64,000 bases of DNA from assembly GCF_008086165.1 (NCBI RefSeq), contig NZ_VSKL01000001.1, positions 744,001 through 808,000 on the forward strand. Reading direction: 5' to 3'. This document shows, one piece after another, positions 1 to 64,000 of the stretch (position 1 is the first letter of the stretch; each line of letters starts with the position of its first letter). The notes beneath the pieces are model-generated. The model was not told where the DNA came from, did no database searches, and worked only from the letters and a program-made list of their open reading frames with translations. Source of the DNA: Algorimicrobium algoritergicola. GTDB lineage: Bacteria > Bacteroidota > Bacteroidia > Flavobacteriales > Flavobacteriaceae. Both the position numbers and the translations under genes were made by a program.

Positions 1-50
1 TGAAATGAATTGAAATGACCATTTTTGTTTCAGTTGAAAATATAAAAGTT

Positions 51-1463
51 ATGGATAGAATAAAGTTGGCTTTAAAATTTGCCCTTACTGTGTGTGTGAT
101 ATTCCATGTAATAGGTTTTCTATTTGCTATATACCTATCAGATTGGGAGACCACTTTAACCGATTTTAGATATATAGGACCAATTACTATTTCTCACTTT
201 CTGTTTCCTTGTTTTTTAGCAGTGTATTTTTATGAAGACACCGTTTTTTCTAGTTGGCGTAATGTCATGAATATGCTTTTGAAACCTGCTTTAATAGCAT
301 TTTTAATGCTTTATGTCATTGTTTTTATTACGATGAGTAATAAGGATTTCGCTGTTTCCTTTTTCAATATAGCATCGTTGTTTAATGCTATTATTGCTTT
401 TTTTATTACACTTTTTAGTTCATTTATTTATTTTATATTAACGAGTAAACCTAATAAATCAGTACATACCGCAATTAATTTATCTCTTGGAATAGTCCTT
501 TTGTTGAGTTTAGTTAGTAGTGTGATTTATAGTTTAATTTTGAGTGTTATGGGAAGTAATTTTGTGTCTGCAAAGACTTTCGGCCCTATTATATTTCAAG
601 GCGTATTAGTGACTTTTAGTACCTATACTTTTTTTGATGTTATCAAGACTAAAAATTTGAATAGGCTGAAAAGTAATTTTTTAATTTTTTGTCTTTATGT
701 GTTCAATATTCTAATATTACCACTTATTTCTTTTGTTGTATCTGCGCCAGATGTCATGCACGTAAAACTCATTAAAATAGTTCAATCAATAACGGTAATT
801 AGCCCTTATTATTTATTTATCACTTTGGGTATTCATGTCTATTATTTATACAATCGTAATAAAAGCGAAAAGGAATTTTTAGCGCAACAAGGTCTTTCGG
901 CTAATTTGAAATATCAACAATTAAAATCGCAATTAAGTCCTCATTTTCTATTTAATAATTTAAGTGTTTTAACGGCTTTAATTGAAGAGAATCAGGAAAA
1001 AGCAGGTCAATTTTCTCAAAATTTATCAGATGTTTATCGGTATTTTTTAAATCAAGAACATCAAGATTTAGTGACATTGGAGGACGAATTAACTTTTGCA
1101 AAACACTATCTCAATTTGCTTAAAATTCGATTTGAAAATGCATTACATATTTCATTCAATTTAGAAAATCCACGTGATATTAATTATTATGTTTTGCCAT
1201 TATCATTACAGCAAGTATTTGAGAATATTATAAAACATAATGAAATATCTGTTGCTATACCTATGAAAGTTTCGCTTTCTATAGAAGATGATTACTTAAT
1301 AATTTCGAACAAAATCAATCTTAAAAAAACTCAAAATTCGTTACCAAAAACAGGAATTGAGAATATGCGAAAACGCTATTCGTATTTTACGAATCAGTTA
1401 ATAGTAGTAACTTCGGAAAGCGTTTCATACACGATAAAATTACCATTAATTAAAACTGAATGA
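51..1463 (+). CDS. LytS-type sensor histidine kinase (His_kinase family)
   Basis: This is a membrane sensor kinase. The N-terminal ~270 residues contain about six to eight hydrophobic segments. The cytoplasmic part carries the His_kinase (PF06580) phosphoacceptor motif SPHFLFN with His at about residue 298, and an N-box-like stretch QVFENIIKHN. In this family the kinase autophosphorylates and passes phosphate to a LytTR regulator, which is exactly the next gene and overlaps its stop by 4 bases. I chose the ATG at 51 (MDRIK), just before the first membrane helix, over an in-frame ATG at 15 with almost no visible upstream sequence. The signal it senses cannot be read from the sequence. Confidence 0.85.
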   Translation: MDRIKLALKFALTVCVIFHVIGFLFAIYLSDWETTLTDFRYIGPITISHFLFPCFLAVYFYEDTVFSSWRNVMNMLLKPALIAFLMLYVIVFITMSNKDFAVSFFNIASLFNAIIAFFITLFSSFIYFILTSKPNKSVHTAINLSLGIVLLLSLVSSVIYSLILSVMGSNFVSAKTFGPIIFQGVLVTFSTYTFFDVIKTKNLNRLKSNFLIFCLYVFNILILPLISFVVSAPDVMHVKLIKIVQSITVISPYYLFITLGIHVYYLYNRNKSEKEFLAQQGLSANLKYQQLKSQLSPHFLFNNLSVLTALIEENQEKAGQFSQNLSDVYRYFLNQEHQDLVTLEDELTFAKHYLNLLKIRFENALHISFNLENPRDINYYVLPLSLQQVFENIIKHNEISVAIPMKVSLSIEDDYLIISNKINLKKTQNSLPKTGIENMRKRYSYFTNQLIVVTSESVSYTIKLPLIKTE

Positions 1464-2206
1464 CGATGAAAGTTCTTATTATAGAAGATGAGTTGCTATC
1501 AAGCCGGCGTTTAGAGCGTATGGTGAGCAATTTGGACTGTGAAATTCTGGCATCTTTTGTTTCCGTAAAGAAAACGGTTTCGTGGCTGCAAAATAATAAG
1601 CATCCCGACGTTTTATTTCTTGATATTCAATTATCGGATGGTTTATGTTTTGAGATTTTTGATCAGGTTGATGTTTCATCTGCCATAGTTTTCACAACTG
1701 CTTTTAGTGATTACAGTTTAGAGGCCTTTGATTATAACAGTTTATCCTATTTATTAAAGCCTATAAATATGGAAAAACTGGAAATAGCTGTTCAAAAAGC
1801 CAAAACAGTTATCACGAGTAAAGAAGCCGTTAAAGCTTTGAGGAATTTGATTCAAACAGAAGCTATTTCGCAATATAAAAACACATTTCCAGTAAAAATT
1901 GGAACAGCCATAAAAATAATTGATATTTCAGAAATTTCTTGTTTTTACAGTTTAGAGAATAGCACCTATATTCATGCTCAAGGGGCTAATTATATTATAA
2001 ATTATTCCTTGTCAACCCTAGTAGATATTCTGAATCCGCAACTCTTTTTTCAGATAAGCAGGAAATGTATTATTAACAAAAAGATCATAAAAAGTATAAA
2101 GCAGATTAAAAATGGCAGATTACAAGTAATTGCGGGTTCGTTTACTGAATTTGTTATGCTAGTAAGCCGAGAACGTGCAAAACATTTTAAAGCTTGGTTG
2201 GAGTAG
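1460..2206 (+). CDS. LytTR-family response regulator
   Basis: The protein has two domains. Residues 1-120 are a receiver domain with the acidic pocket near EDE (residues 9-11) and the phosphoacceptor Asp at about residue 55 in FLDIQ. Residues ~145-248 are a LytTR DNA-binding domain, with the typical ISRKCIINKK stretch in the second half. The start overlaps the kinase stop (ATGA), so the pair is translationally coupled and forms one two-component system. A second ATG six bases later (MKVLIIEDE) is an equally good start. Target genes are unknown; LytTR regulators often act on nearby or cell-envelope genes. Confidence 0.88.
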   Translation: MTMKVLIIEDELLSSRRLERMVSNLDCEILASFVSVKKTVSWLQNNKHPDVLFLDIQLSDGLCFEIFDQVDVSSAIVFTTAFSDYSLEAFDYNSLSYLLKPINMEKLEIAVQKAKTVITSKEAVKALRNLIQTEAISQYKNTFPVKIGTAIKIIDISEISCFYSLENSTYIHAQGANYIINYSLSTLVDILNPQLFFQISRKCIINKKIIKSIKQIKNGRLQVIAGSFTEFVMLVSRERAKHFKAWLE

Positions 2207-2229
2207 GGTTACTTTACTATTAAGTTGCT

Positions 2230-2258
2230 ATACGTAAATTATACGTACATTTATCGTA
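2230..2258. promoter_or_regulatory. Candidate operator of the toxin-antitoxin operon
   Basis: Two copies of ATACGTA (2230-2236 and 2241-2247), each containing the self-complementary TACGTA, lie 11 bp apart, and a third CGTA follows at 2255-2258. They sit directly upstream of the antitoxin start at 2272. Antitoxins usually repress their own operon by binding such paired sites, so this is a reasonable operator by position. That role is inference. Confidence 0.45.
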
Positions 2259-2271
2259 AAAATTTTTGAAT

Positions 2272-2520
2272 ATGAAATCTACAAAAAAGCGAAAAGAAGT
2301 CGTTTTAGATGAGGAAACTCTTGCCATTCTTGAAGAAAAGGCCAAAAGTCAAGGTCGGAATTTAAAAAATTATATGGAGTTTGTTTTGCGTGAGGATGCG
2401 AATGCTTTTGAGCCATCAGAGGAATATAAAGTCATGATGGAAAAAATGATTGATGACCATAATTCTGGTAAATCTAATTATATGAGTGAATCTGAATTCA
2501 GAAAAGCCATTAAGAAATAG
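2272..2520 (+). CDS. RelB/ParD-like antitoxin
   Basis: This small, charged protein of about 82 residues starts with a Lys-rich stretch (KSTKKRKEVVLDEETLAIL) that resembles a ribbon-helix-helix DNA-binding fold. It ends in an acidic, probably flexible tail (ESEFRKAIKK), as expected of antitoxins that wrap a RelE/ParE toxin. The next gene is a ParE-like toxin whose start overlaps this stop by one base. An in-frame TTG at 2266 is possible, but the ATG at 2272 is preferred. The call rests mostly on size, fold pattern and partner. Confidence 0.72.
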   Translation: MKSTKKRKEVVLDEETLAILEEKAKSQGRNLKNYMEFVLREDANAFEPSEEYKVMMEKMIDDHNSGKSNYMSESEFRKAIKK

Positions 2521-2795
2521 TGACTTATATCCTTAAGTTTCAAGAAAACAGTTTATATGATTTCAATGAAGGTTTATCATATTACAAAAAAATATCTAAA
2601 ACTTTAGCAGAACGTTTTTTCGATGAGTTTTGGATCTGTGTGGCAGATTTAAAGAAAAACCCGAATGCTTGTCAAATTCGATATTTAAATATTAGAATTA
2701 TCCAAATACAGAGATTTCCATTCACTATTCATTTTTTAATTGAAAATAATGTAATTTATGTTCAACGGGTGTTGCATGATAAACGTTATTATTAA
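2520..2795 (+). CDS. ParE/RelE-superfamily toxin
   Basis: The protein is 91 residues, the usual size for this family. It has the N-terminal helices and the C-terminal beta strand ending in VIYVQRVLHDKRYY, a signature of the type II ParE/RelE fold (compare the common ending LHxKRxP). The start is a GTG that overlaps the last base of the antitoxin stop, so the two are translationally coupled. Whether it acts on gyrase (ParE-like) or on ribosome-bound mRNA (RelE-like) cannot be decided from sequence. The 3' end abuts the convergent rnhA gene. Confidence 0.75.
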   Translation: MTYILKFQENSLYDFNEGLSYYKKISKTLAERFFDEFWICVADLKKNPNACQIRYLNIRIIQIQRFPFTIHFLIENNVIYVQRVLHDKRYY

Positions 2796-2796
2796 T

Positions 2797-3438
2797 TTAC
2801 TTCCGCCCAAAATCTGCAGGAATTTCTCCCCAAGCTTTCGTTTCCCATTTTACAATAGTGGTTGTGTACGTATTTTCTTTTAGCCATTTTACACCACGAT
2901 CTACCAATTCAAAGAGTTTTTCGTTTTTAGTACTACGTGGTAGTTTGGTGTTGCAGGTTTTTTTGCGCACCCAACTCATGGCTATTTTAGAATCGGTGTA
3001 CAAAATCCGTTCGCTATTATGTTGCTTTAAAAATGCTAATCCGTGAACAAGTGCTAAAAATTCGCCAATATTATTAGTCCCTTCTGGAAAAGGACCTTGA
3101 ATAAATAATTGTTTTTTACTTTTGGTATCTACACCTCTATATTCCATAATACCTGGATTTCCAGATGAAGCGGCATCAACAGATATAGAATTATAATTTG
3201 GAAGGCCTATTTTTTTGAGTTGGGCTTCAGACAATTCACTTTTAAAGTCTTTCTTCTTGCCAATAAAATCTTTGTAATTACTGTTTAAGGCTTTTTTGGC
3301 TGCATCAAAGGTGTCAAAAGATTTATAAATCGCACCTTGGTAATCCTTAACCTGCGCTTTGCAGTCGTTCCAAGTTTCAAAAACACCAGTTTTATGACCT
3401 TTCCAAACGGTATAATATTTCTTTTTCTTTTTACTCAA
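2797..3438 (-). CDS. rnhA: Ribonuclease HI with N-terminal viroplasmin domain
   Basis: This enzyme degrades the RNA strand of RNA-DNA hybrids. Residues ~5-50 form a viroplasmin-like hybrid-binding domain (YYTVWKGHKTGVFETWNDC, then IYKSFDTFDAAKKAL). The RNase H fold follows from about residue 80, with the acidic catalytic residues in SVDAASSGNPG, NIGEFLALVHG and YTDSKIAMSW. The length of 213 aa fits the Bacteroidota fused form. It lies downstream of purN on the same strand, with about 90 bp between that contain a short dispersed repeat. The gene is ordinary and complete. Confidence 0.92.
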   Translation of the reverse strand: MSKKKKKYYTVWKGHKTGVFETWNDCKAQVKDYQGAIYKSFDTFDAAKKALNSNYKDFIGKKKDFKSELSEAQLKKIGLPNYNSISVDAASSGNPGIMEYRGVDTKSKKQLFIQGPFPEGTNNIGEFLALVHGLAFLKQHNSERILYTDSKIAMSWVRKKTCNTKLPRSTKNEKLFELVDRGVKWLKENTYTTTIVKWETKAWGEIPADFGRK

Positions 3439-3517
3439 GGTGAAAATTATTTTAAATTACTTCTCGATACAAAATCTCAATATTTCAATTTTACTCCAAG
3501 TGACGTTCGTTCAAGTT

Positions 3518-3531
3518 GAGCATAGCGAACT
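3518..3531. repeat. Short dispersed repeat GAGCATAGCGAACT
   Basis: This 14-mer matches GAGCGTAGCGAACT at 13778-13791 at 13 of 14 positions. Here it overlaps the first two bases of the purN stop codon, between purN and rnhA. The surrounding bases (GTTCG upstream and CGAAC at the end) can pair into a small hairpin. It looks like a member of an intergenic repeat family; only two copies are visible in this window. Confidence 0.4.
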
Positions 3532-4099
3532 ATTTTTCAATTAATAATTTATTTACCACCTTCGGAAAATGTTCCATTTCCAAAGCATGAATTTTTTCGG
3601 CCACATTTTCGGCTGTATCAGTAGGTAAAACAGGACAGGTTGCTTGAAATATGAGTGCACCTTCATCATAATGTTCGTTTACATAATGAATACTAATACC
3701 TGATTCTACTTCTTTATTAGTAACAATAGCATGATGAACATGCATGCCATACATACCTTTACCACCATAATTGGGCAAAAGTGCAGGATGAATATTAATA
3801 ACTTTATTTGGAAATGCTGCCAAGATATGTTCGGGAAATTTCCAAAGAAAACCAGCTAACACAATTAAATCTGGTTGGAAGGTTTTTAGGATATTCAATA
3901 CATCATCCGACTTTGAAAACGCTTGCCTATTGAATGAAAATGCGCTAATGTTTAGATTTTTAGCCCGATCCAATACTTTGGCATGAGGATTGTTAGTCAT
4001 AACATGCGTAACTTCAACATGCGCGTTGTTTAGAAAAAACCTAATTAAATTTTCAGCATTAGATCCAGATCCGGACGCAAAAATTACAATACGTTTCAT
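3530..4099 (-). CDS. purN: Phosphoribosylglycinamide formyltransferase (PurN)
   Basis: The enzyme transfers a formyl group from 10-formyl-THF to GAR in purine synthesis. Visible family features are the N-terminal phosphate-binding stretch IFASGSGSNAENLI, the catalytic INIHPALLP (Asn and His), the loop NYGGKGMYG, and YDEG with the catalytic Asp. The protein has about 189 residues when started at MKRIVIF. The longer reading frame from 4114 adds five unlikely residues. The gene diverges from acpP, which is a common Flavobacteriia arrangement. Confidence 0.93.
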   Translation of the reverse strand: MKRIVIFASGSGSNAENLIRFFLNNAHVEVTHVMTNNPHAKVLDRAKNLNISAFSFNRQAFSKSDDVLNILKTFQPDLIVLAGFLWKFPEHILAAFPNKVINIHPALLPNYGGKGMYGMHVHHAIVTNKEVESGISIHYVNEHYDEGALIFQATCPVLPTDTAENVAEKIHALEMEHFPKVVNKLLIEK

Positions 4100-4244
4100 A
4101 TAGCAGCTTGTCATGTCATGATTAGTTCCGCAAAAAAAAGAATAAATTATAACAATTAGAAGGTAAAAAGGATTTACTTAAAGGAAATTTAGTAAATTAC
4201 AACCACATTTTTGCAGTAAAGGTGTGGAATAAGAATAAAATTTT

Positions 4245-4252
4245 TATTTTTG
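4245..4252 (+). promoter_or_regulatory. Promoter -7 element for acpP-fabF
   Basis: TATTTTTG matches the Bacteroidota -7 consensus TAnnTTTG and lies 31 bases before the acpP ATG. No clear -33 TTG sits at the ideal distance, so only the downstream half is well supported. Confidence 0.5.
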
Positions 4253-4283
4253 CCAACTAATTAAAACTTAAAATTAAAAGATT

Positions 4284-4517
4284 ATGTCAGACATTGCATC
4301 AAGAGTAAAAGCGATTATCGTAGACAAATTAGGTGTTGATGAAAACGAAGTTGTAACTGAAGCTAGCTTCACGAACGATTTAGGAGCAGATTCATTAGAC
4401 ACTGTAGAATTAATCATGGAATTCGAAAAAGAATTCGATATTCAAATCCCAGACGATCAAGCAGAAAACATTGCAACGGTTGGTCAAGCTATCTCTTATA
4501 TAGAAACAGCAAAATAA
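4284..4517 (+). CDS. acpP: Acyl carrier protein
   Basis: This 77-residue acidic protein carries growing fatty acyl chains on phosphopantetheine. The attachment serine is Ser37 in [10 protein letters not shown]. Length and helix pattern match bacterial ACP throughout. fabF follows after 13 bp, so the pair is one transcript supplying type II fatty acid synthesis. The start is unambiguous, preceded by an A-rich leader. Confidence 0.97.
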
Positions 4518-4530
4518 TTCATTAGAATTT

Positions 4531-5781
4531 ATGGAATTAAAGCGAGTTGTAGTTACTGGTTTAGGAGCACTAACACCTATAGGGAATACCAAAGATGAAT
4601 TTTGGGAAGCACTTATTAGTGGGAAGAGTGGTGCTGCACCTATAACGTATTTTGACACTGAAAAGTTCAAAACAAAATTCGCTTGCGAATTAAAAAACTT
4701 TAATGCCACCGATTTTCTTGAAAGAAAAGAAGCGCGAAAAATGGACCGGTTTACGCAGTATGCTATGGTAGCTTCAGATGAAGCTATTGCAGATTCTAAA
4801 CTGGACCTAAACGCGGTAAACAAATTAAGAGTCGGTGTTATTTGGGGAGCGGGAATAGGTGGTTTGGAAACCTTCCAGGACGAAGTTTTAAACTTTGCCG
4901 CTGGTGATGGTACACCAAGATTTAACCCATTCTTCATTCCGAAAATGATTGCAGATATTGCACCAGGAAACATTTCCATTAAACATGGATTTATGGGTCC
5001 TAATTATACAACAGTATCTGCTTGTGCATCTTCAGCCAACGCTATGATTGATGCTCTAAACTATATTCGTTTAGGACATTGTGATGTTATAGTAACCGGT
5101 GGAAGTGAAGCTGCAGTAACTATGGCAGGTATGGGTGGTTTTAACGCCATGCATGCCTTATCAACTAGAAATGAAAGCCCAGAAACGGCCTCAAGACCTT
5201 TTGATGCAACCAGAGATGGTTTTGTATTAGGCGAAGGTGCTGGAGCTATTGTTCTAGAAGATTACGAACATGCCAAAGCGCGTGGTGCTAAAATTTATGC
5301 GGAAGTATTAGGAGGCGGAATGTCTTCAGATGCCTACCACATGACAGCACCTCACCCTGAAGGTATTGGTGTGATTGCAGTAATGAGAAATTGTTTAGAA
5401 AACGCAGGCTTAAAACCAGAAGAAGTTGATCATATCAACACGCATGGAACGTCAACACCTCTAGGAGATGTTGCCGAACTGAAAGCAATTTCTGAAGTGT
5501 TTGGAGCGCATGCGAAAAATATTAATATCAATTCAACAAAATCTATGACAGGTCACCTGTTAGGAGCTGCTGGTGCTATTGAGTCTATTGCGTCTATTTT
5601 AGCAATGGAACATGGAATAGTACCACCAACTATAAACCATGAGGTTGCTGATGAAAATATTGATCCTGAATTAAATTTAACATTAAATAAAGCACAAAAA
5701 CGCGATGTTAAGGTAGCCATGAGTAATACGTTTGGTTTTGGTGGCCATAATGCATGCGTATTATTTAAAAAAATTGATTAA
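4531..5781 (+). CDS. fabF: Beta-ketoacyl-ACP synthase II (FabF)
   Basis: The enzyme condenses malonyl-ACP with acyl-ACP during chain elongation. The catalytic triad is visible: Cys at about residue 165 in SACASS, His in HINTHGTSTPLGD, and His in KSMTGHLLGAAG. The C-terminal Gly-rich loop NTFGFGGHN is present. At 416 aa it has the usual length. It follows acpP closely and is followed 7 bp later by rnc. Confidence 0.96.
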   Translation: MELKRVVVTGLGALTPIGNTKDEFWEALISGKSGAAPITYFDTEKFKTKFACELKNFNATDFLERKEARKMDRFTQYAMVASDEAIADSKLDLNAVNKLRVGVIWGAGIGGLETFQDEVLNFAAGDGTPRFNPFFIPKMIADIAPGNISIKHGFMGPNYTTVSACASSANAMIDALNYIRLGHCDVIVTGGSEAAVTMAGMGGFNAMHALSTRNESPETASRPFDATRDGFVLGEGAGAIVLEDYEHAKARGAKIYAEVLGGGMSSDAYHMTAPHPEGIGVIAVMRNCLENAGLKPEEVDHINTHGTSTPLGDVAELKAISEVFGAHAKNININSTKSMTGHLLGAAGAIESIASILAMEHGIVPPTINHEVADENIDPELNLTLNKAQKRDVKVAMSNTFGFGGHNACVLFKKID

Positions 5782-5788
5782 ACAACGA

Positions 5789-6529
5789 ATGAAAAACATT
5801 CGAAACATATTAAATTCCCGTTCAAAAACTGACGGGAATTTTTTTGTATTTATCCATAATATTCTTGGGTTCAAACCCAAAAATATAGCATATTACAGAA
5901 AAGCATTCACCCATCGCTCCATGAATATCAAGGATGCGGAAGGTCAGCCTATTAATTATGAGCGTCTTGAATTTTTAGGTGATGCCATGTTAGGATCCGT
6001 TATTGCATCACATTTGTATTCTGAAGTGCCAAGTGGTGATGAAGGCTATTTAACAAAAATGCGTTCTAAAATTGTGAGTCGTGAGCATCTTAACGAGCTT
6101 GGTAAAGATTTACATTTAATTGATTTAGTTGAAAGTAAAATACCTAAAGGTCATTTTGGCGATAATATTTATGGTAATTTATTTGAAGCATTAGTTGGAG
6201 CCATATTTTTAGATCGTGGGTATAAGTATTGCGAAAAGTTTATCTTCAAAAAAGTCATTATTCCGTATGTGGATATCTCTCAATTGGAAGGTAAAGTTAT
6301 TAGCTACAAAAGCTTACTGATTGAATGGTGCCAGAAGGAGAAAAAAGTTTTCGATTATAACGTTTATGAAGATACTGGCAATGATGACATTCGCCATTTT
6401 GCTGTAAAATTATCTATCGATAATAAAGTAATAGCAAAAGCACGAGCTACCTCCAAGAAAAAGGCGGAAGAAAAAGCGTCTAAACGTGCCTTTTTTGTTT
6501 TTCAAAATCAGATGTCTAAAGATAACTAG
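5789..6529 (+). CDS. rnc: Ribonuclease III
   Basis: This is the double-strand-specific RNase that processes rRNA and structured mRNAs. The RNase III signature ERLEFLGDAMLGS is followed by DKx-type catalytic acids (NLFEALVGAIFLDRGY). A C-terminal dsRNA-binding domain ends in ARATSKKKAEEKASKRAF. I chose the ATG at 5789 (MKNIRNIL), giving 246 aa; the open frame extends into fabF, but that part is not a plausible protein. A terminator-shaped hairpin lies inside the first ~20 codons (5812-5845). The N-terminal residues there resemble flavobacterial RNase III sequences as I recall them, so that segment is probably translated. Confidence 0.92.
   Translation: MKNIRNILNSRSKTDGNFFVFIHNILGFKPKNIAYYRKAFTHRSMNIKDAEGQPINYERLEFLGDAMLGSVIASHLYSEVPSGDEGYLTKMRSKIVSREHLNELGKDLHLIDLVESKIPKGHFGDNIYGNLFEALVGAIFLDRGYKYCEKFIFKKVIIPYVDISQLEGKVISYKSLLIEWCQKEKKVFDYNVYEDTGNDDIRHFAVKLSIDNKVIAKARATSKKKAEEKASKRAFFVFQNQMSKDN
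5812..5845 (+). terminator. Terminator-like hairpin inside the 5' coding part of rnc
   Basis: AAATTCCCGT (5812-5821) pairs perfectly with ACGGGAATTT (5832-5841) around a 10-base loop and is followed by a T run to 5845. By shape it is a rho-independent terminator for acpP-fabF. Its position after the rnc ATG means it would act as an attenuator for rnc. Confidence 0.65.
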
Positions 6530-6631
6530 CGTATAAAGTCACGATAATGTTTTCATAACATATTCCTGTTAAGTTTAATATAAACAGCATCCAATTATAG
6601 CTATTATACACTATCTTTACAAATAGTTTTG

Positions 6632-7126
6632 ATGATTATGCTAATGCAAAAACTAGACTTAAACGATTTTTTAGATACCATAGATTATGCACTAATTGGT
6701 ATTCATAGCCCTTTAGAAAGTTACCGTTTAGCCTATTTTTTAAATAAAGAATTACAACTTCTTTTATCAAGACAAAAAGAGGATTTAGACTTCGGAAACA
6801 ACACACAATACGAAATTTTTGAATGGGTAGATGCGCATAAATTTGCCACATGGCATTTAGTATCAAATAGCTGCCTAGTTGAAGTAATTACAGCGGAAAA
6901 TGATAATTCTCTATTTGGTTCGCAAGATCAGCGAACTACAGAAACCTATCATTTAATTCCCGAATACAAAACCGTGAATTATTTTTTAAAAATTTCTGAT
7001 GATGCTATTACAGATGATCAAGTTCAGGAGTTTACAAAAAAAATTCAATCAATTCCGAATGTTGTTGCCGCTTATAGTGTCAATCCTTCGGAACTAAAAT
7101 CTAAAAACAACTTAATATTTTATTAA
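6632..7126 (+). CDS. IPExxxVDY family protein
   Basis: This protein of about 164 residues is conserved in Flavobacteriia and has no known biochemical role. The family motif appears as IPEYKTVNY near residue 110 (N in place of the usual D). The N-terminal part (SPLESYRLAYFLNKEL) matches the family pattern. ATGs at 6632, 6638 and 6644 are all possible starts; a promoter-like TATCTTTA at 6612-6619 does not decide among them. Its stop overlaps the pyk start by one base (TAATG), so it is coupled to pyruvate kinase. Confidence 0.8.
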   Translation: MIMLMQKLDLNDFLDTIDYALIGIHSPLESYRLAYFLNKELQLLLSRQKEDLDFGNNTQYEIFEWVDAHKFATWHLVSNSCLVEVITAENDNSLFGSQDQRTTETYHLIPEYKTVNYFLKISDDAITDDQVQEFTKKIQSIPNVVAAYSVNPSELKSKNNLIFY

Positions 7127-8568
7127 TGTTAAAAAGAAAAAAAACAAAAATAGTAGCCACATTAGGACCAGCAACAAGTACGAAAGCCGTTTTAAAGGCC
7201 ATGCTAGATGAAGGTGTAAATGTGTTTAGAATCAACTTTTCACATGCCGATTATAAAGATGTAGAAGAGCGTATTGGAATGATTCGTGAATTAAACGAAG
7301 AGTTTGGATACAACGCAGCCATTTTAGGCGATTTACAAGGCCCGAAATTGCGTGTTGGAACCATGAAAGGTGAGGTGATTGTAAATGAAGGAGACGAAAT
7401 TATTTTTGCAACAGGAAAACGTTTTGAAGGAACTAAAGAACGGGTTTACATGACCTATGATAAGTTTCCGGAAGACGCCAAACCAGGCGAGCGCATTCTG
7501 TTAGATGACGGGAAACTTATTTTTGAAGTCGTATCAACCGATAAAAAATCGGAAGTTAAAGCACGCGTTATTCAAGGTGGACCTTTACGTTCTAAAAAAG
7601 GCGTTAATTTACCAAATACGAATATCTCACAACCTGCTTTAACAGAAAAAGATATTGAAGATGCTATTTTCGCCATTAAAATGGAAGTGGATTGGATGGC
7701 TTTATCGTTTGTACGTCATGCAGAAGATTTAATGCAATTGGAAGAATTAATCAGCAAGCATAGTGAGCATAAAATTCCAATTATTGCTAAAATTGAAAAA
7801 CCAGAAGCGGTAGAAAATATTGATAAAATTGTTGCCTATTGCGATGGTTTAATGGTGGCTCGTGGCGATTTAGGCGTAGAAATTCCAGCGGAAGAAGTGC
7901 CTCTTATTCAAAAACAATTGGTGTTACGTGCTAAACAAGCACGAATTCCGGTAATTATTGCTACTCAAATGATGGAAACTATGATTTCCAGTTTAACACC
8001 AACACGAGCGGAAGTTAATGATGTGGCCAATTCGGTTATGGATGGTGCTGATGCCGTGATGCTTTCGGGTGAAACATCTGTGGGGCAATATCCTGTTCAG
8101 GTAATTAGGCAAATGTCTAATATTATCAAAAGTGTGGAAGATTCCAACTTGATAAAAGTACCACAAATGCCACCTCATATTCGTACCAAACGTTTTATAA
8201 CAAAATCTATCTGTTATCACGCAGCCAATATGGCAAACGAAATTGATGCAAAAGCTATTTCAACATTAACAAATAGTGGTTATACGGCTTTCCAAATTTC
8301 AGCATGGCGACCAAAAGCACATATTTTAGTGTTTACGTCTAACCGCAGAATTTTAACCCAACTGAATTTGCTTTGGGGCGTAAAAGCATTTTTCTATGAC
8401 AAGTTTGTAAGTACAGACGAAACCATTGAAGATGTCAATACCATTGCATGTCAAAAAGGATATTTGGAAGAAGGTGATATGCTGGTGAGTTTGGCTGCTA
8501 TGCCAATCCAAGAAAAAGGAATGGTAAATACGCTTCGCGTTACGGAAATTTCGAGTTGTAATTTTTAA
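7126..8568 (+). CDS. pyk: Pyruvate kinase
   Basis: The enzyme makes pyruvate and ATP from phosphoenolpyruvate, the last step of glycolysis. Clear family features are KIVATLGPAT at the N terminus, GDLQGPKLRVG, the active-site segment IIAKIEKPEAVENID, and MVARGDLGVEI followed by ATQMMETM. At 480 aa it has normal length with a complete C-terminal domain. It is coupled to the IPExxxVDY gene and followed by a strong terminator. A degenerate copy of its last codons occurs at 13613-13699. Confidence 0.97.
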   Translation: MLKRKKTKIVATLGPATSTKAVLKAMLDEGVNVFRINFSHADYKDVEERIGMIRELNEEFGYNAAILGDLQGPKLRVGTMKGEVIVNEGDEIIFATGKRFEGTKERVYMTYDKFPEDAKPGERILLDDGKLIFEVVSTDKKSEVKARVIQGGPLRSKKGVNLPNTNISQPALTEKDIEDAIFAIKMEVDWMALSFVRHAEDLMQLEELISKHSEHKIPIIAKIEKPEAVENIDKIVAYCDGLMVARGDLGVEIPAEEVPLIQKQLVLRAKQARIPVIIATQMMETMISSLTPTRAEVNDVANSVMDGADAVMLSGETSVGQYPVQVIRQMSNIIKSVEDSNLIKVPQMPPHIRTKRFITKSICYHAANMANEIDAKAISTLTNSGYTAFQISAWRPKAHILVFTSNRRILTQLNLLWGVKAFFYDKFVSTDETIEDVNTIACQKGYLEEGDMLVSLAAMPIQEKGMVNTLRVTEISSCNF

Positions 8569-8604
8569 GATTCTAAAAGTAATATTAGTTAAAACATAAT
8601 ATAT

Positions 8605-8640
8605 AAATGCGTTAGCTTTAAAAAACTAACGCATTTTTTA
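8605..8640 (+). terminator. Rho-independent terminator after pyk
   Basis: AAATGCGTTAG (8605-8615) pairs perfectly with CTAACGCATTT (8626-8636), followed by a T-rich tail. It can also serve the convergent aceA transcript. Confidence 0.88.
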
Positions 8641-8661
8641 TATTATAAACTCCGTATAATC

Positions 8662-10296
8662 TTAAGAGGCTAGAGTAATTACTTTTTCTTCTTTGGTGTT
8701 ATTTGTTAGTTTAGCTTCAAACTGATTAGATGTATTATTTTCTCCTCCCGCTTTTAAAGCTTTATCACCGGCAAAAAAGGTTTTATGATCATCACCAAGA
8801 TCAGATCCTGCCATTCTTTGATGTTTAACACAAGAAACAGTTTTACGAATTTCTTGTCTCTGAACGCCTTTTACATAAGCTAACATGCCTTCTTCTGCAA
8901 AATAACCTTCCGTTAAATCATTCATATGAAGTGCTGTTGTGTGATAGGTTGGTAAGGTAATTAAATGATGAAAAATGCCTGCCTCTCTTGCTGAATCTGC
9001 TTGGAATGTTCTTATTTTTTCATCGGCACGTTGACATAATTTTGAATTATCATACTGTGCATCCATTAAATTATTTTTATCATAAGCAGTCAGATCCGCT
9101 CCTTCCAATAGCATTTCTTCAAACACTTGATTGCGGAAATTTAAGGTCCAATTAAAAGAAGGTGAGTTATTGTAAACCAATTTAGCATTTGGTACAACAT
9201 CCTTAATTCTATTTACCATATGTGCAATTTGCTTCACATTGGGCGTTGGTGTTTCTATCCATAAAAGGTCGGCTCCGTTTTGTAGACTGGTAATACAATC
9301 TAACACGACCCGATCTATATTTGATCCATCTTTGAATTTATATAAACCATTTGCAAGTCGTATGGGGCGGACTAATTTACCATCTCTTTTAAGAAGGACA
9401 TCATCTTCTTTTGCGTCGTTGATGTTAATTTCTTCAGCATCTACAAATGCTAAATATTGTGATGCTAAATCTCCTGGCTCTTGACTTACTGGAAGCTTTT
9501 GTGTTAATCCAGCACCTTCAGAATCTGTTCTAGCAACAATAATTCCGTCATCTACTCCTAACTCTAAAAAAGCATATCTGATAGCATTTAGTTTGGCAAC
9601 AAAATCTTCATGCGGAACCGTCACTTTTCCATCTTGATGACCACATTGCTTGGCATCAGATACTTGATTTTCAATTTGAATAGCACAAGCTCCAGCTTCA
9701 ATCATTTTTTTAGTCAGCAAATAAGTAGCTTCTTCATTCCCAAAACCGGCGTCAATATCTGCAATAATAGGAACAATATGTGTTTCAAAATTATCGATTT
9801 CATCTTGTACATCTTCGCCATTTTCTAATCGTTTGAATAAATCATTCAACGCAATGGCATCTGCTTGACGTAAAAAATCATAAATCTCTTTTATTAATGA
9901 TGGTACAGCCGTTTTTTCGTGCATAGACTGATCTGGTAATGGGCCAAATTCTGAACGTAATGCAGCTACCATCCAACCAGAAAGATATAAGTATTTTTTA
10001 GCGGTTGTTTTATGATGTTTTTTAACAGCAATCATTTTTTGTTGAGCCACAAATCCATGCCAGCAACCTAATGATTGCGTGTAATTGGACGAATCTAAAT
10101 CGTAGTCCGCCATATCTTTTCTCATAATGGCTGCCGTGTATTTGGCAATGTCTATTCCGGTTTTAAAACGATTTTGCGTCACCATTCTGGCGGCACTTTC
10201 TGGCTTTATAGCATTCCAAGTAGCGCCATACTTTGTCTTTAAGTTTCTAACAGTTTCTAAAGCTGAACTATAATTACTTTGTGCTAAATTTTTCAT
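8662..10296 (-). CDS. aceA: Isocitrate lyase
   Basis: The enzyme splits isocitrate into glyoxylate and succinate, the first step of the glyoxylate shunt. It carries the catalytic-loop motif as KQCGHQDGK (classic form KKCGH) and conserved segments such as IADIDAGFGNEEATYLL and LLWIETPTPN. At 544 aa it belongs to the longer isocitrate lyase class. It lies downstream of aceB on the same strand with an 85 bp gap that contains an inverted repeat, so it may have some expression independent of aceB. Confidence 0.95.
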   Translation of the reverse strand: MKNLAQSNYSSALETVRNLKTKYGATWNAIKPESAARMVTQNRFKTGIDIAKYTAAIMRKDMADYDLDSSNYTQSLGCWHGFVAQQKMIAVKKHHKTTAKKYLYLSGWMVAALRSEFGPLPDQSMHEKTAVPSLIKEIYDFLRQADAIALNDLFKRLENGEDVQDEIDNFETHIVPIIADIDAGFGNEEATYLLTKKMIEAGACAIQIENQVSDAKQCGHQDGKVTVPHEDFVAKLNAIRYAFLELGVDDGIIVARTDSEGAGLTQKLPVSQEPGDLASQYLAFVDAEEININDAKEDDVLLKRDGKLVRPIRLANGLYKFKDGSNIDRVVLDCITSLQNGADLLWIETPTPNVKQIAHMVNRIKDVVPNAKLVYNNSPSFNWTLNFRNQVFEEMLLEGADLTAYDKNNLMDAQYDNSKLCQRADEKIRTFQADSAREAGIFHHLITLPTYHTTALHMNDLTEGYFAEEGMLAYVKGVQRQEIRKTVSCVKHQRMAGSDLGDDHKTFFAGDKALKAGGENNTSNQFEAKLTNNTKEEKVITLAS

Positions 10297-10343
10297 AATT
10301 TTGTGTTTGATTATTAAGATTTTTTCTAGATTTTGATAATTAA

Positions 10344-10374
10344 GTCTCGTACACTATTCCCGTAGTTGCGAGAC
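10344..10374. promoter_or_regulatory. Inverted repeat between aceB and aceA
   Basis: GTCTCG (10344-10349) and CGAGAC (10369-10374) form perfect 6-bp arms around 19 bases, with a T run on the plus-strand side (10376 onward). On the transcribed minus strand there is no U tract after the hairpin, so it is not an obvious terminator for aceB. It could be an mRNA processing or stability element. Confidence 0.4.
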
Positions 10375-10381
10375 ATTTTTT

Positions 10382-11980
10382 TTAAATGTATTGATAGGCA
10401 GATAAGGTTAAAAATTCTTCGAATTCCGTATTAGTAACTAACCTATTAAACAATTCTATAGCCAAATTAAATTTTGTGTTTTTAATGGTTTCCTCGCCGT
10501 ATTCTTTCAATAATTTTTCAACTTCATCTTCAAAAATAGTATCGTAAAGTTCTCTTGAAAACTTCCGGCCATCTTCCAATTCAATCTCATTTTTCAGCCA
10601 GTGCCAAACTTGAGTTCTTGAAATTTCGGCTGTTGCCGCATCTTCCATTAAATTATAAAGTGCTACAGCACCATGACCTCGTAACCAAGCTTCCGTATAA
10701 AGAATGCCAACATTAATATTTTTTCTAATGCCGGCTTCGGTTACTGTTCCTTTTGGAAGCGCAACTAAATCAGCTTCCGTTATGGTTATATCGTTTCGCG
10801 TAACATGTAGTTGGTTGGGTGTTGGCATATGTTTATTAAACTCATTCATGGCAATTTCCACAAGTGCCGGATGCGCTACCCAAGTGCCATCGTGACCATT
10901 TTTTACCTCACGTTCTTTATCTTGACGTACTTTTTCTAATGCAGCCTTATTGGCGTTTTCATCATTTTTAATGGGAATTTGTGCTGCCATTCCGCCAATG
11001 GCTAGAATACCGCGTTTATGACAACGTTGGATGACTAGTTTTGAATACGCGTCCATAAAAGGCGTTGTCATAGTAACCTGATCGCGATTTGGAACTACAA
11101 AATTAGGATGGTTTCTAAATTTCTTGATGTATGAAAAGATGTAATCCCATCGGCCACAATTTAAACCAACAATGTGATCTTGTAACTCATAAATAATTTC
11201 ATCCAACTGAAAACTAGCGGTTATAGTTTCTACTAAAACAGTCGCTTTAAAGGTGCCTTTTGGAACTTCTAAATAGTTTTGTGCAAATTCAAAAACGGCA
11301 TTCCACCAACGTGCTTCTGTATAATGTTCTAATTTTGGAAGGTAGAAATACGGTGCAGTGCCTGATTTCATCATGGTTTTCGTATTGTGAAAAACGTATA
11401 ATCCAAAATCTACTAGACTTCCAGAAACTTCCTCATCATTAATTTTTAGGTGTCTTTCGTTGAGGTGCAAACCACGAGGTCTTACTAAAAGAACGGCTGT
11501 TTCTTCATTTAATGTGTATGACTTATTGCGCTTCGGATTAAAGAGTGAAATGGTCTTTTTATTAGCATCAATTAAATTCTGTTGACCTTCCATAGCGTTT
11601 TTCCAGGTTGGAGAATTGCTGTCTTCTAAATCCGCCATAAAGGTTTTAGTCCCTGAATTTAGTGCGTTGATAATCATTTTCCTATCTACTGGTCCCGTAA
11701 TTTCTACGCGTCTATCTTGCAAGTCTTTCGGGATGCTTCCTGCGGTCCAATTACCTTCTCGAATAGATTTTGTTTCCGGTGGAAATACAGGAAATTGACC
11801 ACTATCAAAAATCTTTTGTTGTGCGATCCGATTTTCAAGTAGCTCTAAACGTTTCGAATTAAAATTTTTGTGAAGTGCCGTTAGAAATTCTAAAGCAGCA
11901 TCGGTTAAAATTTCAGGGTAATAGTTTTTAACCGTTTTAGCAAATTGAATTTCAGATTGTTTTAAGAGATTGTGTTCCAT
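10382..11980 (-). CDS. aceB: Malate synthase A
   Basis: The enzyme condenses glyoxylate with acetyl-CoA to malate, completing the glyoxylate shunt with aceA. Malate synthase A features include FMADLEDSNSPTWKN, LLVRPRGLHLNERHL, GLNCGRWDYIFSYIK and AIGGMAAQIPIK. The length of 532 aa is normal for the A isoform. It is the first gene of the minus-strand aceB-aceA unit and diverges from the ScfR/RamB-type regulator across a 125 bp region rich in palindromes. Confidence 0.95.
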   Translation of the reverse strand: MEHNLLKQSEIQFAKTVKNYYPEILTDAALEFLTALHKNFNSKRLELLENRIAQQKIFDSGQFPVFPPETKSIREGNWTAGSIPKDLQDRRVEITGPVDRKMIINALNSGTKTFMADLEDSNSPTWKNAMEGQQNLIDANKKTISLFNPKRNKSYTLNEETAVLLVRPRGLHLNERHLKINDEEVSGSLVDFGLYVFHNTKTMMKSGTAPYFYLPKLEHYTEARWWNAVFEFAQNYLEVPKGTFKATVLVETITASFQLDEIIYELQDHIVGLNCGRWDYIFSYIKKFRNHPNFVVPNRDQVTMTTPFMDAYSKLVIQRCHKRGILAIGGMAAQIPIKNDENANKAALEKVRQDKEREVKNGHDGTWVAHPALVEIAMNEFNKHMPTPNQLHVTRNDITITEADLVALPKGTVTEAGIRKNINVGILYTEAWLRGHGAVALYNLMEDAATAEISRTQVWHWLKNEIELEDGRKFSRELYDTIFEDEVEKLLKEYGEETIKNTKFNLAIELFNRLVTNTEFEEFLTLSAYQYI

Positions 11981-12014
11981 GATGTTTTTATTTTCATGAC
12001 AATATTAAAACAAA

Positions 12015-12078
12015 GTTTTTTAAAAAACAAGCGAACGTTCGCTAAAAATGTATTTTTCGCTTTTTGGATTAAATTCGC
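12015..12078. promoter_or_regulatory. Palindrome-rich control region between aceB and its putative regulator
   Basis: Two adjacent perfect 14-bp palindromes, GTTTTTTAAAAAAC (12015-12028) and AGCGAACGTTCGCT (12030-12043), are followed by two more TTCGC words. The three TTCGC words start at 12038, 12056 and 12074, exactly 18 bp apart. The position between the glyoxylate genes and a RamB-type regulator makes this a strong operator candidate by context. Confidence 0.6.
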
Positions 12079-12087
12079 AGAAATGGT

Positions 12088-12095
12088 TATATTTG
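12088..12095 (+). promoter_or_regulatory. Promoter -7 element of the glyoxylate regulator gene
   Basis: TATATTTG is a perfect TAnnTTTG element, with TTTG at 12063-12066 about 21 bases upstream as a -33 candidate. The ATG follows only 10 bases after the element, so the transcript would have a very short leader. The third TTCGC word at 12074-12078 lies between the two promoter boxes, which fits repression. Confidence 0.6.
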
Positions 12096-12105
12096 TTTTA
12101 TAACT

Positions 12106-13581
12106 ATGGAAAAAGAATATATAAAACTCATATTTGGCTTAAAACTTAAGCAAATACGTACGGATAGGAATTTATCTTTATTTGGATTATCAAAAATTTC
12201 AGGTTTATCAAAATCCTATTTAAACGAAATTGAAAAAGGCAAAAAATATCCAAAACCTGACAAAATCGCTATTCTTTCTGAAAAGTTGGAGGTGCCTTAT
12301 GATCAGATGGTTTCTTTAAAACTAGATAAAAATTTAGCACCTATTGGGGAGCTCTTGCAATCTAAAATTTTAAAAGAAATTCCGTTGGATCTGTTTGGAA
12401 TTAAGGAAAGTAACTTAATAGATATTGTTGCAAATGCGCCTGCTAAAGTGAATGCTTTTATTAGTACCATTATTGAAATTGCACAGCATTATAATTTTAG
12501 TCGTGAAAGCTTTTTTCTTGCTTCGGTACGGTCGTTTCAAGAAGCTAACAATAATTATTTTGATGATTTAGAAAAGAACGTTATAAAATTTTCAAAAGCC
12601 TATCAAATCGATTTATCGAAACCCATTTCATCACAAGATTTGGAAGATATTCTAGTTGAAGAATATGGTTATGTAATTAAAGAAAGTGAATTAAATAACT
12701 ATGAAGCTTTAGAAAACTTACGCTCGGTTTTTGTACCCAAAACGAAAACTTTATTGCTAGCTGATGGTATTGATGAAGCACAGCGAACCTTTATTTATGC
12801 GAAAGAAATTGCGTATAATTTTTTAGAGATTACGAATCGGTTATATACTTTTCCATGGATTAAATTTGAAACTTTTGACCAAGTGCTTCATAATTTTTAC
12901 GCCTCCTATTTTGCAGGCGCATTAATTATTCCGAAAGCCGAATTAACGTTACAACTACAGAGTGTTTTTGAAAAAGAAACCTTTGACGAAGCCTTGTTTC
13001 TTAAAACACTAAAAGCATTCAATGCATCACCCGAATCTTTTTATCAGCGTTTAACCAATATTTTACCGAAAGAATTTAATATTCAAAATTTATTCTTTTT
13101 AAGATTCACACATAAGACGGGTAGCGAGAAATTTCACCTAAAAAAGGAGCTTCATTTATCACACCAACATTCGCCGCGTGCTAATGAAGCCAATGAGCAT
13201 TATTGCAGACGTTGGGTGTCCTTAAATGTTTTAAAAGATATTAGTAAAAGTGAAAAAACGCACGAATTTGATCTGCAGATTTCTAATTATGATCATAATA
13301 ATACGTCCTATTTAGTATTGTCTTCTGCTACAAAAGATCCGTTTCGAGAACATCAATACAGAAGTATTAGTATTGGGTTATTGATTGATAAACAATTAGA
13401 ACGCAAATTGAAATTTTTAGGCGATAAAAAAATTAAAAATCAACATGTTGGCGTAACCTGTGAGCGTTGTTCCATACAAAATTGTGACGTTCGGAAAGCG
13501 CCAGCTTCAGCTTTGGAAAAGGCTGCTAAAAACAAAACAATAGAGAATATAGTTCAAGATTTAAATGAGAAATTCGCCTAA
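12106..13581 (+). CDS. XRE/ScfR-family regulator, probable glyoxylate shunt regulator (RamB-like)
   Basis: Residues ~8-65 form an XRE helix-turn-helix (LKQIRTDRNLSLFGLSKISGL, then LNEIEKGKKYP). The middle part resembles an IrrE/ImmA-type domain but lacks a visible HExxH zinc site. The C-terminal third, with the Cys cluster CERCSIQNCDVRKAP, matches the short-chain fatty acid regulator family (ScfR, PF09856). RamB of Corynebacterium belongs to this family and controls aceA, aceB and its own gene. Here the gene is divergent from aceB, so the same job is likely. The dinB-like relic at 13578 overlaps its stop codon. Confidence 0.85.
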   Translation: MEKEYIKLIFGLKLKQIRTDRNLSLFGLSKISGLSKSYLNEIEKGKKYPKPDKIAILSEKLEVPYDQMVSLKLDKNLAPIGELLQSKILKEIPLDLFGIKESNLIDIVANAPAKVNAFISTIIEIAQHYNFSRESFFLASVRSFQEANNNYFDDLEKNVIKFSKAYQIDLSKPISSQDLEDILVEEYGYVIKESELNNYEALENLRSVFVPKTKTLLLADGIDEAQRTFIYAKEIAYNFLEITNRLYTFPWIKFETFDQVLHNFYASYFAGALIIPKAELTLQLQSVFEKETFDEALFLKTLKAFNASPESFYQRLTNILPKEFNIQNLFFLRFTHKTGSEKFHLKKELHLSHQHSPRANEANEHYCRRWVSLNVLKDISKSEKTHEFDLQISNYDHNNTSYLVLSSATKDPFREHQYRSISIGLLIDKQLERKLKFLGDKKIKNQHVGVTCERCSIQNCDVRKAPASALEKAAKNKTIENIVQDLNEKFA

Positions 13582-13616
13582 AAAGCAAATGGTAATTGTA
13601 CACTCATAGATTTTTT
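13578..13616 (-). pseudogene. Relict 3' end of a dinB-like gene
   Basis: Read on the minus strand, this piece encodes KKSMSVQLPFAF and a stop. The intact dinB at 14555-14593 encodes KKAVSVQLKFAF and a stop, so ten of thirteen positions agree. At DNA level, 23 of the last 27 bases match. It abuts the regulator's stop, where a convergent dinB would be expected to end. It looks like the old dinB end left behind when the following ~0.94 kb appeared, or a target duplication. Confidence 0.6.
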
Positions 13617-13699
13617 ATGATAAGCTTGCTAGTACAGACGAAACTATTAAAAACGTCAATACGTTTTGCCTTACGGAAATTACGAATTGTAATATTTAA
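13613..13699 (+). pseudogene. Relict 3' end of pyruvate kinase with internal deletion
   Basis: Translating from 13613 gives FYDKLASTDETIKNVNT, then FC, then LTEITNCNI and a stop. Intact pyk encodes FYDKFVSTDETIEDVNT at 8390-8440 and ends VTEISSCNF. About 31 codons are missing between the two blocks, but the frame is kept. The first block matches pyk at about 42 of 51 bases. It has no start or promoter and is surely non-functional as an enzyme. It may derive from pyk here or from a relative's copy. Confidence 0.7.
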
Positions 13700-13891
13700 T
13701 TGTTTCGCTTACGATTTTGCTTATGATTGGTTGGGTGATTAAGTAACTAATTTACCAAATATAAACCGAACAGACCCGAGCGTAGCGAACTGGCGAAGCA
13801 AAATCCGCAAGGATTTACGTAAGTAGGCTAGAACTAACAATAAAGTGTATCTAGAACTAGCAATAATTTGTATATGGTTTTACTAATAGTA
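13700..13891. repeat. Intergenic mosaic with small hairpin and tandem repeats
   Basis: No gene is visible here. It contains the dispersed repeat GAGCGTAGCGAACT (13778-13791) and a hairpin with arms AAATCC (13801-13806) and GGATTT (13811-13816) around GCAA. Two tandem 23-bp units follow at 13828-13850 and 13851-13873, each beginning CTAGAACTA and matching at 20 of 23 positions. The DUF2971 gene ends 18 bp later on the minus strand. Confidence 0.65.
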
Positions 13892-14449
13892 TTAATCGTT
13901 ATAAGTTTCTATAATTATTCTATTATCGACTAATTCAACTAGTTTACTTATAACCTCTTTATCATAATTTTGAGTTTCCGCTCCAAAAATCACTTTTTTA
14001 ATTTTAATACTTATATAATCTTGTTTTTCAGTAATAATTCGATACTCTTCTTCGTATTTCCATTCACTAAGTTTATTTAAAAATACTGATTTTATTTCAT
14101 CAGCTTTTAGAGGAAGATTTTTAAAAGAAGCTAATCCATTATATTCAACTTTGTCAATTATATATTCCGATTTATCTATTTCAAATCCTATGGCTATTCC
14201 TCTATGACCATTTGCATAATGTGACCACATTAAATGACTTTTATAATCCTCTGAAAATGAACAGACACTTAAATGTTTTTCTTTATTAGGATTTAAACGG
14301 ACTCTTTTTGATTCCTCAAAATTATCACTAAAGAATTGTCCTTCGAAATTGTCATTCAAATTTCTAAAACTTGATGAATATAAACGTTGATTTAAAAAAA
14401 TGTCCAGAATATATTTATAATTTTTTAAATCTCTGAATTTATAGTACAT
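13892..14449 (-). CDS. DUF2971 domain protein
   Basis: This 185-residue protein of unknown function matches the DUF2971 pattern: an N-terminal MYYKFRDL with a short helical lead, then CSFSEDYKSHLMWSHYANGHRGIAIGFEID, and EEYRIITE near residue 140. Proteins of this family are scattered across genomes and are often accessory genes; the activity is not established. The coding sequence appears more AT-rich than its neighbours. It is bracketed by tandem repeats on one side and a 19-bp palindrome on the other, within a patch bounded by dinB 3'-end repeats. This suggests it arrived by transfer. Confidence 0.78.
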   Translation of the reverse strand: MYYKFRDLKNYKYILDIFLNQRLYSSSFRNLNDNFEGQFFSDNFEESKRVRLNPNKEKHLSVCSFSEDYKSHLMWSHYANGHRGIAIGFEIDKSEYIIDKVEYNGLASFKNLPLKADEIKSVFLNKLSEWKYEEEYRIITEKQDYISIKIKKVIFGAETQNYDKEVISKLVELVDNRIIIETYND

Positions 14450-14494
14450 ACTGGATGTTTTTTGCCAACGCTATAATATGAAATCGTTTTAATG

Positions 14495-14513
14495 GTTTAT
14501 AACAGTTATAAAC
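14495..14513. repeat. 19-bp perfect palindrome upstream of DUF2971
   Basis: GTTTATAAC (14495-14503) and GTTATAAAC (14505-14513) are perfect inverted arms around a single A. It lies 46 bp upstream of the DUF2971 start and 42 bp past the dinB stop. It could be an operator for DUF2971 or an end of the inserted segment. Confidence 0.55.
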
Positions 14514-14554
14514 GAAATTCGGGTTTTTATGTGAGCAAATAAGCTCCCAAAAAA

Positions 14555-15658
14555 CTAAAAAGCAAATTTCAATTGCACACTAACCGCCTTTTTTTCTTCT
14601 GGTTTTTTCGTTTTTTTATCAGTGTTGAGGTTGGATAATGAAATCCCTAAAAGCCGTACCGAATTTTGCATGCCTTCCTGATATAACAAGTCTTTAGCTG
14701 TTTCTAAAATCACGCAGGCATCACTTACAAAATACGGCAAAGTTTTACTGCGCGTTTGCATCGTGAAATCGCTATATTTTATTTTTAAAGTGATGGTTTT
14801 TCCAGCCACATCGCTTTTTATTAAACGGCGAGATACTTCGTCTGCAATATGTTCTAACTTTTCCAACATGAAAATTTCGGATGATAAATTTTCATTAAAA
14901 GTCCGTTCAGCAGCCAAGGATTTCCGAATGCGATTTGGTTTCACTTCACTGGTATGAATCCCACGAACCACATGGTAATAAAAGCGGCCCGATTTTCCGA
15001 AATGTGAATCTAAATACTCTATGGTTTTCGACTTTAAATCGGTTCCCGTAAAAATACCAAGCTGATACATTTTTTCGGCAGTTACTTTCCCAACGCCATA
15101 AAATTTCCGAATATCCAACGCTTCTAAAAAGGGTAAAACATCTTCAGGATTTACCGTTTTCTGGCCATTTGGTTTGTTGTAATCACTGGCAATTTTTGCA
15201 ATAAATTTATTGATGGAAATTCCGGCGGAAGCTGTTAATCCGACTTCATTAAAAATACGCGTTCGGATTTCTTGGGCTATTAAGCTCGCACTGGGATTCC
15301 CTTTTTTATTTTCGGTAACGTCCAGATACGCTTCATCTAAAGACAAAGGTTCCACCAAATCTGTATAATCGTAAAATATGTTCCGAACCTGTTTAGAAAT
15401 TTCATGATACCGATCAAAACGTGTTTTAGCAAAAATGAGTTCAGGGCAAAGGCGCCTAGCTTGAACACCGCTCATAGCACTGCGAACACCAAATTTACGA
15501 GCTTCGTAACTGGCTGCACTAACCACACCACGATTACCAGAACCACCAACAGCCAATGGTTTTCCTTTTAATTCAGGATTATCCATTTGCTCAACAGACG
15601 CATAAAAGGCGTCCATATCCACATGAATAATTTTTCTAATGGGAAATGTGTCTGGCAT
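14555..15658 (-). CDS. dinB: DNA polymerase IV (DinB, Y family)
   Basis: This is an error-prone translesion polymerase. Family marks are HVDMDAFYASVEQMDNPEL at the N terminus, the palm acids in PLSLDEAYLDVTEN, the helix-hairpin-helix GVGKVTAEKMYQLGI, and the little-finger domain. The C-terminal SVQLKFAF is a beta-clamp binding peptide. At 367 aa it is normal. The last ~39 bases are mirrored by a second copy at 13578-13616. It diverges from the NAD(P)-binding protein gene over a ~40 bp gap. Confidence 0.95.
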   Translation of the reverse strand: MPDTFPIRKIIHVDMDAFYASVEQMDNPELKGKPLAVGGSGNRGVVSAASYEARKFGVRSAMSGVQARRLCPELIFAKTRFDRYHEISKQVRNIFYDYTDLVEPLSLDEAYLDVTENKKGNPSASLIAQEIRTRIFNEVGLTASAGISINKFIAKIASDYNKPNGQKTVNPEDVLPFLEALDIRKFYGVGKVTAEKMYQLGIFTGTDLKSKTIEYLDSHFGKSGRFYYHVVRGIHTSEVKPNRIRKSLAAERTFNENLSSEIFMLEKLEHIADEVSRRLIKSDVAGKTITLKIKYSDFTMQTRSKTLPYFVSDACVILETAKDLLYQEGMQNSVRLLGISLSNLNTDKKTKKPEEKKAVSVQLKFAF

Positions 15659-15699
15659 GATGTAAATTTATAATATCTTTAGCATATAAACAGGTCATT

Positions 15700-16359
15700 A
15701 TGGGTAAAACAGCTATCATTTTAGGTGCAACAGGATTAACTGGCGGTTTGCTATTACAGCAACTTCTGGACGATAACAGATATGATAAAATTAAGTTGTT
15801 TTCACGATCGGCTTGTGGTATTGATAATCCCAAAATAGAAGAACATTTGGTGGATTTATTCGAATTAAAATTATATCAAGAACATTTTACTGGCAACGTG
15901 GTATTTTGTTGTATAGGAACCACAAAAGCAAAAACGCCTGACCAAGAAACCTATTTGAAAATTGATTATGGCATTCCTGTTTCTGCTGCTGAAATGGCCA
16001 AAGAAAACGGGATTAAAACCTACATCGTTATTTCCGCATTAGGTGCTGATAAAAACAGTAAGGTGTTTTACAATCGAACGAAAGGTAGGATGGAAGAAGC
16101 CGTTATGGCACAACAAATCTCAAATACCTATGTACTCCAACCATCTTTAATTGGTGGTAGTCGTGATGAAAAACGCTTGGGTGAAAAACTGGCCAAAATT
16201 GCCATGACTATAGTCAATCCATTTTTAATGGGTTCTCTAGCTAAATACAAATCTATCCAACCAGAAACCATTGCTAAATGCATGGTGTTTTTAGATAATA
16301 ACAACTATCCAGATAGTCGGATTTTGTCGGATGATATTAAACAAATTGTAAATCAATAA
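15700..16359 (+). CDS. NAD(P)-binding Rossmann protein (TIP30/NmrA-like)
   Basis: The 219-residue protein opens with a Rossmann dinucleotide loop, ILGATGLTGGLLLQQLL, and has the atypical SDR features YIVISALGADKNSKVFYNRTKGRMEEAV (Tyr and Lys of the active site region) and TYVLQPSLIGG. It resembles TIP30/HTATIP2-like or NmrA-like proteins, whose bacterial substrates are mostly unknown. It is followed after 31 bp by the CYTH gene on the same strand. Its substrate cannot be told from sequence. Confidence 0.82.
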   Translation: MGKTAIILGATGLTGGLLLQQLLDDNRYDKIKLFSRSACGIDNPKIEEHLVDLFELKLYQEHFTGNVVFCCIGTTKAKTPDQETYLKIDYGIPVSAAEMAKENGIKTYIVISALGADKNSKVFYNRTKGRMEEAVMAQQISNTYVLQPSLIGGSRDEKRLGEKLAKIAMTIVNPFLMGSLAKYKSIQPETIAKCMVFLDNNNYPDSRILSDDIKQIVNQ

Positions 16360-16390
16360 TGCATTTTTCGTTTCAACGGAACACATAAAT

Positions 16391-16864
16391 ATGATTGAAA
16401 TAGAACGCAAGTTTTTAGTCACCTCACAACAATTTAAAACAGAAGCTATTCGAAAAACACGGATTAAGCAAGGGTTTTTAAACACGGATAAAGCGCGAAC
16501 TGTTCGTGTGCGACTCAAAGGAGAAATTGGTTTTATTACCGTTAAAGGCGCATCTACCGATGATGGATTATCACGTTTTGAATGGGAAAAAGAGATTTCA
16601 AAAACCGATGCTGAAGCCTTATTAAAATTATGTGAAATAGGTATTATTGATAAAATACGTTATGATATTGAAGTTGGTAAACATGTATTTGAAGTCGATG
16701 AGTTTTTTGGAGATAACACAGGTTTGATTGTTGCCGAAGTAGAACTTTCAAGCACCACCGAAGCATTTGAAAAACCCAATTGGCTTGGCAAAGAAGTGAC
16801 TGGTGAGGCTAGATATTACAATTCGCAATTGAGTAAGAAACCTTTTAAAAATTGGAATTCATGA
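16391..16864 (+). CDS. CYTH domain protein (triphosphate tunnel metalloenzyme)
   Basis: The protein starts with the ExExK signature (MIEIERKFLV), the hallmark of the CYTH/triphosphate tunnel fold. Alternating charged beta strands follow (RVRLKGEIGFITVKG, FEWEKEIS, EVDEFFGDNTGLIVAEVEL). At 157 aa it is a stand-alone CYTH domain. Members hydrolyse inorganic triphosphate or thiamine triphosphate, or rarely make cAMP; a hydrolase role is more likely here. The stop overlaps the ATG of a 24-codon ORF (ATGA). Confidence 0.88.
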   Translation: MIEIERKFLVTSQQFKTEAIRKTRIKQGFLNTDKARTVRVRLKGEIGFITVKGASTDDGLSRFEWEKEISKTDAEALLKLCEIGIIDKIRYDIEVGKHVFEVDEFFGDNTGLIVAEVELSSTTEAFEKPNWLGKEVTGEARYYNSQLSKKPFKNWNS

Positions 16865-16935
16865 GGAATTTTGTAAGTTTCAATGGTAATATATCTGTTT
16901 CATTAGCAGGTAAAATTGAAATACTACAGCCTTAA
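16861..16935 (+). CDS. Possible 24-residue coupled small ORF
   Basis: A 24-codon frame starting MRNFVSFNGN fills the gap between the CYTH gene and the next gene exactly. Its ATG overlaps the CYTH stop (ATGA) and its TAA overlaps the next ATG (TAATG). It may serve to carry ribosomes across the gap rather than make a useful peptide. The peptide has no recognised family. Confidence 0.35.
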   Translation: MRNFVSFNGNISVSLAGKIEILQP

Positions 16936-17804
16936 TGAAACAATTAAAAATAGGTGTTCAAGTTATAATTATTGTTGCTGTACTAATTCATTTTGCGGTT
17001 AAAGATTACTTCTATGCGTCTGCTATAATCTTCTATGCATTTCCGCTTCCAATTATCATGCTGTTATCTTCTTTTTCAATTATAGTTAATAAGAAATGGC
17101 GCAAAATTTCCATGTTATTTCTGCTCGTTTTAAGTGTCATTTGGTATTTTAAAAGCTATACTTCAAATCATGAAAATGCCGTTAATGAAGGTTTGGAAGT
17201 CGTTGTTTGGAATGCTGGACACAATCAAAGTTTTGAAGAGGCTTTTATTGAAAACAAACAGATTCCAGATGTCTTGGTTTTAATAGAATGCAATTTAAAA
17301 TCGATTCAAGAAACCCGAAATAAATATCCAAATTATTACTTTCATTTATCTGAAGAGGAGATTGGAATTTTCTCCAAAACCCCTTTAAAAATTATAAGTG
17401 AAGTAACGTCTGAAACAAATTCTACCGTTTTAAAATTTACAACGAATAACATTATTTTTTATGCGGTCGATTTAACGGCTGAAGTATTTAATTCCAGAGA
17501 AGAGGAATTGCAATTTGTTTATTCCAACATAGCATATCGTAGTAATTCGGTTGTTTTAGGCGATTTTAATACACCTCTAGAATCCATTTATTTCGAAGAC
17601 TTTAAAAACAATTACAATCATGCGTTTTCTGTTAAAGGAAAAGGCTTTAAAGAAACTTGGTTTTGGAATTTACCACTTTTGTCACTGGATCATATTTGGG
17701 TGTCTCATAATTTGAGAATAAATAAAACGGATAAAATACATACATGGAAATCAGATCATAGTTTGATACGAACGTATATCAGTCGACCAACTATTCCGAA
17801 ATAG
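16935..17804 (+). CDS. Membrane-anchored endonuclease/exonuclease/phosphatase family protein
   Basis: Residues ~1-75 contain two or three membrane helices (QVIIIVAVLIHFAV, FYAFPLPIIMLLSSF, ISMLFLLVLSVIWYF). The rest is an EEP-fold domain with its scattered catalytic marks: VVWNAGHNQ, VLIECN (metal-binding Glu), LGDFNTP (Asp and Asn), and WKSDHSLI (catalytic His near the C terminus). The EEP domain would face the periplasm or the cytoplasm depending on helix number. The substrate (nucleic acid, phospholipid or another phosphate ester) is unknown. The 3' end overlaps the convergent pbpC end by 14 bp. Confidence 0.8.
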   Translation: MKQLKIGVQVIIIVAVLIHFAVKDYFYASAIIFYAFPLPIIMLLSSFSIIVNKKWRKISMLFLLVLSVIWYFKSYTSNHENAVNEGLEVVVWNAGHNQSFEEAFIENKQIPDVLVLIECNLKSIQETRNKYPNYYFHLSEEEIGIFSKTPLKIISEVTSETNSTVLKFTTNNIIFYAVDLTAEVFNSREEELQFVYSNIAYRSNSVVLGDFNTPLESIYFEDFKNNYNHAFSVKGKGFKETWFWNLPLLSLDHIWVSHNLRINKTDKIHTWKSDHSLIRTYISRPTIPK

Positions 17805-20142
17805 TCATCCATCGTTTGGCTTCATTACCAAAGGTATCTACAACCGTTAGCAAATGTTTTCCTTTTTTAGGAAGGATTCCAAATTCATGAATATTTTGCG
17901 TGCTTCCTAAAAACTGCTCATTTAGATACCAAAATACGGTTGTTTCAGGTTTGGAATGTGCTATTTTTAAAATGAGTTCATTGGTTTTTCCACCAAAATC
18001 CTTCGGAAGAAAAATGGTGTTGTTATCATTCGGATAAATGAATTGCATAGAAATGGCATTTTCTCCCAAACAATCCACTCTAAAAGGTGGTAAGGGTTTG
18101 TAAAAGGGATTTTTGGTTTTATAATAATAAGCCATTAATGGTGGTAATACAAACCATGATTTATGCGAAATATCTGCAATCGCTTCACAAGACGAATTCA
18201 CTTGAAACTGTTCTAATGTATCTAAATGAACCAATACATGATACGGACAAGGCTTGGTTTTTAATCCCGAAACTTGAATAAATTTTTGTTCTACCTCATC
18301 ACAATTTGGTGATGCACGATGACCACTTTGTTTGCAAATACTTACTTCCTGCATTTCATCAAAGGGTTTTGAAAACCAATCGCTATTCGGTAATAGGTTA
18401 AACACATCAAATAAAATGGGTGCAGCTGTTTGGACACCTACCAAACCAGGTCTGCCTTCACCATCTGCATTACCAACCCAAATACCAACCACATAATCTT
18501 TAGTTGTTCCAATAGCCCAAGCATCACGGAAACCAAAACTAGTACCTGTTTTCCAGGCTATTTGTTTAGAGCCATCATAAAACTCCCAATTATCATCGCC
18601 TTCTGGTCTGTTTACGGTTTTTAAACTTTCGTAGGTTAAATAGATGGAAGCGGCATCAAAAAGCGTTTTTTCAGCTGTTTTTTTTCCGAAATCAACTGTT
18701 TCGGAGTTGATGAAAATGGGTTCAGAAAATTCGTTACTAAAATACTCGCTAGATGTTTCCGAAAAATGATTTAGTGTTGAAGACAGCGCAGCATAACTTT
18801 TACATAAATCCCATAAATTACTTTCAGCACCTCCAAGAATAAGCGATAATCCATAATAATTGGCAGATTCTGAAAGGTCTTTAAGTTCTAGTTTTTTTAA
18901 ATATTGATAGAATCTGTCTAATCCAAATTCCTGCAACATTCTAACAGAAGGCACATTTAAGGAACGTGATAAGGCACGACTAGCTGGAACAGCACCATCG
19001 TATGTTTTGTTATAATTTTCGGGATTATAACTACCATACTGCGTGGGAATATCAGCTACTAATGTGTTGGGTAATAAATCGCCAGCATCCAACATGGCTG
19101 CATATAAAAAAGGTTTTAAAATACTACCCGTACTTCGTGGTTTATCAATGATATCCACATCTTTTTGGTGTAATTTGTCTGCTGGTGTATTTCCAACATA
19201 AGCCAAAACCTTTCTGGTTTTAACATCTAAAACTAAAACAGCCGCATTGTGAATCCCGTTTTGCTTTAGTTGATTATAATGTGTTTTTACAAGTTGATTC
19301 ACGCGCTCTTGTAAATGATTATCAACCGTTGTTTGAACGCGTTTTCCCGAATGTGTTGTCGCTACTTTTTGTAATAAATGTGGAGCCGTTTGTGGCAATG
19401 CATACGGTTTTTGCGGTAAACCTTCGGCAATAGATAGTTGATAGGTTAAAGAATCAATAACAGCGTTGTCTCGTAATTTTTTGAGTAAACGATTGCGTTT
19501 ATTACGTAATTGTTCTTGATTTTTCCCAGGATAAATTAAACTTGGTGCATTGGGTAAAACAGCCAAGGTTGCATGTTCTGCCCACGATAATTGATTGGCA
19601 TCGCGATTAAAATACCGCCAAGATGCGGCATCCAGTCCAACCACGTTTCCACCAAATGGTGCATTGCTGGCATAATAGGCTAAAATTTGATCTTTGCTTT
19701 CGCGAAGTTCTAAACGGGTTGCTAAAATAATTTCAATAACTTTTTCAAAGTAGGTTCTATTTTGTCCTTTTCGGGATAAACGAATGACTTGTTGTGTGAG
19801 CGTGCTCCCACCACGTTTGATACCATCAGATTTTAAATTATCTCTAAAGGCTTTAAAAATAGAAATAGGATTAAAACCAGGATGTTTGTAGAAATAGGCA
19901 TCTTCAAAAGCAATAATACAGGTTTTAAATTTTTCTGGAATAGAATCGTTTTGTGGAAATCGCCATTGACCATCACGTGCAATTTGTGCGCCTAAAAGAC
20001 GATTGTTTTGGCTGGTAATGACAGTCGCTGTTGGATCTGTAAATAATTGATTGGGTAAACAGAAATAATAGGCAATGAGTAATAGGAATACTATTGCCGA
20101 TTTTATTCTATTTGCTTTTATGTAAGATATAACCTTCTTCAT
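17791..20142 (-). CDS. pbpC: Penicillin-binding protein 1C
   Basis: This is a bifunctional peptidoglycan synthase anchored by one N-terminal helix (residues ~15-30). The GT51 glycosyltransferase part has EDAYFYKHPGFNP and GGSTLTQQVIR. The transpeptidase part has SxxK as SILK (about residue 340), SLN in the middle, and KTGTS near residue 530. The last ~90 residues form the BiPBP_C domain typical of PBP1C. At 783 aa it is full length. It is the last gene of the alpha-2-macroglobulin operon, a pairing seen in many bacteria. Confidence 0.94.
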   Translation of the reverse strand: MKKVISYIKANRIKSAIVFLLLIAYYFCLPNQLFTDPTATVITSQNNRLLGAQIARDGQWRFPQNDSIPEKFKTCIIAFEDAYFYKHPGFNPISIFKAFRDNLKSDGIKRGGSTLTQQVIRLSRKGQNRTYFEKVIEIILATRLELRESKDQILAYYASNAPFGGNVVGLDAASWRYFNRDANQLSWAEHATLAVLPNAPSLIYPGKNQEQLRNKRNRLLKKLRDNAVIDSLTYQLSIAEGLPQKPYALPQTAPHLLQKVATTHSGKRVQTTVDNHLQERVNQLVKTHYNQLKQNGIHNAAVLVLDVKTRKVLAYVGNTPADKLHQKDVDIIDKPRSTGSILKPFLYAAMLDAGDLLPNTLVADIPTQYGSYNPENYNKTYDGAVPASRALSRSLNVPSVRMLQEFGLDRFYQYLKKLELKDLSESANYYGLSLILGGAESNLWDLCKSYAALSSTLNHFSETSSEYFSNEFSEPIFINSETVDFGKKTAEKTLFDAASIYLTYESLKTVNRPEGDDNWEFYDGSKQIAWKTGTSFGFRDAWAIGTTKDYVVGIWVGNADGEGRPGLVGVQTAAPILFDVFNLLPNSDWFSKPFDEMQEVSICKQSGHRASPNCDEVEQKFIQVSGLKTKPCPYHVLVHLDTLEQFQVNSSCEAIADISHKSWFVLPPLMAYYYKTKNPFYKPLPPFRVDCLGENAISMQFIYPNDNNTIFLPKDFGGKTNELILKIAHSKPETTVFWYLNEQFLGSTQNIHEFGILPKKGKHLLTVVDTFGNEAKRWMTISE

Positions 20143-20150
20143 TTAGACTC

Positions 20151-20465
20151 CTACTTTCGTAGGAATTCGTATTCCCGCTCCACTTTACAAATCCGAACAT
20201 GATACCAATTGTACCAGTGTTCACGACCTTTCTGTTGCGCAATTATATGTTCACTTTCCTGTTTCCAATTTTTAATGGCATCTAAACTTTCCCAATAGCT
20301 AACGGTTATTCCCAAACCATCTCTGGCGGATTCTATGCCAATAAATCCTGGTTGTTGTTTGGCAAGTGTCTCCATTTTTTCTGCCATTTCAGAATAACCT
20401 TCAATACGGTCTGTTTGTGTTGAGGTGAAAATAACAGCGTAATAGGGTTTAAAATCTTTACTCAT
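20151..20465 (-). CDS. Antibiotic biosynthesis monooxygenase (ABM) domain protein
   Basis: This 104-residue ferredoxin-like protein has the ABM pattern: YAVIFTSTQTD, then KMETLAKQQPGFIGIESARDG and GITVSYWESLDAIKNWKQ. Such small proteins are cofactor-free oxygenases, heme-degrading enzymes or of unknown role. Its start overlaps the DUF2071 stop by 4 bases, and pbpC follows after 8 bp. It therefore sits inside the alpha-2-macroglobulin/PBP1C operon, an unexpected place. Confidence 0.85.
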   Translation of the reverse strand: MSKDFKPYYAVIFTSTQTDRIEGYSEMAEKMETLAKQQPGFIGIESARDGLGITVSYWESLDAIKNWKQESEHIIAQQKGREHWYNWYHVRICKVEREYEFLRK

Positions 20466-21184
20466 AATTGTAGTTTCTTTTTATCCCAAGTTAACACTTG
20501 AACACCTTTAGAATAGTGAATTTTATCAGGCTTATTATTTATTAATTGATTGAATTTAGGATACTCTATTTCTAATTTTTTGATAGTAATAGCTTGCATT
20601 GGCCATTCTTGATGATGTACATCGTATTCAATTATTTTATTTTTATGTTCTTGATGAACAGCATAACGTTCAGTTAACCAGATATCAGTTTCATCTTTAA
20701 TAATAGGATCACTGCCTATTCTGTATTCCATATAAAATGAATCGCTATTTTTTTTGTTGTTGGATTCATAGCTATAGGCTGTTCGTTTCATTTTAGAATA
20801 CTGATAAGGGAATTTGGATATGGTTTTTAAAAGTTTGCACGATGACCGTTTGCTCCCTTCCATATTTAAAAAATAAACACTTGGTTTTTCGTTACAAATG
20901 GTATAAACCCTAATATTTATCTCGTGAAAATCGGAAATGTGAGGTAGTTTTGGCAAACTTCTAATGCCAATATGATTCATGTTGAAAGCGACTAAACTAA
21001 TCCATGTTTCTCCATTTATAGTGTCTAATTGAATGCCTTTGGGAAGAAAGGGTTTTATGGATTTCGAAGACACTTTCCAATGTAAAAAAATAGCATCGTT
21101 CCATTCTTGATAAAATTTCCAAGAACGTGAAGGAACTTCAAAAGTTCGATGTCTAGTATGTTTTAATATGCTTTTAGCTTTCAT
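20462..21184 (-). CDS. DUF2071 (YqjF-like) family protein
   Basis: The 240-residue protein matches DUF2071: an N-terminal WNDAIFLHWKVSSKSIKPFLP, then WISLVAFNMNHIGIRSLPKLPHISDFHEINIR-type pattern (positions ~62-95), and a C-terminal WPMQAITIKKLE. Family members adopt an acetoacetate decarboxylase-like fold; the function is not established. The start codon overlaps the alpha-2-macroglobulin stop by one base, and its end overlaps the ABM gene start. All four genes are therefore probably co-translated. Confidence 0.85.
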   Translation of the reverse strand: MKAKSILKHTRHRTFEVPSRSWKFYQEWNDAIFLHWKVSSKSIKPFLPKGIQLDTINGETWISLVAFNMNHIGIRSLPKLPHISDFHEINIRVYTICNEKPSVYFLNMEGSKRSSCKLLKTISKFPYQYSKMKRTAYSYESNNKKNSDSFYMEYRIGSDPIIKDETDIWLTERYAVHQEHKNKIIEYDVHHQEWPMQAITIKKLEIEYPKFNQLINNKPDKIHYSKGVQVLTWDKKKLQL

Positions 21185-24100
21185 TATTTTTCAACAGTAA
21201 TCCATTGTCCTTTATTTCGCACTAAATAATCATTGTCATACATGGCTTCAGCTTGAATGCCAGGTAAATAATAGGTTCCTAAAAAGGAAGCATTCAGCAT
21301 AATATGAAAAGTTTTACTGCCTTGCTTTCCTTTTTGTGGCAAATCGAAGTAGTAATTCACTTCATTATCTCGAATATCGGTATAACGTGCTTGACTAGTT
21401 GTTGCCGGACCAAAATCGGTAAATCGTGTATTAATGATCTCCCAACCAGATGGAAATAATTGGGTGAGTGCCACATCGTTTATATTTTCATTTTTAAGAT
21501 TGCTAACCGTAATGGTTGCCACAAAATCCTGACCTTGTTTTAAATTAGAAATAGTAATTTTAGTGCCAGTCAAATCTTTATAGACGACGGAAACACTCAA
21601 GCCACGTTGTTCCGTGAGCTCTTGACCAAGTGGAAGTTTTCCAGAATTAAGCACACGTACATACACCAAATTGGCTTTTTTATTTGTGAATGTTAGTTGA
21701 TTTGCGCCATCATTTATCGGTAAATCACGTTGCGCAATTGCCGATTTCGATTTGATGGTTTCAGATTTTCCGTTGATGGTGTAAGCAAGATCTAAATCTT
21801 TGCCACCATTGGCTTCCACCATTTTTGCCATAGCCAATAAGCTATAAGCTGTTGTTTGGGTACTCATCCAACGGTTGCTCGATAAATCATTCGCTAGATA
21901 TTCTGCTAACTCACGTTGCTGTGGGTTTTTAGTCAGCACCATAGTTTCCAAAGCCATGGCACGATTTCTATCCACCGATCCGTAGGTGTAGTAATTATAT
22001 TTTGGTGGTTGGAAATTAATATTAGCTGTTTTTGAAATAGCTAGACTCGCCTCATTTTGTCCTGCTAAAGCATAAGCTGCTGCCAAACGCCATTTAGCTT
22101 CGTTGGATATTTCAGAAAACTCACGTAAACGGTTCATAGCCGCTAAATCTGCTTTTCCAGCTAAAGCCAATGTGTAAAGTCTGTAGGCTTGTGCTAAATC
22201 TGAATTATAGGTTCTGTAACTTGGTCGCCAATCACGAGCAGCTTGTTTTTGATAGGATATCCAATTATTTTTAAATGTTAATGGTAACACATACCCTTTC
22301 TTTTCTGCTTCTAGCATAAAGTGACCAGCATAACTGGTAGACCAATCGTTAGCTGTGTTTTCGCCCATCCAATAACTCATACCGCCATTAGGCATTTGAA
22401 ATTGCGCCAAACGTTTGATTCCACTTTCAATGTTTTTCTGAATGTCTTGTTTTTTATCTAGTGTTAAATCGAAAATATCGTTTAAATATAATTGAGGAAA
22501 AACACCTGATGTGGTTTGTTCTAAACAGCCATGTGGATATCTTATTAAGAATTGTAAACGTCTTGTGAAATCCATAGGCGGTAAGGTTGAAAATTCTACC
22601 GTAGCCGAATTGGTTCCCATTTCACCAAAGGTTGTAAAGTTGAGCGTTTCTTCGGCATTTGCAGCAACCGATTTATCAATAGATTTTGATGACATAGGAT
22701 TTGGATTCATCACATCTATCTCTACTTTATAGGTCGATTTTTCACCGTTACCTTTTGCAATAACTTCAATAGTATTAAAGCCTTTTGCTTGACTAACATC
22801 CAATTCAAAATAGCGCATTTTTTCGTCTGGCTTATCGAAGGTGATATTTTGCGTTTTTTCACCAACTACAGAAATCCCATTGCTTAATTTCAAGCTAATT
22901 TCTACATTTTTCACTTTGTTTTCCATAGCAAAAACGGTCACAGGAAGCGTTACTTTTTCACCTGGACTTAATTTTCTTGGTAAAGAAGCTAAAACCATAA
23001 GCGGTTTTTTAACCTGAACCGATTTATCTACACTACCATAGGCTTCGTTGTTAGCATTTCCAGCGACAACCATAGTCCGAACAGCTCCAATATAATTTGG
23101 TAATTTTAAGCTATGCGATTTGTTTTCGCCTTCCTTCAAACTAAAAGGTCCTAAATAGGTAACAACTGGTTTAAAACGGTTGGCTTTTTTATTTTTTCCT
23201 GCAGCAGCATTTCCGTCACCACCAATTGCGAAAACTTGATCTATACTGCCAGAATAAGCACCAATTACAGCATCAAAAAGATCCCAAGTTTTGACTCCTA
23301 GCGCTTCTCGCGCATAAAAATCATCCCAAGCATTTGGTGTTTTAAAACGCGTTAAATCTAGCAAACCTTCCTCTACCATTGCAATGGTGTAGGTCATGGC
23401 TTTGTTGTTTTTTTCGGAAACCGTTACCTTAAATTCCTGCTCTGGTTGTAACACGTCAGGCATTTTAAGTTGTGGCTCCAATTTGGTGTTTGGATCTTCA
23501 ACCATTAGCGGAATAACACCAAATAAACGAATTGGCAAATCGTTTGCTGTCATGGCATGCGGCTGTAAAAGTGAAATATTAATAAACACGTTTGGTGCCA
23601 TTTCGGGCGTGATTGGAATGGTTACTTTGGTTTCGCCTGGAAGCGTTTTTGCCCATTTGGTTTCTAACACTTCCGTACCATTTTCTACGCTTACTAACGC
23701 GCGACCTTCACTGCCAGAATTAAATGTAATGGTAGCCGTTTCGCCAACATTATAGGTTTCTTTATCTGCGGAAAATACTAACATTTTTGCGGCTTCTTTA
23801 TCGCTAGTCGGTGCTTTTTGCCACCAGTTTTTGTAAAAGTAAGCTGTACGTCCTGTAGCATGACCACTTACGGGATCAATGACACGAATAAGATAACGAC
23901 CACCTTCTTCGTCTGGAATTTTTATATTGAAACTCCCTTTACCTTGTGCATTGGTGTTTACTTTACTATCTAAATACGGTCTGTGATAATTACTGGATAC
24001 GTAACTGGACAGATTATCATCAGAAGAATTCCACCACCAACGCCATTCAATTTTATATATTTTTACTTCTAGATTATTGCGTTGCATGGGCTTTCCATCT

Positions 24101-26757
24101 TTATCTACAACCACCACATCAAAGGTTTGATTTTCATCTGTAAAAAAGGAACCATAAGCTTTTGGCTCTGGCGATTGTAAACCGACAAAGGATTCATAAG
24201 GTGCAAACGGCATGGTGAATGCATCCATGGAAAAATCGCCGCCATTTTCAAAAGCACGCACTAAAAACTGGACGTTTAACATGCCAGGCGCATTTTTGCC
24301 AACTTCTAATTGATTATTTATTTTTGCGATTCCTTCGGCATTCACATTCCCTTCAAAAACGGTTAATTCTTCGGTTTCAAATTCGCGTGTTGGATCAGAA
24401 AATATGTAGTTTTTGTAATTTTTGAATCCGGAGTTGGAACTGCTAATTTTCGCTTTAATTTCAGCTTTTAAATTTTTTCCAACTGCGCCATGAAGCCATT
24501 TTACATCTAGAGTTCCTGCTAGTGGTTTGTTGTTGGTTAAGATCTCGTTTTCAAAATCGACTTTAATTTTAAGACGATTTGGTTTAACGGTTTCAATCTT
24601 TAATGTTTTATAAAATGTAGCACCACCAACGGAAACTTTAGCACTATAATTTCCGGTTTTATCTTCCGTATTAGTTGCCACTGTGAATTTGTAAAAATTA
24701 TTAAGGTTTTCGGTTGTGATATTTTTGAATGTCAGTTTTCCATTAGGATCTGTGATTTCTAGTTTCACAGGATGTTCTTTCGGTAATTTATTCGCTTTAT
24801 CATTCAACATAAAGGTTAAATGAAGCGTGTCTCCAGGACGCCAAACACCACGCTCGCCATACAAATAGCCTTTAAGTCCGCGTTGCATTTTATTACCAGA
24901 AACATCAAATTTACTTAAGGAAAGTGAGTTACCATCCGCTAGTTTTAAATACGCAGTATTATCGCCTTTTTTTACAATGGCAAAAGCTGCATGCTTGTCC
25001 GAATCAATGGTTAATAAGCCTTCCGAATCTGTAAAAAGCGTTACCATTTCCTGTTGCTGAAAATTGTAAAGCGTTACGGATGCATTGGCTTCAGGATTGG
25101 TTGTTAAAATATTGGTTACAGCAAAATAATAGGAATTGTTCTCGCCACGTTTGGCAATCACGCCCAAATTGGAGGCGACTATATTTTGCGAAACAACCCG
25201 ATCTTGATTAAAATAGGCTTCATGACATGGATTTTCACGTTCGCGCCAATTGTATGAATAGTTTTTGTAGTTGTAAATTAAATTATCCCAATAGGCTTCT
25301 TCACGTAGATCGTCATCTTCGGTGTACGATTCTTCGTTATAATCAGTACCATAATAATCATCCTCATAGTAGTAATCGTCATAATCATCATGGCTTACTT
25401 CGGCTGTTTCGTTAGCACTACAATCGTATAACGAATAATCTTTATTGAAGCTCAATTCTACCCGGTAAATGGCTCCAGGATCAGCATTAAAGAATTTGGA
25501 TAAATCAATACTATAAGCGCGCCATTTTCCCGTGTTTTCAGCTGCCGATTGGAGTTCAATAGTTTGTTTCGCAATCCTGCGGCCTACTTGTCGGATGCTA
25601 TTTTGGTTATTGCCGTCTAAATTATTTTCCTGCAAAAACTGTAATATATTATCTTGATATATTTTAATAATCCGGACTTCGACCGCTTTTAGGTTTACCG
25701 CTTCAAAATTAAATTTAAGTTGCTTTGAGTTTGGCAGAATACTTCCGTTGCTAATTAAGCGGACTTGTGGTTTTAAGTTTTCAAAGGTAATTTTTTCTGA
25801 AAAGGGGTTCTTCAATTTAAAGCCATCTGAATTGGCTATACCTTGAAAAATATCCACTTGAATATCGCCAACTAATTTGCTTTCTGGATAGACTTTTAAA
25901 ATATTTCCTTCAACTATAAATTTGGGGTTTTTGCTTTTCTCAATCGTCACTAAACCATCAAAGTTTTGCTGTTTTTTAAGTGGATCCGAGAAGTTAATGG
26001 ATACGTATTGTTCGGGTAACTGAATCACTTCCACATCCACAATGGTAAAATTATTGATGCCTGGAATTTTCAAGGTATTTTCACCTGTATTGTCTGCATT
26101 AATGGCTTTGCCTTGCCATTTGACTAAAATTTCAGAATCCTCTATTTTTCTATGAATACTGTCAATTTTGAATTCAAAAACGCGTGATTTTTCGTTATAT
26201 TCATTAAAAACTATCTGTAATTTTTTGCCATTTTGTGAGGCTTCCACTAATTGTTTGGCTTGCTTTAATGAGATTACATCTGAAGCACGAATAACCGCTT
26301 CAACATACTGCCATTCCTTACTGTAAGATTGTAAATTAGTGGTATTAATCGTGAAATTTGGCGTGATGGTTTTAAACTGAAAGGTGTAATTGCCAAAATC
26401 ATTTGGCATGTCATTGTAAATTTTCTTCAGTTTTACAGTAACGGTATATTCGGTAGAAGGTTCTAGCGGTTCATCTGGCGTAAATAAAAGAGATTGCTGA
26501 TTAACAACAACCAATTTACCAGAAACATGTGGTGAAATACTTACAATATCATCAATTATTTCCTGTCCCATTTCCCATCTTTCAAAAGGTTTAGTTAGAT
26601 TAATTTGAATAGGATCTGCAATAGAGTTTAAACCCGATGTGGTATAACTTATGTATTCGCGAAATTTAAAAAGATTGTCGGTTTCGGTATCTTCCTTTTT
26701 ACAAGACGCCAAAACTGAAAAGATGACAACGACGGTTAAGATTTTTTTAAATAACAT
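21184..26757 (-). CDS. Alpha-2-macroglobulin family lipoprotein
   Basis: This giant protein of 1857 aa has a lipoprotein signal (VLASCKKED, Cys19). Multiple MG-type beta domains fill the N-terminal half, and the thioester motif CLEQ lies at about residue 1407 (PHGCLEQTTSG). A helical TED-like segment and C-terminal receptor-type domains follow. Bacterial homologs trap attacking proteases through the thioester and pair with PBP1C for envelope repair; PBP1C is in this operon. An acidic, Tyr-rich low-complexity insert lies at residues ~455-478. It is the first gene of the operon. Confidence 0.93.
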   Translation of the reverse strand: MLFKKILTVVVIFSVLASCKKEDTETDNLFKFREYISYTTSGLNSIADPIQINLTKPFERWEMGQEIIDDIVSISPHVSGKLVVVNQQSLLFTPDEPLEPSTEYTVTVKLKKIYNDMPNDFGNYTFQFKTITPNFTINTTNLQSYSKEWQYVEAVIRASDVISLKQAKQLVEASQNGKKLQIVFNEYNEKSRVFEFKIDSIHRKIEDSEILVKWQGKAINADNTGENTLKIPGINNFTIVDVEVIQLPEQYVSINFSDPLKKQQNFDGLVTIEKSKNPKFIVEGNILKVYPESKLVGDIQVDIFQGIANSDGFKLKNPFSEKITFENLKPQVRLISNGSILPNSKQLKFNFEAVNLKAVEVRIIKIYQDNILQFLQENNLDGNNQNSIRQVGRRIAKQTIELQSAAENTGKWRAYSIDLSKFFNADPGAIYRVELSFNKDYSLYDCSANETAEVSHDDYDDYYYEDDYYGTDYNEESYTEDDDLREEAYWDNLIYNYKNYSYNWRERENPCHEAYFNQDRVVSQNIVASNLGVIAKRGENNSYYFAVTNILTTNPEANASVTLYNFQQQEMVTLFTDSEGLLTIDSDKHAAFAIVKKGDNTAYLKLADGNSLSLSKFDVSGNKMQRGLKGYLYGERGVWRPGDTLHLTFMLNDKANKLPKEHPVKLEITDPNGKLTFKNITTENLNNFYKFTVATNTEDKTGNYSAKVSVGGATFYKTLKIETVKPNRLKIKVDFENEILTNNKPLAGTLDVKWLHGAVGKNLKAEIKAKISSSNSGFKNYKNYIFSDPTREFETEELTVFEGNVNAEGIAKINNQLEVGKNAPGMLNVQFLVRAFENGGDFSMDAFTMPFAPYESFVGLQSPEPKAYGSFFTDENQTFDVVVVDKDGKPMQRNNLEVKIYKIEWRWWWNSSDDNLSSYVSSNYHRPYLDSKVNTNAQGKGSFNIKIPDEEGGRYLIRVIDPVSGHATGRTAYFYKNWWQKAPTSDKEAAKMLVFSADKETYNVGETATITFNSGSEGRALVSVENGTEVLETKWAKTLPGETKVTIPITPEMAPNVFINISLLQPHAMTANDLPIRLFGVIPLMVEDPNTKLEPQLKMPDVLQPEQEFKVTVSEKNNKAMTYTIAMVEEGLLDLTRFKTPNAWDDFYAREALGVKTWDLFDAVIGAYSGSIDQVFAIGGDGNAAAGKNKKANRFKPVVTYLGPFSLKEGENKSHSLKLPNYIGAVRTMVVAGNANNEAYGSVDKSVQVKKPLMVLASLPRKLSPGEKVTLPVTVFAMENKVKNVEISLKLSNGISVVGEKTQNITFDKPDEKMRYFELDVSQAKGFNTIEVIAKGNGEKSTYKVEIDVMNPNPMSSKSIDKSVAANAEETLNFTTFGEMGTNSATVEFSTLPPMDFTRRLQFLIRYPHGCLEQTTSGVFPQLYLNDIFDLTLDKKQDIQKNIESGIKRLAQFQMPNGGMSYWMGENTANDWSTSYAGHFMLEAEKKGYVLPLTFKNNWISYQKQAARDWRPSYRTYNSDLAQAYRLYTLALAGKADLAAMNRLREFSEISNEAKWRLAAAYALAGQNEASLAISKTANINFQPPKYNYYTYGSVDRNRAMALETMVLTKNPQQRELAEYLANDLSSNRWMSTQTTAYSLLAMAKMVEANGGKDLDLAYTINGKSETIKSKSAIAQRDLPINDGANQLTFTNKKANLVYVRVLNSGKLPLGQELTEQRGLSVSVVYKDLTGTKITISNLKQGQDFVATITVSNLKNENINDVALTQLFPSGWEIINTRFTDFGPATTSQARYTDIRDNEVNYYFDLPQKGKQGSKTFHIMLNASFLGTYYLPGIQAEAMYDNDYLVRNKGQWITVEK

Positions 26758-26852
26758 ATACGATTAATTTTTATTGAATAAATATAACTGATGTTCTTCC
26801 TAACGTTTTTAGGCTAGGAAATTTTGAGTGTTATGGTAAGTTAGGAAAACGA

Positions 26853-27962
26853 TTAATTTTCATTGTCTTTATAAATACCGATGGTTAATTCACCTTTGTC
26901 ATTCATGGAAGCACGGTACATGCCAGCAGTATTAAATTCCATAACCAAATTTCCAAATTTGTCCACAGCAATAATCCCGCCATCTCCACCAAGTTCTGGA
27001 ACTTTTTTCTGGATAACCTCGCGCGCAGCCTCTTGAAGCGTGAGGCCTTTGTAGTCCATTAAAGCTGAAATATCATGTGCTACCATAGCACGAATAAAAA
27101 ATTCGCCCCAACCAGTGCTGGAAACTGCACAGGTATTATTATTGGCATAGGTTCCTGCTCCAATAATTGGTGCATCGCCAATACGTCCCCAACGTTTGTT
27201 GGTCATACCACCTGTTGAGGTTCCCGCTGCTAAATTGCCATTTTTATCTAAAGCCACACAGCCCACGGTTCCAAATTTAGAATCTTTAATGGCTGTATCA
27301 TAAAAAGCGGATTTATTATCTGTTTCTTCTTTACTAGCTCTGTCCGAAGGTGCTTTCTCTTCGCGTTCCTTCACCCGTTTTAAACCATTAAATCTATTCT
27401 CCGTAAAAAAGTAACTAGAGTCCACAATAGTTATACCTTGTTCTTGGGCAAATTTCTCGGCACCTAAACCAGATAGCATTACGTGTGGTGAGTTTTCCAT
27501 AATAGCTCGTGCTAAATTTATCGGGTTTTTAACTGTTTTTGTTCCAGCTGACGCACCAGCATTTAAGGTTTTCCCATCCATAATGGACGCATCCAATTCA
27601 TTGGTTTCAGCATTGGTGAAAACAGCTCCTTTTCCTGCGTTGAATAACGGCGAATCTTCTAAAATATTAATCGTTTTTTCAACAGCATCCAAACTGCTTC
27701 CACCGTCACTTAATATTTTATGTCCTACGCGAATGGCTTCTTCTAGCTTAGCTTCGTAAGCAGCTTCATCTTCGGCAGTCATGTTTTTTTTCAAAATTGT
27801 TCCAGCACCTCCATGAATAACAATGGCAAATTCGTTTACCTGTAGTTTGGTGCTATCTATAACTTCTGGATTATTCAGATTGGAGATGGCTTCAAGCTCC
27901 TCCTTACTTTTGCAGTTGAAAAATAAAATTAAAAGGATTAAAACATATAAGGGGTTTTTCAT
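26853..27962 (-). CDS. Isoaspartyl peptidase/L-asparaginase lipoprotein (Ntn hydrolase)
   Basis: The protein is a plant-type asparaginase. Its autoproteolytic nucleophile Thr lies in FGTVGCVALD at about residue 231, preceded by a variable linker. FAIVIHGGAGTI is at the N terminus and GNLAAGTSTGGMTNKRWGRIGD in the beta subunit. A lipoprotein signal (LILFFNCKSKEE) places it in the envelope, where it may degrade isoaspartyl peptides or asparagine. At 369 aa it is full length. It diverges from the aldehyde dehydrogenase gene. Confidence 0.92.
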   Translation of the reverse strand: MKNPLYVLILLILFFNCKSKEELEAISNLNNPEVIDSTKLQVNEFAIVIHGGAGTILKKNMTAEDEAAYEAKLEEAIRVGHKILSDGGSSLDAVEKTINILEDSPLFNAGKGAVFTNAETNELDASIMDGKTLNAGASAGTKTVKNPINLARAIMENSPHVMLSGLGAEKFAQEQGITIVDSSYFFTENRFNGLKRVKEREEKAPSDRASKEETDNKSAFYDTAIKDSKFGTVGCVALDKNGNLAAGTSTGGMTNKRWGRIGDAPIIGAGTYANNNTCAVSSTGWGEFFIRAMVAHDISALMDYKGLTLQEAAREVIQKKVPELGGDGGIIAVDKFGNLVMEFNTAGMYRASMNDKGELTIGIYKDNEN

Positions 27963-28039
27963 AGGTAATGACTTTTAAATGAGAACTGAAAGTTAACAAT
28001 TTTTAAAACGTTTCACTTTAGTAAGGCGACATTTATTAG

Positions 28040-28047
28040 TATATTTG
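28040..28047 (+). promoter_or_regulatory. Promoter -7 element for the aldehyde dehydrogenase gene
   Basis: TATATTTG is a perfect TAnnTTTG element 37 bases before the chosen ATG at 28084. It lies inside the longer open frame that begins at 28045, which argues that translation does not start there. Confidence 0.65.
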
Positions 28048-28083
28048 CGAATAGTAAGAATAATAATTAAAAAAAATAGATTT

Positions 28084-29637
28084 ATGCAAGAAGTTGCAAC
28101 AGATTTCGGAATTGAAAAAGCCCTAAAAGCATTAGGTGTTAAAGATATAAACGAAGGAACATCAACAGGTTCCAATAATTTTTCAAGTGGTGATGTTATT
28201 GAGAGTATTTCGCCAGTAAATGGAAAATTAATTGCCAAAGTTAAGACAACTACTAAAGCAGATTATGAAAAAGTGATGGATGCTGCAACAGCTGCTTTTC
28301 CAGTTTGGAGAGCTATGCCAGCACCTCAACGTGGTGAAATAGTGCGTCAATTTGGAAATAAATTACGTGAGTTAAAAGAACCTCTAGGACGATTAGTATC
28401 TTTTGAAATGGGTAAATCCCTTCAAGAAGGTTACGGAGAAGTTCAAGAAATGATTGATATCTGCGATTTTGCAGTTGGATTATCTAGACAATTAAACGGA
28501 CAAACAATTCCATCGGAACGTCCAGGTCATGTTATGCGTGAGCAATGGCACTCTTTAGGTGTTGTTGGTATTATTTCAGCATTTAACTTTCCAGTGGCAG
28601 TTTGGGCTTGGAACACAGCTTTAGCTTGGGTTTGTGGTGATGTTTGTATATGGAAAGCTTCAGAAAAAACACCATTATGTTCTATAGCTTGTCAGAATAT
28701 TATTACTGAAATTTTAAAAGATAATAATTTACCAGAAGGTATTTCAAGTATTATAAATGGTGATTATAAGGTTGGTGAAATGATGACAACTGATACGCGT
28801 ATTCCTTTAATTTCTGCTACAGGTTCTACACGAATGGGTAGAATTGTTGGTGTAACCGTTGCAGAACGTTTTGGAAAATCTTTATTAGAATTAGGTGGAA
28901 ATAACGCGATTATTATTACACCAACAGCTGATTTAAAAGTAGTCGTTCCAGGTGCTGTATTTGGTGCAGTAGGAACAGCTGGACAGCGTTGTACATCTAC
29001 GCGTCGTTTAATTATTCATGAATCGGTTTATGATAAAGTAAGAGACGCAATTGTTGGCGCTTACGGACAATTAACTATTGGAAATCCATTGGATGAAAAA
29101 AATCATATTGGACCATTAATTGATGAAGATGCTGTAAACGCATACTTGTCTGCTATTGAAAGAGCCAAAGCAGAAGGCGGAACCGTTTTAGTTGAAGGTG
29201 GTGTCGTAGAAGGTGAAGGTTACGAAAGTGGCTGTTACGTAAAACCAGCTATTATTGAAGCCGAAAATCATTATGAAATTGTACAGCACGAAACATTTGC
29301 ACCAGTTTTATATATAATGAAATATTCAGGTGAGGTTGAAAATGCAATTGACAAACAAAATGGTGTTGCACAAGGATTATCTTCAGCTATTATGACCAAT
29401 GAATTGAAAGAAGCCGAAAAATTCTTATCATTCGCAGGTTCAGATTGTGGTATTGCCAATGTAAATATTGGAACTTCAGGTGCTGAAATTGGTGGTGCTT
29501 TTGGTGGTGAAAAAGAAACAGGTGGTGGACGTGAATCTGGGTCTGATGCTTGGAAAGTATATATGCGTCGTCAAACAAATACCGTAAACTATTCTGATGA
29601 GTTACCATTAGCTCAAGGAATTAAGTTCGATTTATAA
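28084..29637 (+). CDS. Aldehyde dehydrogenase, ALDH7 type (aminoadipate-semialdehyde dehydrogenase-like)
   Basis: The 517-residue enzyme oxidises an aldehyde to an acid with NAD(P). Family marks are SAFNFPVAVWAWNTALAW, the catalytic Glu in LLELGGNNAI and the catalytic Cys in GQRCTSTRRL. Overall similarity is to the ALDH7 group (alpha-aminoadipic semialdehyde / piperideine-6-carboxylate dehydrogenase, amaB), so lysine catabolism is the best guess. The ATG at 28084 (MQEVATDFG) is preferred because the promoter lies between it and the upstream ATG. Two hairpin terminators follow. Confidence 0.9.
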   Translation: MQEVATDFGIEKALKALGVKDINEGTSTGSNNFSSGDVIESISPVNGKLIAKVKTTTKADYEKVMDAATAAFPVWRAMPAPQRGEIVRQFGNKLRELKEPLGRLVSFEMGKSLQEGYGEVQEMIDICDFAVGLSRQLNGQTIPSERPGHVMREQWHSLGVVGIISAFNFPVAVWAWNTALAWVCGDVCIWKASEKTPLCSIACQNIITEILKDNNLPEGISSIINGDYKVGEMMTTDTRIPLISATGSTRMGRIVGVTVAERFGKSLLELGGNNAIIITPTADLKVVVPGAVFGAVGTAGQRCTSTRRLIIHESVYDKVRDAIVGAYGQLTIGNPLDEKNHIGPLIDEDAVNAYLSAIERAKAEGGTVLVEGGVVEGEGYESGCYVKPAIIEAENHYEIVQHETFAPVLYIMKYSGEVENAIDKQNGVAQGLSSAIMTNELKEAEKFLSFAGSDCGIANVNIGTSGAEIGGAFGGEKETGGGRESGSDAWKVYMRRQTNTVNYSDELPLAQGIKFDL

Positions 29638-29660
29638 TCGACTCAAAATATAGTAACTTA

Positions 29661-29706
29661 AAAAGTCGTTTTTATTCCTGTCTTGGAATTTAAGCGACTT
29701 TTTTTA
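29661..29706 (+). terminator. Terminator after aldehyde dehydrogenase
   Basis: AAAAGTCG (29661-29668) pairs with CGACTTTT (29695-29702) and is followed by a T run. An inner hairpin ATTCC/GGAAT can form within the loop. Confidence 0.75.
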
Positions 29707-29766
29707 GTGCATACATATTGGATTATCAGTAATTAAATAAATTGTAATTATACCTAGCACATGATT

Positions 29767-29797
29767 AAATCCGTTGTTATTACACAACGGATTTTTC
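29767..29797. terminator. Second strong hairpin terminator
   Basis: AAATCCGTTGT (29767-29777) and ACAACGGATTT (29784-29794) form a perfect 11-bp stem with a 6-base loop and a short T run. With the hairpin at 29661 it insulates the following DUF1800 gene. Confidence 0.8.
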
Positions 29798-29916
29798 GTT
29801 TTCAGAAAATAACGGGTTTGTTAATAGTTTGATAAAGTAACGTGATTTTGAAAATTTTGGCGTCTTTTTTGTGTTTGAAGTCGTATATTTTAAATAGAAA
29901 TGATTCCTAATGGGTA

Positions 29917-31293
29917 ATGATGACAGATAAACATATTCAACATTTATATTGGCGTGCAGGTTTTGGAATTGGTCCAAAGCAATTAAAGCGTCTTTCTAGT
30001 AAAAATCGCCAGGAAATAGTTGATGGCTTATTTTATGATGTTAAAAACACGTCACCTTTAACCATAGAAACAACTCAATTTGATAATTTAACGAGAGAAA
30101 AATACAATAAGGATGAAAAAACGAAACGCTATTATGGAAAGCAATCACGTTTAAAAACTAAAGAATTCAATATCGCTTGGATTGATAGAATGACGTCTGA
30201 TTCTAATGTGCTTCATGAGAAAATGACACTTTTTTGGGTTAATCATTTTGTATGTCAAGATACGAATATATTGCATGTTCAAAAGTATCATAATACGATA
30301 CGTGAACATGCATTAGGGAATTTTACAGATTTTGTAAAAGCCATTTCCCGAGAAGCTTCCATGATTAAGTATTTGGATTTAAATCAAAACAGAAAAGAAA
30401 AACCAAATGAGAATTTTTCTAGAGAACTCATGGAGTTATTTACATTAGGTGTTGGAAATTATACGGAACAGGATGTTCAGGAAGCAGCTAAAGCATTTAC
30501 CGGTTACAACCATAAATTTCAGGGTGATTTCCAATTTAATGACAAACATCATAATGAGGATTTCAAATTCATTTTTGATAAATCTGGTCGTTATGATGGC
30601 GATGTGGTTATCGATATGATTTTAGAAAAAAAGCAATGTGCGCAGTTTATATGTGAAAAACTATATCGTTATTTTATAAGTGACACACTTAATACAAATC
30701 ATATAGAAGAAATGATAGCTGTTTTTTATCCAAGCTATGATATAGAAACGGTTGTTCATTTTATGTTTATATCAGATTGGTTTTATGATGATATTCATAT
30801 TGGGACAAAAATAAAATCACCAACTCAATTAATAATTGGTATAAAAAAAACAATACCATTTACGTTTGAAAATCCACAACACGCCATAACAATTCAACGC
30901 ATGTTAGGACAGGTTTTATTGTATCCGCCTAATGTTGCTGGTTGGGAAGGCGGACAAGCTTGGATTAATAGTAACACTATTTTAATGCGCTTAAAATTGG
31001 CATCTTTATTATTGAATAATGGTGTTATTTCCGTTCAGGAACAAGGTGGTTTTTCAGATGCTTTTGAAGGTTATTATCGTCGGTTATCGAAAAATAAGAT
31101 AACAAATACAAAAGTTGATTGGAAGGTTTTTAATAACAGCTTTAACAACGTTGCATTTGAAGAAATGAAGTCCATAATACTAGTGCCTTTTTTAGGGAAG
31201 GGAACCCTTGCTTATTTCAAAAAATTACAAAAAACATCAACTAAAGATCAATGCATTCAATTAATGTCTTTACCTGAATATCAAATGTGCTAA
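29917..31293 (+). CDS. DUF1800 family protein
   Basis: The 458-residue protein starts HIQHLYWRAGFGIGPKQL and has the family core NFSRELMELFTLGVGNYTEQDVQEAAKAFTGY and PPNVAGWEGGQAW. DUF1800 proteins are nearly always encoded next to a DUF1501 protein, as here (the next gene, overlapping by several bases in the longer frame). Both are probably exported and their biochemical role is unknown. No clear signal peptide is visible at the N terminus of this protein. Confidence 0.88.
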   Translation: MMTDKHIQHLYWRAGFGIGPKQLKRLSSKNRQEIVDGLFYDVKNTSPLTIETTQFDNLTREKYNKDEKTKRYYGKQSRLKTKEFNIAWIDRMTSDSNVLHEKMTLFWVNHFVCQDTNILHVQKYHNTIREHALGNFTDFVKAISREASMIKYLDLNQNRKEKPNENFSRELMELFTLGVGNYTEQDVQEAAKAFTGYNHKFQGDFQFNDKHHNEDFKFIFDKSGRYDGDVVIDMILEKKQCAQFICEKLYRYFISDTLNTNHIEEMIAVFYPSYDIETVVHFMFISDWFYDDIHIGTKIKSPTQLIIGIKKTIPFTFENPQHAITIQRMLGQVLLYPPNVAGWEGGQAWINSNTILMRLKLASLLLNNGVISVQEQGGFSDAFEGYYRRLSKNKITNTKVDWKVFNNSFNNVAFEEMKSIILVPFLGKGTLAYFKKLQKTSTKDQCIQLMSLPEYQMC

Positions 31294-31304
31294 AATATGC
31301 CAAT

Positions 31305-32495
31305 ATGGACAGACGTCATTTTTTAAAAAATACAACATTAGCGAGTAGCTTATTCTTTGTGCCCAGTTTTATTAGGGCTTTTGAGGATACGCTGTCTAGT
31401 AATTTAGGGTATAAACGTTTGGTAATTATTCAACTTTCTGGTGGCAACGATGGTCTAAATACAGTGGTGCCTTTTAATAATGATGTGTATTATAGGTCTC
31501 GTCCAAAATTGGCATTAAAACGTCCCGATTTGATTTCTATAACGGATGATTTAGGGTTTCATGGTGCTTTAAAACCTTTAAAGCGTTTGTATGATCAAGG
31601 TCATTTATCCATAATTAATAATGTTGGTTACCCAAACCCAAACAGATCCCATTTTAGAGCTACAGATATTTGGCAAACCGCTAGTCCATCCAATAAGTAT
31701 TATAAAAATGGTTGGATAGGTCGGTTTTTAGATCAGCATGGAAATGAGCCTTATAATGCTATTGAATTAAATGAAAGTTTGTCCCTGGCCTTACAAGGAA
31801 AAAAATTAAGTGGAATGGCTTTTAGAAATCCGCATACATTTTATCAACTATCTCAAGATCCATTTATTAAACAAGTCACGAAACAAAATGAAGATACGCA
31901 TTTAAGCGAGCATAATTTGGGGTATTTGTATAAAACCATGATAGCAGCAGAGTCATCGGCTAAATATATCCATGAGAAAAATACCATTAAAAATAGTACT
32001 ATAGATTATCCGAAAAACGGTTTTGCTCACCAATTGAAAACGACGGCATCCTTTATTAATTCACGATTAAAAACAAAAGTTTTTTATGCGTCGCTAGATG
32101 GATTTGATACACATGTAAACCAAGCAAATACGCATAGTAAATTATTGGAAACGTATGCCGAAAGTGTGGAAGCTTTTGTCAAAGATTTGAAAAAACACGA
32201 CACCTTTAATGATACCTTAATTTTAACTTTTTCGGAGTTTGGAAGACGTGTTAAGCAAAATGCTGGTAATGGAACTGATCATGGTACTGCGAATAATGTG
32301 TTTATTATAGGGAATAAATTGAAAAAACCTGGCGTTTATAATCCGTTGGCTAGTTTGTCGGATTTAGATGATCAAGGTGATGTGAAATTTGAAATCGACT
32401 TCAGAGCTATTTACGCAACAATTTTAAATAAATGGCTGGATGTTGATGCTGTTCCTATTTTAAATCAACAGTTCAATCAATTAGATTTTATATAA
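31305..32495 (+). CDS. DUF1501 family protein with Tat-like signal
   Basis: The protein of about 396 residues begins MDRRHFLKNTTLASSLFFVPSF, a twin-arginine-type signal. The alkaline-phosphatase-like DUF1501 core includes QLSGGNDGLNTVVPF, HFRATDIWQTASP and LSEFGRRVKQNAGNGTDHG. I chose the ATG at 31305 so that the Arg pair sits at the N terminus; an in-frame ATG at 31287 overlaps the DUF1800 end. It is paired with DUF1800 and followed by a strong terminator. In the family it is annotated as a sulfatase-like exported protein without proven substrate. Confidence 0.88.
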   Translation: MDRRHFLKNTTLASSLFFVPSFIRAFEDTLSSNLGYKRLVIIQLSGGNDGLNTVVPFNNDVYYRSRPKLALKRPDLISITDDLGFHGALKPLKRLYDQGHLSIINNVGYPNPNRSHFRATDIWQTASPSNKYYKNGWIGRFLDQHGNEPYNAIELNESLSLALQGKKLSGMAFRNPHTFYQLSQDPFIKQVTKQNEDTHLSEHNLGYLYKTMIAAESSAKYIHEKNTIKNSTIDYPKNGFAHQLKTTASFINSRLKTKVFYASLDGFDTHVNQANTHSKLLETYAESVEAFVKDLKKHDTFNDTLILTFSEFGRRVKQNAGNGTDHGTANNVFIIGNKLKKPGVYNPLASLSDLDDQGDVKFEIDFRAIYATILNKWLDVDAVPILNQQFNQLDFI

Positions 32496-32531
32496 AAAGG
32501 CCTAATAATAATTAAATTTTAGGCCTTTTTT
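32494..32531. terminator. Rho-independent terminator after DUF1501
   Basis: AAAAAGGCCTAA (32494-32505) and TTAGGCCTTTTT (32519-32530) form a near-perfect stem with A and T tracts on both sides. It can stop the DUF1501 transcript and the facing lipoprotein transcript. Confidence 0.85.
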
Positions 32532-32549
32532 GCTTTACTAAATTAACGC

Positions 32550-32999
32550 TTATGATCGTGTAAAGATTAAATGTCTTATACCAAATCCAATTTGTTCTAG
32601 GATGAGCTCTGTTGAAGTTAAAGATATAATGGTAGAAGTTTCAGTACCAGAATCAGTGATAATTTTAACACCATTTTTGCCATCAACTTGAAGAAGTTCA
32701 TAAGTGCCATTAAGTACACCATCTGAAATACAATTGTCATCATCACCTTCATTGAAAAATTCAACTTGAGCTTCGCCATTTAAAGAAAATTGATAGTAGG
32801 TTCTTTTGATGCATGTAGTAAGTGGAATTTGCACACCTGTTTCAGGATCCTCTACTGTTACTATATTCCATCTGTGTGATATTTTTTCATGAATTGTAAG
32901 TTCTGGTGGAATGGCTACAGCATCATTGTCATCATCTTTACTGCAGTTGAATACAGTTAAAAAACTGATAGTTAAAATTATAATTTTTAAATGTTTCAT
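32550..32999 (-). CDS. Lipocalin-like lipoprotein
   Basis: The 149-residue protein has a lipoprotein signal with Cys at about residue 19 (VFNCSKDDDND). A small beta-rich domain follows, with the lipocalin-like opening HEKISHRWNIVTVEDP and strands such as TYYQFSLNGEAQVEF and LNGTYELLQV. The acidic tail right after the Cys resembles the surface-export signal of Bacteroidota lipoproteins. It lies 25 bp downstream of another lipoprotein gene on the same strand. The ligand, if any, is unknown. Confidence 0.72.
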   Translation of the reverse strand: MKHLKIIILTISFLTVFNCSKDDDNDAVAIPPELTIHEKISHRWNIVTVEDPETGVQIPLTTCIKRTYYQFSLNGEAQVEFFNEGDDDNCISDGVLNGTYELLQVDGKNGVKIITDSGTETSTIISLTSTELILEQIGFGIRHLIFTRS

Positions 33000-33024
33000 A
33001 ATTTATTTATTAGTTGAACACTTT

Positions 33025-33969
33025 CTAATTTCCCCATTGTTTCTGTGAGGTATATAATCCTTGATAGAGATAAATTATTCCAGTAGTAACATTTCCAGAA
33101 GGGAAAGAGGTGGAATCATCATTTGCTCCATAAGATGTTTTATCAGGTGAAGAAGCAATGTATCCAACTTCACCAGGCGTGAACATGGCAATATAAGCCT
33201 CATTTGTTACAGCAACTGCATCATTATTTTTAAGTACAAAATAATTATCACCCATATCGTGTTCCGGTAATGGTCTGCCCCAACCTATAAATCCAAAAAG
33301 TGGATCTGTACCTGAAATTTTTACACGCGCACCGACTACATTGTTGGAGTTTGAATGGTACTTAAATGCAAAAAAGTAATTGCCTTGAGGGTAATTTGGA
33401 CTACCTTCAACATTAGTTACAGTAACATTGTCAATAAACGTAACACCTGTTGTTTGGTAATCACTATCTGTAGTTCCTAAAGTAGAAATTTGATTTAAGC
33501 GCTCTGCAAAAAGTTCATATTCAGCTTCAGTAATAAGTATCCAATCATTTTCATCTGCTGCCATATAATCAGTTTTAGAAGTACTTAAAAAGTGAACAAT
33601 ATCATCAATATTATTTAGGTTAATGGTGACATTGGTAATAGCATTTGTTGATAAATCTGTTACAACAGCTGTAATGATAGGATTGGTTTCGAAATCAAAA
33701 ACAAGTGCGTTATTTACAATTAAATTTCCGGTGGCTGAATCAATTCGCAGAGCACCATTGATAGATTGTGATGTAATACTGTAATTACTAGCTGATGAGC
33801 TAGCTGTTGGAATTGTTCCAATTAATAAACCATCAATAGGGTTTTCATTAATGGTCCTATCAAAACTACTCGCAGGAGGCGTTGATGGTATGTTAACATC
33901 ATCATCACTACTGCAATTGAAAAAACTTACTAGGATAAGTACTAATGACAGGTTTTTTAAAATATTCAT
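33025..33969 (-). CDS. Cadherin-like domain lipoprotein
   Basis: The 314-residue protein carries a lipoprotein signal (FFNCSSDDDV). A cadherin-like repeat follows at residues ~35-120, recognised from RTINENPIDGLLIGTI, ALRIDSATGNLIVNNALVFDFE and TNVTINLNNIDD. The C-terminal ~190 residues are of unknown type and rich in aromatic and Asn residues. The S-D-D-D after the Cys suggests export to the cell surface. It is probably co-transcribed with the downstream lipocalin-like gene. The role may be adhesion or ligand binding, by inference. Confidence 0.7.
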   Translation of the reverse strand: MNILKNLSLVLILVSFFNCSSDDDVNIPSTPPASSFDRTINENPIDGLLIGTIPTASSSASNYSITSQSINGALRIDSATGNLIVNNALVFDFETNPIITAVVTDLSTNAITNVTINLNNIDDIVHFLSTSKTDYMAADENDWILITEAEYELFAERLNQISTLGTTDSDYQTTGVTFIDNVTVTNVEGSPNYPQGNYFFAFKYHSNSNNVVGARVKISGTDPLFGFIGWGRPLPEHDMGDNYFVLKNNDAVAVTNEAYIAMFTPGEVGYIASSPDKTSYGANDDSTSFPSGNVTTGIIYLYQGLYTSQKQWGN

Positions 33970-34371
33970 ATTGTCTGTTTTTATTGTTTAGTATTTAATA
34001 ATGGAAATAGGTAATAGGTTAACAATATAACTTTTTTTTTCAAAAAAACACCTAATAAGTTGATTATGAGTTATGTGTGTAAGAATTATCTTATCCAATA
34101 AGTTGATTTAAACTAGAAAACAGGAAATTTTGAAATATAGAAAAGGAAATTAGGGGTAATTATTCAAAACTGAAGAAGATGAGATAGCTTTTAGATTGTC
34201 TATTAAAAAACGAAAAGCCTAATCAAAAGTAAAATAACTTCTGGTAAGACTTTTGTATGTTAGTTGATTAATAGCACAACAAATTTAAGCAAATTCTGAC
34301 TTCAATAATTTATAAATACATAACTGGTGGTAAATAATTTATCCTTGGTATGTATTTATGTATAGTCAACA
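33970..34371. other. 402-bp intergenic region without a gene
   Basis: No open frame of interest is visible. It contains direct repeats AATAAGTTGATT at 34054 and 34098, and an inverted repeat ATAAATACATA (34312-34322) / TATGTATTTAT (34349-34359) near the end of the AlbA_2 gene. A minus-strand TAAATTTG (34280-34287) could be a promoter, but it lies over 300 bases from the lipoprotein start. Confidence 0.5.
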
Positions 34372-35502
34372 TTAATCATATTGTACTTTTCTTAAAACGC
34401 GCATAGTTTGTTTATAGAGTAAATATATTTCAGGATAATTTTTCAATAGTAATTTTGCCTCTATGAGTTTGTTTATAGCGTCTTCAAAGTCATTTAAATA
34501 GCAAATTAAATACCTGGCTGGTAAATTTTTTAAATCGATGAGTTCATTTTCCGATAATACTTGATCACTGTTTACTTTTTCTAAAAGCGCATTATTGGCA
34601 TTATAAATATGGTGCAATACTTTTTTATCGTATTGTGGTGGTTCAAAAACAAGCGTACTATTAATACTGTATTTCCCATGTTCCGAAAAATGAATACTGG
34701 TTTCTTCCAATGGATAATACCGAAAGGCTTTTTGCATTCCTAAATTAATGTATTCTATAATTTTAAAGGAATCTTCAGTAAAGGATATGGAAACTTCATC
34801 TAAAGCGGAATAAAATAATCGCACTTGTTCATTAATAAGTTCAATATCTACTCGCGAATAAAAGGTTTCATTTTTAACTATTTTTTTCTGCCCAGCCCAA
34901 CAAACAACAAAATACTCTTTAAAAACTTTGTATTGTGGGCCATAATCTTTTCGAGATTTCATAAAATCGAAAACCCCATCCAAAGTATGCTCCATGTTGT
35001 TTTGAGAATGCGCTTCTATAGCTTGAACAAGTTCCGAATTGCTATCGGTAATTTCAATATCATAAACCTTGGGCATGCTTATGCTGCCATCTCTAAAAAA
35101 AACCGCGCCACCATAATATTTCCAGATGTTTTTTCGGAGTGAAGTTATCTTGCCAGTTCCCCTAATGGTTACAAGTCCTACAACCTTGTCTTCTGGCAAA
35201 TGCGGAAATGAAATATTCTCATATTGAACTATTGGCGGATTGGTTAAATACGCATTGATGAGGTTTTGTATTTTGCTGTCATCAAAAAAATCGACACCTA
35301 TAATCTGACTGTCTTCATCTTCAACACCAATTACAATATAGGAGTTGTTTTTAGGGTTGCTATTGGAAAGTGCGCAAATATGTTTTAGAAATTTAGCTTT
35401 TCCTTCTTTGAGACTAATATCTATTTGACGCTTTTTATCATAGAAACTGTTCTCATCATTATGAGCTAGTAAGTTTTTTATGAGTAGGCGTTTGTTAATC
35501 AT
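34372..35502 (-). CDS. AlbA_2 (Schlafen-like) domain protein
   Basis: The 376-residue protein has an N-terminal AlbA_2/Schlafen-type domain (KEGKAKFLKHICALSNSNP, then SYIVIGVEDEDSQIIGVD), usually linked to nucleic acid binding or putative transcription control. The middle and C-terminal parts are not recognised; the final ~80 residues look helical. It lies upstream of nothing obviously related on the minus strand and 41 bp after the four-helix-bundle gene. Members of this family are often accessory or mobile. Function is unknown. Confidence 0.75.
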   Translation of the reverse strand: MINKRLLIKNLLAHNDENSFYDKKRQIDISLKEGKAKFLKHICALSNSNPKNNSYIVIGVEDEDSQIIGVDFFDDSKIQNLINAYLTNPPIVQYENISFPHLPEDKVVGLVTIRGTGKITSLRKNIWKYYGGAVFFRDGSISMPKVYDIEITDSNSELVQAIEAHSQNNMEHTLDGVFDFMKSRKDYGPQYKVFKEYFVVCWAGQKKIVKNETFYSRVDIELINEQVRLFYSALDEVSISFTEDSFKIIEYINLGMQKAFRYYPLEETSIHFSEHGKYSINSTLVFEPPQYDKKVLHHIYNANNALLEKVNSDQVLSENELIDLKNLPARYLICYLNDFEDAINKLIEAKLLLKNYPEIYLLYKQTMRVLRKVQYD

Positions 35503-35543
35503 ACTGATTATTAACTATTTTTATTGATATTATTTATTAAAAC

Positions 35544-35933
35544 CTACTCGAACTTACTTCCTTTCCTTCCAGAATTTTTTAAATAATTCATAAATTTTGA
35601 AAGTTGTTCTATCAAGTTATCGGCTTTCTTATTTAAATTTAGATAGGTTTCCTCGCTGATGTGTTTTCTTTTATAGATTCTTAATAATTGTGATTTACTT
35701 TCTGAACAGGAACCTCTAGAATAAGATAAAAACATGATAAATTCTTTATTACCTCCTCTTCCAAACCCTTCCGCTATATTATCCATCACGGAACCAGAAG
35801 AGCCGTTAATTTGTTCTCTTAATTTATAATCTTTATTAAGTGAGGTGTTGATGATTATGTTCCAAATTTCATCACAAAACAAAGTAGCTTCCTTAAATAC
35901 CTCTAAATTTTCAAAAGAATTATAGTGTGCCAT
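35544..35933 (-). CDS. Four helix bundle protein (S23-like, TIGR02436)
   Basis: The 129-residue protein matches the S23/four-helix-bundle family: FENLEVFKEATLFCDEIW at the start, LREQINGSSGSVMDNIAEGFGRGGNKEFI in the middle, and a final helix LIEQLSKFMNYL. Family members were first seen encoded in intervening sequences of 23S rRNA genes, but stand-alone copies are common in Bacteroidota. No rRNA lies in this window. The function is unknown. It precedes the AlbA_2 gene on the same strand. Confidence 0.85.
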   Translation of the reverse strand: MAHYNSFENLEVFKEATLFCDEIWNIIINTSLNKDYKLREQINGSSGSVMDNIAEGFGRGGNKEFIMFLSYSRGSCSESKSQLLRIYKRKHISEETYLNLNKKADNLIEQLSKFMNYLKNSGRKGSKFE

Positions 35934-35969
35934 AATTATTTTAGATTTTAATCAATAAAAAATATAAAA

Positions 35970-36722
35970 TTAATAATCCTTTTTAACAATCGTACTGCTG
36001 GCTTGAGCTGATGGAAACACCAATAAATCGGCAATGTTTACATGAGCTGGTCTGCTAATGGTGAAATAAATAATATCAGCAACATCTTCAGGCTGCAATG
36101 CTTTGTATCCTTTATAAACGGAATTTGCTTGTTCTCCGCCTTTAAAACGGACTTGTGAAAATTCAGTTTCTACCAATCCAGGATTAATGGCGCTAACCTT
36201 AATGCCATGCGGGTTTAAATCTATTCGCATACCTTCTGTAATTGCCAAAACCGCATGTTTACTTGCACAGTAAATATTTCCTTTTGGGTATACTTCCTTT
36301 CCAGCTGATGAACCAATATTAATAATATGACCAGATGTTCGTTCAATCATTTGAGGCATGATTAGCTTGCTTACATAGAGTAAACCTTTTACATTTATAT
36401 CCATCATAGCATCCCAATCATCTGTATTTCCGTCTTGAATAGTATCCAAACCATGGGCATTTCCTGCGTTGTTAATTAGAATGTCAATCTGTTTGAATTC
36501 AGCTGGTAAACTTTCAAAAGCGGTTCGTGCAGCTTCTAGGTTACGCACATCAAAATTTAAAGTATGAACTTCCGTTTGTTTTTGGAGCGCACTTTTTATG
36601 GTATCCAAACGATCTTGTCGTCTGCCGCATAAAATAAGATGAATGCCGTGTTTAGCAAATTCGTGAGCTGTGGCACGACCAATTCCGCTTGTTGCTCCTG
36701 TTATTAAAGCTGTTTTTTTCAT
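35970..36722 (-). CDS. SDR family NAD(P)-dependent oxidoreductase
   Basis: This 250-residue short-chain dehydrogenase has the cofactor loop TGATSGIGRA, the NNAGNAHG structural motif, the catalytic Ser in INIGSSAG, and YCASK (Tyr and Lys). It resembles YdfG-type 3-hydroxy acid dehydrogenases, but the substrate is not certain. It is a complete gene with normal length and no clear operon partner. Confidence 0.9.
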   Translation of the reverse strand: MKKTALITGATSGIGRATAHEFAKHGIHLILCGRRQDRLDTIKSALQKQTEVHTLNFDVRNLEAARTAFESLPAEFKQIDILINNAGNAHGLDTIQDGNTDDWDAMMDINVKGLLYVSKLIMPQMIERTSGHIINIGSSAGKEVYPKGNIYCASKHAVLAITEGMRIDLNPHGIKVSAINPGLVETEFSQVRFKGGEQANSVYKGYKALQPEDVADIIYFTISRPAHVNIADLLVFPSAQASSTIVKKDY

Positions 36723-37054
36723 GTTATAAATATGCTAAAGTCTGAATTTATTAGGGTGTTATTATTTATACTTTATGTATAAAAATACTTATTCAAGCTT
36801 AAAATATATGGGTATATTAAATAATATTTCAATATTAGAATTGAAACTGTAATTTATATAATTGAAATTACTTTAACAAAACCTTAATATTTAGGTTTGG
36901 TTAATTTTAAAATTCTCAAGAACAAGGTTTTATGGAGTTTTTTTTGTTTGATTCAATGAATTCAAATTTATAATGTTAAGCTTTACATATAAGTAAAAAT
37001 CTACTTGTCGTTATTCAACCGTATATATATTGAACCTAAAAAAATAAATCATTT
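36723..37054. other. 332-bp divergent intergenic region
   Basis: It contains no gene. A plus-strand TAGGTTTG at 36892-36899 fits TAnnTTTG but lies 156 bases before the DUF4382 start, so a long leader would follow. No strong hairpin was found. Confidence 0.4.
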
Positions 37055-37867
37055 ATGAAAGCAGTAAAACAGTTTAAAATTTTGATGTTAAGCATTCTAG
37101 CGATAACCTTATTTAATTGTAGTGATAATGATGACACTACGGCGTTAACAGAAGGAAAATCCCAGATATCAGTTAAATTAATGGATAATCCGGGTGATTA
37201 TGACCATGTTTTTGTTGAAGTTATTGATGTTAAAGTAAAAGTTAACGATGCTAGTGAAGGTGAGAATGGATGGATAAGCTTGAGTGCAATTAACACTGGC
37301 GTCTATGATTTACTGGAGCTTACAGGAGGAATAAATGTATTGCTTGTTGATGATTTTGAGATTCCCTCGGGAACATTAAATCAAATAAGATTAATTTTAG
37401 GAGATAATAATTCTGTAGTTATTGATGGTGAGACTTTTCCATTAAATACACCTAGTGCTCAACAATCTGGTTTAAAAATTAAGGTTAATGAAGCTTTAAC
37501 TCCAAACATTCACTACACATTTTTATTAGATTTTGATGTAAGCCAATCCATAGTTGTAGCAGGAAATTCAGGAAATATAAATTTAAAACCGGTTATTCGA
37601 GCAAGTGTTGAAGCTAATTCAGGCGCTTTAAGTGGTAGTATATTACCAGCTGATGTTCAAACAGAAGTAACAGTTAGCAATGGTATTGTAAGCGCTTCTG
37701 CTTATACTGACGCAAATGGAAACTTTATGGTAGTCGGCTTGCCTCAAGGTGTTTATAATGTGACTATTACACCAGATCCAGACTCCGTGTATCAAGAAAT
37801 AATTATCGAAGATGTCGAAATTACTATTGGTCAAACTTTAGATTTAGGACCAATTACTTTGGATTAA
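37055..37867 (+). CDS. DUF4382 domain lipoprotein
   Basis: The 270-residue protein has a lipoprotein signal (LFNCSDNDDT). A DUF4382 domain follows at residues ~35-165 (QISVKLMDNPGDYDHVFVEVIDVKV, LLELTGGINVLL). The last ~80 residues form a carboxypeptidase regulatory-like beta sandwich (SGSILPADVQTEVTV, ASAYTDANGNFMVVGLPQGVYNVTI). Such proteins are found at the surface of Bacteroidota; the ligand is unknown. A strong terminator follows 25 bp downstream. Confidence 0.85.
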   Translation: MKAVKQFKILMLSILAITLFNCSDNDDTTALTEGKSQISVKLMDNPGDYDHVFVEVIDVKVKVNDASEGENGWISLSAINTGVYDLLELTGGINVLLVDDFEIPSGTLNQIRLILGDNNSVVIDGETFPLNTPSAQQSGLKIKVNEALTPNIHYTFLLDFDVSQSIVVAGNSGNINLKPVIRASVEANSGALSGSILPADVQTEVTVSNGIVSASAYTDANGNFMVVGLPQGVYNVTITPDPDSVYQEIIIEDVEITIGQTLDLGPITLD

Positions 37868-37892
37868 TTAAATTTTTATTTAATAATTTGTT

Positions 37893-37928
37893 AAAGTGCA
37901 GCACCATTCGTGCTGCACTTTATTTTTT
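37893..37928 (+). terminator. Rho-independent terminator after DUF4382
   Basis: AAAGTGCAGCA (37893-37903) pairs perfectly with TGCTGCACTTT (37911-37921) around a short loop, followed by TATTTTTT. Confidence 0.9.
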
Positions 37929-38021
37929 AACCAATTATTAACAGCCTGAGAGCAAAAATTTTAACAATTTAGCACTCTTAAAGAAACCCAGTATTTTCGG
38001 GTGTTTTAAATTGAAAAAAGA

Positions 38022-39023
38022 ATGGAAGAAACGCGTACAATTGACATTGCGTCTATTAACGAGAAAATTGAAAAAGAAAGTGCTTTTATCGATTTGCTAA
38101 TGTTTGAAATGAACAAAGTAATTGTTGGACAAAAACACATGCTCGAACGGTTACTAATTGGTCTTTTAGGACAAGGCCATATTTTATTAGAAGGTGTGCC
38201 TGGTTTAGCAAAAACATTAGCTATTAATACCTTATCACAAGCCGTTCATGGCTCTTTTAGTAGAATCCAGTTTACACCAGATTTGTTACCTGCAGATGTT
38301 GTTGGTACCCTAATTTACAACATGAAGGAAAACGATTTCAAGATAAAAAAGGGACCAATCTTCGCTAATTTTGTGTTAGCAGATGAGATTAACCGTGCAC
38401 CTGCAAAAGTACAATCGGCTTTATTAGAAGCCATGCAGGAAAAGCAAGTTACCATTGGTGATGAAACCTTTATTTTAGATAAACCATTTTTAGTAATGGC
38501 AACTATGAACCCGGTTGAGCAAGAAGGAACCTATCCGTTACCTGAAGCGCAAGTGGACCGTTTTATGTTGAAAACAGTTATTGATTATCCGAAAATTGAA
38601 GATGAACAACTCATCATGAGAGCAAACCTTAAAGGTGCTTTCGATAAAGTAAATCCTGTTGTAACGGTAGATCAAATTTTACAAGCTCAAAAAGCGGTTC
38701 GTGAGGTTTACATGGATGAGAAAATTGAAAAATATATTCTCGATATTATTTTCGCAACGCGTTACCCTGAAAAATATAAGTTGGCAGAATTAAAACCACT
38801 TATTTCCTTTGGAGCTTCACCACGTGGAAGTATCAACTTGGCAACAGCTGCAAAATGCTATGCGTTTATCAAGCGTCGTGGTTATGTAATTCCGGAAGAT
38901 GTACGTGCCGTAATTTACGATGTATTGCGCCACAGAATTGGAATTACTTACGAAGCGGAAGCGGAAAATATAACTTCAGAAGATATTATTAGCAAAATTG
39001 TAAATGAGATTGAAGTACCGTAA
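38022..39023 (+). CDS. MoxR-family AAA+ ATPase
   Basis: This 333-residue ATPase has Walker A as GVPGLAKTL, Walker B as VLADEINRAP, and the MoxR signature MATMNPVEQEGTYPLPEAQVDRF. MoxR proteins act as chaperones for von Willebrand-domain partners, which follow here as DUF58, BatA and BatB. It is the first gene of the Bat operon. A ~100 bp gap with CAGT-rich repeats separates it from the DUF58 gene. Confidence 0.93.
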   Translation: MEETRTIDIASINEKIEKESAFIDLLMFEMNKVIVGQKHMLERLLIGLLGQGHILLEGVPGLAKTLAINTLSQAVHGSFSRIQFTPDLLPADVVGTLIYNMKENDFKIKKGPIFANFVLADEINRAPAKVQSALLEAMQEKQVTIGDETFILDKPFLVMATMNPVEQEGTYPLPEAQVDRFMLKTVIDYPKIEDEQLIMRANLKGAFDKVNPVVTVDQILQAQKAVREVYMDEKIEKYILDIIFATRYPEKYKLAELKPLISFGASPRGSINLATAAKCYAFIKRRGYVIPEDVRAVIYDVLRHRIGITYEAEAENITSEDIISKIVNEIEVP

Positions 39024-39037
39024 AATGAGTTTTTAGT

Positions 39038-39121
39038 ATTCAGTTGCAGTAAACAGTTAAAAGGTTTGCTGGAATATGAATACAAGAAAAACTGAAAACT
39101 GCGACTGAACACTGTTTACTG
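39038..39121. repeat. CAGT-rich imperfect inverted repeat between moxR and DUF58
   Basis: CAGTAAACAGT (39047-39057) is the reverse complement of ACTGTTTACTG (39111-39121). Further CAGT and ACTG words (TCAGTTGCAGT at 39040, AACTGCGACTGA near 39096) extend the similarity. The whole gap can fold back on itself. Confidence 0.6.
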
Positions 39122-39126
39122 AAGCG

Positions 39127-39993
39127 ATGGATACAAAAGAATTACTAAAAAAAGTACGAAAAATAGAAATCAAGACACGCAGATTGTCTGATCATATTTT
39201 TGGAGGTGAATACCATTCCACCTTCAAAGGTCGTGGTATGACTTTTAGTGAAGTCCGTCAGTATCAATATGGTGATGATGTTCGGAATATAGACTGGAAT
39301 GTTACCGCAAGAACCAACGAACCACATATTAAGGTTTTTGAAGAAGAACGTGAGCTAACCATGATGCTAATGGTGGATGTATCAGGTTCTGAATTTTTTG
39401 GAACAGACTCCCAATTTAAAAATGAAATCGTTACCGAAATTGCTGCAACTCTAGCCTTTTCTGCAACACAAAATAATGACAAAATCGGTCTGATTTTATT
39501 TTCAGATGCTATAGAACTTTACATTCCACCTAAAAAAGGACGCTCGCATGTTTTACGAATTATCCGTGAACTCATCGAGTTTAAACCACTAAGTCAGAAA
39601 ACTGATATAGCAGAAGCATTGAAGTTTTTATCGAATGTAATGAAACGGAAAGCCATTGTTTTTCTGTTGTCAGATTTTATGGCAGACGATTTTCGTCACA
39701 ATCTAAAAATTGCTGCTGGACGTCATGATATTTCGGGAATTCGTGTGTATGATAGACATGAAGAAAACATGCCAAATTTAGGAATGGTTCAAATGCAAGA
39801 CCAAGAAACTGGCAAAAGTATGTTGGTTAATACCGCATCAAAACGTGTGCGTTTAGGTTATAGTAACTATTATAATGACCGTGTCACCTATTTTAAAGAA
39901 AGTTTTTCCAAATCAGGAGCAGGTGTTATTGATTGTCGTGTGGATGAAAGTTATGTTAAAAAATTATTAGGCTATTTTAAACAAAGAAGCTAA
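39127..39993 (+). CDS. DUF58 domain protein (VWA-like, MoxR partner)
   Basis: The 288-residue cytoplasmic protein has the DUF58 core DHIFGGEYHSTFKGRGMTFSEVR and YGDDVRNIDWNVTARTNEPHIK. A VWA-type MIDAS stretch MVDVSGSEFFG follows, then IGLILFSDAIELYIPPKKG. DUF58 proteins are regular partners of MoxR ATPases. It precedes the BatD-like hybrid by no gap, so it is part of the same operon. Confidence 0.92.
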   Translation: MDTKELLKKVRKIEIKTRRLSDHIFGGEYHSTFKGRGMTFSEVRQYQYGDDVRNIDWNVTARTNEPHIKVFEEERELTMMLMVDVSGSEFFGTDSQFKNEIVTEIAATLAFSATQNNDKIGLILFSDAIELYIPPKKGRSHVLRIIRELIEFKPLSQKTDIAEALKFLSNVMKRKAIVFLLSDFMADDFRHNLKIAAGRHDISGIRVYDRHEENMPNLGMVQMQDQETGKSMLVNTASKRVRLGYSNYYNDRVTYFKESFSKSGAGVIDCRVDESYVKKLLGYFKQRS

Positions 39994-40008
39994 TTGATAT
40001 TACAATTT

Positions 40009-41673
40009 ATGAATCAATATTTACACTATAAGAAACATACAACTTCCGTTTTTGGTTTACCATTAGCAGTTCTGTTTTCTTGTATGTTATGTCTTTTTTC
40101 AGCAGTTTCTGTAGCACAAGTGAAATCGGCTGCCGATGTTTCTGAAATCAAAATTGGCGAGCAAATCACCTTTCAAATAGAAGTAGAAACAGATAGTACA
40201 GATTTAGTTGTTTTTCCTGAAGGCGCAACATTTTTACCTTTAGAAATTATCGAATCCTACGGAATTGATACCACTAAAAACGCAGACAAATTCAATCTGA
40301 TTAAAAAATACGGATTAACACAATTCGACTCTGGATCGTATACCATTCCGAGGCAAAAAATTATTATAAACGATAAAACGCTTTTTACCGATTCGCTTAA
40401 AGTTACAGTGAATCCTGTCATTGTAGATACGCTCAAGCAGGGCTTGTACAATATTAAGCCTATTATTTCAGTTGAAAAAAGCAGTAGCACTTGGTGGAAA
40501 ACGCTACTGATTATTTTACTAGCCGTCGCTTTGGTTGCAGCTTTATTATATTGGTTTGTTTGGCGTAAAAAACCATTAACCGAAGAAGAAAAAATAGCCT
40601 TATTACCACCTTATGATCGTGCTAAATTAGCATTAAAACAATTAGATGAACATCGTTATTTGGAAGAAGATGCGTATAAAGAATACTATTCCGAATTAAC
40701 CCTAGCCATCCGTCGTTATTTAGATGAGAAGGTTTATAACCATGCATTAGAAAGTACCACGGACGAACTTATTTCACGTTTACGCTTATTAAAAGATGGC
40801 AATCAAATTGATTTAAGTCTAGAAACGATTAAGAACCTAGAAAGTATATTTAAGCGAGCCGATTTAGTAAAATTCGCCAAATCTGCACCAGATAAGGAGT
40901 TAGCCAAATTTGATAGAAAAACGATTGATGAAGAAATTGATCACGTAAAAGAAGTTTTACCAGAGCCAAGTGAAGAAGAAAAACTATTAGACGAACAATA
41001 TAAGGAAACACAAGCACGCAAAAAGAAACGTCGAAAAGTAATTATTTCAGCTTTAGTGGTTGTTGGATTATTAGTAGCCACATTTATTGGTTTTGGCTTA
41101 AAGTATGGTTTCAGTTATGTAAAGGATACTTTGCTAGGAAATAGTAGTTTGGAATTATTGGAAGGTAATTGGGTACGCAGTGATTATGGTTTTCCGCCTA
41201 TTATTATTTCAACACCTGAAGTTTTAAAACGCATTCAATTAGATTCTACTCAAGGTGAAAATTCACAAGTAGATTTTACGACATTTAATTATGGCAATTT
41301 AGGGAGTAACTTAAATATCACGTTAAATACGGCTGTATTAAAGAATCAAAAACCTGAAGATTCTATCAATTTAGTTGCCGTTGCAGAAAAAGCCATTCAA
41401 GATTTGGAAAGTAAAGGCGTTACCAACATCATTGTTAAAGATGAAAAATTTGTAACACCTAATAATGCAGAAGGTTTAAAAACCTTTGGTTATGCAAAAT
41501 TTCCAATTGGAAGTTCAGATTCTTTCGTGGAATGTGAATATATATTGTTGCATTTTACAACACAGAATATCATTCAACAAATTATTATTATTTGGCAAAA
41601 AGATGATGAATATGCAACTGAAATGGTCAAGCGTATTGAAAATTCCGTTGAACTAAAACCAACAGCAGAATGA
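40009..41673 (+). CDS. Bat operon membrane protein, BatD-like N terminus with second C-terminal domain
   Basis: The protein of about 554 residues has a signal peptide ending near VSVAQ, then a BatD-like beta domain (SEIKIGEQITFQIEVETDSTD). A membrane helix follows (WWKTLLIILLAVALVAALLYW), then a cytoplasmic DUF4381-like helical part (PPYDRAKLALKQLDEHRYL, LESTTDELISRL). A second helix (IISALVVVGLLVATFIGFG) precedes a C-terminal domain of unknown type (LLEGNWVRSDYGFPPII). The ATG at 40009 is chosen; an in-frame TTG at 39994 is less likely. Its end overlaps the BatA start by 4 bases. Confidence 0.8.
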   Translation: MNQYLHYKKHTTSVFGLPLAVLFSCMLCLFSAVSVAQVKSAADVSEIKIGEQITFQIEVETDSTDLVVFPEGATFLPLEIIESYGIDTTKNADKFNLIKKYGLTQFDSGSYTIPRQKIIINDKTLFTDSLKVTVNPVIVDTLKQGLYNIKPIISVEKSSSTWWKTLLIILLAVALVAALLYWFVWRKKPLTEEEKIALLPPYDRAKLALKQLDEHRYLEEDAYKEYYSELTLAIRRYLDEKVYNHALESTTDELISRLRLLKDGNQIDLSLETIKNLESIFKRADLVKFAKSAPDKELAKFDRKTIDEEIDHVKEVLPEPSEEEKLLDEQYKETQARKKKRRKVIISALVVVGLLVATFIGFGLKYGFSYVKDTLLGNSSLELLEGNWVRSDYGFPPIIISTPEVLKRIQLDSTQGENSQVDFTTFNYGNLGSNLNITLNTAVLKNQKPEDSINLVAVAEKAIQDLESKGVTNIIVKDEKFVTPNNAEGLKTFGYAKFPIGSSDSFVECEYILLHFTTQNIIQQIIIIWQKDDEYATEMVKRIENSVELKPTAE

Positions 41674-42680
41674 TGCTATTTGAAGGAGTCGATTTTTTAG
41701 ATAAACAGTTTTTCTGGCTATTGTTGCTTATACCAATTGCCATAATTTGGTATGTCATAAAACATAACAAACAAACGGCTGAATTAAAAATATCCAGCAT
41801 TAAAGGATTTCAAGCAACACCATCTATACTGCCAAAATTCAGACACATATTATTTGTACTGCGTATGTTGGCATTAGCAGCATTAATTACGGCATTAGCC
41901 AGACCACGTTCGGTAGATGTCAGTACAAAAACGAAAACCACACGAGGTATTGATATTGTTATGGCAATTGATGTGTCCGCAAGTATGTTGGCAAAAGATT
42001 TAAAACCGAATCGTTTAGAAGCTTTAAAAGAAGTGGCTTCAGAATTTATTCAGGGCAGACCAAATGACCGAATCGGGTTGGTAGAATATGCAGGTGAAAG
42101 TTATACCAAAACACCAATTACTAGTGATAAAGCTATTGTATTACGCTCCTTGAAAAGCATAGAATACAACACCATTATTGAAGGCGGAACAGCCATTGGT
42201 ATGGGATTAGCAACAGCCGTAAACCGTTTAAAAGATAGTAAAGCTATTAGTAAAGTCATCATTTTATTAACAGATGGTGTCAATAATTCCGGATTTATAG
42301 ATCCTAAAATTGCGAGCGAATTAGCAGTTGAATTTGGCATAAAAACCTATACTATTGGTTTAGGAACAAATGGTATGGCTTTATCTCCAGTTCGGATGTT
42401 ATCAAATGGGCAATTCCAATATAGTCGTGTGCAAGTGGAAATTGATGAGGTATTACTTCAGCAAATAGCCGATGATACAGGAGGAAAGTATTTCCGTGCA
42501 ACCGATAATGAGAAGTTAAGTGCCATTTATGACGAAATTAATAAGCTAGAAAAAACAGAAGTTGAAGAGTTTAAATTCTATAATTATCAAGAACTGTTTA
42601 GACCATTAGTGTTTTTAGCAGGAATATTATTGCTTTTAGAAATTCTGTTACGCGTAACTGTTTTTAGAAGTTTTGTCTAA
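41670..42680 (+). CDS. batA: BatA, VWA-domain membrane protein
   Basis: The 336-residue protein has two N-terminal membrane helices. A von Willebrand A domain follows with MIDAS DxSxS as AIDVSASMLAKD, plus ILLTDGVNNSG. A C-terminal helix (LVFLAGILLLLEILL) ends the protein. It belongs to the Bacteroides aerotolerance (Bat) set and follows the BatD-like protein with a 4-base overlap. The exact envelope role is unsettled; Bat proteins are linked to stress tolerance. Confidence 0.9.
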   Translation: MMLFEGVDFLDKQFFWLLLLIPIAIIWYVIKHNKQTAELKISSIKGFQATPSILPKFRHILFVLRMLALAALITALARPRSVDVSTKTKTTRGIDIVMAIDVSASMLAKDLKPNRLEALKEVASEFIQGRPNDRIGLVEYAGESYTKTPITSDKAIVLRSLKSIEYNTIIEGGTAIGMGLATAVNRLKDSKAISKVIILLTDGVNNSGFIDPKIASELAVEFGIKTYTIGLGTNGMALSPVRMLSNGQFQYSRVQVEIDEVLLQQIADDTGGKYFRATDNEKLSAIYDEINKLEKTEVEEFKFYNYQELFRPLVFLAGILLLLEILLRVTVFRSFV

Positions 42681-42730
42681 ATTAAAATGTAGTAAGAATA
42701 AAAATTAAAAGATTCCCATTTTCATGGGAA

Positions 42731-43774
42731 ATGAATATGTATCAATTAGAAGAAAAAATATGGTTTTGGGTATTAGCAGTTATTCCGGTAATTATGCTCC
42801 TATATGTGGTGCTTCAATTTTGGAAAAAACGCGCTCAAAATAAGTTTGCCGATAAACGCTTATTAAAACGCTTAAGTCCAAACCAATCTGGATTCAAAAC
42901 CGTTTTAAAAGTACTCGTTTTAAGTTTGGCATTTGCTTGTTTAGCCATAGCATTGGTAAACCCTAAAATTGGAACCAAATTAGAAACTGTAAAGCGTGAA
43001 GGCGTAGATATTGTTTTTGCAGTGGATGTTTCCAAAAGTATGTTAGCCGAAGATATTGCGCCTAACCGTTTAGAAAAATCAAAACAACTAGTCACGCAAA
43101 TCATCAATAACTTGGCTGGAGATCGTGTGGGAATTATTGCTTATGCTGGAAAAGCCTTTCCGCAATTGCCTATTACAACGGATTATGCGTCTGCAAAAAT
43201 GTTTTTGCAAGGTATGAATACGGATATGTTGTCATCTCAAGGAACCGCTATTAATGAAGCTATTGAACTTTCTAAAACCTATTATGATGATGAGCAACAA
43301 ACCAATCGTGTTTTAATTATTATTTCAGATGGTGAAGATCATTCTGAATTATCACAAAATGTGGCAGCAGAAGCCAACGAAGAAGGAATCAGGATTTTTA
43401 CTATTGGCGTTGGTGATGCAAAAGGTGGACCAATTCCTATTAAAAGAAATGGTGTTGTTCTTAATTATAAGAAGGACAATAAAGGTGAAACGGTTATTAC
43501 AAAGTTGGATGAAAATAATTTGAAGAAGATTGCCGAAGAAGCCAACGGATCCTATATAAACGGACGAAATACAAACGACGTGATAGAACAGATTACCGAT
43601 ATTTTAAACGGTATGGATAAACAAGAATATGAAGCCAAGCAATTTGCAGATTTTAAAGATCAATTTCAATGGTTTTTAGGCTTTGCCATTTTCTTCTTAT
43701 TTATAGATGTTTTCTTACTAGAACGTAAAACGGCTTGGTTAAAACGTCTCAATTTATTCAATGAAAACTTTTAA
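42731..43774 (+). CDS. batB: BatB, VWA-domain membrane protein
   Basis: The 347-residue paralog of BatA has the same plan: N-terminal helices (FWVLAVIPVIMLLYVVL and LKVLVLSLAFACLAIAL), MIDAS as AVDVSKSMLAED with ISDGEDHSE, and a C-terminal helix (FLGFAIFFLFIDVFLLE). It follows BatA after 50 bp and precedes the TPR protein BatC. BatA and BatB are thought to form a complex with the other Bat proteins. Confidence 0.9.
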   Translation: MNMYQLEEKIWFWVLAVIPVIMLLYVVLQFWKKRAQNKFADKRLLKRLSPNQSGFKTVLKVLVLSLAFACLAIALVNPKIGTKLETVKREGVDIVFAVDVSKSMLAEDIAPNRLEKSKQLVTQIINNLAGDRVGIIAYAGKAFPQLPITTDYASAKMFLQGMNTDMLSSQGTAINEAIELSKTYYDDEQQTNRVLIIISDGEDHSELSQNVAAEANEEGIRIFTIGVGDAKGGPIPIKRNGVVLNYKKDNKGETVITKLDENNLKKIAEEANGSYINGRNTNDVIEQITDILNGMDKQEYEAKQFADFKDQFQWFLGFAIFFLFIDVFLLERKTAWLKRLNLFNENF

Positions 43775-43845
43775 AATATTACAGAAGAATTTATAAAATA
43801 TTTAACGCATTAACAGTCAGTAGTTTTATACTTTTAAAGGCACCA

Positions 43846-44679
43846 ATGAGAAACCTATTTTTTTACATATTCGCCCTAATTTCGGTCGCTTCTTTTTCGC
43901 AAGAAGAAGATAAAGCTGCCCAATTAAAAGCCGCTAAAAATGCGAACGATCTCGTCTTTGAAGGAAATGACCTTTTAGGAAATGACGATTTCGTTTCTGC
44001 TGAAATGGCTTACCGTGAGGCTATCTCTGAATCTTCAACGGAAACTGTAGGAGTTTATAATTTAGGAACGTCGCAAATTCTAGAAGGTAATTTAGAAGAA
44101 GCCTTATACCAATTGCAAAAATCAGCTAAAGCAGCCACATCTAAATCTGAAAAACATCAAGCCTTTCATAATATTGGAAATATATTAATGACCAATAAAA
44201 AATGTAAAGAAGCTGTTGAAGCTTACAAAAATGCATTGCGAAACAATCCAACAGATGATGAATCGCGATACAATTTAGCATTAGCACAAGATTGTGCCAA
44301 GCAACAGGAAGACCAAAATCAGGACGATAAAAAGGACGAAGATCAAGATAAACAAGACGAAAATAAGGATCAGGACAAGGACAAAGATAAAGACGACCAG
44401 AAAGATAAAGGCGATCAAGATAAAAAGGAAGGCGACGACAAAGAGGATGAAGATGGCAAGCCTAAAGATGATGAACAAGACAAAGGCAAAGAAAATCAAG
44501 ATCCTGGAAAAGATAAGGAGCAGCAACCACCACCACCACAGCCTCAACCTGGACAAATGTCACCACAGCAAATGAAAAACCTGTTAGAAGCTATGAACAA
44601 TCAAGAATCTAAAGTGCAGGAAAAAATGAATGCTGAGAAACAGAAAGGCGTTAAAGTTCAAACTGAAAAAGATTGGTAA
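43846..44679 (+). CDS. batC: BatC, TPR protein with highly charged tail
   Basis: The 277-residue protein has a signal peptide. TPR repeats occupy residues ~30-150 (DDFVSAEMAYREAISES, CKEAVEAYKNALRNNPTDDESRYNLALA). About 75 residues of nearly pure Lys, Asp, Glu and Gln follow (from ~155), then QQPPPPQPQPGQ. Charged tails are typical of BatC. The low-complexity tract produces long meaningless open frames on other frames and the opposite strand. Confidence 0.88.
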   Translation: MRNLFFYIFALISVASFSQEEDKAAQLKAAKNANDLVFEGNDLLGNDDFVSAEMAYREAISESSTETVGVYNLGTSQILEGNLEEALYQLQKSAKAATSKSEKHQAFHNIGNILMTNKKCKEAVEAYKNALRNNPTDDESRYNLALAQDCAKQQEDQNQDDKKDEDQDKQDENKDQDKDKDKDDQKDKGDQDKKEGDDKEDEDGKPKDDEQDKGKENQDPGKDKEQQPPPPQPQPGQMSPQQMKNLLEAMNNQESKVQEKMNAEKQKGVKVQTEKDW

Positions 44680-44727
44680 TTCGGTTATAAAATAGTTAGA
44701 AGAAATAGAAGCGGATAGAACGATATC

Positions 44728-46500
44728 ATGAAACTTATAAAACACATTACGGTTATTTTACTAGTGCTATCAAGTACGTTAGCTAGTGCTCAAATAACCT
44801 TTGAGTCAAAAGTCAGCAAAAAAAGACTTGGAATCAATGAGCGTTTACGCGTTGATTTTGAAATGAATAAAGATGGTGATAATTTTAATCCACCAGACTT
44901 TTCTAATTTCACAGTTGTTGGTGGTCCAAACCAAGCAGTAAGTTATGCGTATGCTAATGGAAAACGAACCTATTCCAAGACCTATAGTTATTTTTTAGCG
45001 CCAAAAGGCCAAGGAACGTTTACAATTAATCAGGCTGTGATAGAAATTGATGGTGAAATTTACAAAACAACACCAATTTCTGTTGTCGTTACAGGTGCCG
45101 TTGAAACGCCTAAAGATGGCAATAATGCCGATTATATTGCTTCAGAAAACATTCATTTGGTTGCTGAAATTTCAGATGACAAACCGTTTCTAAATGAAGC
45201 GATAACCGTTGTTTACAAATTATATGTATCACCAGATACAGGTGTAAGTAATTGGCGCGAAATTGACAATCCAAAATACAGTGATTTTTGGAGTCAGAAT
45301 ATAGATATCCGACAACTAAAAGTTCAAAACGGCACCTATAAAGGGGAAGATTATCGCTATGTGGTATTGCGCAAAACGGTTTTATATCCGCAAAAAACGG
45401 GTGAATTAGAAATTGAACCTTTAAGTTTAGATATCACGGTTGAGGTTCCAACAAACCGACGCGATATTTTTGGTGGTCGTCTCATGCAACAAGGGCACAA
45501 AACAGTGTCAGCAGGTAAGCGAACTATTAATGTAAAACCACTTCCGGAACAAGGAAAACCAGCAGATTTTACAGGTGCTGTAGGCGATTTCAATTTTAAA
45601 GTCACCACATCTAAATCGTCATTAAATGCTACGGAATCTTTACAAGCTAAAGTAGAAGTATCAGGTTCTGGGAATTTGAAATTATTTCAATTACCTAAAT
45701 TAAATTTACCAAGCTCATTGGAAGTTTATGAACCAGAACATGCGGAAGATGTGCGAACCAATTTAAACGGCATGCAAGGTAGTATTTCTGATAGTTATAC
45801 GGTTGTACCGCAGTTTAAAGGAAAATATCCAATTCCGAATATCTCCTTTTCTTATTTCGATTTAAAAACAGAATCCTATAAAACCATCAATTCCAACGAG
45901 ATTGTTATTGATGTGTTGCAAGGTCCAACCAGCCAAACTGGTAATCAAGATATCACGGCAGTTGGAGGCGATAAGCAACGTGTGGTTTTAAATAGTAATC
46001 AGTTTGCATTTATAAAAACGAGTTCGGATTTTACAAGTACCAAACCAGATCACTTTTTTAAATCTACCGGATTTTGGGCAGCGCTTTTAATGCCGTTTTT
46101 AGCAATTCCGATGGTTATTGTGTTCAAGAAAAATAAGGATAAACGAGATGCCGATGTATTTGGAAATAAAATTCGGAAAGCGGATAAGCTTGCCAAGAAA
46201 TATTTAAGCGAAGCTAAAAAAGCGTTAGGTCAAAAAGAAGCATTTTATGTAGCATTAGAAAAAGCCTTACACAACTATTTAAAAGCGACGGTTCATATTG
46301 AAACAAGCGATTTAAGTAAGGATAAGATTCAAGAGTTGTTACATAAAGGTAGCGTAAGCCAGGAAGCTATTACTGGTTTTGTTGCTATTTTGAAAAATTG
46401 TGAATTGGCACGATATACGCCTATTACCCAAGTGGAAATGGAACAGGATTATCAGCGTGCAGCTGATACTATTTTACAAATAGATAAAGAAATTAAATAA
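44728..46500 (+). CDS. batD: BatD (oxygen tolerance protein)
   Basis: The 590-residue protein has a signal peptide (LVLSSTLASAQ) and long periplasmic beta domains of the BatD family (ITFESKVSKKRLGINERLRVDFEM, SYSYFLAPKGQGTFTI, TFTINQAVIEIDGE). A membrane helix follows near residue 450 (WAALLMPFLAIPMVIVF), then a cytoplasmic helical tail. It is the largest Bat component and follows batC after 48 bp. Complete and typical. Confidence 0.9.
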   Translation: MKLIKHITVILLVLSSTLASAQITFESKVSKKRLGINERLRVDFEMNKDGDNFNPPDFSNFTVVGGPNQAVSYAYANGKRTYSKTYSYFLAPKGQGTFTINQAVIEIDGEIYKTTPISVVVTGAVETPKDGNNADYIASENIHLVAEISDDKPFLNEAITVVYKLYVSPDTGVSNWREIDNPKYSDFWSQNIDIRQLKVQNGTYKGEDYRYVVLRKTVLYPQKTGELEIEPLSLDITVEVPTNRRDIFGGRLMQQGHKTVSAGKRTINVKPLPEQGKPADFTGAVGDFNFKVTTSKSSLNATESLQAKVEVSGSGNLKLFQLPKLNLPSSLEVYEPEHAEDVRTNLNGMQGSISDSYTVVPQFKGKYPIPNISFSYFDLKTESYKTINSNEIVIDVLQGPTSQTGNQDITAVGGDKQRVVLNSNQFAFIKTSSDFTSTKPDHFFKSTGFWAALLMPFLAIPMVIVFKKNKDKRDADVFGNKIRKADKLAKKYLSEAKKALGQKEAFYVALEKALHNYLKATVHIETSDLSKDKIQELLHKGSVSQEAITGFVAILKNCELARYTPITQVEMEQDYQRAADTILQIDKEIK

Positions 46501-46502
46501 AG

Positions 46503-47285
46503 ATGTTACAGATGATAAAACTTCAAAAAACATATTTTTTCTTTATAATTTTTGCTTTTTTAAGCCTGCTTTCCTTTGCGCAAAACACACAGTTATTTGA
46601 GCAAGGGAATGACTTGTACAATGATGCGAAGTATGAGGAAGCTATTGATAAATATCAACAGGTTTTAGATACTGACATGCATTCTGCAGAATTATATTTC
46701 AATTTAGCCAATGCACATTATAAGCTAAATCATATTGCACCTAGTATTTTTTATTATGAAAAAGCACTGCAATTAGCACCAAATGATGCGGATGTAAAAC
46801 AGAATATGGCTTTTGCTAAAAACATGACCTTGGATGCCATTGATGTAGTTCCTGAAGTAGGTGTTGCCAAAGTAATCAATCAAGTTTCGCATGCAATTAG
46901 TTTTGATTTATGGGCTATTTTAGCTATCTGTTTTGTGTTTTTAGCTGTATTTGCGTTTATCAATTATTATTTGGCAAAAGGAACTAAAACAAAGCGTCTA
47001 TCATTTACCATGGGATTTATTGGATTGTTTTTAATGTTAGGATCCGTAATATCTGCTTTTAATAAATATGATTTAGATAAAAGCAATAATCCTGCGATTG
47101 TGTTCGCTCAAGAAAGTCAAATTAAAAGTGAACCTAATTTACGAAGCACAGAAGCATTTGTGTTGCATGAAGGGACTAAAGTTCAAGTATTAGATACGGT
47201 TGATAATTGGAAAAAAATTAAACTTTCCGATGGTAAAGAAGGATGGATTCCATCTAGCGATATTAAATTACTGAATTTGTTTTAA
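46503..47285 (+). CDS. batE: BatE, TPR plus SH3-like protein
   Basis: The 260-residue protein has a signal-like N terminus. TPR repeats follow (LFEQGNDLYNDAKYEEAIDKYQQ, SIFYYEKALQLAPNDADVKQNM), then two membrane helices (LWAILAICFVFLAVFAFI, FTMGFIGLFLMLGSVISAF). A C-terminal bacterial SH3 domain (LHEGTKVQVLDTVDNWKKI, KEGWIPSSDIKLL) ends the protein. It begins 2 bp after batD and closes the operon. SH3 domains here may bind peptidoglycan or partners. Confidence 0.88.
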   Translation: MLQMIKLQKTYFFFIIFAFLSLLSFAQNTQLFEQGNDLYNDAKYEEAIDKYQQVLDTDMHSAELYFNLANAHYKLNHIAPSIFYYEKALQLAPNDADVKQNMAFAKNMTLDAIDVVPEVGVAKVINQVSHAISFDLWAILAICFVFLAVFAFINYYLAKGTKTKRLSFTMGFIGLFLMLGSVISAFNKYDLDKSNNPAIVFAQESQIKSEPNLRSTEAFVLHEGTKVQVLDTVDNWKKIKLSDGKEGWIPSSDIKLLNLF

Positions 47286-47318
47286 AGATAATTTAACATT
47301 CCAACTAATGGAAAAGTT

Positions 47319-47326
47319 TATATTTG
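47319..47326 (+). promoter_or_regulatory. Promoter -7 element for the SulP/carbonic anhydrase cluster
   Basis: TATATTTG in the context TTTATATTTGCAC is a perfect TAnnTTTG. It lies 18 bases before the small exported protein gene at 47344. It probably also drives the SulP gene downstream. Confidence 0.65.
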
Positions 47327-47343
47327 CACTTCAAAACTAGTAA

Positions 47344-47625
47344 ATGACTAAAAAAGCTATTGCAATTTTGTTTTCAATTTTATTTTTGGCGTTTATTTCA
47401 GCGCCTTCAATAATCATTGCAATAGATGATAACGTTGATGTATCTATGTTTTATAGTATTGCTGAAGAAGAAAATGAAAACATTAAGTTCCCGTTAGCAG
47501 AAAATGATTTAAATGAAGTTAGTCATGTTTTCTTATTGGATTCTAAAGAGCATGTAGGATATATGTTTAAATATTATCCTAAACCACATCTTAATTTAAT
47601 TTCTCCACCACCAGATTTTATTTAA
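47344..47625 (+). CDS. Small exported protein of unknown function
   Basis: The 93-residue protein has a clear signal peptide (AIAILFSILFLAFISAPSI) and a short acidic mature part ending PKPHLNLISPPPDFI. I do not recognise a family. It has its own promoter and lies 90 bp upstream of a SulP transporter, so a link to anion transport is possible by position only. Confidence 0.55.
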   Translation: MTKKAIAILFSILFLAFISAPSIIIAIDDNVDVSMFYSIAEEENENIKFPLAENDLNEVSHVFLLDSKEHVGYMFKYYPKPHLNLISPPPDFI

Positions 47626-47715
47626 TATTTTAATCGTTGGACATTTATTGTCCCAAGAAAAAATATTAAAATAGCTATTGATATCTGTTCAATAGTATAA
47701 AATCAATTATTTAAA

Positions 47716-49308
47716 ATGTTTAAAAATTTAAAAAGCGACTTGCCCGCAAGTGTCGTTGTATTTTTTGTTGCCTTACCTTTATGTTTAGGTATTGCTTTAG
47801 CCAGTGGAGCACCTCTTTTCTCTGGATTAATTGCCGGAATTATTGGAGGGATTGTAGTAGGAGCCTTAAGTGGATCTAAAATTGGAGTTAGTGGACCTGC
47901 AGCAGGTTTAGCTGCAATTGTGTTAACGGCAATTGGCACGTTGGGAGGTTATGAAAACTTTCTAGTTGCTGTTGTTTTAGGAGGTGTTATTCAATTAATT
48001 TTTGGTGTTTTAAAAGCCGGAATTATTGGGTATTATTTCCCGTCATCAGTTATTAAAGGCATGCTTACAGGTATTGGAATTATCATTATTTTAAAACAAA
48101 TTCCTAACTTTTTTGGCTATGATGAAGCCTCTGCTTGGGATTTAGAATTTTTTGAAATAGATGGTGGAAATACTTTTTCTGAGTTGTTTACCATGTTGAG
48201 TAATATCCATCCTGGAGCAGCCTTAATTGGAATTATAAGTTTATTGCTTTTAATTCTTTGGGATAAAGTATTGAGTAAGAAATCTAAAGTGTTCGAAGTT
48301 ATCCAAGGCCCTTTTGTAGTGGTTGTTTTAGGAATATTATTTTTTACTTTTACTCAAGGTAGTGGTGTATTATCTATTGGAGGTGCCCACATGGTAAGCG
48401 TTCCAATTCCTGAAGACTTAAATTCGTTTATAGGACAATTCAGTTTCCCTAATTTTTCTGCAATTGCAAATCCAGAAGTTTGGGTTGTTGCTTTTACTAT
48501 TGCTTTAGTAGCGAGTTTAGAGACTTTACTGTGTGTTGAAGCATCTGATAAAATTGATCCAGACAAAAATGTTACACCTACAAACAGAGAGTTATTAGCC
48601 CAGGGAACTGGTAATATTATTTCTGGTTTAATTGGAGGATTACCAATCACGCAAGTTATTGTTAGAAGTTCGGCTAATATTCAATCTGGTGGTAAAACTA
48701 AAATGTCGGCAATTTTTCATGGGTTATTACTTTTAATATCAGTGATTTTAATTCCAACTTTACTTAACAAAATCCCTTTATCTGTTTTAGCTGCAATTTT
48801 ATTGATTGTAGGCTACAAACTTGCAAAACCATCATTATTTAAGAAAATGTACGGTTTAGGATGGAAACAGTCTATCCCATTTTTTGCCACTGTAATAGGA
48901 ATTGTTTTTACAGATTTACTAGTTGGTATTGGTTTAGGTTTGGCAGTTGGTATCGTTGTTATTTTACTAAAAAGCTACCAAAATTCTCATTTCCTTCATA
49001 TTGAAGATAATAGTAATGGGAAACATAAAATTAAAATGGCACTTGCCGAAGAGGTTACTTTTTTTAATAAAGGTGCGATTTTAAAGGAATTAGATAGTTT
49101 ACCAAGAGATACCTATTTGGAATTTGATGTGACTAAAACCAGATATCTCGATTATGATATTATTGAAATTCTTGAAGATTTTGCCTTTAAAGCGAGAGAG
49201 AGAAACATTGATATCAAATTAATTTCCAAACGAGGAATCGTTGAAAATCCAGAAAGTTTTATCGAGTTTTTTCAATTAAGACCTAAATCCAATATAAGTT
49301 TAAGCTAG
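47716..49308 (+). CDS. SulP family anion transporter (first copy)
   Basis: The 530-residue membrane protein has the SulP layout: SDLPASVVVFFVALPLCLGIALASGAP, then about a dozen helices with ISGLIGGLPITQVIVRSSANIQSGGKTK. A C-terminal STAS domain (residues ~430-525) has TKTRYLDYDIIEILEDFA. It is followed 5 bp later by a universal stress protein and then a beta-carbonic anhydrase. Linked carbonic anhydrase suggests bicarbonate as the substrate, as in BicA-type SulP proteins; sulfate is the alternative. Confidence 0.9.
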   Translation: MFKNLKSDLPASVVVFFVALPLCLGIALASGAPLFSGLIAGIIGGIVVGALSGSKIGVSGPAAGLAAIVLTAIGTLGGYENFLVAVVLGGVIQLIFGVLKAGIIGYYFPSSVIKGMLTGIGIIIILKQIPNFFGYDEASAWDLEFFEIDGGNTFSELFTMLSNIHPGAALIGIISLLLLILWDKVLSKKSKVFEVIQGPFVVVVLGILFFTFTQGSGVLSIGGAHMVSVPIPEDLNSFIGQFSFPNFSAIANPEVWVVAFTIALVASLETLLCVEASDKIDPDKNVTPTNRELLAQGTGNIISGLIGGLPITQVIVRSSANIQSGGKTKMSAIFHGLLLLISVILIPTLLNKIPLSVLAAILLIVGYKLAKPSLFKKMYGLGWKQSIPFFATVIGIVFTDLLVGIGLGLAVGIVVILLKSYQNSHFLHIEDNSNGKHKIKMALAEEVTFFNKGAILKELDSLPRDTYLEFDVTKTRYLDYDIIEILEDFAFKARERNIDIKLISKRGIVENPESFIEFFQLRPKSNISLS

Positions 49309-49313
49309 AAGTT

Positions 49314-50117
49314 ATGAAAAATTATAAATATAAAATATTGGTACTGTCAGATTTAAATAAAACGGCCAATACAACCTTAAAAAGTAGTGTGAGCTTAGCT
49401 CAAATGATTAATGCAGAAATTGATTTATTTCATGTTAAAAAACACATTGATATTGTAGATATAGACAATCAATTAACAGCCATTAGAACGTTAAATGATG
49501 AACAACTTACAACTAAAAAGAAAATTGAATCCTTAATTAACCCTATTTCAAAAGACTATAATGTTACCATCAATTATAGTTTTGCATTTGGAAAAATTAA
49601 AGAAGAGATCCGAAATTATATTGAGCTTTCTAAGCCAGATATCATTGTTTTAGGGCAGCGCGATTCAAACCCACTTCAAATAATTGGCGATAGTATAACA
49701 CGTTTTATTTTGAAAAAATTTAAAGGAGTCATTATGATTTCGTCTAATGAAAACGCCTTAGAACCTAATAAGAAAATGTCTTTGGCCGTTTTTAATGATT
49801 CTAATAAAATCTTCAAAACCAAATTCTCAAAAGAGTTAATAACACATGCTAATACCCCTTTAAAATCTTTCAGAATTGTTAACAGTCAGAAAGAAACAAT
49901 AAAAATAGCTAATCAAAATGAAGAAAATATGATAGAGTATGTCTTTGAACAAAATGCGGATGCAATGACTACGCTTTCTTCTTATTTATTGAAAAACAAT
50001 ATTAATTTATTGTGTGTCGATAGACTTGAAAATAAAACGAAAACGCCAGGTGAAGCTTCATTAAGAGAAGTTGTTACCAAGTTGAATGTTACATTATTAG
50101 TTTCTCAAACCATATAA
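49314..50117 (+). CDS. Universal stress protein family
   Basis: The 267-residue protein has a Usp-like Rossmann fold with KYKILVLSDLNKTANTTLKSSVSLAQ and a C-terminal half of the first domain PDIIVLGQRDSNPLQIIGDSITRFILKK (positions ~100-130). A second, weaker Usp-like half follows. It sits between a SulP transporter and a carbonic anhydrase, all tightly spaced, so it may regulate the transporter. That role is inference from position. Confidence 0.78.
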   Translation: MKNYKYKILVLSDLNKTANTTLKSSVSLAQMINAEIDLFHVKKHIDIVDIDNQLTAIRTLNDEQLTTKKKIESLINPISKDYNVTINYSFAFGKIKEEIRNYIELSKPDIIVLGQRDSNPLQIIGDSITRFILKKFKGVIMISSNENALEPNKKMSLAVFNDSNKIFKTKFSKELITHANTPLKSFRIVNSQKETIKIANQNEENMIEYVFEQNADAMTTLSSYLLKNNINLLCVDRLENKTKTPGEASLREVVTKLNVTLLVSQTI

Positions 50118-50151
50118 ATAACAATTTTAATTAAAAGTAAAAATAAACATT

Positions 50152-50781
50152 ATGAAAGCACATACAAGAGAATCTCAAGCAACAATGACACCTCAAAAGT
50201 CATTGCAATATTTAAAAGAAGGCAACCAAAGATTTCAAAATAACTTAAAAGCGAATAGAAACCTTTTAGAACAAGTAAACGATACCAGTGATGGACAATT
50301 TCCGTTTGCAACTATTTTAAGTTGCATAGACTCTAGGGTCTCGTCTGAACTGGTATTTGACCAGGGATTAGGCGATATTTTTAGTGTGCGTATTGCAGGG
50401 AATATTGTAAATGAAGATATTTTAGGTAGTATGGAATTTGCATGTAAGTTAGCAGGAACAGAACTTATAGTTGTTTTAGGACACACAAGCTGTGGTGCCG
50501 TAAAAGGCGCATGTGACCATGCAGAAATGGGTAATTTAACCAAGTTAGTTCAAAAAATAACGCCAGCAGTTATTGCAGTTGAGGAACCTAAAGATGACAG
50601 CTTAAGAACCTCTAAAAATTTAGAATTTGTAGACAATGTATCACACATGAATGTGCAATTAATGATTGATAGAATCCATGCTGAAAGTCCAATACTTACT
50701 GAAATGGAAAAAAACGATGAGATTAAAATTATTGGAGCTATGTATGATATTAACACGGGTGAAGTCGTGTTTTATGAGTAA
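50152..50781 (+). CDS. Beta-class carbonic anhydrase (first copy)
   Basis: The 209-residue enzyme interconverts CO2 and bicarbonate. Zinc ligands are visible: Cys and Asp in SCIDSRVSSE, and His and Cys in LGHTSCGAVKGAC. It lacks a signal peptide, so it is cytoplasmic. It is the last gene of the SulP-Usp-CA unit, followed by a 13-bp hairpin. Confidence 0.93.
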   Translation: MKAHTRESQATMTPQKSLQYLKEGNQRFQNNLKANRNLLEQVNDTSDGQFPFATILSCIDSRVSSELVFDQGLGDIFSVRIAGNIVNEDILGSMEFACKLAGTELIVVLGHTSCGAVKGACDHAEMGNLTKLVQKITPAVIAVEEPKDDSLRTSKNLEFVDNVSHMNVQLMIDRIHAESPILTEMEKNDEIKIIGAMYDINTGEVVFYE

Positions 50782-50817
50782 AAAATGTCTTAAATAAAGT
50801 AAAAAGGAGAATAAATA

Positions 50818-50850
50818 AAGTAACACTAACATTTTTTGTTAGTGTTACTT
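50818..50850. terminator. Perfect 13-bp hairpin after first carbonic anhydrase
   Basis: AAGTAACACTAAC (50818-50830) and GTTAGTGTTACTT (50838-50850) form a perfect stem whose loop contains six T. No T tract follows on the plus strand, so termination would be imperfect; it may instead protect the mRNA 3' end. Confidence 0.6.
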
Positions 50851-51020
50851 ATCTTTACAAATGAAATTGAAAATTGCTTAATTATGAATTACTCTCATGT
50901 GAAAATGATTGTTTCTTGTCATTATTAAAGCAAATAGTAGCAATTATCTGTACTTAAGATTTTTTTTAATTTTCAAGAAAAACGAATATTACAATTATAA
51001 TGTAATTGAATATATAATTT

Positions 51021-52892
51021 ATGAAGAACTTTTTTTCCCATCTTAAAGGTGATGCTTTTGGAGGTATTACAGCGGGTATTGTAGCATTACCATTAGCGTT
51101 AGCATTTGGAGTGTCATCTGGTCTTGGTCCAAGTGCAGGACTTTATGGTGCTATATTTTTAGCTTTTTTTGCCGCTCTTTTCGGAGGTACAAATACGCAA
51201 ATTTCTGGGCCAACAGCACCAATGACAGCTGTAAGTATGGTACTTATCGCAGGATTATTGGCTATTCATGAAGGTGATGTAAGTAAATCTCTACCCATTA
51301 TTTTAGCAGTTTTTCTTTTAGCTGGATTAATGCAAGTCGGTTTAGGAATATTTGGCTTCGGAAAATATATAAAGTATATTCCATATCCTGTAGTGTCTGG
51401 TTTTATGACGGCTATTGGTCTGATTATTATAATAACACAAATTCTTCCAGCCGTTGGTTATTATCCTGGACAAGATGAAGAATTAATTGAAAAGCATATG
51501 CCACATGCAGAAGAAATGCTTTTAAATGATATTTTAAAGGATGAAGCTGGTGAGGGTATTTTAGTGCTTGAAAATTTTAAAGAAACCATAAATCGAGCTG
51601 AAAAAATTACACTAGCTGATATGAAAAGTGAGGCTTCTATATTAGCGGCAAACTCGGCTTCTGGTGCATTAGGCTCGTTAAAAGCAATCCCAAGGGCGTT
51701 ACAAAACATAAAATGGTTAGAATTTTTATTAGCACTTGGAACCATTCTTATTATTTATGGATTTAAACGAATAACAACAGCCATACCAAGTACGTTAGTA
51801 GCATTAGTGATAGTCTCCGGAATTGCCATGGGGTTTAATTTGGGATATACCCCAATTCAAAATATACCTGATGGATTTCCAATGCCCAACTTTGGAATAT
51901 TTACCGAATTTGATTTTGGAAACCTAATGCCTTATTTCTTCACAGCTTTTACATTAGCGCTATTAGGTTCTATTGATTCTTTATTAACTAGTGTTGTGGC
52001 GGATAATGTAACCAAAACAAAACACAAACCTAATAAAGAACTAATAGGCCAAGGTATTGGTAATAGTATTGCTGCTATATTTGGAGGCTTACCAGGTGCA
52101 GGTGCAACAATTAGAACGGTTGTAAATATTAATGCTGGAGGAAAAACAAGATTGTCCGGGATGATTGCAGGCGTATTTCTTTTAGGTATTCTTTTAATAC
52201 CAGGATTACCTGGTTTAGCTTCACAAATACCAGCCGCAGTATTAGCAGGAATATTAATTACAGTTGGTTTTGGAGTTATGGATTATAAAGGGTTAAAAGC
52301 TATTCCAGCACTTCCTAAAGATATTAAAATTGGCCCTGTTAAATTAAGTTCAGAAGTATTAATTATGCTTGTAGTGTTATTACTGTCTACTTTCTGGAAT
52401 TTAGTTTATGCTGTAGGAATCGGATTGATAATTGCATCGTTATTATTTATGAAAAAAATAGGTGATTTAACCGCACAAAGATCAGATGTTAAGTCATTAA
52501 TGAAAGAAAAAGCATGGGATGACGAAATGAGTTTCCCAGAGAAGTTAAAAGAAGAAGTCTTTATCAAGCATTTAAAAGGTCCTTTATTTTTTGGATCTAC
52601 AAGCGATTTCCAAGGTTTAGCCGATCAAATCCCATCAACGGCAAAAACAGTCATTATTCGCTTAGGCCGCATGCAGTACATGGATCAATCAGGATTGTAC
52701 GCGATGGAGGATGTACTTCACGATTTAAATAAAAATAAAATTACCGTTTTATTTGTTGGTTTATTAAAACAACCGAGATACATGATGGAACGCATTGATA
52801 TTATTCCAGATTTAATTCCCAAAGAACACATCTTTAAAACCTTCACAGAGTGTACGCAATGGATTAAAGAAAATGTAAAAGACGATTATTAA
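51021..52892 (+). CDS. SulP family anion transporter (second copy, with loop insertion)
   Basis: The 623-residue SulP protein has AGIVALPLALAFGVSSGLGPSAGLYGA, GGLPGAGATIRTVVNINAGGKTR and a C-terminal STAS domain with RLGRMQYMDQSGLYAMEDVL. Compared with the first copy it has an extra hydrophilic segment at residues ~150-230 (acidic, rich in Glu and Ala) between membrane helices. It is followed 11 bp later by a second carbonic anhydrase, again suggesting bicarbonate transport. The upstream gap holds an inverted repeat ATTACA/TGTAAT (50988-51006). Confidence 0.9.
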   Translation: MKNFFSHLKGDAFGGITAGIVALPLALAFGVSSGLGPSAGLYGAIFLAFFAALFGGTNTQISGPTAPMTAVSMVLIAGLLAIHEGDVSKSLPIILAVFLLAGLMQVGLGIFGFGKYIKYIPYPVVSGFMTAIGLIIIITQILPAVGYYPGQDEELIEKHMPHAEEMLLNDILKDEAGEGILVLENFKETINRAEKITLADMKSEASILAANSASGALGSLKAIPRALQNIKWLEFLLALGTILIIYGFKRITTAIPSTLVALVIVSGIAMGFNLGYTPIQNIPDGFPMPNFGIFTEFDFGNLMPYFFTAFTLALLGSIDSLLTSVVADNVTKTKHKPNKELIGQGIGNSIAAIFGGLPGAGATIRTVVNINAGGKTRLSGMIAGVFLLGILLIPGLPGLASQIPAAVLAGILITVGFGVMDYKGLKAIPALPKDIKIGPVKLSSEVLIMLVVLLLSTFWNLVYAVGIGLIIASLLFMKKIGDLTAQRSDVKSLMKEKAWDDEMSFPEKLKEEVFIKHLKGPLFFGSTSDFQGLADQIPSTAKTVIIRLGRMQYMDQSGLYAMEDVLHDLNKNKITVLFVGLLKQPRYMMERIDIIPDLIPKEHIFKTFTECTQWIKENVKDDY

Positions 52893-52903
52893 ATAAGCAA
52901 ATT

Positions 52904-53530
52904 ATGGATTTAAAAACAGTTTTCGATAATAATAAAGAGTGGATAAAAAATAAACTGGACGTTGACTCCAACTATTTTGAAGAATTAGGTGATGGGCAAA
53001 ATCCGGAACTTTTATACATAGGATGTTCAGATAGTCGTGTTACAGCTGAAGAATTAATGGGGGCAGCTCCTGGAGAGGTTTTTGTACATAGAAATATTGC
53101 AAACATGGTTATTAGTATAGATTTGAATGTGATGTCTGTTATAAACTATGCCGTAGATCATCTTAAAGTTAAGCACGTTATTGTTTGTGGTCATTTTGGT
53201 TGTGGTGGTGTAAAAGCAGCCATGCAATCGGCAGATTTAGGTATTTTAAATCCGTGGTTACGTAATATTCGTGATGTGTATAGAATTCACAGGAATGAAT
53301 TAAATGCCATTGAAAATGAAGAAAAGCGCTACGATAGGCTTGTAGAACTCAACGTTCAAGAACAGTGTGTTAACTTAATTAAAACGGCAGCTGTACAAAA
53401 AGCGATTCGCGAACGTGGCTTGGAAGTACACGGTTGGGTATTTGATATTCATACCGGAAAATTGATTGATTTAAAAATTGACTTTGTCAAATATCTCGAG
53501 GACATTCGGGAGATTTATCATTTAGATTAA
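52904..53530 (+). CDS. Beta-class carbonic anhydrase (second copy, Can-like)
   Basis: The 208-residue enzyme has zinc ligands in YIGCSDSRVTAEE and CGHFGCGGVKAA, and the helix MDLKTVFDNNKEWIKNKL typical of the Can subgroup. It is clearly different from the first copy. It is coupled to the second SulP gene and ended by a terminator. The two anhydrases belong to different subgroups, so this is not a recent tandem duplication. Confidence 0.94.
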   Translation: MDLKTVFDNNKEWIKNKLDVDSNYFEELGDGQNPELLYIGCSDSRVTAEELMGAAPGEVFVHRNIANMVISIDLNVMSVINYAVDHLKVKHVIVCGHFGCGGVKAAMQSADLGILNPWLRNIRDVYRIHRNELNAIENEEKRYDRLVELNVQEQCVNLIKTAAVQKAIRERGLEVHGWVFDIHTGKLIDLKIDFVKYLEDIREIYHLD

Positions 53531-53534
53531 AGAG

Positions 53535-53567
53535 AAAAAGCCGCTTCAATTGAAGCGACTTTTTTTA
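53535..53567. terminator. Rho-independent terminator after second carbonic anhydrase
   Basis: The palindrome CGCTTCAATTGAAGCG (53542-53557) is flanked by AAAAAG and CTTTTTTT, which extend the stem apart from one mismatch. It can serve the facing heme-binding gene as well. Confidence 0.85.
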
Positions 53568-53597
53568 TGGTTTAACATTCCGAAGAATGATGATATC

Positions 53598-54689
53598 TTA
53601 TTGCAATAAACTGTAAACAAATTCAGGATGACCACGTTCACCATCAGCATTAGTTAATGCTAAAAATTTCAATTTGTATAAATTACCTTCTGTATCGTTA
53701 ACTATGTAAAAAACATTTTCTTTTAAGGAAGGTAAAGTTCCTGGTCCACCACCATTTCTCCAGCTACTTCCAATAGAACGTTTATCGTTACTAAAGTTTG
53801 TATCCACGACATTGGCTAACGTAAAGTTTTCATAACTTAATTCGGTTTCTACATCGGTATCAATCATATAAGCGGTAGCATTTACTTTACTATTATTTAC
53901 TACAAAATCGGTATAACCATAAGCGCCATATCCCGTAATTTCATTAGTAAATACGGTAAAGTTTAAATCCCATTCCGTTTTTGCAGGCTCCACGCTAACT
54001 TCAGATTCTGTATCAAAACTAAAAAACGTAAAATTATAGTTTGTGTTTTTAGAAATAGTAACGGTGTTATGCGTTGTAGCATCTAAATTAGCATATTGTA
54101 AAACGTAATCGTTTCCACTTTTAGTAACACGAATTTTTTTCCAGCCTCTTGGATTGCCTGAAACTTCTACGCTACCATTGGCTGGTGTTCCTGTACTTAC
54201 TTCATAACCTAAATTAATTAAATATACATGGTTTGAAATAGCATCATCAGAAATAGCCTTGATAGCAGTTCCGTCAATATTACCAAAAGGCGCATCTATA
54301 AAGCCAGCACTAACATCTTCAAATGTACCTACTGCCACTTGCGGTTGTAAGGTTTGAACTTCAATTGATGATGCGTTTACAGCATCAATATCTGAAGCTG
54401 AAAGTTCAGCTACTGCCATATAAATAGATCCATTAATGGCAACTCTAAAATCGGAACCTGAATAAAAACCTAAATCCCACGTGTCTCGTTGTACAGATGT
54501 TGTCGTGTTTGTGCTCAAATCAATATAAACTTGATTTGGCTCGTTTGGGCCTCCAATTTGAGGTGCAATTGAAGCGCCTTCAATTACGACGTTAATGGGT
54601 CCTGATGGTGCATTGTCGTCGTCACTACTGCAACTAAAAGTAGTAAATAATGCGACAGTAAATAGCGCAGATAAAAATTTGTTAATCAT
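53598..54689 (-). CDS. HmuY-family heme-binding lipoprotein
   Basis: The 363-residue protein has a lipoprotein signal (FTTFSCSSDDDN) and the HmuY family (PF14064) pattern: YIDLSTNTTTSVQRDTWDLG, FYSGSDFRVAINGS, then WDLNFTVFTNEI with a paired repeat of the fold. HmuY proteins bind heme at the cell surface and pass it to a TonB receptor, which is the upstream gene in the same unit. The S-D-D-D tail supports surface display. The axial heme residues cannot be assigned safely. Confidence 0.87.
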   Translation of the reverse strand: MINKFLSALFTVALFTTFSCSSDDDNAPSGPINVVIEGASIAPQIGGPNEPNQVYIDLSTNTTTSVQRDTWDLGFYSGSDFRVAINGSIYMAVAELSASDIDAVNASSIEVQTLQPQVAVGTFEDVSAGFIDAPFGNIDGTAIKAISDDAISNHVYLINLGYEVSTGTPANGSVEVSGNPRGWKKIRVTKSGNDYVLQYANLDATTHNTVTISKNTNYNFTFFSFDTESEVSVEPAKTEWDLNFTVFTNEITGYGAYGYTDFVVNNSKVNATAYMIDTDVETELSYENFTLANVVDTNFSNDKRSIGSSWRNGGGPGTLPSLKENVFYIVNDTEGNLYKLKFLALTNADGERGHPEFVYSLLQ

Positions 54690-54703
54690 AATATATATAG
54701 TGT

Positions 54704-56842
54704 TTAAAGGTTTAATTTATATAATAGTTTTAAATAAAATGAACGTCCGTAACCCAAGGTTAAATTTGAAGTGTTTCCGCTATGAGTACCTCCATTTGAA
54801 CCAGAATCACGAATATCAACAGACGTAATATCTAGTAAGTTTCTGGCACCAAGAGTTACCTGAAATGTGTTTTTAAAAAATTCTTTTTTTAGGGATGCAT
54901 CAAGCCAGCTGTAGCCATCAACAGTTTGTTGAGTAAAAATGTTATTCCCTTCATTATCTACATCACCATTAGCGGCAAAATCCTTTTGTTCGCCATTATA
55001 CTTATATAACATGGTAAAGTAGGTGTCCCATTTTTGGACATAATATGTAGCGCTTGAATTTATTTGATAGGAGAACAAAAAGTCATCATTGGCATTAACT
55101 TCATCATCTAAAACTCTAGAAACCCCTTGGAGTGTGGCTCCTAAATTAAAAGTCCAATTATCCGCTTTTATACTGTTATTAAGTGTCGCGCCTATTAACT
55201 TATAGCTGTTAATGTTTATATATTGATATTGTAATGGTATTGTATTTACAATAGCCAAATCAATCTTGTCTTGTAATGATATGTAGTTTATTTTGAATTC
55301 ATTAACCAAAGATAGGTCGTTGAACCAGCTCCGTTTTTTCACATTAAAAAAGGCGGTATAACCGTTTTCAGGTTTTAGGTTTTCATTCCCACGAACATCA
55401 TGATTAGAATCTACAAAGTAATAATACAATTCTTCAAAACTTGGTGTTCTATACGAGCTTCCCAGTTCAGCACGTAGTTCAAAGCCATGTTCAAACAAGT
55501 AACGCGCACTTAAAGACCCTAAAAAGTTGGATTTGAAAAGGGAGTTATGGTCGTATCGCATTCCAGGTCTAACGGAAAACTTTTCGTTAAATCGGTATTC
55601 TCCAGAAGCATAACCTGCTAAACTAGATACCGATTGTAGTTTATCCAACTGTGTTTCATTACCCGAAGCCTGCGTATCAAAACCTTCAATATAGCGCAAT
55701 TCGTAACCTAATTGAAAGTTGAATTTATCCGTCTTTATTAAATTATTAACGGCACCATTGGAGAAAAAGACTTTCGTAGATTGGTAGGTTTCATCTATTT
55801 CATTATCTTTTTCTTCGGTAAGAATATAATACGTGAAATCGTTTAAATTCCGTTCTTGCTGTTGGTAAGAAAAGGATGCTTTATAATTCATACCCGATTT
55901 TAATCGGCCTGATAAATTTAAATTATTTACAAACCGATTCGTTTTGTAAATCCTATCGTTTGTTGTTGGATTAATGGTTTGTGAAGCAACATCCGGATTG
56001 GTTCTAACGGATCGATTGTAAAAGTTTAGTTCTTCATTAAAATAATCAAATCGGTAGTTCAAGTTAAAGGCTTCAGACTGATAATTAACTAAAGCATTGG
56101 TGTTTATTTGTGTTTTTGGTAGCCATTCATACCCACGTAAATTATCTGTTCCGTAGTAATCTTTACCTTGCCTTTCACCAAAATAACCAGCAAACTGATT
56201 ACGGTTAAAACCCACTCTAGCAAACCATTTATCATTAATATTGTGAGACACATTTACCAGCTGTATATGGCGTCCTTCATCAAACCAAGTGTACTCATTA
56301 CCTACGGTCTCTTCTTGAATTCCCGTTTGAATTTCCCATTTCCCATCAATTGCTTTTTTGGTGATAATATTAATAACACCAGAAACGGCATTGGCGCCAT
56401 ATTCAACACCCATTGCACCTTCTACAATTTCTATACGCTCAATATCATCTAAATTTATTTGGGTTAAATCAATATTATTTCCAACGCCATTATCACTAAC
56501 TAAAGGAATATTATCAATTAGAATGGTGAAATACTGCTGATCTAATCCAAAAAACGAAATATTAGATTTCCCGGTTTGGGCGCTGGGAAGGATGGTTAAA
56601 TTTAAATTGAAGTTTAATAAATCAGCTATGTTATTAGCCGCCTGACTTTCAATTTGCTGCCTCGTGATTACGGTAACATTATGAACCGATTTTTTAATGG
56701 ACTGTGGATTATACTGGCCAGTAATAACCACCTCACTTAATTGTTCTGTATTGGTAGAATCTGTTTCTATTTCTTGAGCAAAAATATACGAACTCAAAAA
56801 AAGCAGAAAAAAAAGTGAAAAGTTATTTTTATTTAGACTCAT
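54704..56842 (-). CDS. TonB-dependent outer membrane receptor (HmuR-like)
   Basis: The 712-residue receptor has a signal peptide (LLFLSSYIFAQ). A plug domain follows (VHNVTVITRQQIESQAANNIADLL, IERIEIVEGAMGVEYGANAVSGVINII), then a beta-barrel with aromatic-rich strands to the C terminus. It starts a minus-strand unit with the HmuY gene, so heme is the likely cargo. It lacks the N-terminal carboxypeptidase-like domain of SusC-type receptors. A promoter and a Fur-like palindrome lie upstream. Confidence 0.9.
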   Translation of the reverse strand: MSLNKNNFSLFFLLFLSSYIFAQEIETDSTNTEQLSEVVITGQYNPQSIKKSVHNVTVITRQQIESQAANNIADLLNFNLNLTILPSAQTGKSNISFFGLDQQYFTILIDNIPLVSDNGVGNNIDLTQINLDDIERIEIVEGAMGVEYGANAVSGVINIITKKAIDGKWEIQTGIQEETVGNEYTWFDEGRHIQLVNVSHNINDKWFARVGFNRNQFAGYFGERQGKDYYGTDNLRGYEWLPKTQINTNALVNYQSEAFNLNYRFDYFNEELNFYNRSVRTNPDVASQTINPTTNDRIYKTNRFVNNLNLSGRLKSGMNYKASFSYQQQERNLNDFTYYILTEEKDNEIDETYQSTKVFFSNGAVNNLIKTDKFNFQLGYELRYIEGFDTQASGNETQLDKLQSVSSLAGYASGEYRFNEKFSVRPGMRYDHNSLFKSNFLGSLSARYLFEHGFELRAELGSSYRTPSFEELYYYFVDSNHDVRGNENLKPENGYTAFFNVKKRSWFNDLSLVNEFKINYISLQDKIDLAIVNTIPLQYQYININSYKLIGATLNNSIKADNWTFNLGATLQGVSRVLDDEVNANDDFLFSYQINSSATYYVQKWDTYFTMLYKYNGEQKDFAANGDVDNEGNNIFTQQTVDGYSWLDASLKKEFFKNTFQVTLGARNLLDITSVDIRDSGSNGGTHSGNTSNLTLGYGRSFYLKLLYKLNL

Positions 56843-56859
56843 TCTTTATAGATTTGCTG

Positions 56860-56867
56860 CAAATATA
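56860..56867 (-). promoter_or_regulatory. Promoter -7 element of the TonB receptor gene
   Basis: On the minus strand this reads TATATTTG, a perfect TAnnTTTG, 17 bases before the receptor ATG. The Fur-like palindrome at 56872-56896 lies immediately upstream. Confidence 0.65.
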
Positions 56868-56871
56868 AAAT

Positions 56872-56896
56872 CTTATTTTAATTCAATCTAAATAAG
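56872..56896. promoter_or_regulatory. Candidate Fur-type operator between divergent iron genes
   Basis: CTTATTT (56872-56878) and AAATAAG (56890-56896) form an inverted repeat spanning 25 bp in an AT-rich setting (TTCAATCTAAATAAG). It overlaps the upstream promoter region of the TonB receptor and precedes the divergent DUF6607 operon, the expected place for iron-dependent control. The match to a Fur site is judged by eye. Confidence 0.5.
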
Positions 56897-56944
56897 AATA
56901 AAAAAATTTTAATTAATTTCAAGTAAAAAAATAAAACTCTAAAA

Positions 56945-57850
56945 ATGAAACAAGTAGCCTTAACCACACTTTTATTAGTAGCATTATCCACACAAATTTA
57001 TGCGCAATCCAAACTGCAACAGGATCAAAAAGCCATCAAAGACATGTGTGGTTGTTATGAAGTAAACTTTAATTTTGCGGAAACTTTTGAGTATTCTGGT
57101 GATTCAACTTACATGCCATCGGCAACAAAACATGATAAAGGAATAGAGTGGGTAGAGCTGGTTCAAGATGATGCCGATAAAATTGTCATGCAGCATTTAT
57201 TGATTGTTGGATCTAAAGAGCGTCCATATATTGTAAAGCATTGGCGACAAGATTGGGAGTTTGAAAACACCAATTTATATGTTTATGACCATGATAACAA
57301 GTGGAACTTTGTAACACTTCCAAAAGAAGACGTGGCTGGTCAATGGACACAGCGCGTTTTTCAAGTTGATGATAGTCCGCGTTATGAAGGATCTGCCACT
57401 TGGGTTCATGTCGATGGAAAAAGTTATTGGGAAAATACCACAACAGCACCTTTAGCAAGACGAGAATATACAACACGTAGTGATTATAATGTAATGAATA
57501 GAACCAACAGACATGAAATTGTTGCCAACGGTTGGATTCATGATCAGGATAACGATAAGGTTATTCGTGAAACTGGAAAGGAAGACGTGATTTTGGCTCA
57601 AGAAAAAGGACATAATACCTACGTGAAAATTGACGATAGCGAATGTAAAGCGGCTCAAGACTATTGGGCAGAGAACAAGGAGAAATGGGTAATTGTTAGG
57701 GCTAAATGGGATGCTGTTTTTGCACGAAACACAGATTTAATGTTGGAAGAAAAAGTAGATAACAAAACCATGTTTAAATATTTATTGGATGATGAGAATT
57801 ATAAAACATCTGAAACTATCAACCCAATTATTGATGCATTTGTAAAATAA
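56945..57850 (+). CDS. DUF6607 family exported protein
   Basis: The 301-residue protein has a signal peptide (LLLVALSTQIYAQ). A body rich in Trp and aromatic residues includes MCGCYEVNFNFAETFEY, VKHWRQDWEFENTNLYVYDHDNKW and RREYTTRSDYNVMNRTNRHEI. I recognise it as DUF6607, usually found near TonB receptors and iron genes in Bacteroidota. The CGC motif near the N terminus could bind metal or heme, but this is not shown. It starts the plus-strand iron unit. Confidence 0.78.
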   Translation: MKQVALTTLLLVALSTQIYAQSKLQQDQKAIKDMCGCYEVNFNFAETFEYSGDSTYMPSATKHDKGIEWVELVQDDADKIVMQHLLIVGSKERPYIVKHWRQDWEFENTNLYVYDHDNKWNFVTLPKEDVAGQWTQRVFQVDDSPRYEGSATWVHVDGKSYWENTTTAPLARREYTTRSDYNVMNRTNRHEIVANGWIHDQDNDKVIRETGKEDVILAQEKGHNTYVKIDDSECKAAQDYWAENKEKWVIVRAKWDAVFARNTDLMLEEKVDNKTMFKYLLDDENYKTSETINPIIDAFVK

Positions 57851-57857
57851 GAATACT

Positions 57858-59333
57858 ATGAAAAGTAAAACAATAATATCCGCCTTAATCCTTTTTTTTA
57901 GCCTTCAAAGCTTTGGGCAAGATAATGTGTTTTTGAATCGCGATTTTTGGAGCAACAAACCATCTGTAGAAGATGTTGATGCCCAAATAAAAGCTGGAAA
58001 TGATATAACGCAAGCCAATAGTAATAATTTTGATGCCGTTGTGTTTGCTATTTTGCAAGATGCACCCAACAAAACCATTCATTACATTCAATCCTACAAT
58101 GGAAATGACGTCAATAAATTAACCCATGACGGACGAACCTATATTTTTTGGGCCGCTTACAAAGGTAATACCGAAATCATGCAATACCTTTTAAAGAAAG
58201 GTGCCAAAACGGATATAACCGATGATAAAGGAAATACTATTTTAAATTTTGCAGCTGGTTCAGGACAAACCAATACCAAAGTATATGATATGTGTTTGGC
58301 ACATGGTGCCAATTTAAAATCGGACCTTACACCGTCAGGAGCCAATGCACTACTACTTGCTGCACCTTTTGATACGGATTTTAAACTCATCAATTATTTT
58401 ACATCTAAAGGCCTCGATATTCAAAGTGTGGACTCCAATGGGAATGGCGTTTTTAATTATGTTGCTAAAACTGGTAACAAGGAATTATTAAATCAATTAG
58501 TAGAGAAAGGTGTTAAAGGAAATAACCAAGCCTTTATTTTTGCTGCCCAAGGAACCCGGAGCCACACCAATGATTTAGACTTTTACACCTATTTAGAAGA
58601 AGTAGGATTAAACCCCAATACGTCTTCAAAAGAAGGCGAAACACCTTTGCATATTTTAGCGGCTCGTAGTAAAGATCTAGACTTGATACGCTATTTTATA
58701 AAAAAAGGAGTTGATGTAAATCAAGCGGATGCTGATGGAAATACAGCCTTCTTAAACGCAGCTTACCAAAATAATTTGGAAGTCATTACCATTCTTAACA
58801 AACAGGTAAAAGATATTAATGCGGTGAACAAGAAAGGTGAATCTGCATTAGCCTTAGCTCTTAAAAACAATACCTTTCAGGTGGTTGATTTCCTAATAGA
58901 AAACAAAGCAGAAGTTTCGGTTATTGATGCCAATGGAAACAATATTATAGCGTATGTTATGGAATCCTTTACTGTTAATAATCAAAAGGAGTTTGAACAA
59001 AAAATAGCCTTAATTAAAGCTAATGGAATAGATATTACCAAACCTCAAAAAAATGGAAATACGTTATTTCATTTAGCCGTTTTACAAAATAACTTGGATT
59101 TAGTAAAATGGGTAAACACCTATCCTGTTAATGTAAATGCAAAAAATAGTGAAGGTAATACAGCTCTGCATTTGGCTGCTATGCGTGCTAAAAATTCAGA
59201 CATATTAAAATATTTAGTTTCAATAGGCGCTAAAACGGATGCGGTAACAGAATTTGATGAAACCGCTTTCGATTTGGCATCTGAAAATGAGATTCTAAAA
59301 TCCAGTAAAAGCAATTTAGATTTTTTGAAGTAG
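57858..59333 (+). CDS. Exported ankyrin repeat protein
   Basis: The 491-residue protein has a signal peptide (LILFFSLQSFGQ) followed by about ten or more ankyrin repeats. Examples are GRTYIFWAAYKGNTEIMQYLL, GETPLHILAARSKDLDLIRYF, GNTAFLNAAYQNNLEVI, GNTLFHLAVLQNNLDLVKW and GNTALHLAAMRAKNSDILKYL. Ankyrin repeats bind proteins, so a scaffold or inhibitor role in the periplasm is likely. It begins 7 bp after DUF6607 and is followed by an unusual hairpin before the DUF2271 gene. Confidence 0.88.
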   Translation: MKSKTIISALILFFSLQSFGQDNVFLNRDFWSNKPSVEDVDAQIKAGNDITQANSNNFDAVVFAILQDAPNKTIHYIQSYNGNDVNKLTHDGRTYIFWAAYKGNTEIMQYLLKKGAKTDITDDKGNTILNFAAGSGQTNTKVYDMCLAHGANLKSDLTPSGANALLLAAPFDTDFKLINYFTSKGLDIQSVDSNGNGVFNYVAKTGNKELLNQLVEKGVKGNNQAFIFAAQGTRSHTNDLDFYTYLEEVGLNPNTSSKEGETPLHILAARSKDLDLIRYFIKKGVDVNQADADGNTAFLNAAYQNNLEVITILNKQVKDINAVNKKGESALALALKNNTFQVVDFLIENKAEVSVIDANGNNIIAYVMESFTVNNQKEFEQKIALIKANGIDITKPQKNGNTLFHLAVLQNNLDLVKWVNTYPVNVNAKNSEGNTALHLAAMRAKNSDILKYLVSIGAKTDAVTEFDETAFDLASENEILKSSKSNLDFLK

Positions 59334-59340
59334 TTAATTG

Positions 59341-59376
59341 AAAACCTGTTAGTCTTTCATCAACCTAGCAGGTTTT
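59341..59376. terminator. Strong intercistronic hairpin between ankyrin and DUF2271 genes
   Basis: AAAACCTGTTAG (59341-59352) pairs with CTAGCAGGTTTT (59365-59376) with one G-T pair. No T tract follows, so it may be an attenuating or processing hairpin inside the iron operon. Confidence 0.6.
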
Positions 59377-59392
59377 AGTAAAATTAGAAACC

Positions 59393-59875
59393 ATGAAAAT
59401 AAAACATATAATACTTGTTAGTTTTTTAACCTTTGGATTATTATCCTTTACAACCATTGCAGATTCTACCAAATACAAATGCATGATTCAAATGACGAAT
59501 TATTCAGGTGAAGCCGCGTATGTCGTTGTTTCCCTAATCAATCCAGATGGCGAATACGAAAAAACCCTATACGTACAAGGAGATGATAGCGAATGGTATC
59601 ATGATATGACGGACTGGTGGAAATTCTATGGAAAAAAACGCAGCAATATAGATGCCATTACTGGAGCAACTATTGCTGGAGGCGCCAGAACTATTAGTGT
59701 TATTGATATTGAAGATTCTAAAATTGACGCTGGTTATAGCATCCGATTTGAAACCGCCGTTGAAGATCAGGAATATTACACCAAAGATGTGGAATTTCCA
59801 TTGACTTCTGAAACTGTAAAAAGCAAGAAAGAAGGCAGCGGATTTATTCGTTATGTTCGGATGATGCCAAATTAA
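59393..59875 (+). CDS. DUF2271 protein with possible flavinylation motif
   Basis: The 160-residue protein has a signal peptide (LVSFLTFGLLSFTTIA) and a beta-sandwich DUF2271 domain (KCMIQMTNYSGEAAYVVVSL, WYHDMTDWWKFYG). Residues 87-93 read DAITGAT, similar to the ApbE flavin-transfer consensus D-x-x-[S/T]-G-A-T found in FMN-binding domains. It would then carry a covalently bound flavin in the periplasm and accept electrons from the PepSY flavoprotein encoded 33 bp downstream. Covalent flavin is inference; no apbE lies in this window. Confidence 0.8.
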   Translation: MKIKHIILVSFLTFGLLSFTTIADSTKYKCMIQMTNYSGEAAYVVVSLINPDGEYEKTLYVQGDDSEWYHDMTDWWKFYGKKRSNIDAITGATIAGGARTISVIDIEDSKIDAGYSIRFETAVEDQEYYTKDVEFPLTSETVKSKKEGSGFIRYVRMMPN

Positions 59876-59908
59876 TTTTTTTGAACTTATAATTAATACG
59901 TTTGGTTT

Positions 59909-62101
59909 ATGACCATTTCAATTTGGAGATACAGTCACCTTGCCTTGGCCGTGTCTTCTTTTGTTTTTATTCTTTTAGCCTCCATAACAGGAATTATTTT
60001 GGCGTTTCAGCCTATTTCTGAACAAATTCAACCTTTTAAATCGGCTGATTTTGAAACCATAACGGTAGCCGAAACTATTTCCACATTAAAGCAAACCTAT
60101 CCGGAAATTATAGATGTTCAAATTGATGCTAATGATTTTGTTTTAGCTTCTGTAATTACCCATGAAGGCGACAGTAAAACTGGTTATATCAATCCGAAAA
60201 ACGCTGAATTTCTTGGCGATAAAATAGATGTTTCACCATTTTTTCAATGGGTTACTAACTTCCATAGATCCTTATTTTTAAAAAGCACAGGACGCTTTTT
60301 TGTTGGTTTTTGTTCGTTCCTTTTATTTTTAATTGCGGTTTCGGGTTCTATTCTAATTGTAAAAAGACAACGTAGTTTTAAAAAGTTCTTTTCAAAAATT
60401 ATCAATGAGAACTTTAATCAATATTGGCATATTGTTTTAGGACGTTTGTCTTTAATTCCCATAATTATTATCACCATTACAGGTGTGTATTTGTCTTTAG
60501 AGAAATTTGATTTACTACCAACTTCCAATACCACACACAATATTGATTTTGATGCTATTTCAGCTACACCAGAATTACCGGTTGAAGATTTCGCTGTGTT
60601 TAAAAACACACAGCTCTCTGAAGTTCGCGCCATAGAATTTCCGTTTTCTGATGATGTGGAAGATTATTACACCCTAGCATTAACTAATCAAGAAGTAGTA
60701 ATTAATCAATTTACAGGTGAAATTTTAAGTAGAATTAAGTATCCGCCTGTTACTTTTTATTCCGAGTTAAGCCTGAATTTACATACGGGAAAAGGCAGTA
60801 TTTTATGGTCTGTTATTTTAGCGCTTGCTACGGCAAACATCCTGTTTTTCATTTATTCAGGATTTGCTATGACGGTAAAACGCCGAAAATCTAAACTAAA
60901 AAATAAGTATAAAAAGGATGCATGTGAGTTTGTTATTCTAGTAGGATCAGAAAACGGAAGTACCTTACCGTTTGCTAATGTTTTACATGAGCAACTTTTA
61001 GAAGCTGGTAAAAAATCTTACATTACAGAATTGAATAATTATACAACTTTTAATAAGGCAGAACATCTAATTATTCTAACCGCAACCTATGGTCAAGGAG
61101 ATCCACCAACCAATGGGACTAAATTTTTAGAGCTTTTAAAAACAACCCAACAGCCACGTACCTTACAATATTCCGTCGTTGGTTTTGGTTCTTATGCCTA
61201 TGCTGATTTTTGCAAATTTGCCTTGGATGTAGATAAAGCTATGCAAACCGAATTCAAGCAATTTTTACCTGTTTTTACTATTAATGATAAATCGGTTGAT
61301 GCTTTTAAACAATGGGCAAATTCGTGGACGGAAAAAATACATGTTCCTGTTCAAATTGTTGAAGAAAAATTAGTTGCTAAACCAAAATTAACCAATTCAC
61401 TGACGGTTGTTCACAAAACAGACGTAGCGGATAATCCAGATCAAACATTTATACTGACACTGAAAGCCAAACAAGCCAAACGGTTTGTTTCTGGTGATTT
61501 GCTTGCCGTTTATCCAGCTAATGATTATCGGGAACGTCTATATTCTATTGGAAAAGTAGATGGACATATTCAATTAAGTGTGAAATATTACGACAATGGA
61601 TTAGGTTCTAATTTTCTAAACGGTTTTAGTTTGGGCAGTACCTTTAAAGCACGCATTATTAATAATGCGGCTTTTCATTTTCCTAAAAAAGCACCACATG
61701 TCGTGATGATTGCTAATGGAACTGGTATTGCTCCATTTTTAGGAATGTTAAATGCAAACACCAAACTAAAAACAGTGCATTTGTATTTCGGATTACGGAC
61801 CAACGAATCTTACAAATTATACAAATCGCAAATAGAAGGCTATTTAAATACTCAAAAATTAGCCCGTTTGGAATTAGCACTATCACGCGAAACCAATAAT
61901 AATTATGTTCAAAATTTACTTTTAAGAGATTCTGAATTTATGGCAGCTACGCTAAAAAACAAAGGTGTTTTAATGTTATGTGGCTCATTAGCTATGCAAA
62001 ACGATGTGCTCAAAACCTTGGAGCTTATTTGTGAAAAACACCAATTAGAAGGGCTGCATATCTATCAACAAAACGGACAAATTCAATCGGATTGCTATTA
62101 A
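59909..62101 (+). CDS. PepSY transmembrane protein fused to flavodoxin and FAD/NADPH reductase
   Basis: The 730-residue fusion has an N-terminal PepSY-TM module with four helices (LALAVSSFVFILLASITGIIL, FFVGFCSFLLFLIAVSGSILI, LGRLSLIPIIIITITGVYL, VILALATANILFFIYSGFA). A flavodoxin domain follows (LTATYGQGDPPTNG, residues ~345-475), then a CysJ-like FAD and NAD(P)H part (YSIGKVDGHIQLSVK, MIANGTGIAPFLGML, LMLCGSLAM). It likely moves electrons from cytosolic NADPH across the membrane for iron reduction or heme use. It ends the iron operon and overlaps the cvpA end by 4 bp. Confidence 0.88.
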   Translation: MTISIWRYSHLALAVSSFVFILLASITGIILAFQPISEQIQPFKSADFETITVAETISTLKQTYPEIIDVQIDANDFVLASVITHEGDSKTGYINPKNAEFLGDKIDVSPFFQWVTNFHRSLFLKSTGRFFVGFCSFLLFLIAVSGSILIVKRQRSFKKFFSKIINENFNQYWHIVLGRLSLIPIIIITITGVYLSLEKFDLLPTSNTTHNIDFDAISATPELPVEDFAVFKNTQLSEVRAIEFPFSDDVEDYYTLALTNQEVVINQFTGEILSRIKYPPVTFYSELSLNLHTGKGSILWSVILALATANILFFIYSGFAMTVKRRKSKLKNKYKKDACEFVILVGSENGSTLPFANVLHEQLLEAGKKSYITELNNYTTFNKAEHLIILTATYGQGDPPTNGTKFLELLKTTQQPRTLQYSVVGFGSYAYADFCKFALDVDKAMQTEFKQFLPVFTINDKSVDAFKQWANSWTEKIHVPVQIVEEKLVAKPKLTNSLTVVHKTDVADNPDQTFILTLKAKQAKRFVSGDLLAVYPANDYRERLYSIGKVDGHIQLSVKYYDNGLGSNFLNGFSLGSTFKARIINNAAFHFPKKAPHVVMIANGTGIAPFLGMLNANTKLKTVHLYFGLRTNESYKLYKSQIEGYLNTQKLARLELALSRETNNNYVQNLLLRDSEFMAATLKNKGVLMLCGSLAMQNDVLKTLELICEKHQLEGLHIYQQNGQIQSDCY

Positions 62102-62634
62102 GATTCTGGTATTAATTCTGCCTCAGTTGTTTCTTCCACTTCTTGATTTTCAGCTGATTTTATTACAAATGGAAAAATCATGGGAGCAATGGATTTTACG
62201 GGCTTGTAAAGTATAGCGTTTTCCGTATTTTCGTCATCTACAAAAGTAATCGTGGTATTCATAGCATCAAAAATATTGAGTAACACACTTAAAATTAATG
62301 CCATTTTCACCACACCAAAAAGCGCACCTAATAACTTATTTAAAATTCCTAAAGCAGCAAAATCCGCTAGTTTAGTCAAGGCTTTTCCTGCCAAAGCAAT
62401 AACTAAAACAATCACAATAAAGGTGATGGCAAATGCAGCTACATTAATGGTTTTTTCATCCCAATCCACATAATCCATAAGTAATTCTGCTGCGTAAAAA
62501 CTAAAGTGAATGGCACCATAAATTCCAGCAATTAAAGCGACTAGTGAGGCAATTTCAACAAAGAAACCTTTTAGAAACCCACGCACAAGTCCTAAACCTA
62601 AAAATGCCACTAAAATGATATCAATTACGGTCAT
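62098..62634 (-). CDS. CvpA family membrane protein
   Basis: The 178-residue protein has four membrane helices of the CvpA/colicin V production family: MTVIDIILVAFLGLGLVRGFLKG, FVEIASLVALIAGIYGAIHF, VAAFAITFIVIVLVIALAGKAL, and LGALFGVVKMALILSVLL. A short charged tail follows. CvpA proteins contribute to envelope stability; the mechanism is unknown. It has a TATATTTG promoter (62653-62660, minus strand) 18 bases upstream and diverges from the next gene. Confidence 0.9.
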   Translation of the reverse strand: MTVIDIILVAFLGLGLVRGFLKGFFVEIASLVALIAGIYGAIHFSFYAAELLMDYVDWDEKTINVAAFAITFIVIVLVIALAGKALTKLADFAALGILNKLLGALFGVVKMALILSVLLNIFDAMNTTITFVDDENTENAILYKPVKSIAPMIFPFVIKSAENQEVEETTEAELIPES

Positions 62635-62652
62635 ATTACATTAGAATTTCGT

Positions 62653-62671
62653 CAAATATAAGTTAACTTTG
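62653..62671. promoter_or_regulatory. Divergent promoters for cvpA and the small protein upstream of pheS
   Basis: On the minus strand 62653-62660 reads TATATTTG, serving cvpA. On the plus strand 62664-62671 reads TAACTTTG, a TAnnTTTG match serving the gene at 62738. The two elements lie three bases apart. Confidence 0.6.
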
Positions 62672-62683
62672 TCAAAATAAAAC

Positions 62684-62730
62684 TGAATTTGAAATTGAAG
62701 TTCGACTTCAAATTCATTTTCAACTTCAAT
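62684..62730. repeat. Nested inverted repeats in the leader upstream of the small gene before pheS
   Basis: TGAATTTGAA (62684-62693) is the reverse complement of TTCAAATTCA (62707-62716). ATTGAAG (62694-62700) pairs with CTTCAAT (62724-62730), giving an alternative fold. The leader therefore has two mutually exclusive hairpins. Confidence 0.5.
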
Positions 62731-62737
62731 TTAAAAC

Positions 62738-63094
62738 ATGTCTAGAGACGAACAATTAAAAGAACGATGGGAACAAGTAGTGCAAAAATTGTCTGCACAA
62801 TTTGCTGATGGTGATAAACTGGATTTAGATGCTATAATTTATTTAATTGGTGTGCAAGAGCTAGGTCAGTTGGATAGAAAATTTAAAAAAGATCATAAAT
62901 TAGATTTGATGCATATTGCTATTTGTCGCCTTTTGGAACCTTATGGTTATTATGAATTTGATTATTATGATGATGACAAATGGCCACATTATAAGGTGAA
63001 AGAACAATTGCCAGCCTTAAAAGCAGGTGAACAAAGTGTACTGATGAAAGAAGCTATTGTAAGTTATTTTATTGAAGTGGAGTATATAAAATAA
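62738..63094 (+). CDS. Conserved small protein of unknown function
   Basis: The 118-residue acidic protein starts MSRDEQLKERWEQVVQKLSAQF. It has a helical middle (LDLDAIIYLIGVQELGQLDRKF) and an aromatic stretch (EPYGYYEFDYYDDDKWPHY). I do not recognise a named domain, though the pattern looks conserved rather than random. It sits 35 bp upstream of pheS and may share a transcript with it, although pheS has its own promoter element. Confidence 0.7.
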   Translation: MSRDEQLKERWEQVVQKLSAQFADGDKLDLDAIIYLIGVQELGQLDRKFKKDHKLDLMHIAICRLLEPYGYYEFDYYDDDKWPHYKVKEQLPALKAGEQSVLMKEAIVSYFIEVEYIK

Positions 63095-63101
63095 GAATTA
63101 T

Positions 63102-63109
63102 TAAATTTG
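63102..63109 (+). promoter_or_regulatory. Promoter -7 element for pheS
   Basis: TAAATTTG fits TAnnTTTG and lies 20 bases before the pheS ATG. It starts eight bases after the upstream gene ends. Confidence 0.55.
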
Positions 63110-63129
63110 CACTCATTTTCAATGAAATC

Positions 63130-64000
63130 ATGATAGATAAGATAAAAGAATTAATTGCCGAAGCAGAAGCATTTCAAGCAAAATCTAAAGAGGAAGTCGA
63201 AGCATTTCGAATTAAATTTTTAGGAAAAAAAGGCGTGCTTAATGATTATTTTAAGGAGTTTAAAAACGTAGCTAACGATCAGAAAAAGGAGTTTGGTCAG
63301 GTTATTAATGCGCTTAAAAAAACAGCAGAAGATAAAGTAGCAGCACTTAAGGAGGATCTGGAAAACAATGAGGAATCGGCCGGTTCGTTTGATGACTTAT
63401 CTCGTCCAGGCGATCCAATTGAAATTGGTGCAAGGCACCCTATTTCATTAGTAAAAAATCAGATTATTGATATTTTTTCACGCATTGGTTTTAATGTTAG
63501 TGAGGGTCCAGAAATTGAAGATGATTGGCATAACTTTACCGCGTTAAATTTGCCAGAATACCATCCAGCACGAGATATGCAGGATACCTTTTTTATACAA
63601 ACAGATCCAGACATTTTATTACGTACACATACCAGTTCGGTACAGGTGCGTTATATGGAAAACAATAAACCACCTATTCGGACAATTTCTCCAGGTCGTG
63701 TGTATAGAAATGAAGCAATTTCATCGCGATCGCATTGTTTTTTCCACCAAGTTGAAGGTTTATATATTGATAAAGACGTGAGTTTTTCCGATTTAAAACA
63801 AACCCTTCAATATTTTACAACTGAAATGTTTGGAAAAAGTAAAATTCGTTTACGTCCATCCTACTTTCCGTTTACAGAACCGAGTGCTGAAGTAGATGTG
63901 TATTGGGGATTGGAAACCGAAACCGATTACCGTATTACTAAAGGAACCGGCTGGTTGGAAATTATGGGTTGCGGTATGGTAGATCCTAATGTATTGGAAA
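63130..64000 (+). CDS. pheS: Phenylalanyl-tRNA synthetase alpha subunit (partial, runs off the end)
   Basis: The frame is open from the ATG at 63130 to the end of the window (about 290 codons). It begins MIDKIKELIAEAEAFQAKSK, has the linker FLGKKGVLNDYFKEF, and contains class II motifs: GPEIEDDWHNFTALNLPEYH, then RVYRNEAISSRSHCFFHQVEG (motif 2). It charges tRNA-Phe together with PheT. The C-terminal part lies outside the window. Confidence 0.94.
   Translation, partial: MIDKIKELIAEAEAFQAKSKEEVEAFRIKFLGKKGVLNDYFKEFKNVANDQKKEFGQVINALKKTAEDKVAALKEDLENNEESAGSFDDLSRPGDPIEIGARHPISLVKNQIIDIFSRIGFNVSEGPEIEDDWHNFTALNLPEYHPARDMQDTFFIQTDPDILLRTHTSSVQVRYMENNKPPIRTISPGRVYRNEAISSRSHCFFHQVEGLYIDKDVSFSDLKQTLQYFTTEMFGKSKIRLRPSYFPFTEPSAEVDVYWGLETETDYRITKGTGWLEIMGCGMVDPNVLE

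Follow-up and report, generated by a model that had tools for sequence, protein, structure and literature searches.

A Predicted Flavinylated DUF2271 Protein and Its PepSY Reductase next to a Putative Haem-Capture Module in Algorimicrobium algoritergicola

Introduction

Where would electrons go from an exported-looking DUF2271 protein that carries a flavinylation-like motif and is encoded next to a membrane reductase? The question is raised by a locus in a 64,000-nucleotide stretch of the genome of the marine bacterium Algorimicrobium algoritergicola (contig NZ_VSKL01000001.1, positions 744,001 to 808,000), here called the window. The general system to which the locus belongs is not new. In one DUF2271 protein the cognate ApbE attaches flavin at [ST]GA[ST], and replacement of the Thr by Ala abolishes the modification (PMC8238504, Meheust et al. 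2021). Of the 3220 PepSY-like clusters counted in the same paper, 2833 contained DUF2271 and 231 a TonB receptor; an NAD-binding domain was recorded for 1077 PepSY genes, and iron reduction and assimilation were proposed. The work on flavinylated PepSY proteins was extended by PMC11334425, PMC11870441 and PMC7190382, and in Caulobacter insertions in such genes lower fitness under chelator (PMC11870441). The flavinylated DUF2271-PepSY electron-transfer system was thus already published in 2021, and the core of the window's locus is a member of it. A further paper, on xenosiderophore use with PepSY in Caulobacter, is listed as PMC12424826.

Results

The locus and its parts

The following features were assigned within the window.

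53598 to 54689, - strand: HmuY-family protein, a candidate haem-binding lipoprotein, encoded second in the divergent receptor unit (PF14064, E 1.8e-29).
54704 to 56842, - strand: TonB-dependent outer-membrane receptor of haem/iron type (Plug and beta-barrel domains).
56829 to 56851, no strand: copy 1 of a palindromic operator-like sequence, TTATTTAGACTCATTCTTTATAG, with 4 mismatches to TTATTTAGAATCATTCTAAATAA, overlapping the receptor start codon (56840-56842).
56873 to 56895, no strand: copy 2 of the palindromic operator-like sequence, TTATTTTAATTCAATCTAAATAA, with 4 mismatches to the scanned version.
56945 to 57850, + strand: DUF6607 protein (Pfam PF20311), a RhuH-type haemophore homologue by its matches to 8xjc.
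57858 to 59333, + strand: ankyrin-repeat protein, exported-looking, the usual companion of DUF2271 (Pfam Ank models; AlphaFold pLDDT 93.8).
59393 to 59875, + strand: DUF2271 protein of 160 aa, exported-looking, predicted substrate of ApbE flavinylation (PF10029, E 1.4e-42, cut-off passed).
59651 to 59671, + strand: DAITGAT site, residues 87-93 of the DUF2271 protein; the codon at 59669-59671 encodes Thr93, the predicted FMN-bearing residue.
59909 to 62101, + strand: reductase fusion of PepSY_TM, flavodoxin (FMN), FAD and NAD(P) domains (Pfam).
Codons starting at 59936 (His10), 60263 (His119), 60428 (His174) and 60782 (His292), + strand: histidines of the PepSY fusion conserved in 39 of 39 sequences.

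Four genes follow one another on the + strand in the order DUF6607, ankyrin, DUF2271 and PepSY fusion, and the genes for the TonB receptor and the HmuY-like protein run divergently from them. The original prediction had described a DAITGAT motif in a DUF2271 protein and a PepSY-flavoreductase directly downstream, and both descriptions agreed with the reading frames and Pfam domains listed above; the two genes of the opposite strand were not mentioned in it. The N-terminus of the DUF2271 protein has a lysine-rich start and a hydrophobic stretch, as judged by eye. The nearest named relative of the protein was that of Bizionia echini DSM 23925 (locus L097, which has the same gene order), 96% identical, among the best 80 of at least 560 relatives, from which records of the own genome were perhaps omitted. 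Transporter-like and carbonic-anhydrase-like genes, named by eye, adjoin the receptor unit at 51021-53530 and are retained in several relatives.

Conservation of the DAITGAT site

The motif was compared in 126 non-redundant DUF2271 proteins derived from 135 genes. These genes came in three sets: 45 from the window together with 120 evenly sampled genomes of the family; 80 named loci nearest to the query (best 80 of at least 560), a set weighted towards close relatives; and 10 from a phylum sample, for which 12 regions had been fetched. Two kinds of matches were excluded before the motif was counted, namely one partial match below the cut-off (G096) and three loci (L077, L215 and L216) in which DUF2271 lies within an ORF of 507-522 aa and was missed by phmmer with the window protein.

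The residue predicted to bear the flavin, which we take to be the last of the D-x-x-[S/T]-G-A-T motif and hence Thr93 here, was Thr in 118 proteins and Ser in 8. Loss of the motif Thr among homologues had been named at the outset as evidence against flavinylation; a hydroxyl residue was retained at this position in 126 of 126. Gly91 was likewise invariant (126/126). Position 90 was Ser or Thr in 122 of the 126 (Ala in two, Val in two), position 92 was Ala in 112, Glu in 12 and Pro in 2, and position 87 was Asp in all but 6 proteins (120 of 126), which had Ser. The complete pattern D..[ST]GA[ST] was present in 106 of the 126 proteins, and [ST]GA[ST] in 112, the latter number being obtained by subtraction. 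When the DUF2271 protein was shuffled, the complete pattern arose in 270 of 200,000 shuffles, and among the 69 stop-to-stop frames of at least 100 aa in the window (21,964 residues) the DAITGAT site was the sole match.

Fourteen of the 126 proteins had Glu or Pro in place of the motif Ala, and four of these 14 were also without Ser or Thr at position 90. Either the motif tolerates change, or some DUF2271 members are unflavinylated. Eleven of the 14 variants stood in loci with both ankyrin and PepSY genes, which indicates that the exact [ST]GA[ST] is unnecessary for retention of the operon; the others were in L072, without ankyrin and PepSY, and in L080 and L081, without ankyrin. The loci with GET for GAT that kept the ankyrin and PepSY genes were L058, L062, L074, L075, L078, L116, L131, L145, L152, L162 and L166. 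Some of the GET-type proteins have Ala or Val at the first S/T.

The identity of a family member as an ApbE substrate (PMC8238504) and the unbroken presence of a hydroxyl residue at position 93 both favour a flavinylation site, as had been proposed. We consider it very probable that the DUF2271 protein of the window is covalently flavinylated. When DUF2271 was searched against the PDB, no solved structure matched with an E-value of 0.1 or lower.

The PepSY fusion and the electron chain

Pfam searches of the ORF at 59909-62101 gave PepSY_TM (PF03929, E 1.2e-34), Flavodoxin_1 and NAD_binding_1 over the cut-off, and FAD_binding_6 below it. The best PDB matches of the cytosolic part were NADPH-cytochrome P450 reductases. 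Four histidines, His10, His119, His174 and His292, were invariant in the family sample, in all 39 PepSY fusions within set limits of score and length. A profile built from 19 membrane parts had only one PDB match at E 1 or better, the PepSY protein 7abw (E 4.6e-5), for which two haem sites are described, with a pair of conserved histidines at each (PMC11334425). The four invariant histidines are, by analogy, probable haem ligands of the PepSY part. The chain that had been suggested originally, leading from NADPH over FAD/FMN and membrane haems to a periplasmic flavin, is thus supported through homology by the domains, the conserved histidines and the match to 7abw, and we regard it as likely. 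The direction of the electron flow is read from the same homologies and would be outwards.

DUF6607, the HmuY-like protein and the receptor

The AlphaFold model of the DUF6607 protein (42 sequences, pLDDT 87.8) was matched by Foldseek to 8xjc with E 1.5e-30 and 46% identity, and phmmer matched the two sequences with E 1.7e-87. The structure 8xjc is the haemophore RhuH of Riemerella anatipestifer, which binds haem with a Kd of 3.44e-11 M and requires His96 for it (PMC11967795). According to the same paper, RhuH grips haem chiefly via coordination of the iron by His96, and it is secreted in vesicles. In the phmmer alignment, His96, Arg143, Tyr144, Arg170, Arg183 and Gln198 of RhuH correspond to H99, R146, Y147, R173, R186 and Q201 of the DUF6607 protein. 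All six were invariant in the 42 DUF6607 sequences, H99 being the equivalent of the haem ligand and the other five those of the propionate contacts. By homology, DUF6607 is a haemophore homologue of RhuH type and is predicted to bind haem. DUF6607 and the ankyrin protein had both been put down as accessory parts; for DUF6607 this no longer holds in view of the match to 8xjc, while the ankyrin protein is better described as a near-constant companion of DUF2271 (120 of 126 loci).

The HmuY domain (PF14064) scored 103.3 bits against a cut-off of 27, and the protein had a weak match (E 0.06) to a solved putative haem-binding protein, 6eu8. For the receptor, the best NCBIfam model was TonB-hemin with E 7.6e-27, yet with 94 bits against a cut-off of 316.85. 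With these assignments, DUF6607, the divergent TonB receptor and the HmuY-like lipoprotein make a putative haem-capture module.

Gene neighbourhood of DUF2271

Homologues of the ankyrin, PepSY, DUF6607 and HmuY genes were found around 120, 122, 93 and 53 of the 126 DUF2271 genes, respectively. At the 45 loci of the family sample, an ankyrin gene lay directly before DUF2271 in 40, and PepSY was present in 42, DUF6607 in 29 and HmuY in 18. The 80 loci of the named set (best of at least 560) had the ankyrin gene directly before DUF2271 in all 80, PepSY in 79, DUF6607 in 72 and HmuY in 39. In the phylum regions, the 10 recognised DUF2271 loci comprised nine with ankyrin (the tenth begins at a contig end) and ten with PepSY, and none with DUF6607 or HmuY. 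Among the 120 family genomes, DUF2271 was over the cut-off in 44, DUF6607 was present in 48 and both in 34 (Fisher p 3.5e-10); in 29 of these 34 the two genes were at most 6 kb apart. In L061 and L072, DUF2271 follows directly after DUF6607 without an ankyrin gene, with PepSY in the former and without it in the latter.

DUF6607 was absent from 33 of the 126 DUF2271 loci. At some of these the trio of ankyrin, DUF2271 and PepSY genes stands behind a XusA-like receptor and a lipoprotein, at others behind another TonB receptor. A profile of nine of the lipoproteins matched the solved XusB, 9hqe, with E 6.5e-6; Pfam returned no family at E 0.001 for two of them. At 16 of the 126 loci only the trio was seen, and the locus scan named no XusA/XusB-like or other TonB receptor partner there. 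Standing behind differing receptors, the trio resembles an exchangeable reductase cartridge. The ankyrin protein is constant across haem and siderophore contexts, and for this reason it more likely belongs to the reductase than carries haem. The best Foldseek matches of its AlphaFold model (pLDDT 93.8) were ankyrin-repeat folds. An injected effector or a part of a defence system was also considered for the ankyrin protein and rejected, since the NCBIfam matches to such models were all below the cut-off and reflect the repeats.

The promoter palindrome and iron control

The promoter shared by the receptor and DUF6607 contains two copies, at 56829 and 56873, of a 23-bp palindrome, TTATTTAGAATNATTCTAAATAA, and these were the only sites in the window with at most 5 mismatches. 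Five shuffles of the window gave no site with at most 4 mismatches and at most one with at most 5. Upstream of DUF6607, 101 of 109 regions had a site with at most 4 mismatches and 94 of 109 had at least two sites with at most 5. Like all match counts of the palindrome, these depend on a consensus that was composed after inspection of the window and of the Fur-box matches upstream of DUF6607. Enrichment of 8-mers is independent of the consensus: TATTTAGA, for example, was expected in 4.8 of the 108 regions and occurred in 100, a figure to which coding conservation may contribute since copy 1 overlaps the first codons of the receptor. Sites with at most 4 mismatches were present in 105 of 126 stretches (up to 6.5 kb) upstream of DUF2271, compared with 16 of 119 stretches (3-6.5 kb) downstream of PepSY. 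In regions of about 200 bp directly upstream of single genes, a site was found for none of 127 DUF2271, 126 PepSY and 26 CvpA genes, for 9 of 123 ankyrin genes, for 7 of 11 XusA-like genes and for 1 of 9 receptors of the other type.

In the whole genome there were eight sites with at most 3 mismatches against none for the reversed control; the two sites of the window fall beyond this limit. One of the genomic sites precedes FeoB by about 250 bp. Others neighbour genes for a TonB receptor, a NUBPL-type iron-sulphur ATPase, a succinate dehydrogenase membrane subunit (just below the Pfam cut-off), a haem c protein and NqrA, and one lies at the 3' side of a ferritin-like gene, so named on our own reading. 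At the remaining site, a porin-like gene heads a same-strand run of FMN_bind, two unassigned ORFs, a thioredoxin-like gene, ApbE and DUF3570. The palindrome is taken for a putative Fur-type box of the group to which the host belongs.

The published Fur box of Riemerella, GATAATGATAATCATTATC (PMC7976709), differs from the palindrome and was rejected as the operator: it had no match in the window at 3 mismatches or fewer, and upstream of DUF6607 its best matches barely exceeded those in shuffles, the other 23-bp palindrome being strongly enriched instead. In Riemerella, a run of genes was induced in iron-depleted medium, comprising the receptor B739_0173 (log2 3.31), the hypothetical 0174 (3.64), the ankyrin protein 0175 (2.41), the predicted periplasmic 0176 (3.06) and a 'nitric oxide synthase', 0177 (1.05) (PMC5429918). 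Fur represses the receptor gene B739_0173 and binds its promoter (PMC7976709). Judged by gene order and annotation, the run B739_0173-0177 would be a homologous operon and lends independent support to iron control, which we infer for the locus of the window as well.

ApbE and other genes of the genome

No apbE was found in the DUF2271 cluster; the genome has two ApbE matches, on contigs C26 and C23, while the window lies on C11. The copy on C26 is part of a same-strand run directly behind a palindrome site. The second is about 7 kb behind the palindrome site of NqrA, on the same strand, and adjoins a gene read as NqrF. Co-occurrence with ApbE was discarded as a test, being uninformative when 118 of the 120 family genomes have ApbE. 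The run on C26 (L233:8190-14044) consists of a porin-like gene, FMN_bind with SGAT near its end, a thioredoxin-like gene, ApbE and DUF3570 behind one palindrome site; it is apparently a second, separate flavinylation cluster with the same operator. Two ORFs, at L233:10552-10854 and 14096-14800, flank the thioredoxin-like/ApbE/DUF3570 part and share about 70 nearly identical residues after different leaders, as a local duplication or a mobile piece would.

FeoB was found by the genome search, and there was no match in the genome to haem oxygenase (PF01126) or DyP (PF04261). FecCD had three matches over the cut-off; two are weak, and the sole strong one lies by a gene set which we read as cobalamin-like.

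Discussion

The locus shares with the clusters of Meheust and colleagues a PepSY_TM protein, a DUF2271 protein with [ST]GA[ST], and an NAD-binding domain on the PepSY protein, and with 231 of them a TonB receptor. It differs from them in its ankyrin gene, in the flavodoxin within the fusion and in the RhuH/HmuY module that shares its promoter, as well as in having neither apbE nor DUF4198, a frequent partner there. The genome as a whole had no match to DUF4198, which occurs in 24 of the 120 family genomes with none of its 26 listed places near any DUF2271. The words ankyrin and hemin are absent from the main text of PMC8238504. A single bidirectional promoter of 122 bp serves rhuH and rhuR-rhuA in Riemerella (PMC11967795). 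The window has the same arrangement, its DUF6607/RhuH homologue running divergently from the genes for a TonB receptor and a further haem protein across a short common promoter; in the window the reductase trio directly follows the rhuH homologue. The main text of PMC11967795 does not contain the words reductase, ankyrin and operon.

As in XusABC of Bacteroides (PMC13142918), a TonB receptor occurs together with a PepSY inner-membrane reductase, and there is a lipoprotein at the receptor. However, no XusB-like protein was seen at the window locus, where the receptor partner is HmuY-like, and the accessible description of XusC, the B. theta PepSY protein described as an iron-siderophore reductase, is without DUF2271, ankyrin or a fused diflavin reductase (PMC13142918). 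The Hfp system of Flavobacterium psychrophilum offers another parallel in its HmuY-like HfpY, which binds haem and works with the TonB receptor HfpR; unlike in the window, a DoxX gene lies between the receptor and the HmuY-like gene (PMC9331221). Neighbours of HfpY have iron-responsive transcripts and a putative role in transmembrane electron transfer (PMC9331221). In a literature search with subscription papers mostly outside its range, no paper joining ankyrin or RhuH with DUF2271 was found among the matches listed, nor one naming DUF6607 or one joining HmuY, PepSY and Flavobacter. The pairing with a haem-capture module and an ankyrin partner looks new.

The reading that we favour, with some reserve, is that the four genes of the + strand, together with the receptor pair running the other way, make up a single iron-controlled locus for uptake and reduction, in which NADPH would drive the reduction of imported ferric or haem iron in the periplasm. 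The HmuY-like protein, the TonB receptor and the RhuH-type DUF6607 would capture haem for import. The cytosolic part of the PepSY fusion would pass electrons from NADPH to FAD and on to FMN, and they would cross the membrane via haem groups held by the four invariant histidines to reach FMN on Thr93 of the periplasmic DUF2271, a flavin which ApbE would have attached in trans. The reduced flavin would in turn reduce imported iron, either ferric iron or that of haem. For the ankyrin protein, the most likely role is that of an adaptor in the periplasm which would dock DUF2271 to the membrane reductase or to the acceptor. That iron assimilation is the purpose of the locus we hold with good confidence; that haem is the main acceptor is doubtful. 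Several observations count against this uptake-and-reduce reading: the haem module does not always accompany the trio, DUF6607 being missing from 33 of the 126 loci and from all ten recognised phylum loci; the motif Ala is replaced in 14 of the 126 DUF2271 proteins; reduction alone would not free iron from haem; apbE is absent from the cluster and a solved relative of DUF2271 from the PDB matches; and the Riemerella Fur box is absent from the window.

The same loci without DUF6607 lead to an alternative that we take seriously while thinking it somewhat less probable, in which the trio would be a general reductase of ferric siderophores or ferric iron for uptake by FeoB, serving any TonB receptor, and its adjacency to haem genes would reflect common iron control and convenient operon building. 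It fits the trios behind XusA-like receptors with a XusB-matching lipoprotein (9hqe) or behind other TonB receptors, the lack of DUF6607 at the ten recognised phylum loci, the description of XusC as an iron-siderophore reductase (PMC13142918), and the presence of FeoB with a palindrome some 250 bp before it. The proportion of DUF2271 loci with a RhuH-type gene in the evenly drawn family sample (29/45) is high for a neutral neighbour and weighs the other way. Linkage to RhuH, HmuY and receptor genes speaks for a haem-specific role, which we think unlikely: reduced flavin would reduce haem iron on the RhuH-type haemophore, or feed a step that opens the haem, with release in the periplasm. The chief hold of RhuH on haem is the bond between His96 and the iron (PMC11967795), and we reason that reduction could weaken this grip; the missing matches to PF01126 and PF04261, and the lone strong FecCD with its cobalamin-like company, also agree with a haem-specific role. 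RhuH, however, is secreted in vesicles (PMC11967795) and may never meet a periplasmic reductase, and the trio does without DUF6607 at a quarter or so of the loci (33/126).

Reduction of haem by itself leaves the iron within the porphyrin. A haem version of the mechanism would for that reason need a further step, or would serve to unload the haemophore. The remaining alternative concerns DUF2271 itself, which could be an unflavinylated beta-sandwich protein binding haem or iron, with the motif retained for the fold. The GET (12) and GPT (2) proteins among the 126 keep Gly91 and the hydroxyl residue and not the Ala, and many other positions are equally conserved, which speaks for this alternative. 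A member of the family has been directly demonstrated to be flavinylated (PMC8238504), position 93 holds a hydroxyl residue throughout, and the genome has two apbE genes, one of them following a palindrome site within a run of genes on one strand; in the face of these we consider an unflavinylated DUF2271 improbable.

A wider proposal goes beyond the uptake-and-reduce reading and is put forward as speculation of rather low probability. The ankyrin protein, the flavinylated DUF2271 and the PepSY diflavin reductase would be a flavobacterial, iron-controlled cartridge plugged behind differing capture modules; in its haem version it would reduce haem on or from the RhuH-type haemophore in the periplasm, with the ankyrin protein as docking partner and the flavin-attaching enzyme switched in trans by the same regulator. 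If true, the haem version would amount to a haem reductase that works with covalent flavin and is docked by an ankyrin protein. The locus itself connects three lines of work, on flavinylated PepSY systems, on the RhuH haemophore and on siderophore uptake by receptor and lipoprotein. The GET-type DUF2271 proteins are natural variants for probing the specificity of ApbE. A periplasmic ankyrin protein would have a candidate role, in electron transfer, and the release of iron from imported haem or siderophores without the two common haem-opening families would become a question for four neighbouring genes.
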